Source: Actinomycetota bacterium
Lineage (GTDB): Bacteria > Actinomycetota > Acidimicrobiia > Acidimicrobiales > Iamiaceae
Length of the DNA: 33,660 nt
Assembly: GCA_963169755.1 (NCBI GenBank)
Contig: CAUJFC010000251.1
Span: 1-33,660 of the forward strand
Direction: 5' to 3'
The position numbers were made by a program, and so were the translations under genes. The notes beneath the pieces were generated by a model. That model ran no database searches and was not told the origin of the DNA. It saw nothing but the letters and a program-made list of their open reading frames with translations. Of the stretch, positions 1 to 33,660 are shown piece after piece. How positions within the stretch are numbered: position 1 is the stretch's first letter; every line of letters begins with the position of its first letter.

Positions 1-9
1 GAGCCCGGA

Positions 10-243
10 TCAGGATGCCAGCGGTGCCTCGAACAACAACGGTCCGCCCAAGGCCCGCCGATCCACCAGTTGCCAGCCGCGAGGTGGGTTGGTGCGCGCC
101 GCGTGACGCTCGCAGAGGTCGTGGGTCATGGGGTGTCCCTCGGGCGCCAACGACTCGAGCCAGACCGTCGCCCCCTTGTAGTCGTAGGACAAGGTGACGG
201 TGGCGGGTTCTCCACAGCCGGGGCGGGCACAACGGCGACGCAT
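10..243 (-). CDS. DUF3499 family protein
   Basis: A 77-residue protein with the layout of the actinobacterial DUF3499 family. The N-terminus reads RRRCARPGCGEPA, a mid region is rich in beta-prone residues, and then come LCERHAAR and PPRGW. The paired cysteines near the N-terminus (CARPGC) with the later C-x2-H could bind zinc; that is inference, as the family has no established function. The ATG at 243 is supported by a TACCCT hexamer ending 6 nt upstream, the leaderless arrangement seen throughout this window. It is divergent from ftsH across an 87-nt gap. The family assignment rests on the CARPGC, CERHA and PPRGW signatures. Confidence 0.85.
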   Translation of the reverse strand: MRRRCARPGCGEPATVTLSYDYKGATVWLESLAPEGHPMTHDLCERHAARTNPPRGWQLVDRRALGGPLLFEAPLAS

Positions 244-249
244 ACCCGA

Positions 250-255
250 AGGGTA
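250..255 (-). promoter_or_regulatory. Putative -10 element for the DUF3499 gene (leaderless)
   Basis: On the minus strand TACCCT is followed by 6 nt and then the ATG at 243. The spacing places the transcription start at or next to the start codon. No convincing -35 was identified. Confidence 0.5.
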
Positions 256-317
256 CCGGGCACCTCTGGTGATCCTGTGGATACCCTCCCGCCTGCCGGT
301 ATGTCACCCTCGCCTCC

Positions 318-323
318 TAGCAT
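318..323 (+). promoter_or_regulatory. Putative -10 element for ftsH (leaderless)
   Basis: TAGCAT is followed by 7 nt and then the ATG at 331. It overlaps the alternative in-frame ATGs at 301 and 322, so the ATG at 331 is the likeliest start. There is no Shine-Dalgarno sequence in front of any of the three. Confidence 0.55.
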
Positions 324-330
324 GGTGGCC

Positions 331-2349
331 ATGTCTTCCGAGGGTCCTCCCCCGCCACCGCCTCCACCGCCGCCACCCCGGCGGCCCGATGGTGGCTCCC
401 GACCCCAGGGCTCGGGCACCCAGGGGGGAGGGCTGCGTCCCGCTGCAGCCAGCCGCTGGGTCCTGTGGGCCGCCCTGGCTGCCTGCGCATTCGTGGTGAT
501 CCTGCTCTTGAACCAGGGCCCTCAGCAGGGCAAGGAACTCAGCTATTCAGAGTTTCTCAACCAGGTAGCCAACGAGAAGGTCGCCGAGGTCACCTACGAC
601 AACGTCAACGCCCGCATCACCGGCAAGTTCACCTCCGGATCCGAGTTCCACACCACCGGGCTCCAGCCGTTTCCCGACGCCGACCTCGACCTGCTCCGCA
701 AGCACGAGGTGGTGCTCAAGCCCAAGACCCCCCAAGCCGGACTGATCGAGCAGTGGCTCCCGGTGCTGATCTTCCCGCTGCTGATCATCGGGTTCTTCGT
801 GTTCATGCAGCGCCGGGCTCAGGGCCAGATGGGCAACATCATGTCGATCGGCCGGTCCCGAGCAAAGACCTACTCCACCGAACGCCCCGGTACCACCTTC
901 GCTGACGTGGCTGGCTACGAGGGTGTGAAGACCGAGATCCGTGAGGTCGTCGACTTCCTCAAGTACCCCGAGAAGTTCTCCCAGATCGGTGCCCGCATCC
1001 CCAAGGGCGTCCTGCTGGTGGGGCCTCCCGGAACGGGCAAAACCCTCATCGCCCGAGCGGTGGCCGGTGAGGCTGGGGTTCCGTTCCTGTCGGTCAGCGG
1101 ATCCGACTTCATGGAGATGTTCGTGGGTGTCGGCGCCAGCCGGGTCCGAGACCTGTTCCAGACCGCCCGCAAGATGGGCCGGGCCATCATCTTCATCGAC
1201 GAGATCGACTCGATCGGTCGCAAGCGGGGCGCCGGACTCGGCGGCGGCCACGACGAACGCGAACAGACCCTCAACCAGATGCTCAACGAGATGGATGGCT
1301 TCGAAGCCACCGAGGGCATCGTGATGATCGCAGCCACCAACCGGCCTGACGTGCTGGATCCGGCACTGCTGCGGCCCGGCCGGTTCGATCGCCAAGTGGT
1401 GGTTCCGCTCCCCGAACACGAAGAGCGCCTGGCCATTTTGAAGGTTCACGCCAAGAGCAAGCGGATCGGTCCCGATGTCGACCTAGCCGTACTGGCACGG
1501 GGAACCCCCGGAATGAGTGGTGCCGAGTTGGCCAACCTGGTCAACGAAGCCGCCCTTCACGCCGTGCGCCGCGGGGGCGAGATGATCACCCGCGACGACT
1601 TCGAGTATGCCCGGGACCGGGTGCTCATGGGACAGCGGCGCGAGTCGATGGCCCTCTCGGAGAAAGAGAAGGAACTCACCGCCTACCACGAGGCCGGCCA
1701 CGCGGTGTGCGCCACCGTGCTGGAGACAGCCGACCCCGTCCACAAGGTGACCATCCTCCCGATGGGCATGGCCCTCGGGGTCACCCAGCAACTTCCCCAG
1801 GAAGACAAGCACTCCTACAACCAGAACTACCTGGAAGAGTCCATCGTGGTGGCCATGGGTGGACGTATCGCCGAGCGGCTGGTGTTCGGCGTGGTCTCGA
1901 CCGGCGCCAACAACGACCTGGTTGTGTCCACCGAGCGTGCTCGCAAGATGGTCCGAGAGTGGGGCATGAGCGACCGGATCGGTCCCATGGCCTGGGGTTC
2001 CCAGGGCCAGGTGTTCCTGGGCGAAGACCTCATGCACAACGCCCGTGACTACTCCGACGACACCGCCCGGGTGATCGACCAAGAGACCGAGAAGATCCTG
2101 CGAGCCTGCGAACAGCGATGTGTCGAGGTGCTGACCGAGCACCGCAAGGGCCTCGACCTCGTCGCTCGGAGCCTGCTGGAGCACGAAACGCTCGATGGAG
2201 CAGAAGTGCGGCGTCTCGTGGACCTTGGATTCAACGCCCCGGAACCGCGATCCTCCTTCGACCCACCTGAGCCGCCAAGCGCACCGGTGCTCCACACCCC
2301 GGCTGGCGACCCCGAGTCGACCGACCAATCGGACTCCACGGCCGGCTGA
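331..2349 (+). CDS. ftsH: ATP-dependent zinc metalloprotease FtsH
   Basis: A membrane-anchored AAA+ protease that degrades unneeded or damaged membrane and soluble proteins as a hexamer. The chosen start gives 672 residues. A proline-rich cytoplasmic tail with eleven consecutive prolines (about residues 6-16) precedes a first membrane helix near 45-65. A short extracytoplasmic domain and a second helix near 145-165 follow. Walker A is GPPGTGKT at 231-238, Walker B is IIFIDEID at 286-293, and the AAA second region of homology contains [18 protein letters not shown]. The zinc-binding HEAGH is at 453-457. All catalytic features are intact. The open frame extends back to 70, but the upstream part overlaps the DUF3499 gene and reads as non-coding. 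The C-terminus is a Pro/Ser/Asp-rich tail. The polyproline run is unusual for the family. Confidence 0.97.
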
Positions 2350-2361
2350 CAGCCAGCGGCC
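2340..2361 (+). terminator. Possible ftsH terminator hairpin
   Basis: GGCCGGCT pairs with AGCC and GGCC across a 3-nt loop, with a 3-nt bulge (AGC) in the right arm. The hairpin spans the ftsH stop codon. No T-tract follows, so intrinsic termination is uncertain. Confidence 0.3.
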
Positions 2362-2383
2362 ATCTCGGAACAATCCAGATAGG

Positions 2384-2890
2384 TCAACTCCCGGGCGCGC
2401 CCCGAGCAGCCAGATCAGCTCTCATCCGGGCCAGCTCGGATCGCTCCGCAGGGTCGTGAACTCTCGACTCCATCCCGCTCAGGGTTTCGGACCAGCGGAC
2501 GAGGACCTCTCGGCTCACGCCGGGATCGATCCGATCGCCCATCCGGGCCATCCAATCCAGATCACGGGCGAGCAGGGCGGCCTGAAGCTCCAGCTCGGTC
2601 CAGCGTGCCACCACCAGCGGCAGGCGGTCTCCTTTGGCTTGGGGATAATCGGTACCGTCGACCAACTCATGGGGCTCGCGTCGGAACAGGCCGGCGAGCA
2701 GGGCAACCGTTCTCTCGCCCGGCGTGTTCAGGTCGGTCTCGAGGTGGGACACGGCAACCCGGGAGATCCCCAACCGGTCGGCGAGTTGCTGCTGGGTCCA
2801 GCCCCGTTCGGCCCGAAGGGTGGCGATGCGCTTTCCCAACGAGCCGGGTCCCGGTGGCCGGCCCGGCCAGGTCGGCTCCCAGGTATCCAT
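2384..2890 (-). CDS. Cro/C1-type HTH transcriptional regulator
   Basis: A DNA-binding regulator of 168 residues. The XRE-type helix-turn-helix lies at about residues 18-72, with the core LRAERGWTQQQLADRLGISR followed by VAVSHLETDLNTP. A predicted-helical C-terminal half, rich in Leu/Arg/Glu and without recognisable enzyme motifs, follows. The open frame extends upstream to 2998. I chose the ATG at 2890 because the extra 36 residues are low-complexity and would cross the repeat array at 2934-2966. The gene is divergent from gmd and convergent with ftsH. It could regulate gmd and itself through the array; this is inferred from position only. The ligand or signal cannot be told from sequence. 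Confidence 0.85.
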   Translation of the reverse strand: MDTWEPTWPGRPPGPGSLGKRIATLRAERGWTQQQLADRLGISRVAVSHLETDLNTPGERTVALLAGLFRREPHELVDGTDYPQAKGDRLPLVVARWTELELQAALLARDLDWMARMGDRIDPGVSREVLVRWSETLSGMESRVHDPAERSELARMRADLAARGAPGS

Positions 2891-2932
2891 GACCCCAGCC
2901 TCGCGAACCGGGTGCCCCGCGACACGAATTGA

Positions 2933-4027
<1,095 letters not shown>

Positions 4028-4037
4028 CACTCTGGTG

Positions 4038-4982
4038 ATGCGAGTCGACGGTCCAGTCACTGTCATCGCCGGCGGTGTGGGTGCGGCCAGGATGCTGGCC
4101 GCACTGTTGGAGGTGATTCCACCGGAGCAGGTGACGGCGGTGGCCAACGTGGGCGACGACTTGGAACTCCACGGCCTGCACATAAGCCCCGACCTGGACA
4201 CCATCACCTACACGTTGGCCGGACAGATCAACCCTGAGACCGGTTGGGGCCTGGTCAACGAGAGCTGGCAGGCGATGGACACCCTGGGACGCTACGGCGG
4301 GGTGGACTGGTTCAACCTGGGCGACCGGGATCTGGGTACCCACCTGTACCGCACCCATCGGCTGGGGCAGGGAGCCACCCTGAGCCAGGTCACCGCCGAG
4401 ATCACCCGGGCCTGGAAACTCGGCATCAGCCTGCTGCCGGCCACAGACGACCGGCTGCGCACCATGGTCACTTTGGCCGAGGGCTCCGAAGCCGGTTGCG
4501 AGGTGACCTTTCAGGAGTACTTCGTGCAGCGCCGCCACTCGGTGGCGGTCAGTGGAGTGCGCTTCGATGGTGCCGATCGGGCCCGGCCGGGCCCCGGCGT
4601 TCTCGATGCGATCGGACAAGCCACCCGGGTGGTGATCGCCCCATCCAATCCGCTGGTCAGCATCGACCCTGTCCTGGCCGTGCCCGGCATTCGTGCCGCC
4701 CTCGAGGCGGTACGGTCCAACACGGTGGCGGTGTCGCCCATCGTGGCCGGAGCAGCGCTGAAGGGACCCGCTGACCGGCTGCTTCGTGAGCTGGGCCACG
4801 AGGCCACCGTGGTGGGTGTCGCCCGCCTGTATGCCCCACTGGCCGCCCGGCTGGTGATCGACGAGGCCGACGCCAACCTCGCCGACCAGGTGAACGCCGA
4901 GGGCATCACGGCGGTGGTGGCGCCAACCATCATGAAGCAGCCGGGGGTGGCGGCCGCCCTGGCTCGAGTGGTGCTGGAGTGA
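4038..4982 (+). CDS. cofD: 2-phospho-L-lactate/phosphoenolpyruvyl transferase CofD (FbiA)
   Basis: Transfers the phospholactyl or phosphoenolpyruvyl group from the guanylylated donor to the riboflavin-derived precursor Fo, giving (dehydro-)F420-0. The protein has 314 residues. Family motifs are AGGVGAARMLAAL at the N-terminus, ANVGDDLELHGLHISPDLDT, NLGDRDLGTHLYRT, PATDDRLRTMV, PSNPLVSIDPVL and SPIVAGAALKGPADRLL. A GTG one codon upstream (4035) is an equally possible start. It follows gmd by 10 nt and overlaps cofE by 4 nt (GTGA), so cofD and cofE are translationally coupled as in other actinobacterial F420 loci. Actinobacteria generally use the phosphoenolpyruvate donor; sequence alone does not decide. 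Confidence 0.95.
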   Translation: MRVDGPVTVIAGGVGAARMLAALLEVIPPEQVTAVANVGDDLELHGLHISPDLDTITYTLAGQINPETGWGLVNESWQAMDTLGRYGGVDWFNLGDRDLGTHLYRTHRLGQGATLSQVTAEITRAWKLGISLLPATDDRLRTMVTLAEGSEAGCEVTFQEYFVQRRHSVAVSGVRFDGADRARPGPGVLDAIGQATRVVIAPSNPLVSIDPVLAVPGIRAALEAVRSNTVAVSPIVAGAALKGPADRLLRELGHEATVVGVARLYAPLAARLVIDEADANLADQVNAEGITAVVAPTIMKQPGVAAALARVVLE

Positions 4983-5695
4983 ACACCCGCCTGTCGGTGT
5001 GGGCGGTCAGCGGCATCGGAGAGGTCCGTCCCGGCGACGACCTGGCCGGGATCATTGCGACCGCCGCTCTCGCTGAGCCCGAGTGCTTGGCCGACGGCGA
5101 CGTGGTGGTGGTGACCCAAAAGGTGGTCTCCAAGGCCGAGAACCGCCTGGTGGCCGTGGACCCCGACGACCCACGGGACCACAAACGCGTGGTCGAAGCC
5201 GAAACGGTACGGGCCCTGCGACGTCGAGGAGACCTGGTGATCTCTGAGACCAGGCACGGATTCATCTGCGCCAATGCCGGCGTCGACCTGTCCAACGTGG
5301 AACGCGGGTGGGCTGCGCTGTTGCCTGAGGACAGCGACCGTTCGGCCCGGCGAATTCGCGACGGCCTACGGGCCCGCGCCGGGGTCGAGGTAGCGGTGAT
5401 CGTGAGTGACACGTTCGGGCGGGTCTGGCGGCGAGGCCTGACCGACGTCGCCATCGGCAGCGCCGGAATCGGCCCCATCCTCGATCACCGGGGCACCCGG
5501 GACACTCAGGGTCGGGAGCTCCAAGTGACCGAGGTGGCGGTGGTCGACGAGTTGGCCGCCACCGCCGATCTGGTGCTGGGCAAAGCCACCGGGCTTCCGG
5601 TGGCAGTCATCCGGGGCATCGATCCGAGCTGGTTTCGCCCGGGTGAGGTGAGACGGGAGATCGTACGACCCGCCAGCGAAGACCTGTTCCGCTGA
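4979..5695 (+). CDS. cofE: Coenzyme F420:L-glutamate ligase CofE
   Basis: Adds gamma-linked glutamates to F420-0 in a GTP-dependent reaction. The 238 residues show VVVVTQKVVSKAENRLV, SETRHGFICANAGVDLSNV and VSDTFGRVWRRGLTDVAIGSAGI, the conserved blocks of the ligase fold. The GTG start overlaps the cofD stop. In mycobacteria this domain is fused to a C-terminal nitroreductase-like domain (FbiB) that reduces dehydro-F420-0. That domain is absent here, and the protein ends at normal CofE length. If the organism uses the phosphoenolpyruvate route, the reductase must be encoded elsewhere. The gene converges on the epimerase gene with a 10-nt gap, and both stop codons lie in one hairpin. Confidence 0.95.
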   Translation: MNTRLSVWAVSGIGEVRPGDDLAGIIATAALAEPECLADGDVVVVTQKVVSKAENRLVAVDPDDPRDHKRVVEAETVRALRRRGDLVISETRHGFICANAGVDLSNVERGWAALLPEDSDRSARRIRDGLRARAGVEVAVIVSDTFGRVWRRGLTDVAIGSAGIGPILDHRGTRDTQGRELQVTEVAVVDELAATADLVLGKATGLPVAVIRGIDPSWFRPGEVRREIVRPASEDLFR

Positions 5696-5712
5696 CCCGG
5701 ACTTCTCAGCGG
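5689..5712. terminator. Hairpin joining the convergent stops of cofE and the epimerase
   Basis: CCGCTGA (5689-5695) and TCAGCGG (5706-5712) form a perfect 7-bp stem around a 10-nt loop. Each arm contains the stop codon of one of the two convergent genes, so the structure could act on transcripts from both sides. No T-tract is present on either strand. Confidence 0.45.
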
Positions 5713-6650
5713 TTGGCGAAGTAGTCCAGCACCGCCGACGAGCCGGTGGCCAAGTCGGTCCAGGGCTTCCAACCGAGCTGCATCTCGGCCCGGCCAGCGT
5801 CGAGGGCCGAGCGGGGAACCTCACCGTCGCGCGCCGGTGCCAGCACTGCCGCCCGGTCGACGCCCGCCACCTTGGCCATGGTGGCGTACAGGTCGTTGAC
5901 CGAGGTCTCGACACCGGTCCCGATGTTGATCACCAGGCCACCACCTTTGTCCGCGGCCCGTACGAAGGCGTCGACCACGTCGTCCACATACACGTAGTCG
6001 CGGGTCTGGGCGCCGTCGCCGAAGATGGTGCACGGCTCGCCTGACAACAACCGACCGGCGAAGATGGCCACCACCCCGGCTTCACCGTGGGGGTCTTGGC
6101 GGGGCCCGTAAACGTTGGCCAACGCCAAGGCCGTGAACTCGAGATCGTGAAGGACCCGGTAGGCGGCGAGGTAGTCGCCCACCACTTTCTTTGCCACCCC
6201 GTAGGGCGAGATCGGAACCTGGGGGTGAGACTCACGCACCGGAAGATCGGCCCCGTCGGGAGCGCCGTAGATGGTTCCCCCACTGGAGGCGAACACCACC
6301 TTGCGGGTACCGGCCCGGCGCGCCCCCTCCAGCACATGGAGGCTGCCGATCACATTGATCATCGCATCCAGGACCGGATCGGCCACCGACACCCGAACGT
6401 CGATCTGGGCGGCAAGATGGAAGATGATCTCGGGCTGGCGACGCTCGATCAGCTCGGCCACCGCGCCATCGCGAATGTCGAGCCGGTGGAACTGGAACTG
6501 GTGATCGGGGTTGGAGCGCGCCTCGGCCAGGTTGGCCAGCGAGCCGCTGGACAGGTCATCGATGACGTCGACCGAGTGACCCTCGGCCAGTAGGCGGTCG
6601 ACAAGGGTCGATCCGATGAAGCCAGCGCCGCCGGTGACCAGGGTCTTCAC
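5706..6650 (-). CDS. NAD-dependent sugar epimerase/dehydratase (GalE-like)
   Basis: A nucleotide-sugar epimerase or dehydratase of the extended SDR family, 314 residues. The Rossmann motif GGAGFIG is at 7-13, followed by an acidic DDLSSGS loop typical of NAD-preferring UDP-glucose 4-epimerase relatives. The SSGGTIYG motif is near 122-129, the Y150-x3-K154 pair is in SPYGVAKK, and ALANVYGPRQDP and YVYVDDVVDAF follow. The closest described type is UDP-glucose 4-epimerase, but substrate cannot be assigned. It starts with GTG 1 nt after the stop of the guanylyltransferase gene, so the two are co-transcribed. It may supply a sugar to the three upstream glycosyltransferases or act on a GDP-sugar derived from mannose. 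Confidence 0.88.
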   Translation of the reverse strand: MKTLVTGGAGFIGSTLVDRLLAEGHSVDVIDDLSSGSLANLAEARSNPDHQFQFHRLDIRDGAVAELIERRQPEIIFHLAAQIDVRVSVADPVLDAMINVIGSLHVLEGARRAGTRKVVFASSGGTIYGAPDGADLPVRESHPQVPISPYGVAKKVVGDYLAAYRVLHDLEFTALALANVYGPRQDPHGEAGVVAIFAGRLLSGEPCTIFGDGAQTRDYVYVDDVVDAFVRAADKGGGLVINIGTGVETSVNDLYATMAKVAGVDRAAVLAPARDGEVPRSALDAGRAEMQLGWKPWTDLATGSSAVLDYFANR

Positions 6651-6651
6651 G

Positions 6652-7683
6652 TCAGTCTCCTCCCGTGCTCAGAGTCAGGTGTTCGTCCACCCCCACGGTG
6701 CCACCGGCCACCCGCAGGTCCGAGTCGATGATCGCCCGGTCACCGATGACCGCCAGATCGTCCACCCGGGTCCGCTCTCCCACCGTGGCTCCTGGCCCGA
6801 CGATGGAGCGTTCGACCACCGCACCCGACCGCACGGTCGAACCAGCCAGGAGGACCGAGCCGCGCACCTCGGCACCAGCCTCGATCGTGACCTCGGGGCC
6901 AACAACGGTGCGGGCCACCAAGGCGTCCTCGTGAACGTGGGCGTCGGGGTGGATGCCGGGCACCTTGTCTCCCCTGACGCCCCGCAACAGGTCCATCTGG
7001 GCCTGGAGGTACTTGGCCGGGGTCCCGGTGTCTATCCAGTAGGTCTGGCCGTCGAGCGCGAACAGGCAGGAGTCGGCCACCATGGCCGGGAACACCTCCC
7101 GTTCGATGGAGACCTTGCGGTCGCCGGCGATCCGATCCAGCACCGATGCCTCCAGCACGTAGGTACCGGCATTGATCAGGTCGGTCGGAGCCTCGTCGCG
7201 AGGCGGCTTCTCCACGAAGGCCTCCACTCGGCCATGTGAATCGGTGGGGACCACCCCGAATGCCGACGGGTCCTCGACACGGTGCAGAGCGATGGTTCCT
7301 TCGGCGCCGCTGGCCTCGTGGAAGTCGATCAGGGCATTGACGTCGAGGTCGGTGAGCACGTCGCCGTTGAGCACTACGAATCGCTCATTGATGCCGGCAT
7401 CAAGGGCCGCGAACCGGATGGCTCCTGCGGTGTCGAGCGGTTCGGGCTCCACCGCGTAATGAACCTTCACGCCCGCACACACCCCATCGGGGTAGGTGTC
7501 CGCGAAGGCGTCGGGCCGATACCCCATGGACAACACGGCGTCATCGATACCGTGCTGCGCCAGATGCTCGAGAACCCATTCGATCATGGGCTTGTTCACG
7601 ATGGGCAACATCTGCTTGGGCGTGCCGAAGGTGAGCGGTCGCAGCCGGGTGCCGAAACCACCGACCAGGACTACCGCCCTCAT
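6652..7683 (-). CDS. Mannose-1-phosphate guanylyltransferase (ManB/ManC type)
   Basis: A sugar-1-phosphate nucleotidyltransferase of 343 residues, most like the short actinobacterial enzymes that make GDP-mannose. The signature GGFGTRLRPLT is at 8-18, followed by GTPKQMLPIVNKPMIEWVLEHL, LNGDVLTD, FVEKPPRDEAPTDLINAGTYV and SIEREVFPAMVAD. The C-terminal third (about 250-335) has hexapeptide repeats of a left-handed beta helix. The INAG and SIEREVFPA blocks favour mannose-1-phosphate guanylyltransferase over glucose-1-phosphate thymidylyltransferase; this is from memory of the family. The ATG overlaps the upstream stop by 4 nt (ATGA). GDP-mannose made here would feed Gmd and possibly mannosyltransferases among the GT4 genes. 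Confidence 0.9.
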   Translation of the reverse strand: MRAVVLVGGFGTRLRPLTFGTPKQMLPIVNKPMIEWVLEHLAQHGIDDAVLSMGYRPDAFADTYPDGVCAGVKVHYAVEPEPLDTAGAIRFAALDAGINERFVVLNGDVLTDLDVNALIDFHEASGAEGTIALHRVEDPSAFGVVPTDSHGRVEAFVEKPPRDEAPTDLINAGTYVLEASVLDRIAGDRKVSIEREVFPAMVADSCLFALDGQTYWIDTGTPAKYLQAQMDLLRGVRGDKVPGIHPDAHVHEDALVARTVVGPEVTIEAGAEVRGSVLLAGSTVRSGAVVERSIVGPGATVGERTRVDDLAVIGDRAIIDSDLRVAGGTVGVDEHLTLSTGGD

Positions 7684-8534
7684 TCCCCGGACCCAGCGGT
7701 GGTTTCGGGGGCGACAGTGGTGTCGGGGGCGGCGGTGGTGTCCGTGGCCGCCGGGTCGGTGGAGCCATTGGGCTCGGTCGAATCGGTCACCACGGTGTCG
7801 GGGATGGAGATGTCGGTGCTGATATCGGGTACCGACATCTGCGAACCGTCCTGACCCACGTCGCTGGGGTTGGCGAGCTGAGAAACTCCGGCGGGCAGGG
7901 CTGGCACCTCACCCTTGGGTAGGAGCGCCAGCGAGAACGCCTGAAGGTCGGCCTTGAATCGAATGTTCGGGAAACCCGAACGGATGATCTGGTCGGGCTT
8001 GGGGTTGGCCGAGCCCATGGGGTCCTTCCAGTGGGCCATGGTCAGCTCGGTGGGCTTACCGGCACAGGTAGTCTCGCCGGCCTTGTAGACCTTGCCGTCG
8101 GGGGTCTTGAACCCGTCATCGGTGACCACCAGGCCAACCTGATCGAAGAACTTCCCCATGGTGGCGTTCTCGCCGGCAGCGGCCACCGAGAAGGGATGGA
8201 TGTGAATGAGGGACTCGCCGGCGTGCGCGTGGATGCCCAGCAGATCGGGGCCAATGTCGGTGAACGGACCGAGCTCCTTGCCGCACACGTTCACCGCGAA
8301 GGCCGCGTGCCAGTGGTCATAAGCCGACCCGTCTGCCAGCTGGGCCCGGGGCGGAGTGGTGTTGTCAGACGAGCCGATGTTCTCGGCTCGGGCGTAGGCC
8401 ACCACGCCTATACCGGCCGCGATCAACACCACGATCACCACCGGGAACAGCCAGTTGGCGCCCTTCTTGTTGGACTTTGCGCTGCTCTTGGACGCAACGC
8501 GGGCCACCTTTTTGGCCGAGGATGACGATGCCAT
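7680..8534 (-). CDS. Membrane-anchored protein with three HxH motifs, unknown function
   Basis: A 284-residue protein of no family I can name. A lysine/serine-rich cytoplasmic N-terminus (1-27) precedes one membrane helix (about 28-48). The rest should lie outside the membrane. The domain at about 65-230 has H74-W-H76, H102-A-H104 and H111-I-H113 plus H168, and two cysteines (C84, C157) that could form a disulfide. The clustered HxH pairs suggest a metal site; this is inference. From about 235 the tail is low-complexity Thr/Ser/Asp/Pro/Ala. The ATG has a TAGCGT 8 nt upstream. The stop overlaps the start of the guanylyltransferase gene, so it heads a three-gene operon of sugar-nucleotide enzymes. 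It may be a surface protein linked to glycan synthesis or merely co-expressed. Confidence 0.8.
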   Translation of the reverse strand: MASSSSAKKVARVASKSSAKSNKKGANWLFPVVIVVLIAAGIGVVAYARAENIGSSDNTTPPRAQLADGSAYDHWHAAFAVNVCGKELGPFTDIGPDLLGIHAHAGESLIHIHPFSVAAAGENATMGKFFDQVGLVVTDDGFKTPDGKVYKAGETTCAGKPTELTMAHWKDPMGSANPKPDQIIRSGFPNIRFKADLQAFSLALLPKGEVPALPAGVSQLANPSDVGQDGSQMSVPDISTDISIPDTVVTDSTEPNGSTDPAATDTTAAPDTTVAPETTAGSGE

Positions 8535-8542
8535 GACGGGCC

Positions 8543-8548
8543 ACGCTA
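8543..8548 (-). promoter_or_regulatory. Putative -10 element for the HxH protein-guanylyltransferase-epimerase operon
   Basis: On the minus strand TAGCGT is followed by 8 nt and the ATG at 8534. It implies an internal promoter separating this operon from the upstream glycosyltransferases. Confidence 0.5.
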
Positions 8549-8595
8549 GACGCCGGACCCCCCGCCTCCCGAGTCAACCACCGAGCTGGAGACCG

Positions 8596-9837
8596 TCAGT
8601 GGCGAAGCTCGTCGAACAGCGATTCATAGGCCTCGGCAACTGCGGCGGGCGACGCCCACTGCTCGACGAATCGGCGGCCGCTCTCGCCCATGGCCCGGGC
8701 TCTGGCTGGATCCTGCACCAGGCTGAGGATGGCCTTGGTGAAAGCCTCGGGGTCGTCGGGGCCCACCGCCAGACCAGCACCGGCGTTGGTCACGGTGTTG
8801 GCCACCTCGGTCCCCGGGTCGACCGAGGCCACCACCGGCCGACCGGCCGCCAGGATGGTGTAGAGCTTGGAGGGCACGCTGGAGCGGGCCAGTCCGGCCT
8901 TGAGCGGAACCACGTGGATGTCGGCAGCAGCCGCCACCTCGGGCAGGCGGGCCTTGGGAGCCATGTCGACGAATCGCACATTCGACAGGCCAGCGGCGGC
9001 ACGCTCCAGGCCCGGTCGAGCCGATCCACCGCCATTGATCACGAACACCACATCGGGGTCGTCAGCCAGATGGGCGGCCGCGGCCAGCACCAGCTCCAAG
9101 GACTGCGAGAGTCCGACGTTCCCGGCGTACATCACGACGGTCTTTCCCTCGAGGCCGTGCTCGGTCCGGTAGGAGTTCTCCCGCTCGGTGGGACGGATCC
9201 AGTCAGTGTCGATGAAGTTCGGGATCACCCGAACCTTGGATGGATCGCCGGACCGGCCCCGCCTACCAGCGATCTTGGCGGCCACATTTTGCCGCAAGTC
9301 GTCGGACAGCACGGTCACGGCATCGGCTCGCAGGTAGGTCTCCCGCTCCAACCAGGACGCCACCGCTATGACCCTGGGATTGGTGATCGCCCCCAGTTCG
9401 ACCGCCACATCGGGAAACACGTCCTGGATGTTGAACACGAACGGCACCCGGTGGGCACGGGCCACCGTCCACCCGGCCGCCCCGAGGGTGAGGGGAGGCG
9501 ACATGGCCAGCACGGCGTCAGGCCGGCTGCGGGTGAGCAGGGCCGCCAGCCCGCTGAGCCCGGTGAACCCGGCGAATCCCAGGGCCCGGGCGGGGATGTT
9601 GCGCTTGTCGGTGGGAAACGGGTGCACCCGAGTGATCCGTCCCCAGTGGGTGTCCTCGTGGTGGACGACGGATCCCTTCCACTCGGGCTCGACCGCGTGG
9701 TGGACATACCAGGGCAACGAGGTGACCACGTGCAGACGGTGTCCCCGAGCGGCCAACTGCTCGGTGATCTGGGTCATCACCTCGCCGGTGGGCGCCAGAT
9801 CAGGCGCGAAGTGGGGACACAGTACGAGCAGGTTCAC
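8596..9837 (-). CDS. Glycosyltransferase family 4 (WbuB-like)
   Basis: A GT-B fold retaining glycosyltransferase of 413 residues, probably cytoplasmic or membrane-associated and building a surface glycan. The N-terminus LVLCPHFAPDLAPTG and the block FNIQDVFPDVAVELG resemble the WbuB-like GT4 subgroup. The nucleotide-sugar half has MYAGNVGLSQSLE, FVINGGGSARPGLE and VPSKLYTILAAGRPVVASV. The acceptor and donor are not identifiable. The GTG start overlaps the stop of the next upstream glycosyltransferase (GTGA). It is followed by a 61-nt gap with nothing recognisable beyond the promoter of the HxH gene. Confidence 0.9.
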   Translation of the reverse strand: MNLLVLCPHFAPDLAPTGEVMTQITEQLAARGHRLHVVTSLPWYVHHAVEPEWKGSVVHHEDTHWGRITRVHPFPTDKRNIPARALGFAGFTGLSGLAALLTRSRPDAVLAMSPPLTLGAAGWTVARAHRVPFVFNIQDVFPDVAVELGAITNPRVIAVASWLERETYLRADAVTVLSDDLRQNVAAKIAGRRGRSGDPSKVRVIPNFIDTDWIRPTERENSYRTEHGLEGKTVVMYAGNVGLSQSLELVLAAAAHLADDPDVVFVINGGGSARPGLERAAAGLSNVRFVDMAPKARLPEVAAAADIHVVPLKAGLARSSVPSKLYTILAAGRPVVASVDPGTEVANTVTNAGAGLAVGPDDPEAFTKAILSLVQDPARARAMGESGRRFVEQWASPAAVAEAYESLFDELRH

Positions 9838-10997
9838 TGTTGTTCATCCTCGCCCATGGAGAACGCTCGGCGGTATCCGGCCACCAGGGCCTGCGCCGTT
9901 CGTTCCCAGGTGAACGACGCTGCCCGGGTGCGCCCGGCGACCGCCATTCGTTCCTGCTCGGTGGGGTCGTCGATCACCGCGGCCAGAGCGTCAGCCCAGG
10001 CCGTGATGTCACCCGGAGACACCAGACGACCACCGTCACCCACCACCCAGGGCAGGGCGGTCGTATCGGAGGCCACCAGTGGCCGCCCGACAGCCATGGC
10101 CTCGAGGGCGGGAGCCCCGAAGCCTTCGAACCGACTCGGGACCGCCACTACGGTGGCCATCGCGTACAACGCGCTGAGGTCAGGCCACGGTACCCGCCCG
10201 GTCCGCCGGACCTGTGCTCCCACTCCCGAGGCGCGGATGGTCGCCGCCAACTCGGCTTCCAGCGGACCCGGGCCGCCGGCCAGAACCAGGGTCACGTCAG
10301 GCCGAGACGGGGCCAACTGAGCGAAGGCCGCCACCAAAGTGGCATGGTCCTTGTGGCGGTAGGGAATGGCCGGATAGAGGATCGTCCGCTCACCGAGCCG
10401 GTACCGGGCCCGTACCTCGTCGAGCTGTGACGGCTCCGGCAACGGGGAAGGCTCCACCCCGTGGGGCACGGTCATCACCTGGCTAGCGGGGACTCCCAGC
10501 AGATCCACCACCGAGGCCGAGGCGGGCTCACTGGGGGTGAACACCAGACGAGCTCGTCGAGCTGAGCGCGGCAGCATGGTCCCAAGCCAGTGACGCTTGA
10601 CCGGCGAGAAGTTCTCAGGCATCACCAACGGTTGGAGGTCGTGGATGGTCAGCACGGCCGGCGTTCGGGCCACCAACGGACCGGGAGGCACCACTCCCCC
10701 GGCGTGATGCACCAGGTCGATCCCGTAATGGGCCAGCGCCCGTGGCAGCCAGGTGGACTCACGCGCCACCCGTTCGGCCTTGCGGTGACCGTCGGTGTCG
10801 GCGGCCACCACCGGGAACCGCTCAGCCACCTCGGGATGAGCATCGGCGAACTGTCCCAGAGCGAAGATGGTCACCCGCAGGTCGGGGTCGCCGCTTTCAG
10901 CCAGAGCCAGCAGGGCCCGGGTGGTGTACTCCTCGCTACCGCCCACCACGCCCGGCACCAACCACAACAGGTTCACCCCCACATGAAAAGTGCTCAC
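9834..10997 (-). CDS. Glycosyltransferase family 4 (MtfB-like)
   Basis: A GT-B fold glycosyltransferase of 387 residues. The N-terminal acceptor half starts with GVNLLWLVPGVVGGSEEYTTRAL and contains LTIHDLQPLVMPENF, FTPSEPASASVVDLLGV and VPHGVEPSP. The donor half has VPSRFEGFGAPALEAMAVG with the E-x7-E spacing typical of retaining GT4 enzymes, then RPLVASDTTALPWVVGDGG. This subgroup includes mannosyl- and rhamnosyltransferases, which would fit a locus making GDP-mannose and GDP-deoxymannose, but donor specificity is inference. GTGA overlaps couple it to both neighbours. Confidence 0.92.
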   Translation of the reverse strand: MSTFHVGVNLLWLVPGVVGGSEEYTTRALLALAESGDPDLRVTIFALGQFADAHPEVAERFPVVAADTDGHRKAERVARESTWLPRALAHYGIDLVHHAGGVVPPGPLVARTPAVLTIHDLQPLVMPENFSPVKRHWLGTMLPRSARRARLVFTPSEPASASVVDLLGVPASQVMTVPHGVEPSPLPEPSQLDEVRARYRLGERTILYPAIPYRHKDHATLVAAFAQLAPSRPDVTLVLAGGPGPLEAELAATIRASGVGAQVRRTGRVPWPDLSALYAMATVVAVPSRFEGFGAPALEAMAVGRPLVASDTTALPWVVGDGGRLVSPGDITAWADALAAVIDDPTEQERMAVAGRTRAASFTWERTAQALVAGYRRAFSMGEDEQQ

Positions 10998-12106
10998 GGG
11001 ATCACCTCGGCGTAGGCGGCGGCGGTGAGTCGGGCGGTGTGGTCCCAGGTGAACCGGGCGGCACGCTCGCGCCCCGCGACCCGCATCTGGTCGGCACGAG
11101 TCGGATCGTCGAGCACTGAGGCCAGCGCCGAGGTGATGGCCTCAGTGTCGAGTGGGTCCACCAACAGGCCAGCGTCACCGGCCACTTCAGCGGTGGCAGT
11201 TCCGGCCGAGGTGACCACTGGGGCTCCGTGGGCCATGGCGTCCAGAACCGGCATACCGAAACCCTCGCGCAGGCTCGGGAAGCAGAAGACACCGGCCCCG
11301 GCGTAGAGCGGCAACAGGTCCCTGGGGGGCAGAAAGCCCAGCCGATGTACTCCGACTCCGGATCCGTCCAGCACACCTAAACGTTGGTCGAGGTCCTCGT
11401 TCCAGCCGTCGGGTCCCACGATCACCAGGTCGAGCTCGCGGTCGGCCAGGCCTGCCACCGCGTCGATGACCCCACCCAGGTTCTTACGGGGTTCAACGGT
11501 GCCCACGAACAGTACGTAGGGGCGCGTCAGACCGAACCGATCCCGAACCGTCTCAACCTCACTGGACGACACCGGTCGAGGGTCAACTCCCCACGGCACG
11601 ATCCGCAAACGTTCGGGGTCGAACCCTGCGGCCCGGCATTCAGCCGCGGTGGCCTCCGATGGCACCAGCACCAACCGGGCGTGGCGCCGAGCCAGTTCGG
11701 TGCCCCGCCGGAAGAACCGGTTGCCGTGGCGGGTCACCAGCGAGGGGTCAGCCAGGAAGGCGAGGTCGTGGATGGTCATGACCAGCGGAGCTCGGGTGGG
11801 CGGTACCGCAACCGCGGTGGCGTGGACCACGTCCACCGGCCCGGTCGCCCGCTCGATCGCTGGCCACCGAAGACCGTGCCACGCCTCGTACAGCGCCAGC
11901 CGGGGCAGTGGGAGTTGTACGACATCGACCGGCGGGTTGAACGGCTCCGCTGGCTGGGCACCGTGGCGGGCTGCCACGCCGATCACCTCGACATCGGTTC
12001 TTCGGGCCAGAGCGGCGACCGTTCCCAGGATCGACGTGGCCGTCCCTCCGGGGACCCGGTGCCAACATTGCTCGAGGGTGACAGCCACCCGACGCCGATG
12101 TTCCAC
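10994..12106 (-). CDS. Glycosyltransferase family 4
   Basis: The first gene of the three-gene glycosyltransferase run. The donor half has FVGTVEPRKNLGGVIDAV, CFPSLREGFGMPVLDAMAHG and SAGTATAEVAGDAGLLVDPLD. The second acidic residue of the usual E-x7-E pair is Asp here. The acceptor half has MTIHDLAFLADP and PSEATAAECRAAGF. The frame is open to 12169, but I chose the GTG at 12106 (start VEHRRRVAVTLEQC, 370 residues). It leaves a normal N-terminal Rossmann strand and has a CAGAAT 6 nt upstream. A GTG at 12127 remains possible. The second and third GT4 genes are similar in layout to this one and may be old duplicates. Confidence 0.88.
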   Translation of the reverse strand: MEHRRRVAVTLEQCWHRVPGGTATSILGTVAALARRTDVEVIGVAARHGAQPAEPFNPPVDVVQLPLPRLALYEAWHGLRWPAIERATGPVDVVHATAVAVPPTRAPLVMTIHDLAFLADPSLVTRHGNRFFRRGTELARRHARLVLVPSEATAAECRAAGFDPERLRIVPWGVDPRPVSSSEVETVRDRFGLTRPYVLFVGTVEPRKNLGGVIDAVAGLADRELDLVIVGPDGWNEDLDQRLGVLDGSGVGVHRLGFLPPRDLLPLYAGAGVFCFPSLREGFGMPVLDAMAHGAPVVTSAGTATAEVAGDAGLLVDPLDTEAITSALASVLDDPTRADQMRVAGRERAARFTWDHTARLTAAAYAEVIP

Positions 12107-12112
12107 CTCGTG

Positions 12113-12118
12113 ATTCTG
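12113..12118 (-). promoter_or_regulatory. Weak -10-like element for the glycosyltransferase operon
   Basis: On the minus strand CAGAAT is followed by 6 nt and the GTG at 12106. It deviates from TANNNT at the first base. It lies in the 68-nt gap shared with the divergent GGDEF-EAL gene, for which I could not find an equivalent element. Confidence 0.28.
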
Positions 12119-12174
12119 CCCCCACACTCCCGTCAAGTCCTCAACACCGTCTCGGGGCTGCCGACCCAAGAGTG

Positions 12175-14763
12175 ATGGCGAAGTCGTCGCCGCTGGGAGA
12201 GCTTCGCCGGCAGGTTCGTAGCGTGGGTTGGTCGCCCTATGACGGGCCGAACCCTCGCGCTCTGGAACGTCTCTTCATCCAGAGATACGTGGTGGTGGTG
12301 GCCCTGGCCGTGGCTGCCGTGATCATTCCCGATGTTCCGGTAGCCACCGCCGTAGCGGCGGCCGCTGTTGGCACGTTGCTCAACGTCAGCGCCCACGTCG
12401 TGACCCGCCGACGGGGTCGGATCCCGGTATGGATGTACGCCGCCGACCTGACAGCCTGTCTGGGCTTCCCGTTGGCATTCCCGGTGACCTTCGTCCCGTC
12501 GGCCTTCATGGCCCTGGTGGGGATCGGAATGGCCGCCACTCTCAACGGCATCGCCCTGGCCGCCACGTTGGGCATCGCCGCCACCGTGGGGCTGGGTGCG
12601 GTCCAACTGGTGATCAACGTTGACGGAGGTGAAGTCACTGTCATCGGACTCGGCGCCACCGCTTTCGTGATCACCGAGGCCATCGGGCGCCTGGGAGCCG
12701 ACCAGCTGGTACTGCGCCAGCACCTGAACGAAGTCATCGACGGACTCGATGCCGCCCTGTGGGTGCGATCGATGCCCGAAGGGACGATCACGTTCGTCAA
12801 CCAGCGGGCGGTCACCATGCTCGGGTGGAGCGAAGAGCAGTGGTTGGAGCCCGGTTTCTGGGCCAGCCGAGTTCACCCCGACGATCTGGAGATGGCTGAA
12901 GGCATTCTCGACCGTGCCGCGGGGCTGGGGATCGACGTCGACCTCACCTATCGGTTCCGCAATGCCGCCGGCCACTGGGTCCACCTGCACGACCGGGTTA
13001 CCGCCGACCTCGACGACCGGGGGCAGACCGTCGCGCTGCGAGGCCTGAGCCTGGATGTGTCCGAGCGATTCCGAATCGAGCAGCGAGTCAACCAGTACGC
13101 CGACATCGTCGACCGAATCGACCTGGCCCTGCTGGTACTCAGGCTCGAGGAGGGCCCCGACGGAGTACTGATCATGGACGGCGCCAACGCTGCCGCCAGC
13201 CGACTGGTGCACCGCGACCTGCACCCGCTCATCGGTGGAACCATCGAAGACGCCTTCCCCGCTCTGGCCGGGTCACGCCTGCGAAACCGACTGGCCCTGG
13301 TGATCGAGCGGGGTGTTCCCCTACGGGTCGACGATCTGCTGGTCCGCCCCACCCGCGGCGCCCCCCGGGTGGTGACCCTGCGGGCGTTCCCGCTCACGGG
13401 CAGGGCAGTGGGGGTCTCGCTCCAGGACGTGACCGAAGCAGTGGAGGCGTCCGAAGCATTGCGCCGCCAGGCCCTCTACGACAGCCTCACCGGCCTGCCC
13501 AACCGTCGCCTGCTCGACGAAGAGCTCCACCGTCGAATCGGACAGGGTTCCCTGCCCGGCGAGAACGTCGCCCTGTTGGTGATGGACCTGGACCAGTTCA
13601 AAGAGGTCAACGATGCTCTGGGCCATCACGTGGGTGATCAGCTCCTTCGCAGCATCGGAGACCGACTGACCGCCGAACTGAGTGACTCCCTGGTGGCCCG
13701 GCTGGGCGGCGACGAGTTCGCCGTGGTCCTCGCCGGGCTTGTCAACGAGGTCGATGCCCGTCGCGTGGCCGACCGCATCAGAGAGACCCTGTCCGAACCG
13801 TTCATCCTCGACGACGTGCGGCTCCAGTCCAACGCCAGCATCGGGATCGCCCTGTACCCCGAGCAGGCCCGCGACGTGGCCACGCTCATCCAGCGGGCCG
13901 ATGTGGCGATGTACATGGCCAAGCGGGCCGGAGCCGGCGTGGCGGTCTACGCCGCCGAGCACGACCGATCCAGCGTCGAGCGGCTGACCCTGATCGGTGA
14001 TCTCCCCGGTGCCGCCGAGAGCGGACAGTTCGTGCTCCACTACCAGCCGTGCGTGGCCCTGCGTACCGGCCGACCGGTTCGGGTCGAGGCGCTGATCCGC
14101 TGGCAGCACCCTCGCCTCGGACTGCTCGGTCCCGACCAGTTCGTCGAGTTGGCCGAACTCTCCGGCGCCATTCAACCCATGACCCGATGGGTTGTGGGCG
14201 AAGGGTTGGCCGCCCTGCGCCACTGGCGCAACCACGGCTATGAGATCGGCCTGGCGGTGAACCTGTCGGTGCGCAACCTCTATGACCCCGACCTGGTCAG
14301 CTACCTCGAGACCGCCCTGGAGACCCACGACATCCCGCCGGGCGATCTGGTGCTGGAGCTCACCGAGACCGAACTCATGGATGATCCATCCCTGGCTCAG
14401 GAGGTCTTCGCCGCCCTCGGTGCTCTGGGGGTCAACACCTCGATCGACGATTTCGGAACCGGCTACTCGTCGCTCACCTACCTACGAGACCTGCCCCTCC
14501 AGGAGATCAAGATCGACAAGTCGTTCGTGGCCGAGATGCATCGCCGCAGCGACGAGTTCACCATCGTGCGCTCGATGATCGACCTGGGTCACAACCTGGG
14601 CCTGGAGGTGGTGGCCGAGGGGGTGGAACACGCCGACGACCTGCAACTCCTGCGCCGTCTCGGCTGTGACCTGGGTCAGGGCTACCACTTCAGTCGGCCG
14701 TTGCCCTCCGATGAGTTGCTGGCCTGGCTGGAACACCATCACAGCCAGGCCGCGGTGGACTGA
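12175..14763 (+). CDS. Membrane PAS-GGDEF-EAL cyclic-di-GMP signalling protein
   Basis: An 862-residue protein that may make and/or break c-di-GMP. The N-terminus (about 35-180) has several hydrophobic segments forming a membrane sensor of no named type. A PAS/PAC domain (about 180-300) contains VHPDDLEMAEGILDRA and LSLDVSERFRIEQ. A second PAS-like segment runs to about 425. The GGDEF domain has YDSLTGLPNRRLLDEEL and an intact GGDEF at 511-515. The RxxD inhibitory site is missing; the four residues are LSDS. The EAL domain keeps EAL at 638-640, DDFGTGYSSL, EIKIDKSFV and AEGVE, so its catalytic residues look complete. GTG at 12172 is an alternative start. Net activity cannot be predicted. It is divergent from the glycosyltransferase operon, so a link to exopolysaccharide output is plausible. 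Confidence 0.93.
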   Translation: MAKSSPLGELRRQVRSVGWSPYDGPNPRALERLFIQRYVVVVALAVAAVIIPDVPVATAVAAAAVGTLLNVSAHVVTRRRGRIPVWMYAADLTACLGFPLAFPVTFVPSAFMALVGIGMAATLNGIALAATLGIAATVGLGAVQLVINVDGGEVTVIGLGATAFVITEAIGRLGADQLVLRQHLNEVIDGLDAALWVRSMPEGTITFVNQRAVTMLGWSEEQWLEPGFWASRVHPDDLEMAEGILDRAAGLGIDVDLTYRFRNAAGHWVHLHDRVTADLDDRGQTVALRGLSLDVSERFRIEQRVNQYADIVDRIDLALLVLRLEEGPDGVLIMDGANAAASRLVHRDLHPLIGGTIEDAFPALAGSRLRNRLALVIERGVPLRVDDLLVRPTRGAPRVVTLRAFPLTGRAVGVSLQDVTEAVEASEALRRQALYDSLTGLPNRRLLDEELHRRIGQGSLPGENVALLVMDLDQFKEVNDALGHHVGDQLLRSIGDRLTAELSDSLVARLGGDEFAVVLAGLVNEVDARRVADRIRETLSEPFILDDVRLQSNASIGIALYPEQARDVATLIQRADVAMYMAKRAGAGVAVYAAEHDRSSVERLTLIGDLPGAAESGQFVLHYQPCVALRTGRPVRVEALIRWQHPRLGLLGPDQFVELAELSGAIQPMTRWVVGEGLAALRHWRNHGYEIGLAVNLSVRNLYDPDLVSYLETALETHDIPPGDLVLELTETELMDDPSLAQEVFAALGALGVNTSIDDFGTGYSSLTYLRDLPLQEIKIDKSFVAEMHRRSDEFTIVRSMIDLGHNLGLEVVAEGVEHADDLQLLRRLGCDLGQGYHFSRPLPSDELLAWLEHHHSQAAVD

Positions 14764-14784
14764 CGTTCCGTCAGGTAGGTCCAC
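14755..14784 (+). terminator. Hairpin after the GGDEF-EAL gene
   Basis: GTGGA-CTGAC (14755-14764) pairs with GTCAG (14770-14774) and TCCAC (14780-14784). The loop is 5 nt and a 5-nt one-sided bulge lies in the right arm. It overlaps the stop codon and lies between two tandem genes. No T-run follows. Confidence 0.4.
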
Positions 14785-14799
14785 CTCCAGAGGCGTCGG

Positions 14800-14805
14800 T
14801 ACCAT
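14800..14805 (+). promoter_or_regulatory. Putative -10 element for the acyl-CoA dehydrogenase gene (leaderless)
   Basis: TACCAT is followed by 8 nt and then the ATG at 14814. It lies just downstream of the hairpin that closes the preceding gene. Confidence 0.5.
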
Positions 14806-14813
14806 CTGGCGCC

Positions 14814-16412
14814 ATGACCGCACCCGATCTCGCCGCCGCCGCAACCGTCATCGACCTGGCCTCGGGGGTGGTCGATTCGGCCGCCCGAACCCTGGCAGCC
14901 GCCGGATCGCTCGACGACCACCAGGTGATCGCCTACGACCTGGCCCACGCCGCGGCCGCGGTGGCCACCGCCCGGGGTCTGTTGGAGTACGGCGCCAAGG
15001 GAGACCTCGAGGGCCGCATCACCTGTGCCTTCGTGGCCGACGCCGTGGCCGAGCTGGTGGGCAAGGTGTTCGGACGCGAAGCCGACTGGGGGGTGGAGGC
15101 CGGTGCCCTGGACGCCACCCGCGACTTCCTGGCCACCTACCGGGCCCCCGAGTTCCTGGCGGGCATCACCGACCCCGGACCCCGCCACCTCGATGCCGAT
15201 TTCGAACTGGTGCAGGACACGTTCCGCCGCTTCGCGGACGAGAAGCTCAAGCCCATCGCCGAGCACATCCACCGCACCAACGGCGACATCCCCGAGGACA
15301 TCATCGAGGGTCTGGCCGAGATGGGGGCCTTCGGCCTCTCGATCCCCGCCGAGTACGGCGGCTACGGCGAAGGCGGCGAAGGCGAGTACATCGGCATGGT
15401 GGTGGCCACCGAAGAGCTGTCCCGGGGTTCGCTGTGCGCCGGTGGTTCGCTCATCACCCGGCCCGAGATCCTGGCCCGCGCTCTCATGGCCGGCGGCACC
15501 GAAGAGCAAAAGCACGAGTGGCTGCCCAAGTTGGCCACCACCGAGGTCATGAACGCGGTGGCGGTGACCGAACCCGACTTCGGCTCGGACGTGGCGGGCG
15601 TGACCGTCTCGGCCACGCCCACCGAGGGCGGTTGGCTCATCAACGGTGTCAAGACCTGGTGCACCCTGGGGGCCCGGGCCGACGTACTGCTGCTACTGGC
15701 CCGCACCGACCCCGACAAGTCGCTCGGCCACCGGGGCCTGTCGATGTTCATCGCCCCCAAGGAACGGGGTGACAGTCACGGTTTCGAACTGGTGCAGAAG
15801 GCCGAGGGCGGCGCCCCCGGCGGCGGCAAGATGGAAGGCCGCCCCATCGACACCATCGGCTACCGCGGCATGCACTCCTACGAGTTGGCTCTCGACAACT
15901 GGTTCGTACCGGCCGAGAACCTGATCGGCCTCGAGGGTGGTATGGGCAAAGGCTTCTACTACCAGATGGCCGGCTTCGAGAACGGCCGCCTACAGACCGC
16001 CGCCCGGGCGCTGGGAGTGATGCAGGCCGCCTACGAGGCCGCCCGCCAGTACGCCGAGGATCGTAAGGTGTTCGGCAAGGCGGTGGGCGACTACCAGCTC
16101 ACCCAGGCCAAGCTGGGCCGTATGGCGGTGATCATCCAGGCCAGCCGCCAGTTCTCCTACGTGGTGGCCCGACTGATGGCCAAGGGCGAGGGATCGGCCG
16201 AGGCCTCGATGATCAAGGCCTACGTGTGCAAGGCGGCCGAGTGGGTCACCCGCGAGGCCATGCAGATCCACGGTGGCATGGGCTACGCCGAGGAGTACGA
16301 CGTGAGCCGCTACTTCGTGGACGCCCGGGTGCTGAGCATCTTCGAGGGCGCCGATGAGACCCTCTGCCTGAAGGTGATCGCCCGCCGCTTGGTGGCCGAC
16401 GCCCAGGGCTGA
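14814..16412 (+). CDS. Acyl-CoA dehydrogenase, probably (2S)-methylsuccinyl-CoA dehydrogenase
   Basis: A flavin-dependent acyl-CoA dehydrogenase of 532 residues, about 150 longer than ordinary family members. The N-terminal extension (1-125) is helical and Ala-rich. The dehydrogenase core has MGAFGLSIPAEYGGYG, AVTEPDFGSDVAG, GVKTWCTLGARADV, QYAEDRKVFGKAVGDYQ and MQIHGGMGYAEEYDVSRYF. The catalytic base should be E511 in SIFEGADET. The long N-terminus, the YRAPEFLAG linker and the C-terminal VDARVLSIFEGADETL match what I recall of methylsuccinyl-CoA dehydrogenase of the ethylmalonyl-CoA pathway. That pathway assimilates acetyl-CoA without the glyoxylate cycle. No other pathway gene lies in the window, so the specific assignment is moderate while the family is certain. 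It converges on the kinase gene with a 15-nt gap. Confidence 0.9.
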   Translation: MTAPDLAAAATVIDLASGVVDSAARTLAAAGSLDDHQVIAYDLAHAAAAVATARGLLEYGAKGDLEGRITCAFVADAVAELVGKVFGREADWGVEAGALDATRDFLATYRAPEFLAGITDPGPRHLDADFELVQDTFRRFADEKLKPIAEHIHRTNGDIPEDIIEGLAEMGAFGLSIPAEYGGYGEGGEGEYIGMVVATEELSRGSLCAGGSLITRPEILARALMAGGTEEQKHEWLPKLATTEVMNAVAVTEPDFGSDVAGVTVSATPTEGGWLINGVKTWCTLGARADVLLLLARTDPDKSLGHRGLSMFIAPKERGDSHGFELVQKAEGGAPGGGKMEGRPIDTIGYRGMHSYELALDNWFVPAENLIGLEGGMGKGFYYQMAGFENGRLQTAARALGVMQAAYEAARQYAEDRKVFGKAVGDYQLTQAKLGRMAVIIQASRQFSYVVARLMAKGEGSAEASMIKAYVCKAAEWVTREAMQIHGGMGYAEEYDVSRYFVDARVLSIFEGADETLCLKVIARRLVADAQG

Positions 16413-16432
16413 CCCCGCCGAGGTCGGTCAGC
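16408..16432. terminator. Hairpin joining the convergent stops of the acyl-CoA dehydrogenase and kinase genes
   Basis: GCTGACC (16408-16414) and GGTCAGC (16426-16432) form a perfect 7-bp stem with an 11-nt loop. Each arm contains the stop codon of one convergent gene, the same design as at 5689-5712. There is no T-tract. Confidence 0.45.
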
Positions 16433-17336
16433 GAAGGCTCCAGGTGAGCCCGACGCCATCCCGCAGTGACCTGACCCGTCGGGTGGCCTCCTCGGCCCAC
16501 CCCGGGTCACGGTCACGCACCCCCACCGCCCAGGCGGTGACCCACAGCTCGTAGGCCGACCGGTAGGTGTCGAAGCCCGCCCAGCCGCGGGGGTCGGCAC
16601 CGAAACCGGCCAGGAACCGCTCTGCTTCCTCGGGCCGAGCCCCGTAGCGGACCACGCGCACCACTGCCGGGGCGGCGTCGTATGACGCTCCCCCCCACCC
16701 GGCCAGTTCCAGGTCGGTCAGCAGCGCCCCGTGGGGTCCGTCAACCACGTTGGCGGGGTGCAGATCTCCGTGCACCACCGACCAACCGGCAGGGTCATCG
16801 GCCTGAGCGGCCGCGAACGGACCCGACAACGCCGCTGCCCGGTGCCGAACGAAGCCGGCTTCGGGATCATCGACAGGCAGGTGGGCCACCGCCGCCACCG
16901 ATGCCCCCAGCGGGTCGAAGGCAGCCAGCTCCGGCGCTCCTCCCCCGACGGTGTTGACCTGGCGGGTGTGCTCCCGCAGGGTGCGGGCCAGCCGCCCCAG
17001 GTCCTCGGAGTCGGTGGAAGGACCAGGAGGGATCCACTCCCAGGCAGTCACGATGTGGTCGCCCACCGTCCAGGGCTGTCGGTCGCCGTCGACCAGGGGT
17101 GTGACCGGAACCGCCACCCCTTCGAGATGGCGGGCCACCGCCACCTCACGCTCGGCCACCGCCCGATCGGTGGGGGTGTCGGGCCGCACCCGTATCAGGC
17201 TGGACCCCACCCGCACCACCAGAGCGGCCCCGTCCCGGATCACCTCGACCGAGGAGGTCGACCGCTGGGCCTGGCCCACCAGACGGGCCCCGACCCGACG
17301 GGCCACCGTCAGCCGGGGGTCGTCGGGGCGCAGCAT
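16428..17336 (-). CDS. APH-fold phosphotransferase (small-molecule kinase)
   Basis: A 302-residue member of the aminoglycoside phosphotransferase/choline kinase fold. The catalytic loop HGDLHPAN is at 189-196, with D191 as base and N196 as metal ligand. The second metal site is TDLELAG with D208 and E210, in place of the commoner DWE/DFD. The N-lobe position usually filled by a lysine appears as arginine in SLIRVRPD. The substrate is unknown; the fold covers choline, ethanolamine, homoserine and aminoglycoside kinases. It lies 26 nt downstream of the PLP lyase gene on the same strand and is probably co-transcribed. That suggests the kinase may phosphorylate an amino alcohol that the lyase then cleaves; this is a hypothesis from context. 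Confidence 0.82.
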   Translation of the reverse strand: MLRPDDPRLTVARRVGARLVGQAQRSTSSVEVIRDGAALVVRVGSSLIRVRPDTPTDRAVAEREVAVARHLEGVAVPVTPLVDGDRQPWTVGDHIVTAWEWIPPGPSTDSEDLGRLARTLREHTRQVNTVGGGAPELAAFDPLGASVAAVAHLPVDDPEAGFVRHRAAALSGPFAAAQADDPAGWSVVHGDLHPANVVDGPHGALLTDLELAGWGGASYDAAPAVVRVVRYGARPEEAERFLAGFGADPRGWAGFDTYRSAYELWVTAWAVGVRDRDPGWAEEATRRVRSLRDGVGLTWSLR

Positions 17337-17362
17337 CGGTCAGACGGTCACAGCACTGCTGA

Positions 17363-18751
17363 TCACAGCGGGGGTAGTGCCTGCTGCTCGTCCATCATCT
17401 GGGCCATGAACATCTTGATGAACTCATCGGCCTCGTCGTTCATACCACCGGCCACTCCGCCGTAGACCGCACCGGAGGTCGCCGGTTCGTGCCCCTTCTC
17501 CTTGGCGTAGGCCACCGCTTCGGCCAGGTCGGTCACGAAGGCCTCGACCACACCGGGCTGGGTCTGGGGACGGGTGACGGCCATGTGCAAGGCGTTGGGG
17601 TACTGCTGGCCGTTGAATCGCCAGCCCTTGGGCCGCATGTGGTCGTTCACGTGGTAGATGTCGAAGTCGTCGCTGGTGAAGCTGAACAAGAAGCTGGGGT
17701 TGCCCAGGATCCGCAGTTCGGGGTGGCTCGCCACTGCCGCCTGCATGGCCTTGGAGGTGTCGAAGATCTCTTTGGCATAGGCCCGGTAGCCCTCCTTGCC
17801 GAGCTGCACCATGGCGGCCCAGGTGGCGGCCAGCAGACCGCCCGAGCGGGACCCGTCCATGCCGGGTGAGCAGTACTTGCCCCCGGTCCAGTCGGTCAGG
17901 AAGAAGTACTGCGAGTTGCGCCACGACTTGTCGCGGAACAGCACGGTGGAGGTGCCCTTGAAGGCGTAGCCGTACTTGTGGGTGTCGGCCGAGATGCTGG
18001 TCACACCGGGCAGACGGAAGTCGAACACCGGGATGTCGTGGCCCAGTTCCTGGCCGAAGGGCAGGATGAAGCCGCCCAGGCATCCGTCGACGTGAAGGGC
18101 CACGCCGGTTTCCACCGCCAGGTCCGACAGTTCGGCAATGGGGTCGATGGTGCCGTAGCCGTAGTTGCAGGCCGAACCCATCATGCCGATGGTCTGGTCA
18201 TCGATGTTGGCCCGCATCCACTCCACGTCGGCCTGGGTGGTCACCGGGTCTACCGGGGCCCTACGCAACTCGATGCCGAACAGGTGGCAGGCCTTGTCGA
18301 AGGCGGGGTGACCGGTCTCGGGCTTGATGAAGTTGGGGCGGGTCACCCCACGGTCCTGGGCGGCCTTCTCGCGGAAGGCCAGCAGGGCGTGGGTGATCGA
18401 ACCGGTGCCTCCGCTGGTGACCAGTCCGGCCGGTTCACCGTCGGTCACCGCCCCGGCGTTGAACAGGTCGAGGGCCATGGCCAGCACCTCACCCTCGTAG
18501 CGGGTGGCGCTGGGGCAGATGTCGCGCTGGAGGATGTTCACGTGGGCGTAGAGCCCGAACACCTGGTTCATGAAGGCGTAATGGTCGTGATCGCCGCAGT
18601 ACATGGTTCCCGAGACCCGGCCGTTCTCCCACGACTGGTCCTCTTCCTTGGCGAGTTGGGCCATCTCCGCCAGCACTTCGGCCCGGTCGCGACCCTTCTC
18701 AGGGAAGGTGCGGTTCACCGGGAAGCGCTCGCTGTAGGGGTAGCTGCTCAT
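17363..18751 (-). CDS. PLP-dependent lyase/decarboxylase, sphingosine-1-phosphate lyase-like
   Basis: A group II PLP-dependent enzyme of 462 residues. Motifs in order: SGTMYCGDHDHY, VTSGGTGSITHALLA, ALHVDGCLGGFILPF, SISADTHKYGYAFKGTSTVL and WTGGKYCSPGMDGSRSGG. The Schiff-base lysine is expected at K259 in THKYGY. These are the hallmark blocks of sphingosine-1-phosphate lyase rather than of glutamate decarboxylase. The usual SGGTES phosphate-cradle motif reads SGGTGS. There is no N-terminal membrane helix, unlike the eukaryotic lyase. A good Shine-Dalgarno GGAAGGA lies 7 nt upstream of the ATG. Whether the true substrate is a long-chain base phosphate or another phosphorylated amino alcohol or amino acid cannot be told. 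The APH-fold kinase gene follows. Confidence 0.88.
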   Translation of the reverse strand: MSSYPYSERFPVNRTFPEKGRDRAEVLAEMAQLAKEEDQSWENGRVSGTMYCGDHDHYAFMNQVFGLYAHVNILQRDICPSATRYEGEVLAMALDLFNAGAVTDGEPAGLVTSGGTGSITHALLAFREKAAQDRGVTRPNFIKPETGHPAFDKACHLFGIELRRAPVDPVTTQADVEWMRANIDDQTIGMMGSACNYGYGTIDPIAELSDLAVETGVALHVDGCLGGFILPFGQELGHDIPVFDFRLPGVTSISADTHKYGYAFKGTSTVLFRDKSWRNSQYFFLTDWTGGKYCSPGMDGSRSGGLLAATWAAMVQLGKEGYRAYAKEIFDTSKAMQAAVASHPELRILGNPSFLFSFTSDDFDIYHVNDHMRPKGWRFNGQQYPNALHMAVTRPQTQPGVVEAFVTDLAEAVAYAKEKGHEPATSGAVYGGVAGGMNDEADEFIKMFMAQMMDEQQALPPL

Positions 18752-18758
18752 GGGCGCG

Positions 18759-18765
18759 TCCTTCC
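18759..18765 (-). promoter_or_regulatory. Strong Shine-Dalgarno of the PLP lyase gene
   Basis: On the minus strand GGAAGGA sits 7 nt before the ATG at 18751. It marks this as one of the few clearly leadered genes in the window. Confidence 0.6.
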
Positions 18766-18792
18766 GCCGCCAAAACCGAGTTATCGCTCGAA

Positions 18793-18798
18793 AGTCTA
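18793..18798 (-). promoter_or_regulatory. Possible -10 element of the lyase-kinase operon
   Basis: TAGACT on the minus strand would give a leader of about 35 nt that includes the ribosome binding site. No clear -35 is seen, and the element lies close to the stop of the upstream beta-propeller gene. Confidence 0.3.
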
Positions 18799-18802
18799 CC
18801 AG

Positions 18803-20506
18803 TCAGCTTCCCGGGCCGGGCCAGCTCAACAGCCCCCCGTCAGTACCAACCGGCAGGGCCAGCACCGAACTCTGGGCCGATACCAACAGTCCGTGGGGGC
18901 TCAGGGCGCCGACCCCCACCGACAGGGTGCCGGGCCCCTCACCGATCACCCATCGGCGGGCCTCACCCAGGGTACCCGTGGCCAGGTCAACCTTCTGGAG
19001 CGACACCGAATAGTCATCGCCGTTGAAGGTGACCAGGTCTGCTCCCGCCGCGGTGAACTCCAATCGAGCCAGCGGAGATCCCGAGAACAGGGCATCAGAG
19101 GTGGAACTGCGGTCGCTGAAGGGCTTGGCACCGTCGGGCATCGAGGTCTGCCAGAGGGGCTGACCGCTCGACAGGTTCCAGGCCGCCAGGCCGCCCCGGG
19201 TGGTACCGCGGGTGGTGGTGGTCTCAGCCAGCAGAACGTCGGCCGACACCCCGACGGGTACCACCGCCAGATCCGTGGGCGTCACCAACCGGTTGGCGGC
19301 ACCATCGGCCAGGTTCACCGACGCCAGAGCACCGTCGGTGGTGGGCGCGATCAACCGGTCGGCAGTGACCAACATGTCGTCTCCGTCCAGAGAGCCGCCG
19401 TCACTGACCTGAACGGTCCACTTGATCTGGCCGGTGGAACCGTCCCAGCGCACCAGGCAGGTTTCGATCGACGACACCATCGCCACCAGATCGGGTCCAC
19501 CGGGAATCACCGCCAGGTGGTCGGCGAAGTTCATGGTGCGCGGGAACCCGCTCTGGTCGGGGACGCAACTGGGAACCAGTGCCGAACGCTGAGCACCAGA
19601 TACCGGATCGAGCACCGTCACCATTTGCTGGCCGGGCTTGGCCGGATCCTCGTCTGAGATCACCACCCCGGCCGCCGAAACCAACACGTCGGATGCCGCT
19701 GAGGCCAGTCGACGGGTCCAGCGAGGTTCCGGCGACCCGGCCCCAAAGCCCAGGACCTGGTCGTCGACGGTGTGCACCACCAGGGTGTCACCCAGTACCA
19801 CGAAGCAGGTCTCACACCCGGGGGTGACCTTGTCGGGCAACGCCGCCGTCCACACCGTCGCCCCGGTCTGAAGGTTCACCGCCTTCAGGTCGTCACCCAC
19901 CGCCATCATCAACCGGTCGCCCAACTGGGCCAGGGGGGCGTCGTAGACCGACTCGGGAAAGGCGTCGGTGGTCCACTTGGGGTCGGGTCGCTCCGCCGAG
20001 CCCACCAGCTCCAGCCGTACTGCCATGCGCGAGTTGGACCCGGAGTCGTAGGCCACCGCCACCACTTCCGCGCTTCGGGCGGCACCGTCGGTCTGGTGCC
20101 CCCCGCTGCCGGTGGGGTCGATGGCCACGACCCTGCCGGTCAGGGTGAGCCGGGAGTTGTCGACGGTCAAGGCTCGGTCCATGGTGTCCTTGACACTCTT
20201 GGAGACCGACGAAACCATTACCACCACCCCGGCCACGATCGCTCCGATCAGCAAGAACACGCCCAGCACGCAGCCCTTGCCGCTGCCGGTGGAGACCTTG
20301 GGGGTTCGGGCCACCGTGACGGTGATGTCGGGCGTCCAGGTGGCGAACGGTTCACCCGGCCCCGGGGCCGGTGTGGGTTCGGTGACCGGCTCAGGCCGTT
20401 CCTTGATGCGGTGGTTGCGACCGCACGACATGCAGGTCGAATAGCCGTCGGTGTCGGGCAGGGGCAGCATGGCCCCGCACGACTCGCACAGAAGATCCTC
20501 AGCCAC
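18803..20506 (-). CDS. Zinc-ribbon, single-TM, PQQ-like beta-propeller protein
   Basis: A 567-residue protein of unknown role. The N-terminus has C7-x2-C10 and C25-x2-C28, a zinc-ribbon arrangement. A proline-rich linker and one membrane helix at about 76-98 (GCVLGVFLLIGAIVAGVVVMV) follow. The remainder, outside the membrane, looks like a PQQ-type beta-propeller with recurrent strands such as DLKAVNLQTGATVWTAALP, GSTGQIKWTVQV and AAWNLSSGQPLWQTSMP. These bear the tryptophan-containing blade pattern but no dehydrogenase catalytic motif. It starts with GTG 3 nt after the stop of the PPOX gene and is co-transcribed with it. It could be a surface scaffold or sensor coupling an internal zinc ribbon to an external propeller; this is inference. 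Confidence 0.82.
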   Translation of the reverse strand: MAEDLLCESCGAMLPLPDTDGYSTCMSCGRNHRIKERPEPVTEPTPAPGPGEPFATWTPDITVTVARTPKVSTGSGKGCVLGVFLLIGAIVAGVVVMVSSVSKSVKDTMDRALTVDNSRLTLTGRVVAIDPTGSGGHQTDGAARSAEVVAVAYDSGSNSRMAVRLELVGSAERPDPKWTTDAFPESVYDAPLAQLGDRLMMAVGDDLKAVNLQTGATVWTAALPDKVTPGCETCFVVLGDTLVVHTVDDQVLGFGAGSPEPRWTRRLASAASDVLVSAAGVVISDEDPAKPGQQMVTVLDPVSGAQRSALVPSCVPDQSGFPRTMNFADHLAVIPGGPDLVAMVSSIETCLVRWDGSTGQIKWTVQVSDGGSLDGDDMLVTADRLIAPTTDGALASVNLADGAANRLVTPTDLAVVPVGVSADVLLAETTTTRGTTRGGLAAWNLSSGQPLWQTSMPDGAKPFSDRSSTSDALFSGSPLARLEFTAAGADLVTFNGDDYSVSLQKVDLATGTLGEARRWVIGEGPGTLSVGVGALSPHGLLVSAQSSVLALPVGTDGGLLSWPGPGS

Positions 20507-20509
20507 CGC

Positions 20510-20968
20510 TCAGTAGCCGCCCGCCAACTTGCGGTGGTCCCACGAGACCACCTTCTCGGCGTGGATCCGCACTCCCACCCGTTTGCGGACCATGAACTCA
20601 GCGGCCCCGTCGAGATCCTCGGGTGCCAGGTCGTGGTAGCGGGTCAACACGGCGCGTGCCACGTCCATGATCGTCTCGTGGTCCTCGATGATCTCGGCCC
20701 GGCCCACCAGCTCGACGCCTCGCAGGTTCTCGTACTGATCGCCGTCTTCCACCAACACCGTGATTCGGGAGTCACGGCGCAGGTTCTGGACCTTCTGTGA
20801 CTTCTCGAAAGTCTCGAACGCCAGGTCACCGTCGATGAACCCGTACCACATGGCCACCAGATGGATGGTGCCGTCATGGTTGAAAGTGGCCACGTTCAGG
20901 GTGTGTCGACCCTGGAGGAACTCGGTCACCTCATCAGGTGACATTCGGATCTGGTCGCGTCGGCTCAT
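20510..20968 (-). CDS. PPOX-class flavin/F420-dependent protein
   Basis: A small split-barrel protein of 152 residues in the pyridoxamine-5-phosphate-oxidase superfamily. Motifs are LQGRHTLNVATFNHDG, HLVAMWYGFIDGDLAFETF, SQKVQNLRRDSRITVLVEDG and ENLRGVELVGRAEI. Members of this actinobacterial group bind F420 or related deazaflavins and reduce diverse substrates. F420 binding here is a family-based expectation, consistent with cofD and cofE in the window. TAGTTT lies 6 nt upstream of the ATG. The beta-propeller gene follows after 3 nt. Confidence 0.87.
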   Translation of the reverse strand: MSRRDQIRMSPDEVTEFLQGRHTLNVATFNHDGTIHLVAMWYGFIDGDLAFETFEKSQKVQNLRRDSRITVLVEDGDQYENLRGVELVGRAEIIEDHETIMDVARAVLTRYHDLAPEDLDGAAEFMVRKRVGVRIHAEKVVSWDHRKLAGGY

Positions 20969-20974
20969 GGCGCG

Positions 20975-20980
20975 AAACTA
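20975..20980 (-). promoter_or_regulatory. Putative -10 element for the PPOX gene (leaderless)
   Basis: On the minus strand TAGTTT is followed by 6 nt and the ATG at 20968. Confidence 0.5.
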
Positions 20981-21048
20981 CGCCGCGCCGGCGCCCCGCC
21001 GGGTCCGAATCGCCCTGTCGGCGGCCGAAGATGCCACCGGCGACCGAC

Positions 21049-21222
21049 TCAGGCCGGGGTGTCGGTGCTCGAACCGTTCGAGTTGTCGGCCTTGGCGCCC
21101 TCGTCCATCCCCTGCTTGAACTCCTTCTGCGCCTGGCCCAGTGACCGGGCGAGCTTGGGGAGTTGGCTGCTGCCGAACAGCAGGAGAACGACGACGAGCA
21201 CCACAATCCATTCAGGACCCAT
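21049..21222 (-). CDS. tatA: Twin-arginine translocase subunit TatA
   Basis: The pore-forming subunit of the Tat pathway that exports folded proteins. It has 57 residues. One membrane helix (about 4-17, EWIVVLVVVLLLF) is followed by the FGSSQLPKLARSLGQAQKEFKQG hinge and amphipathic helix, and then a short polar tail. The start is the ATG at 21222, supported by TAGCCT 7 nt upstream. An earlier in-frame start at 21264 would add residues before the helix, and its ATG lies upstream of that -10. TatB and TatC are not in the window. The 80-nt gap to the PPOX gene downstream holds only the latter's promoter. Confidence 0.9.
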   Translation of the reverse strand: MGPEWIVVLVVVLLLFGSSQLPKLARSLGQAQKEFKQGMDEGAKADNSNGSSTDTPA

Positions 21223-21229
21223 GCGGTCG

Positions 21230-21235
21230 AGGCTA
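21230..21235 (-). promoter_or_regulatory. Putative -10 element for tatA (leaderless)
   Basis: On the minus strand TAGCCT is followed by 7 nt and the ATG at 21222. It decides the tatA start against the longer reading. Confidence 0.55.
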
Positions 21236-21287
21236 CCGGACCCCGGCTCCATGATCACGGTCAACCGTGCCGCAGCGACTGACCTGT

Positions 21288-21293
21288 CAATCT
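21288..21293 (+). promoter_or_regulatory. Weak -10-like element for the formiminotransferase gene
   Basis: CAATCT is followed by 6 nt and the ATG at 21300. The spacing matches the other leaderless starts, but the first base is C instead of T. Confidence 0.3.
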
Positions 21294-21299
21294 GGGTCG

Positions 21300-22100
21300 A
21301 TGCTGGAATGTGTCGTGAACATCAGCGAGGGGGCCGAAGGGCCGGTGCTTGCGGCGATCTGCAAGGCCGCCGGAGCAGACCTGCTCGATGTTCACCGCGA
21401 CGTTCACCACAACCGGGCGGTGTTGACCATGGTGGGCGAAGAGGCTCCGCGGGCCGTCACCTCAGCGGCTGTGAGGACGCTCGATCTCCGAACCCATCAG
21501 GGGGTACACCCACGGATCGGCGTGGTCGACGTGGTTCCATTCGTTCCCCTCGGCACCAGCACCATGGCCGACGCGGTGGAGGCCCGCGACCGGTTCTGCC
21601 GATGGGCGGCTGACACCCTCGATCTACCGTGTTTCGCGTACGGCCCCGAACGGCCGCTTCCCGAGATACGCCAGCGGGCGTTCAACGAGCTGGCACCCAC
21701 CACCGGCCCAACTGGCCCGCACCCCACCGCTGGGGCGGTTGCCGTGGGAGCCCGGCCGCCGCTGGTGGCCTACAACGTGTGGCTGGACGATGACGACTTG
21801 GATCTGGCTCGGCGGGTCGCTCGCCAGATCCGTGGCCCGCAGCTACGGGCGCTGGGGCTTCAGGTGGGTGACCGAGTCCAGGTGTCGATGAACCTCGTCG
21901 CACCAGAGTCGCTGGGGGCGGCGCGCGCCCCCCCGATGGTGGCCGCGCTGGCCCCGGTGGCGGGATGTGCCCTGGCGGGCCTGATCCCCAAATCGGTGCT
22001 CCACGCCATCGATCCGTCTCGCTGGAAGGACCTCGACTTGGACGAGGACCGCACCATAGAGGCGCGGCTCGACCGTCGAAGCAAGGTACTTGAGTCGTGA
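21300..22100 (+). CDS. Stand-alone glutamate formiminotransferase-like protein
   Basis: A 266-residue homologue of the formiminotransferase part of FTCD, which moves a formimino group between formiminoglutamate and tetrahydrofolate. Motifs are ECVVNISEG at the N-terminus, LDVHRDVHHNRAVLTMVG, HQGVHPRIGVVDVVPFVPL and LPCFAYGPERPLPEIR. The N- and C-terminal formiminotransferase subdomains appear present. The cyclodeaminase domain is absent, as in other stand-alone bacterial versions. No histidine-degradation genes accompany it, so a folate-related role other than histidine breakdown is possible. It is divergent from tatA and converges on whiB with a 6-nt gap. Confidence 0.87.
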   Translation: MLECVVNISEGAEGPVLAAICKAAGADLLDVHRDVHHNRAVLTMVGEEAPRAVTSAAVRTLDLRTHQGVHPRIGVVDVVPFVPLGTSTMADAVEARDRFCRWAADTLDLPCFAYGPERPLPEIRQRAFNELAPTTGPTGPHPTAGAVAVGARPPLVAYNVWLDDDDLDLARRVARQIRGPQLRALGLQVGDRVQVSMNLVAPESLGAARAPPMVAALAPVAGCALAGLIPKSVLHAIDPSRWKDLDLDEDRTIEARLDRRSKVLES

Positions 22101-22106
22101 GGTGAG

Positions 22107-22403
22107 TCAGGCGCCGACGCCGTCGGCCGCCTCACCCTCCAAGGCGGCTCGACGGGCCGACGAGCGTTGCCGGCGGATCCGCCGCCGCTCCCGCTCTGAC
22201 AATCCACCCCAGATACCGAACTTCTCGCCGTTGGCAAGGGCGTACTCGAGGCAGTCCTGGCGCACCACACAACCACGGCACACCTCTTTGGCCTCCCGAG
22301 TGCTGGCCCCCCGCTCGGGGAAGAACAGATCGGGGTCCACCCCCAGACAGTTGGCCAGATCTTGCCAACCCCGGGTCTCGATCTCTTCAGATGTTTTCTG
22401 CAT
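22107..22403 (-). CDS. WhiB-family iron-sulfur transcriptional regulator
   Basis: A 98-residue WhiB-like protein. C19, C42, C45 and C51 are the four cluster ligands (C-x2-C-x5-C after the first). The GIWGG turn is at 63-67, followed by the basic stretch ERERRRIRRQR expected to contact DNA. The blocks FFPERGASTREAKEVC and CLEYALANGEKFGIWGGLSE are most like WhiB2/WhmD, the cell-division and sporulation type, by memory of the family. A Shine-Dalgarno AGGGGA lies 5 nt before the ATG. The upstream region carries a 14-bp palindrome. WhiB proteins act with the principal sigma factor, so targets cannot be inferred from this window. Confidence 0.95.
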   Translation of the reverse strand: MQKTSEEIETRGWQDLANCLGVDPDLFFPERGASTREAKEVCRGCVVRQDCLEYALANGEKFGIWGGLSERERRRIRRQRSSARRAALEGEAADGVGA

Positions 22404-22408
22404 TGAGT

Positions 22409-22414
22409 TCCCCT
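22409..22414 (-). promoter_or_regulatory. Shine-Dalgarno of whiB
   Basis: AGGGGA on the minus strand lies 5 nt before the ATG at 22403. The gene is therefore leadered, unlike most in this window. Confidence 0.55.
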
Positions 22415-22470
22415 GGGTCGTTCCGGGCGGTCGGGCCGCACGTACGATCAGACACCTGCTCGAGTGGTCT

Positions 22471-22484
22471 GCCCACCGGTGGGC
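22471..22484. repeat. Perfect 14-bp palindrome upstream of whiB
   Basis: GCCCACCGGTGGGC is fully self-complementary. It lies 67 nt upstream of the whiB start, in the 250-nt intergenic region shared with the divergent hydrolase gene. It could be an operator. The rest of that region (22404-22653) is more A/T-rich around 22491-22530 and holds no gene that I can support. Confidence 0.4.
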
Positions 22485-22509
22485 CGGCGGCCAATACCAC
22501 GTTTGGAAT

Positions 22510-22515
22510 TACAAT
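22510..22515 (+). promoter_or_regulatory. Possible -10 element for the hydrolase gene
   Basis: TACAAT lies within the A/T-richer part of the whiB-hydrolase gap and matches TANNNT. It would give a leader of about 130 nt before the hydrolase start, so the assignment is tentative. Confidence 0.3.
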
Positions 22516-22640
22516 GGTGTGATTGTCGTCGTTGCGGGCCGATTGTGCAAGCGGAAGTTGTGACGCCCGCCTCACCCACCCGACGACCCGGCTCCCGCAA
22601 CCCCTCGCCTGCCAGACTTCTGGCCTCGCCAGATCAACCG

Positions 22641-22647
22641 GGAGAGG
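22641..22647 (+). promoter_or_regulatory. Ribosome binding site deciding the hydrolase start
   Basis: GGAGAGG ends 6 nt before the GTG at 22654 and directly abuts the GTG at 22648. It therefore favours the later start. Confidence 0.6.
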
Positions 22648-22653
22648 GTGGAC

Positions 22654-23670
22654 GTGAGCCGAGACGAACAGACCTGGGAGGCGTGGGAACCCCACGAAAC
22701 AGCCGACGCTCACTATGCCTTGTTCGCCAAGGATCGGCGGGTGGTAGTGGACGACGGGACCCCGATCGCCTACGCCTTCCGCAACCAGGGCGGAAAGAAG
22801 GTCCCGGTGCTGTTCGCCAACGGGTGGAGCTGCTCGGACGCCTACTGGGCCGGCCTGGTACCGGCCCTCGAGGATCAGGGACATCCATGTCTGATCCCCG
22901 ACACCCGAGGCCACGGCCGTTCCGGCCTTCCCCGCCCCGCCGGCCGGGGAGCCCGCAATCTCACCGTCGATGACGTGTCCATGCCTCGAATCGCCCGTGA
23001 CCTGCTGGCCGTGCTCGACGATGCCGGAGTGGAGCGGGCACTGGTGGTGGGGCACTCGATGGGGGTCCAGACCACCCTGGAGGCCTACCGGGCGGGAGCA
23101 GACCGGGTGGCGGGCATGATCCTGATCGCAGGGACGGCCGAGAACCCCACCCGGTCCTTCTACGGTCAGAGCATCGGCCACCACGCCTTCCCGGTGGGAG
23201 CGGCCATCGTGCGCAACGTTCCCGAGGTCCTGTCACCGATCTGGCAGATCATCGGACCAGCCGGGCCCGGCCACTTTGCGGCCCGCGTCGCCCGAGCGGC
23301 CGGGCCCAAGACCCGCCCGTCGGACCTTCACCCCTACCTGCTGCATCTGCGCAGCACCGACCCGGCCGTGTTGGTACTGACCGCCAGCGCTATGCGGGAA
23401 CACTCGGCTGTCGACCTGCTACCCAGCGTCGCCTCACCCACCCTGGTTCTGGCAGCCGGAGCCGACGTCTTCACGCCGGCCCGTTGCTCAGAGGCCATTC
23501 ACCACGGAATCGCCGACAGCGAGTTGATCACCTTCCCACGGGCTGGCCACACCCTGCCGGTGGAAGAACCCGAAGCCATCGCCCGGGCCATCGAGTATTT
23601 CGTGGCCCGGCGGATCAACCCTCCATCTCGGCGGCGCAGCGCGACCCGGTCCACCAAGACGAGCCGCTGA
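22654..23670 (+). CDS. Alpha/beta hydrolase
   Basis: A 338-residue serine hydrolase. The oxyanion region FANGWSCSDAYWAGLVPAL and PDTRGHGRSGLP precede the nucleophile elbow GHSMG with S135. The acid is probably Asp in AGADVFTP, and the histidine is in RAGHTLPVEEPE. A cap-like insertion lies at about 165-235. The substrate is unknown; the fold covers esterases, lipases, epoxide hydrolases and C-C hydrolases. No signal peptide is seen, so it is cytoplasmic. The tail is Arg/Ser-rich. It is divergent from whiB and convergent with the vWA gene. Confidence 0.9.
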   Translation: MSRDEQTWEAWEPHETADAHYALFAKDRRVVVDDGTPIAYAFRNQGGKKVPVLFANGWSCSDAYWAGLVPALEDQGHPCLIPDTRGHGRSGLPRPAGRGARNLTVDDVSMPRIARDLLAVLDDAGVERALVVGHSMGVQTTLEAYRAGADRVAGMILIAGTAENPTRSFYGQSIGHHAFPVGAAIVRNVPEVLSPIWQIIGPAGPGHFAARVARAAGPKTRPSDLHPYLLHLRSTDPAVLVLTASAMREHSAVDLLPSVASPTLVLAAGADVFTPARCSEAIHHGIADSELITFPRAGHTLPVEEPEAIARAIEYFVARRINPPSRRRSATRSTKTSR

Positions 23671-23695
23671 CCCCGACCCAACGACGCAATAGGAC

Positions 23696-25672
23696 TCAGC
23701 CCACCCGGCGGGTGGACTGGCGACGGCTATCGAGAAAATCCACCAGCACGTAGTCACCGAGATTCTCGGGGGTGGTGAAGAAGGCACGCCCACGGTTGAG
23801 CTCGGTCAGTCGTTCCACGAACCCTCGCAGGGCCGGAGACGGGTCGAGCATGAAGGTGTTGATCCGGATCCCCTCCCGGGTGGCGCGGGCCACCTCGGCC
23901 AGGGTGGCGTCGACGGTGGCCCGCACCGGTGGGTAGTGGAACTCGGGGTCTCCCCGTTCGTTCAGATGGGCGGTGGGCTCGCCGTCGGTGATCATGATGA
24001 TCTGTCTGTCACCGTGCTCACGGGCCAGCAGACGCCGAGCCAGCATGAAACCGTGCTGCATGTTGGTGCCGTACACGTAGTCCCATGACACCTCGGGCAG
24101 TTCCCGAGGTTCGATCATGCGGGCCACCTCGCTGAAGCCGACCATCCCCAGGTAGTCGCGGGGGAAGCGGCTGGTGATCAGAGCGTGCAGCGCCATGGCC
24201 ACCTTCTTGGCGGGCAGGAAGTTGTCGCGCATGGGCATGGACAACGACAGGTCGATCATGACCACGGTGGCGGTTCGGGTGACCTGCTCGGTGCGGGCCA
24301 CCTCGAAGTCCTCGGGTGACAAACTCACCGGAGTACCCGTCCCACCGCGGGCCAGGGCATTGCGGATCGTCCGTTCGATGTCCAGGTTGAACGGGTCACC
24401 GAACTCGTAGGGCTTGGAGTCGGCGGCGCGCTCGTGGCCCACTCCGACCCGGATCGTCTGGTGCTGCCCGAAGGCGTCGCGGGCCAGCTTCGAGAACAGG
24501 TCGCGTAGAGCATGACGCCCCACCTGCCGGAGGCCTTCGGCCGTCAGCTCGTAGCGACCTTCACGGTTGTCGATCAGGCCCGCCTCGCTCAACAGGCGAC
24601 CGACCTCGGCCAGTCGTTCCAGGCTCTCGGCGGCGTCGGCCCCCAGCAGGTCACGGGCCCGATCGAGGTCGACTTCGGCCAGGGCCCCCGGGTTGGCGGC
24701 ACCCCGCAGGAGCGCCTCGATCTGGTCCAGGTCGCCCAGTTCTCCCAGCACCTCCATGGCATCGGAGAACCCCAGGGGGTCGAGGCCGTCGAAGTCGTAG
24801 CGTCGGTTCCAGCCGAGGTTGGGGAACTCGCGCTGGAGGTTGGCCGACAGCTGGTCCATCTGCCAGCTCAGATCCAGGTCGTCCAGCAGAGCGCGGGCCA
24901 GGCCGTCGAGCTCGGCCCGCTGGTCGGCTGACAGCGAGTTGAGCATGGCCGACATGGCCGCCATCCGGTGGGCCATGACCTCGAGCAGCTCGTCGAGGTT
25001 GGCGGGGTTCTCGGGGAAGAAGTCACCGAACTCGTTCATGAACCCGGCGAAATCGGGCGCACGACCGGCGGCCCGCTCCTCGAACATGGCATTGAGAGCC
25101 GCCAGCATGTCCTTGGTGCGAGCCATCGCCTCGGGTGACGGGTTGCTCATGGCCCCGGCCGTCTGACTGAACCAACGCTGCGCTAGTTGCTCACGCATTG
25201 CATCGAGCAGCCCGTCGAACTTCTCGCGCGCCTCCTCGGAAGCGAACTGGTGGTTCTGAAGGCCCCGAACCGTTCCCACCAGGTCTGGCGGCAGGAGATC
25301 GAGGTCCATCAGCCGCCGTTCACGATCGGCGGGGTCCAGGTCATCGGCGGCGTTCAGAGCCGAGCGCTCGGTGTCGATCACCTCGCGCAACTGATCAGCG
25401 AGTTCCTCATAGACCCCGCCCAGGTTGTGGGCCGCCAGTCGCTCACGACGGCGCTCGCGCAGACGCTCCATGAGGTCCCTGATGCCCTGAACCCGCTCGC
25501 CGTTTCGATCAGCGAAGCCGGAGTGCATCATTCGGCGAAGAGCGGCCGCCAGGTCTCCGTGATAGAGGAGGTCGTCGTTGATCTCGGCCAGGACGGAGTC
25601 GGCATCCAGGTCGAAGGTGACCTGGGTTCCATCCCAGCGGGAGTAGCGGACGTGCGAACGCCGAGCGGCCAC
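23696..25672 (-). CDS. von Willebrand factor A domain protein, partner of a ChlI/MoxR-type ATPase
   Basis: A 658-residue protein. The N-terminal two thirds are largely helical and Leu/Ala/Arg/Glu-rich. The vWA domain (about 465-650) has the metal-ion-dependent adhesion site D474-x-S-x-S in MIDLSLSMPMR, then GTNMQHGFMLARRLL and MITDGEPTAHLNERG. The arrangement is that of cytoplasmic vWA proteins that pair with AAA+ ATPases of the magnesium chelatase/MoxR clan. The matching ATPase is at 30334-31740 on the same strand. In other actinobacteria I recall the two being adjacent; here 4.6 kb intervene. TAGCCT lies 6 nt before the GTG start. No signal peptide is present. The target of such pairs is generally unknown. 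Confidence 0.88.
   Translation of the reverse strand: MAARRSHVRYSRWDGTQVTFDLDADSVLAEINDDLLYHGDLAAALRRMMHSGFADRNGERVQGIRDLMERLRERRRERLAAHNLGGVYEELADQLREVIDTERSALNAADDLDPADRERRLMDLDLLPPDLVGTVRGLQNHQFASEEAREKFDGLLDAMREQLAQRWFSQTAGAMSNPSPEAMARTKDMLAALNAMFEERAAGRAPDFAGFMNEFGDFFPENPANLDELLEVMAHRMAAMSAMLNSLSADQRAELDGLARALLDDLDLSWQMDQLSANLQREFPNLGWNRRYDFDGLDPLGFSDAMEVLGELGDLDQIEALLRGAANPGALAEVDLDRARDLLGADAAESLERLAEVGRLLSEAGLIDNREGRYELTAEGLRQVGRHALRDLFSKLARDAFGQHQTIRVGVGHERAADSKPYEFGDPFNLDIERTIRNALARGGTGTPVSLSPEDFEVARTEQVTRTATVVMIDLSLSMPMRDNFLPAKKVAMALHALITSRFPRDYLGMVGFSEVARMIEPRELPEVSWDYVYGTNMQHGFMLARRLLAREHGDRQIIMITDGEPTAHLNERGDPEFHYPPVRATVDATLAEVARATREGIRINTFMLDPSPALRGFVERLTELNRGRAFFTTPENLGDYVLVDFLDSRRQSTRRVG
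23701..23715. other. Short perfect hairpin in the vWA 3-prime end
   Basis: CCACCC and GGGTGG pair around a 3-nt loop just inside the C-terminal codons of the vWA gene, 30 nt beyond the stop of the convergent hydrolase. It may help end hydrolase transcripts. No T-tract is present. Confidence 0.25.
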
Positions 25673-25678
25673 CGGGCC

Positions 25679-25684
25679 AGGCTA
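25679..25684 (-). promoter_or_regulatory. Putative -10 element for the vWA gene (leaderless)
   Basis: On the minus strand TAGCCT is followed by 6 nt and the GTG at 25672. It gives the vWA gene a promoter separate from the SDR-glycosidase pair upstream. Confidence 0.5.
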
Positions 25685-25711
25685 GGGATCAGATCGCGGT
25701 GGCGCACCCGT

Positions 25712-26824
25712 TCATGCCCGGGGCAGAAACGCACCAGCCACCGCGATGCCGTCGTCAACTGTGGCGGCCACTACGGCACGAATCTCGGCCACATACTGCG
25801 ACCGGTCCTCGCCTTCGGTCAGCGCGGCGGGAACGTCGACCACCATGTACCGACGCCCGGGAAGGGCTTCGGCCAGGCGATGGAGGCTGAGGGCCAGTCC
25901 GTCGCTCCAGGCCACCTGGCCGTCGGGCCCGGCCATGAGTCCCTGGGGGTAGGGCGACCACGACCGGTCCGAACCCACTGCCACGGCATGGCGGTAGGTG
26001 ATCCCGATCAGGTCGAACGCCTCCCGGGCGCCCGGGACCGCGACGGGTGCCCGACCCGGGACCACCAGGGTCTCCTCGGACAACAGCCGGAGCCAGGACC
26101 GCCACACGACCTCGTCCACCTCACCGGCAGCTACCTCGGCCTCGGCCAGAGGAGGAAGTCGGGGGTCGTCGCGTCGGGGGAAGACTGGCACCATCCACTG
26201 GGCGCTGCCCACCGGGAGACCACCGGAGCGGAGTCGCAGCGCCGCTTCGACCGAAGCGATGTGGACGCCTTCGAGGTGGCGGGCGAATCCGCCCCCGTCG
26301 TCGACTCGCCCGGGCGGTCGGTTTCCGTCGAGGAAGGCCCGTTTGGCCCACAGGGTCGGTTCCAGGATCGGGATCCACCCCTCGACGAGGACACCGACCA
26401 GTTCCCCGGCTGTCTCCACCCAGCGGGCCCAGTGGTAGCGGCGGGTGCGCTCGTCGGCGAATCCCCGCTGATCATGGGCGAACCAGCCCGGCAGGCTGCC
26501 TGACACCAGCAGAGCCCAGACATCCAGGCCCCGCTGGCGAACCATGGTCAGGGACGCCCGGAGATGGTCCACCGCATCAGGATCGATCCGGCCATCGGTT
26601 GGCTCGATTCGGGCCCAGTCCAGCGGAACCCGCAGCGCCGAGCAGCCCGATACCGCAAGGACATCCAGAGCCTCGGCCACCCGGCCCGAAGCCAGGTCGG
26701 CGTCGCCGGCGCCACCCGGTGTGTTGCCCAAGTCCAGCCAGGCTCCCAGATCGGAAGCGGGCGACGGCTGCTCCCAGCCCGGAACCCGCCAACCCGTACC
26801 CCACCAGGGTTGATCGGTACTCAA
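25712..26824 (-). CDS. Degenerate family-1 glycosidase-like protein
   Basis: A 370-residue protein recognisable as a glycoside hydrolase family 1-type barrel by LRVPLDWARIEPTDGRIDPDA, LVSGSLPGWFAHDQRGF, and ILEPTLWA followed by NRPPG. The acid/base glutamate survives as E155 in ILEP, although the usual NEP asparagine is Leu. At the nucleophile position the TENG motif reads VVDVP, so Glu is at best D330. The chain ends before the terminal WSLLDNFEW block of active enzymes. Length is about 70 short of the family norm. It is probably not a normal glycosidase and may bind sugar or regulate. The start is TTG within a TTGA overlap with the SDR stop, and no better start exists nearby. It is co-transcribed with the SDR gene. 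Confidence 0.72.
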   Translation of the reverse strand: MSTDQPWWGTGWRVPGWEQPSPASDLGAWLDLGNTPGGAGDADLASGRVAEALDVLAVSGCSALRVPLDWARIEPTDGRIDPDAVDHLRASLTMVRQRGLDVWALLVSGSLPGWFAHDQRGFADERTRRYHWARWVETAGELVGVLVEGWIPILEPTLWAKRAFLDGNRPPGRVDDGGGFARHLEGVHIASVEAALRLRSGGLPVGSAQWMVPVFPRRDDPRLPPLAEAEVAAGEVDEVVWRSWLRLLSEETLVVPGRAPVAVPGAREAFDLIGITYRHAVAVGSDRSWSPYPQGLMAGPDGQVAWSDGLALSLHRLAEALPGRRYMVVDVPAALTEGEDRSQYVAEIRAVVAATVDDGIAVAGAFLPRA

Positions 26825-27645
26825 CCGAAGAGGCGGCTGTAGTCAGCACCACGACGGAGATGGTGCCCGCCGTCGACCGCCAGGCTGACGCCGGTGATCC
26901 ACGCCGACTCGGGTCCGGCCAGGAAACGCACCGCTTCGGTCACGTCGGTAACCGTGCCGGCCCGCCCAAGCGGCATGTTCTCGAGGTAATCGTCCATGAG
27001 TGGACCACCAGCGGTGATGAAGGCCATCAGTTCGTCGTCGACGATGCCGGGCTGAACGGTATTGACCCGGATCCCGTCGGCCCCCAGCTCTTCGGCGGCA
27101 CAGCGGCAGGCGTGGTCGATGCCGGCCTTGGACGCCCCGTAGGCCCACAGGTGACGATGGGGGAAGGCCCCCGCCCCCGACGACACGGCCACAATCGCTC
27201 CTCCGCCGTTGATCCGCATGGGGGCGACGGCGTGTTTGATTCCCAGAACCGTGCCCATCAGGTTCAGGTCGATGGTGGCGCGCACCGCCGTCACGTCGGC
27301 GTCCTCGAACGGTCCGATGTGCAGCGAACCGCCGGCGTTGGCGATCAGGATGTCGAGCCCGCCGTCGCCGTTGGTTGCCGCGGCCACCGCCGCCGCCATC
27401 TGGTCCTCGACCGTCACATCGGCCACCACCGGACGCACCACCGCCCCCGGGGTCCGGGCTTCGATGGCGGCGGCGGCGTCAGTGAGCTTGGACCGGGTGC
27501 GGCCACAGATGGTCACGGTGGCTCCGTCGGCCGCCAGCCGACCGGCCACCGCCAGGCCGATCCCGCTGCCACCCCCGGTCACCAGGGCGTGGAGACCGGC
27601 GAGCGAACCGGAGGGACTGACCGAGGATGAGGACGTCGAGGTCAC
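26821..27645 (-). CDS. Short-chain dehydrogenase/reductase
   Basis: A classical SDR of 274 residues. The cofactor motif TGGGSGIG is at 23-30, and CGRTRSKL, with basic residues after the second strand, suggests NADP. NAG is at 103-105, the catalytic serine is in AVSSGAG, and the Y169-x3-K173 pair is in YGASK. NTVQPGIVDDELM and ITGVSLAVDGGH are typical of the family. The N-terminal dozen residues are Ser/Thr-rich. Substrate unknown. The GTG start has TACCCT 7 nt upstream. It is translationally coupled to the downstream glycosidase-like gene and divergent from the first GT-C-like gene. Confidence 0.93.
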   Translation of the reverse strand: MTSTSSSSVSPSGSLAGLHALVTGGGSGIGLAVAGRLAADGATVTICGRTRSKLTDAAAAIEARTPGAVVRPVVADVTVEDQMAAAVAAATNGDGGLDILIANAGGSLHIGPFEDADVTAVRATIDLNLMGTVLGIKHAVAPMRINGGGAIVAVSSGAGAFPHRHLWAYGASKAGIDHACRCAAEELGADGIRVNTVQPGIVDDELMAFITAGGPLMDDYLENMPLGRAGTVTDVTEAVRFLAGPESAWITGVSLAVDGGHHLRRGADYSRLFG

Positions 27646-27652
27646 GGGCGAG

Positions 27653-27658
27653 AGGGTA
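27653..27658 (-). promoter_or_regulatory. Putative -10 element for the SDR gene (leaderless)
   Basis: On the minus strand TACCCT is followed by 7 nt and the GTG at 27645. It faces away from the divergent -10 at 27681-27686, with only 22 nt between them. Confidence 0.55.
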
Positions 27659-27680
27659 CGCGTCGGACCGCGTAGCCGCC

Positions 27681-27686
27681 TACGGT
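27681..27686 (+). promoter_or_regulatory. Putative -10 element for the first GT-C-like gene (leaderless)
   Basis: TACGGT is followed by 7 nt and the GTG at 27694. Its -35 region would overlap the -10 of the divergent SDR gene. Confidence 0.55.
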
Positions 27687-27693
27687 CGCGGGT

Positions 27694-28914
27694 GTGAGGA
27701 GCACGGTGCCCAACCGGCTGTGGGTGCCGGCCCTGGTCAACCTGGCACTGGCGGTGGCTTTCGTGGTGACGCTGCTGGTTCGGACGGGCGGCGACGTGTC
27801 AGTGCTGGTCCACGCCGCTCCGCCCTGGACCGACCCTGCCCGGACCCGCCCTTCGTTGACCGTCCAGCCGGCCGAGGACGGCTTCGACGGCCAGTTCTTC
27901 TACCGCCTGGGGGTGAGCCCCTGGTCCAGCGAACAGACCGTGGCCGGGGTGACTCACGACCTCCCGGCCCTTCGCAATGCCCGATGGGGATACGGGGCGC
28001 TGGCCTGGCTGGCCAGCGGAGGCGACGCCGACCTGGTGCCGTGGTCGTTGGTGGCTCTGAACCTTGTAGCGACTGCCACCCTGGGGGCGGTGGGTGGGGC
28101 CATCGCCCGCCGGTCGGGGCGCCATGCCGCATGGGGCCTGTTGTTCGGACTGTGGCCAGGTTTCGCCTACTCACTGTCCATGGACACCTCCGAGTTGATG
28201 GCGTCCACCCTGGCACTGGCGGGACTACTGGCGCTGCGGATGCGGCGATGGCCGGTGGCGACCGCACTCATGGCCGCCGCGGTGATCACCCGGGATACCG
28301 CGGTGGTGATTCCGCTGGGCGTGGCCGCCGGGGGTCTGGCCACGTCGCTGGGCCTTGCCAGCGCAACCGGCGGCGAATCCGACCAACGCCGGGCGGGTAT
28401 GGCCCCGTTGATCACCGGGGGGGCCACAGTGGTGGTGTTCGGTGCCTGGCAACTGATCCAGCGGAGCCGGTTCGGGGTACTGCCGCTCACGTCGTCGGGG
28501 GACAACAACCTCAGCGCCCCCTTCGCGGGATTCATCGACGCGATCTCGGCGGCCGTTCCCCCCGACGGGTCTGAGGACGCGTTCCGCCTGGTGTGCATGG
28601 TCGGCCTGGTGGCGCTTCTGGGAGCCGCCGCCGTGGCCTGGCGGGCGACCCAGGCGGCCGATTCAGCCACCGATCGGACCGGGGAGTTGCTGGCGTGGTG
28701 CGGAGCGACCGCCGTGGTCGTGATGCTCAACGCCTATCTGTGGTCGGGCGCCACCGCCTTCATGCGGGCGACCACCGAGGCCGGAGTCCTGTCAATCCTG
28801 GCGGTGTTGGGGACCAAGGGTCGCCTGGGTCACCGCTTGGCGACCGCGGTGGGGGTCGGCCTGGCCGGGCTCTGGCTGCTGACCGCAGGAGCCCAGGTGG
28901 CCAAGCTGGGATGA
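27694..28914 (+). CDS. Polytopic membrane protein, GT-C glycosyltransferase-like
   Basis: A 406-residue integral membrane protein with about ten hydrophobic segments. After the first helix, an outer loop carries EDGFDGQFFYRLGVSPW and then RWGYGALAWLAS. This resembles the conserved acidic-loop motif of GT-C-like surface-polymer proteins with a DGxDGQFYY signature. Such proteins are thought to use lipid-linked sugars on the outer face; activity here is inferred. It lies 40 nt upstream of a second protein of similar design, which has its own -10. The cytoplasmic SDR gene is divergent. Confidence 0.75.
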   Translation: MRSTVPNRLWVPALVNLALAVAFVVTLLVRTGGDVSVLVHAAPPWTDPARTRPSLTVQPAEDGFDGQFFYRLGVSPWSSEQTVAGVTHDLPALRNARWGYGALAWLASGGDADLVPWSLVALNLVATATLGAVGGAIARRSGRHAAWGLLFGLWPGFAYSLSMDTSELMASTLALAGLLALRMRRWPVATALMAAAVITRDTAVVIPLGVAAGGLATSLGLASATGGESDQRRAGMAPLITGGATVVVFGAWQLIQRSRFGVLPLTSSGDNNLSAPFAGFIDAISAAVPPDGSEDAFRLVCMVGLVALLGAAAVAWRATQAADSATDRTGELLAWCGATAVVVMLNAYLWSGATAFMRATTEAGVLSILAVLGTKGRLGHRLATAVGVGLAGLWLLTAGAQVAKLG

Positions 28915-28940
28915 CTCCGAGCCCGTCTCGGGCCGGTCCG

Positions 28941-28946
28941 TACACT
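28941..28946 (+). promoter_or_regulatory. Putative -10 element for the second GT-C-like gene (leaderless)
   Basis: TACACT is followed by 8 nt and the GTG at 28955, which supports that start. Confidence 0.5.
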
Positions 28947-28954
28947 TCCGAGTC

Positions 28955-30325
28955 GTGCTGAACGGCCCCACCACGACCAACCACAACCGTCGCTGGCTGA
29001 CGGCTGGGGCGGTGGCGGTGCTGGCGGTGTTGCCGCTGATCTGGTCGGGCCCGGGTAACGACCTCGACGTGGCCAACGTGTTCCGTTCGGGCCGGGCGAT
29101 CGCTCGCCACGGCCGCTACCTGCCGAGCCGAGCCCCTGGCGCGCCGGTCCACGAGACCCTGGTGGGGTTGGCCGATGTGGTGGGCGGCCCGGTCCTGGTG
29201 AACGTGGTGTCGTTGGTGGCGGCCGCGGCCCTGCTGTACGGCCTGGACCGCCTTCTACACCGGGAGGCGGCCGGGCCCGGGGCGCGGTGGGCGGTGGCGC
29301 TGGTGGCGGTCAATCCGTGGTTCGTGATCGCCGCCACATCGGCCAGCGACCAGGTCCTGGCCCTGGCCTTGGTGGTGGCGTCGGTGCTGGCCCTGCGCTC
29401 GGATCGCCCGGTGATCGCCGGAGTGTTGGGAGCCCTGGCCATGGGGACCCGAGTCGGCTCGATCACCCTGCTGGCCGCCGCCCTGGTGGCCGAGCTGGCG
29501 ATGCCGACCAGGCGCGTCCGCTCGACGCCTGGCTCCGGACCCGACGGAGAGGTCGTGACCGGGGGGTTCGAGTGGCGCCGGGTGGCGGTAGCTGCCGGGG
29601 TGGCGATGGCCTGGACCGTGGCGCTGTTCGTCCCGTCGATGGTTACGGCCGGCGGGTTGGCCTTCGCCCGCAACGACTTCTCCACCTCGTCGCCCCTGGT
29701 GCAGCTCGGCCGAGCCGGGGTGAAGGACTTGACCCTGTTGGGGGTGGTCGGATCACTGCTGGCGGTGGCGATGCTCCCCTCCGTCGTAAGTGCGCTTAGG
29801 AGGTGCGCCGATAGGTGCGCCGATAGGTGCACCGACCAGACAAGCACGGCATGGCTGAACCGAGGCGAAGCCGAGGTCAATCCAACCCGGCAGCAACGAG
29901 GGGTACACCCATCCGATCGGGTCCTCAGAAGCGGATCCACCCGGTGGCTGATGTGGTTCTCAGTGGTGGGACTGGCCTCGTCCCAGGTGCTGTTCGTGCG
30001 GTTCCCCTGGAAGCTCACCCACCTGCTGCCGACCCTGCTGTGTCTGGCGGTGGTGCTGGCCGTCACCTTCGGCCATCAAGCCCGACCCACCCTGTTGATG
30101 GCACTGGTGGCCAGCCAACTGATCTACGGAGTGGTGCAGATCGATGTGTTGAGTCCCGACCGGGCCGGGCAGGCCGCCGGGGCCACCGTCGCGCCCGGAG
30201 TGAGCTGGGGTCCGGTGGTCACCGATTGGCGGTGCCGACGGGATCATCCAGACGCCTGGCGGGGACGCCAGAAGGTGGAGGTGGAAGCCGCCTGGATCTG
30301 CTCACAGCCCTTCACCAACGACTGA
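28955..30325 (+). CDS. Polytopic membrane protein, GT-C-like, with a Cys-repeat loop
   Basis: A 456-residue membrane protein with about ten hydrophobic segments. The first outer loop has acidic NDLDVANVFRSG, the position where GT-C enzymes keep catalytic acids, and a later stretch reads VNPWFVIAATSASDQ. Between hydrophobic segments near residues 265-280 and 330-350 lies a polar loop of about 50 residues. It opens with RCAD-RCAD-RCTD, encoded by a 12-bp tandem repeat, and continues with low-complexity polar sequence unlike the rest of the protein. The C-terminus is a short extramembrane tail with cysteines. Enzymatic function is unproven. It converges on the AAA ATPase gene with an 8-nt gap. 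Confidence 0.72.
   Translation: MLNGPTTTNHNRRWLTAGAVAVLAVLPLIWSGPGNDLDVANVFRSGRAIARHGRYLPSRAPGAPVHETLVGLADVVGGPVLVNVVSLVAAAALLYGLDRLLHREAAGPGARWAVALVAVNPWFVIAATSASDQVLALALVVASVLALRSDRPVIAGVLGALAMGTRVGSITLLAAALVAELAMPTRRVRSTPGSGPDGEVVTGGFEWRRVAVAAGVAMAWTVALFVPSMVTAGGLAFARNDFSTSSPLVQLGRAGVKDLTLLGVVGSLLAVAMLPSVVSALRRCADRCADRCTDQTSTAWLNRGEAEVNPTRQQRGVHPSDRVLRSGSTRWLMWFSVVGLASSQVLFVRFPWKLTHLLPTLLCLAVVLAVTFGHQARPTLLMALVASQLIYGVVQIDVLSPDRAGQAAGATVAPGVSWGPVVTDWRCRRDHPDAWRGRQKVEVEAAWICSQPFTND
29801..29836 (+). repeat. In-frame 12-bp tandem repeat
   Basis: AGGTGCGCCGAT occurs at 29801-29812 and exactly again at 29813-29824. A third copy at 29825-29836 reads AGGTGCACCGAC with two changes. A more degenerate relative precedes it. 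Each unit is four codons, so copy-number change would not break the frame. Confidence 0.85.
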
Positions 30326-30333
30326 CGAGGGCC

Positions 30334-31740
30334 TCAGCGCAACCGGTAGGCGGAAGCGGTACCGAAGCGGTCGGTGTCCTTGTTGAGTCGCTTGGCCAGA
30401 TGCAACCCCTCGAGCACCAACTCGACGGCGCTGGCCACCACCCCCGGCACCTGGTCCGGCCCGACCAGGTCAGCCACCACCTCACCCAGCGCCGGAATGT
30501 CCGCGGCCACCGCCACCTCGTCGCCCGCGGCCACGTTCTCGCCGGCGTCGACCACCCGCCCCTGGTCGAAGGCGGCCACAATCCCGGCCAGCCGCCCGGG
30601 GTCGATCCGGTCACGGAACACCGTGAGGATCGCCTGACTCAGCAGCCGCTCCAGCACCCGACCGCCGTCGTCGTCGAAGGTGTCCATCTCGACCTTGCCC
30701 GAGGTCGAAGCCACCAGAGCCTCGAGGTCGCTGACCCTGGGGACCACTTCGCTCTCGCCCATCCGCAACGCCCGGCGGGTGGCGTTGGCCACCAGCGTCT
30801 CGAGGTTGGACACGCTGAGGCGAACCGACACCCCCGAACGCTGATTGATATGGGGGCTCTGGCGAGCCAGGTGGGAGAAAGTGGCCACCACCTCGGTCAT
30901 GAACGGGGGCACCACCACCGTGAGCCCCGACCCCGAGACCAGCTCGGCCTCCTGGTCCATGATGGCCATCTCGGTCTCGACATCTAGGGGATAGTGGGTG
31001 CGGATCTGGGCCCCGAACCGGTCCTTGAGCGGGGTGATGAGCCGACCCCTGTTGGTGTAGTCCTCGGGATTGGCCGAGGCGAACAGAACTACGTCTAGGG
31101 GTAGTCGAACCTTGAAACCCCGGATCTGAACATCGCGTTCCTCGAGCACGTTGAGGAGGCCGACCTGAATCCGCTCGGCCAGATCGGGCAACTCGTTGAT
31201 GGCGAAAATCCCCCGGTTGGTGCGGGGTACCAGCCCGTAATGCAGGGTCAGTTCGTCTGACAGGTAGCGGCCCTCGGCCACCTTGATGGGATCGACCTCG
31301 CCGATCAGGTCGGCAATCGAGGTGTCGGGCGTGGCCAGCTTCTCGCCGTAACGAGAACTGCGGTGAACCCAGGTGATGGGAGTGTCGTCACCCTTGTCGG
31401 CCACCAACTCCCGGGCATGGTGGGAGACCGGATGGTAGGGGTCATCGTTGATCTCGCTACCGGCCACCACTGGCATCCACTCGTCGAGCAGATCGGTGAG
31501 CGAGCGGATCATGCGGGTCTTGGCCTGTCCGCGCTCACCCAGGAAGACCACGTCGTGACCGGCCAGAAGGGCGTTCTCGAGTTGAGGCAGTACGGTGTGC
31601 TCGTATCCCCGTACCGCCTCCACCAGCGGCTTACCGGCACGGATCCGATCAATGGCGTTGCGACGGATCTCGTCCTTGACCGGAACCGACTCCCAGCCGG
31701 AGTCGCGAAGCTGACCGAGGTTGGCGGGACGGGTCGACAT
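30334..31740 (-). CDS. AAA+ ATPase of the magnesium chelatase ChlI/MoxR clan
   Basis: A 468-residue ATPase. Walker A is GERGQAKT at 68-75. The Walker B region reads GIFAINELPDL at about 178-188, with Asn where many relatives have Asp. The sensor region VVLFASANPEDYTNRGRLITPLKDRFG is clear. The ERIQVGLLNVLEERDVQIRG block is typical of the ChlI-like branch. The C-terminal 200 residues form a helical lid. Such ATPases usually remodel targets together with a vWA protein, and the likely partner is at 23696-25672. No other magnesium chelatase subunit is present, so a chlorophyll or cobalamin role is not supported. TAGCGT lies 7 nt before the ATG. Confidence 0.9.
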   Translation of the reverse strand: MSTRPANLGQLRDSGWESVPVKDEIRRNAIDRIRAGKPLVEAVRGYEHTVLPQLENALLAGHDVVFLGERGQAKTRMIRSLTDLLDEWMPVVAGSEINDDPYHPVSHHARELVADKGDDTPITWVHRSSRYGEKLATPDTSIADLIGEVDPIKVAEGRYLSDELTLHYGLVPRTNRGIFAINELPDLAERIQVGLLNVLEERDVQIRGFKVRLPLDVVLFASANPEDYTNRGRLITPLKDRFGAQIRTHYPLDVETEMAIMDQEAELVSGSGLTVVVPPFMTEVVATFSHLARQSPHINQRSGVSVRLSVSNLETLVANATRRALRMGESEVVPRVSDLEALVASTSGKVEMDTFDDDGGRVLERLLSQAILTVFRDRIDPGRLAGIVAAFDQGRVVDAGENVAAGDEVAVAADIPALGEVVADLVGPDQVPGVVASAVELVLEGLHLAKRLNKDTDRFGTASAYRLR

Positions 31741-31747
31741 GGCAGCG

Positions 31748-31753
31748 ACGCTA
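31748..31753 (-). promoter_or_regulatory. Putative -10 element for the AAA ATPase gene (leaderless)
   Basis: On the minus strand TAGCGT is followed by 7 nt and the ATG at 31740. Confidence 0.55.
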
Positions 31754-31782
31754 CCGGCCGTTACCGACCGAGACTCCCGGGT

Positions 31783-32094
31783 TCAGGCCGCCATCACCTG
31801 TGCTTGAACCACTGCCTCCCACAGCCAGGTCCGTACCCGGGTGGCCTCGGCGCCGGTGAGGGCATTGGCGATGATGACACCCTCGATCAGGTCGGCCACC
31901 ACCGCCTGGGGAGGCCGACCCTTGACCACTACCGCCACGGTGGCTGACCCGTCAGGCCCGTGACGAACAGTGCGTTCGGCCCCCGGCACCCGGGGCGGAG
32001 ACCGGAAACCGGGAACCACCAGGCCACGCCCACGGGCAGCGGTGGCCAGAGTGCGAACGGTGTCAGCGAACAGAACCGATGATGACTGCTCCAT
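31783..32094 (-). CDS. Small hypothetical protein
   Basis: A 103-residue cytoplasmic protein that I do not recognise. The N-terminal half is basic (ARGRGLVVPGFRSPPRVPGAERTVR). The middle has a short beta-prone stretch (GSATVAVVVKGRP). The C-terminal half is an Ala-rich helix (VVADLIEGVIIANALTGAEATRVRTWLWEAVVQAQ). No signal peptide, cysteine motif or membrane helix is visible. It lies between the MOSC gene (41 nt upstream) and the AAA ATPase gene (42 nt downstream) on the same strand. The ATG at 32094 has only a weak GATGAT 8 nt upstream. Coding is supported by an uninterrupted frame in a gene-sized gap and by codon bias toward G/C in third positions. Confidence 0.65.
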   Translation of the reverse strand: MEQSSSVLFADTVRTLATAARGRGLVVPGFRSPPRVPGAERTVRHGPDGSATVAVVVKGRPPQAVVADLIEGVIIANALTGAEATRVRTWLWEAVVQAQVMAA

Positions 32095-32135
32095 ACGCAG
32101 GCATCATCCCCGGGTGGTGAGACAACGAGGCCGGG

Positions 32136-32843
32136 TCAGCCCACCACTTCCAGCGCGTCACCCTCGTGGACTCGCCCATGGGAGCACACCAGGGAACCGA
32201 CCGCCAGGGTCAGATCCCGATCGCGACGCAAGGTCCGCAGGACATCGAGGTCGCGCTCGATTCCCCCGGGCTGGGGCCGGGTGATCATCACGCACCGACC
32301 CAGCACCTTCACCACGTCCAACTCCACCTCGCCCACTCGAACCCGGTGACCAACCAGGTGATCGACCGTCTCGCCGGAGACCACCAGGTTGGGCCGGAAC
32401 CGCCGCACGTCCCAGTCGCGCAGGTCGCCCTCGGCCACCAGACTCACCTGGGTCTTGGTCGAGTCGTGGTACGACCACGACGGCCCCTCCCAGGCCACCG
32501 GATCGCTGTCGTCGTGTTCGGGGTCGCTGAGGTTCTCGTAGGTCTGAGGTTCGCCGGTGGGTGCCAGCAATGTCACCGGCCGCCCCACCCAGTCCGAGAT
32601 GACGGCGTCGTCGACGGTGACGCCATGACCCGGCACATCCACCGCTGTTCCCTCCGCGGTCACCACTCCCCGCCCGAACAACAGGGCGGGATCCCGGCGG
32701 GCGGTCAGCACCACTCCGGTGGCCAGGTCTCGCAGGGCGTAGGCCCGGTCTCCATCCAGCCCTGCCGGACCGACCCACGACTCGGTGAGCCGTTCACCTT
32801 GCAGGGACTTGACCGGGTATCGCCAGATCTGGGTGACCTCCAT
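32136..32843 (-). CDS. MOSC domain protein
   Basis: A 235-residue protein. An N-terminal MOSC beta-barrel starts with IWRYPVKSLQGERLTESWV and LDGDRAYALRD. The MOSC core follows with FRPNLVVSG, the conserved cysteine in GRCVMITRPQPGGIERD, and VGSLVCSHGRVHEGD. MOSC proteins bind the molybdenum cofactor, and related ones reduce N-hydroxylated compounds. No electron-transfer domain is fused here, so a redox partner would be separate. The start codon lies only 34 nt from the divergent nuclease gene. Confidence 0.92.
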   Translation of the reverse strand: MEVTQIWRYPVKSLQGERLTESWVGPAGLDGDRAYALRDLATGVVLTARRDPALLFGRGVVTAEGTAVDVPGHGVTVDDAVISDWVGRPVTLLAPTGEPQTYENLSDPEHDDSDPVAWEGPSWSYHDSTKTQVSLVAEGDLRDWDVRRFRPNLVVSGETVDHLVGHRVRVGEVELDVVKVLGRCVMITRPQPGGIERDLDVLRTLRRDRDLTLAVGSLVCSHGRVHEGDALEVVG

Positions 32844-32849
32844 GCCCCC

Positions 32850-32855
32850 ATCCTG
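32850..32855 (-). promoter_or_regulatory. Weak -10-like element for the MOSC gene
   Basis: On the minus strand CAGGAT is followed by 6 nt and the ATG at 32843. It has C in place of the first T. It lies 10 nt from the divergent -10 at 32866. Confidence 0.3.
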
Positions 32856-32865
32856 TCAGGGCTCC

Positions 32866-32871
32866 TATCCT
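32866..32871 (+). promoter_or_regulatory. Putative -10 element for the PD-(D/E)XK gene (leaderless)
   Basis: TATCCT is followed by 6 nt and the ATG at 32878. Confidence 0.55.
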
Positions 32872-32877
32872 CACCCG

Positions 32878-33660
32878 ATGGCCCGCAGCGATGCCCCGCT
32901 GACCCCTCTCCAGAGCGAGACCCTGGCAGTGCTGGGGGCCACCGGGGACCGGCCCCGGTTCGCCGAAGACCTGGGTGACCGGCTGCGAGCCGACCTGGAA
33001 GGTGCCCTGGCGACGGTGGCCGCCAACCTGGCACCCGATGAGACGGTCAATGTGAACAAGCACCTGCTGAGCCAGGTCCACGGCTGTCAGGTCCGGTTCC
33101 TGGCCGACGACTCGCCGTTCGAGGTGACGGTGGCCACCGCCCGAGGAGCGGTTTCGCACAAGGCGGTGGAGTTGGGACTGCACTGGCCCCACGAGCCACA
33201 TCCGTTGGACCTGGTGGACGAGGCTCTGGCCCGACTCACCGAATCCGATCACTGGATGAGCGACTTCCTCCAACGGGCCAGCGAGGCCGACCGTGCCGAA
33301 CTGCGGGCCACCAGCGGCGACCGGGTGACCAAGTTCTTCGACTGCTTCCCGCCGCTCAAGAACTCATGGCGACCGGTGACCGAGAGCGCCCTGTGGGTGG
33401 AGTTGGCAAACGGCCGGGTGATCATGCGAGCAAAGGTCGATCTGACCCTGGGCTTCCCCCGGGGGTTGGAGGCCGGGCGGGTGATCATCGATCTCAAGAC
33501 CGGCTCTCCCCGTCCGGTCCACCGCGACGACCTGCGGTTCTACGCACTGCTGGAAACCCTCAAGCAGGGTGTTCCGCCCCGGCTGGTGGCGTCGTTCTAC
33601 CTGGACAGCGGGCGTCCCCACGCCGAGGCGGTAACCGAGGACCTGCTGTTCTCGGCCGCC
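32878..33660 (+). CDS. PD-(D/E)XK nuclease superfamily protein (3-prime end outside window)
   Basis: An open frame of 261 codons that reaches the window edge without a stop. VSHKAVELGL (H94, E98) resembles the upstream His/Glu element of RecB/AddB/Cas4-type nucleases. ESALWVELANGR leads to D188 in AKVDLTL, then VIIDLKTG with D205-x-K207, the core PD-(D/E)XK motif. DDLRFYALL follows at the place of the QxxxY motif. A DNA repair or processing role is expected from the family, but partners are not visible. The N-terminal 90 residues have no recognised motif. The start is supported by TATCCT 6 nt upstream. It is divergent from the MOSC gene. Confidence 0.82.
   Translation, partial: MARSDAPLTPLQSETLAVLGATGDRPRFAEDLGDRLRADLEGALATVAANLAPDETVNVNKHLLSQVHGCQVRFLADDSPFEVTVATARGAVSHKAVELGLHWPHEPHPLDLVDEALARLTESDHWMSDFLQRASEADRAELRATSGDRVTKFFDCFPPLKNSWRPVTESALWVELANGRVIMRAKVDLTLGFPRGLEAGRVIIDLKTGSPRPVHRDDLRFYALLETLKQGVPPRLVASFYLDSGRPHAEAVTEDLLFSAA

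Follow-up and report, generated by a model that had tools for sequence, protein, structure and literature searches.

A membrane-tethered protein with three paired histidine motifs in an envelope-glycan locus, probably binding metal ions at the cell surface

Proteins of the CopC and PCuAC types are extracytoplasmic copper proteins. The protein described here resembles them in lying outside the cytoplasm and in the His-based metal handling expected of it. Among solved structures, the closest arrangement to its outside domain is that of the transcobalamin beta domain and DUF4430 (PF14478; entries 3u7z and 5no0). A profile comparison has related 3u7z to the beta-grasp entry 2m19 (PMC13385337), and the "putative metal binding" label of 3u7z is discussed for calcium, in part as nonspecific (PMC3975891), so that the label lends no support to a histidine site. 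Among literature titles and abstract openings, we found no description of the protein's own family or of the wider HxE family to which we connect it. Here we describe this protein and its locus in the window, by which we mean the whole stretch of 33,660 nucleotides analysed, and consider it reasonably probable that it is a membrane-tethered metal-binding domain carried in an envelope-glycan locus. The features are collected in Table 1.

Table 1. Features of the locus, in positions of the window
Feature	Positions	Strand	Basis
Gene of the membrane-tethered HxH protein (window protein)	7680..8534	(-)	ORF, ATG start, 284 aa
Basic cytoplasmic N-terminus, aa 1-28, KxSSxKKVARxA-type motif	8451..8534	(-)	Alignments, conservation
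Membrane helix, aa 29-56	8367..8450	(-)	AlphaFold helix; membrane location inferred from hydrophobic sequence
Extracytoplasmic domain, aa 62-224, beta-grasp-like	7863..8351	(-)	pLDDT 97.0, pTM 0.91 (AlphaFold2, domain alone); fold comparisons
His pair 1, H74-W-H76	8307..8315	(-)	Sequence, alignments
His pair 2, H102-A-H104	8223..8231	(-)	Sequence, alignments
His pair 3, H111-I-H113, Glu at the sixth position in some relatives	8196..8204	(-)	Sequence, alignments
C84	8283..8285	(-)	Identical in 135/135 unique orthologues
C157, putatively disulfide-bonded to C84	8064..8066	(-)	Alignment shifts at the C157 column
Thr/Ser/Asp/Pro-rich tail, aa 225-284, low-confidence in the model	7683..7862	(-)	Sequence, AlphaFold
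Mannose-1-phosphate guanylyltransferase-like gene (ManC label)	6652..7683	(-)	Pfam NTP_transferase; NCBIfam NF052502 best, below cut-off; synteny
NAD-dependent epimerase/dehydratase gene, GalE-like	5706..6650	(-)	Pfam; NCBIfam below cut-off
Glycosyltransferase gene (GT6 label), WcaI-like	8596..9837	(-)	Pfam; NCBIfam below cut-off
Glycosyltransferase gene (GTb label)	9834..10997	(-)	Pfam/NCBIfam comparison
Glycosyltransferase gene (GTa label)	10994..12169	(-)	Pfam/NCBIfam comparison

The protein is predicted to cross the membrane once, with a conserved basic segment in the cytoplasm, one helix and a beta-grasp-like domain outside, in which C84 is probably disulfide-bonded to C157. A previous sequence-only reading of this DNA had described one helix, the pairs H74/H76, H102/H104 and H111/H113 and two cysteines, and all of these are exactly as it stated; the Thr/Ser/Asp-rich tail that it reported begins at about residue 222. 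Its term "surface-anchored" has to be read as anchoring by a single N-terminal membrane helix, and no sorting motif was seen by eye. Searched against the protein's own genome, the 60 N-terminal residues matched nothing else at E below 0.1, and the idea that other proteins of this genome have the same anchor was rejected on that ground.

The stop codon of the HxH gene overlaps by 4 nt (ATGA, 7680-7683) the ATG of a gene that the earlier reading had called a GDP-mannose synthase gene, an overlap it had correctly noted, and the epimerase gene follows on the same strand. The name guanylyltransferase used here is our reading of the Pfam NTP_transferase match and the best NCBIfam match, which lies below its cut-off. 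The HxH gene had also been placed at the head of the operon, which proved mistaken: three same-strand glycosyltransferase genes with mutual 4-nt overlaps precede it, separated from it by a gap of 61 nt. The 4-nt overlap is the one observation behind the further claim that expression is tied to sugar-nucleotide supply. The neighbourhood is conserved widely: by tblastn and profile, a guanylyltransferase lies directly downstream of the HxH gene in 59 of 80 named loci, some of which end early and two of which have almost no downstream flank, but one lineage keeps the HxH gene in its slot without a guanylyltransferase. In that lineage (L070 and relatives), whose MAGs look mostly marine from their record titles, the gene keeps its slot beside genes for CofE, CofD and a GDP-mannose dehydratase, and the slot showed no guanylyltransferase or epimerase match.

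This conservation of place raises the alternative that the outside domain handles a glycan or polymer, for example as a chaperone or acceptor-binding domain, with any metal being only structural. Besides the downstream enzyme, a glycosyltransferase lies directly upstream in 49 of the 80 loci by the same searches, and His-less orthologues occupy the same slot between glycan genes. Members in another class (L152-L154) are sited elsewhere. Together with the L070 lineage, this speaks against glycan handling, as do second copies of the outside domain. These occur in secreted or membrane-bound form, and two have become fusions with a peptidyl-prolyl isomerase: an FKBP isomerase in L162 (PF00254, E 3.2e-10) and, for a domain with a partly degenerate site, a cyclophilin in L273 (PF00160, E 3.2e-25). 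We consider glycan handling unlikely.

The earlier reading had recognised no family, and the searches bear this out. The window protein matched nothing in Pfam at E ≤ 1 or in NCBIfam at E ≤ 10, no Pfam family was common to two or more of 26 relatives, and PDB sequence searches, whether by the protein alone or by a profile, found no convincing match. The reading frame itself is evidently a real gene, having matches in 53 of 61 related genomes when the protein was used as query; the same query found matches in 30 of 396 genomes sampled from the phylum. In the bacterial order concerned, a large one, a profile that included the His-less forms matched in 282 of the 297 genomes searched, or 244 of the 255 good ones, for a family previously without a name; eight of the 282 matches were weak (E above 1e-17) and came from family f28 and genus g49, the three inspected (G050, G160 and G593) covering the N-terminus only. 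Over 392 genomes of the phylum the profile matched 37, namely 30 of the order and seven others, of which one comes from a different order within the class (G076), three come from another class (f50) and three are weak; seven further genomes of the same class but another order had no match. The 80 named loci are mostly titled as Acidimicrobiia, Acidimicrobiales or Actinomycetota MAGs. Viral contigs gave 22 pattern matches, and none was confirmed as a relative; phages searched with an HxE-type query gave no relatives, and plasmids searched with the L039 query gave no window-type relatives.

With an input alignment of 57 sequences, the window protein included, AlphaFold2 gave a model of the full protein with pLDDT 81.6; the outside domain was also modelled alone (Table 1). 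Foldseek found no match at E ≤ 0.001 in the PDB and a viral library. In a fold comparison, the first 13 rows for both models were 3u7z, transcobalamins and haptocorrin, with Z of 5.5-6.5 for the full-protein model and 5.7-6.8 for the domain model, rmsd of 2.9-4.6 and 87-95 aligned residues; the next row had Z of 3.7 and 3.4, respectively, and 2m19 stood in row 15 of the full-protein comparison. The transcobalamin-beta/DUF4430 folds thus stand out modestly and, with Z below 8, the likeness may be one of shared arrangement only. Membership of DUF4430 by sequence was rejected: none of 26 members matched PF14478 at E ≤ 10, the protein's own genome has no such match, and the two found in relatives (G006 and G007) are on contigs other than that of the HxH gene. 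CopC, PCuAC and cupin folds were in neither of the two fold-comparison lists, which excludes nothing.

The same models bear on the possibility that the histidines coordinate the active site of a surface metalloenzyme. Six conserved ligand positions, around which W75, G121 and A124 are conserved as well, would suit an active site. No solved enzyme fold stands out in the fold searches, which again excludes nothing, and the ligands have been lost repeatedly with the fold retained, unlike what is expected of an essential enzyme. A metalloenzyme appears to us very unlikely.

Lack of conservation of the histidines in orthologues had been named earlier as an outcome that would refute a metal-binding role, and the result is divided: most orthologues inspected keep them, and 31 of 135 unique orthologues have a degenerate site. 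In an alignment of 26 rows (A1), all six histidines, C84 and C157 are invariant, in a set selected with a histidine-containing motif and with the His-poor loci left out. Typing of 245 of 246 loci, a redundant set in which L185 was left untyped, gave 178 with all six histidines and seven, one of them a repeat, with Glu at the sixth position; in the window family position 113 is Glu in L091, L134, L168, L172, L219 and L225. Among 135 unique gene pairs (139 less four dropped for gapped sites), 104 kept all three pairs, with His or Glu at the sixth position, and 26 had no complete pair; intermediates were few, four keeping only pair 3 and one keeping only pair 1. H74, H76, H104, H111 and H113 are each identical in 79-82% of the 135 orthologues. 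The split of 104 to 31 is not a frequency, because the loci were found with histidine-containing patterns: alignments A3 and A5 derive from such a scan, and L058-L137, the 80 loci retained from 187, over-represent intact sites. In two less biased samples, 53 related genomes comprised 46 intact (three with Glu), six degenerate and one incomplete, and 20 one-per-family genomes (f106, f108-f110 and f112-f127, with 10 others, partly low-score picks, left out) comprised 11 intact (two with Glu), eight degenerate and one unclear (L234).

On a quick tree of the guanylyltransferase, in which 59 of 132 inner branches are open, the label intact or degenerate changes 11 times, and starred branches require at least six of these changes. 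On average over the independent comparisons, of which there are six, pairs 1 and 2 agree in direction in 5.7, and they are opposed in none (median p 0.031); for pairs 2 and 3 and for pairs 1 and 3 the median p is 0.0625. The six positions thus tend to be kept or lost jointly. Two genomes of genus g49 (G160 and G593; L184 and L246) have gone further and carry, beside the guanylyltransferase gene, a stub made up of the basic N-terminus, the helix and the tail, the stretches fetched showing nothing else of the outside domain; a third genome of the genus (G675, L200) has the full protein with an intact site. Given the His-less orthologues and these stubs, the site and even the domain can be lost while the anchor is kept. 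Since the site is degenerate in 31 of the 135 orthologues next to a guanylyltransferase and the domain is absent from the two stubs, the site is also not essential to the locus.

The degenerate domains differ in composition. Their median fraction of D+E is 0.050, in comparison with 0.156 in intact ones (MWU p 1.8e-10), and the neighbouring cytoplasmic enzyme shows little difference (0.123 in degenerate and 0.133 in intact cases, p 0.0046), both p values overstating the difference as the rows are related. This pattern would suit a proton sensor or a structural His cluster, in which case the protein would signal external acidity to the glycan machinery. The genome G054 is among the His-less ones, and a low outside pH would disable the histidines in either role. 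The link to D+E is not significant in independent tree comparisons (1.8 of six the same way, 0 opposite and 4.2 without difference), and at a D+E threshold of 0.09 eight of the 31 degenerate rows are not acid-poor and nine of the 104 intact rows are. The occurrence of this histidine pattern in wider-family proteins encoded near metal-resistance genes on plasmids also argues against a pH sensor, which we regard as distinctly unlikely. Acid habitat as the cause of the histidine loss was a separate candidate and was rejected, its raw counts being suggestive and not significant on the tree.

The window family is connected to a wider one. In a genome of family f28, a locus (L183, the same as L291) encodes a window-type anchor followed by a domain of pattern HxH...HxH...HxE, with neighbours that include no glycan genes. 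HxE-type relatives are present in other classes. In seven of seven HxE rows (L291 and L296-L301, alignment A6) the six equivalent positions are invariant, the sixth being Glu. The profile searches proposed earlier as a check gave this link: single hhalign profile-profile comparisons returned probabilities of 93.1% (E 3.2e-7) with the window domain only and 96.1% (E 2.8e-9) with the anchor included, and the three ligand pairs HxH, HxH and Hx[HE] fall in the same order in aligned columns. Of 16 plasmid proteins with annotation, 14 have all three pairs and two come from truncated ORFs. The wider family is unannotated as far as it was searched: Pfam gave no family above cut-off for L183, L296, L297, L299, L300 or nine proteins from plasmids, NCBIfam none above cut-off for L296, L299 and L300, and the PDB no sequence match for L300. 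As judged from the profile alignment, the window protein appears to be the Acidimicrobiia branch of a wider extracytoplasmic family with the pattern HxH...HxH...Hx[H/E]. Two genomes with a His-less operon copy also carry an HxE-type protein (L297 in G055 and L299 in G297). Replacement of a lost site by such a separate protein is not general and was rejected: most of the His-less genomes searched have none, and in G054, G267 and G286 the matches are N-terminal only.

We found 24 plasmid records with members of the wider family and fetched 18 of the regions (11 actinobacterial, six annotated non-actinobacterial and one unannotated), in which the gene names are those of the annotators. Metal-resistance genes lie within 6-7 kb in 10 of the 11 actinobacterial regions, not all of which are independent, as two mer regions are alike and the mycobacterial ones may be; pACHL01 is the sole exception, without a metal-resistance gene nearby. 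On two Pseudarthrobacter plasmids the member directly follows merA-merB, on the Streptomyces F2 and Mycobacteroides abscessus plasmids it directly follows a P-type ATPase, and the remaining actinobacterial members are near genes for P-type ATPases, CDF, CopC, CopY, ArsR/SmtB or multicopper oxidase. As a control, four 49-kb stretches, 196 kb in all, from other parts of four of the plasmids contained one ArsR/SmtB regulator and no such resistance genes, in a collection whose gene table is incomplete. The six annotated non-actinobacterial regions contained no plain metal-resistance gene, one having an ArsR/SmtB regulator and one a bacterioferritin. Among the seven chromosomal HxE-type loci, for which one to five neighbouring ORFs each were put to Pfam, L291 has genes for a metal-sensitive repressor of the CsoR type (PF02583, E 2.1e-29) and for an ArsP permease after it, L301 neighbours an ArsR-type regulator and two genes for cation efflux, and the scanned neighbours of L296-L300 included no metal gene. 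The metal contexts are those of the wider family and not of the operon in the window, where a heavy-metal gene neighbourhood is absent and the neighbours are glycosyltransferase, guanylyltransferase, epimerase and F420 genes.

Because six paired histidines are conserved and wider relatives on actinobacterial plasmids are often found beside genes for resistance to mercury, copper or other heavy metals, metal binding at the cell surface, as the earlier reading had suggested, is probable and has become the best-supported reading, with the joint conservation and loss of the positions, the homology to the wider family and the plasmid contexts all pointing to it. The three HxH pairs would form one site for a transition metal, be it copper, zinc or a similar ion, and the protein, encoded within a conserved locus for envelope glycans, would most likely bind or buffer metal ions at the surface. 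A different role, connected with this locus, is probable for the cytoplasmic anchor. A more specific version, which we hold less likely than not and put forward tentatively, is that the protein couples the two sides of the membrane: the outside site, common to a large and so far unrecognised family of metal-binding surface domains used in mercury and copper resistance regions, would report or buffer metals and the conserved anchor would act on the envelope-glycan machinery, some lineages, perhaps acid-living, having erased the site and others having dropped the domain and kept the anchor, so that nature would supply a mutant for each step.

The link provides a defined set of ligands and a function open to testing for the wider family, whose tested members match nothing in Pfam, in NCBIfam or, by sequence, in the PDB. 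Orthologues in which the site has repeatedly been lost, in a protein and slot that are otherwise kept, provide ready-made controls for separating the roles of site and anchor.

Of the known systems, the HxH/HTH/HxE family is like the window protein in having the six positions in order, an LGxFF-type motif after pair 3 and an N-terminal membrane or lipoprotein-like anchor. It differs in its sixth ligand, which is Glu and not His, in an additional His that follows pair 1 and is mostly conserved, and in its setting on actinobacterial plasmids near metal genes, whereas the window protein is near glycan genes. The CopC and PCuAC families differ from the window protein in that it gave no Pfam match to them. 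The transcobalamin beta domain and DUF4430 differ in showing no sequence match and Z below 8; at Z of 5.5-6.8 across the two models, theirs is the solved fold arrangement that comes closest to the window domain.

At a number of loci in other genomes, the gene for the membrane-anchored protein with three HxH pairs was present in its slot, while matches to the guanylyltransferase and epimerase that follow it in the window were absent from that slot (L070, L071, L073, L074, L077, L078, L081, L082, L088, L094, L097, L112 and L113). L083, L106 and L113 are titled Acidobacteria or Euryarchaeota and yet carry the HxH gene of Acidimicrobiales, the order of the window; these are possibly metagenome-assembled genomes with a wrong taxon label.

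The gene adjoining the guanylyltransferase was shrunk at L292 and L293 to the N-terminal segment, helix and tail, with the outside domain missing. These stubs are the same genes as L184 and L246, and at L293 a 405-aa open frame separates the stub from the glycosyltransferase. Among second copies of the window-type domain, two were joined to peptidyl-prolyl isomerases, one of FKBP type and one of cyclophilin type. In related genomes, the F420 genes CofD and CofE often adjoin the glycan locus on the opposite strand, as they do in the window.

Features of the window and of loci in other genomes and plasmids
Feature	Position	Strand
FtsH-family protease gene, flanking	window 70-2349	+
CofD and CofE	window 4035-5695	+
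PAS-GGDEF-EAL signalling gene, flanking	window 12172-14763	+
Stub gene	L292:5674-6000	
Stub gene	L293:5986-6291	
FKBP-type fusion	L162:2315-3358	
Cyclophilin-type fusion	L273:2974-4284	
SkfF-annotated protein	L325:5396-7432	
Tandem-domain protein	L332:6188-7432	

The HxH/HTH/HxE domain of the wider family was also found in these plasmid proteins. An intact copy forms the C-terminus of a protein annotated as SkfF, of a sporulation-killing-factor operon, on an Anoxybacillus amylolyticus plasmid. On a Caballeronia zhejiangensis plasmid, the domain is doubled in tandem within one protein, with ligand positions degenerate in the first copy and intact in the second, and two glycosyltransferase genes come next.
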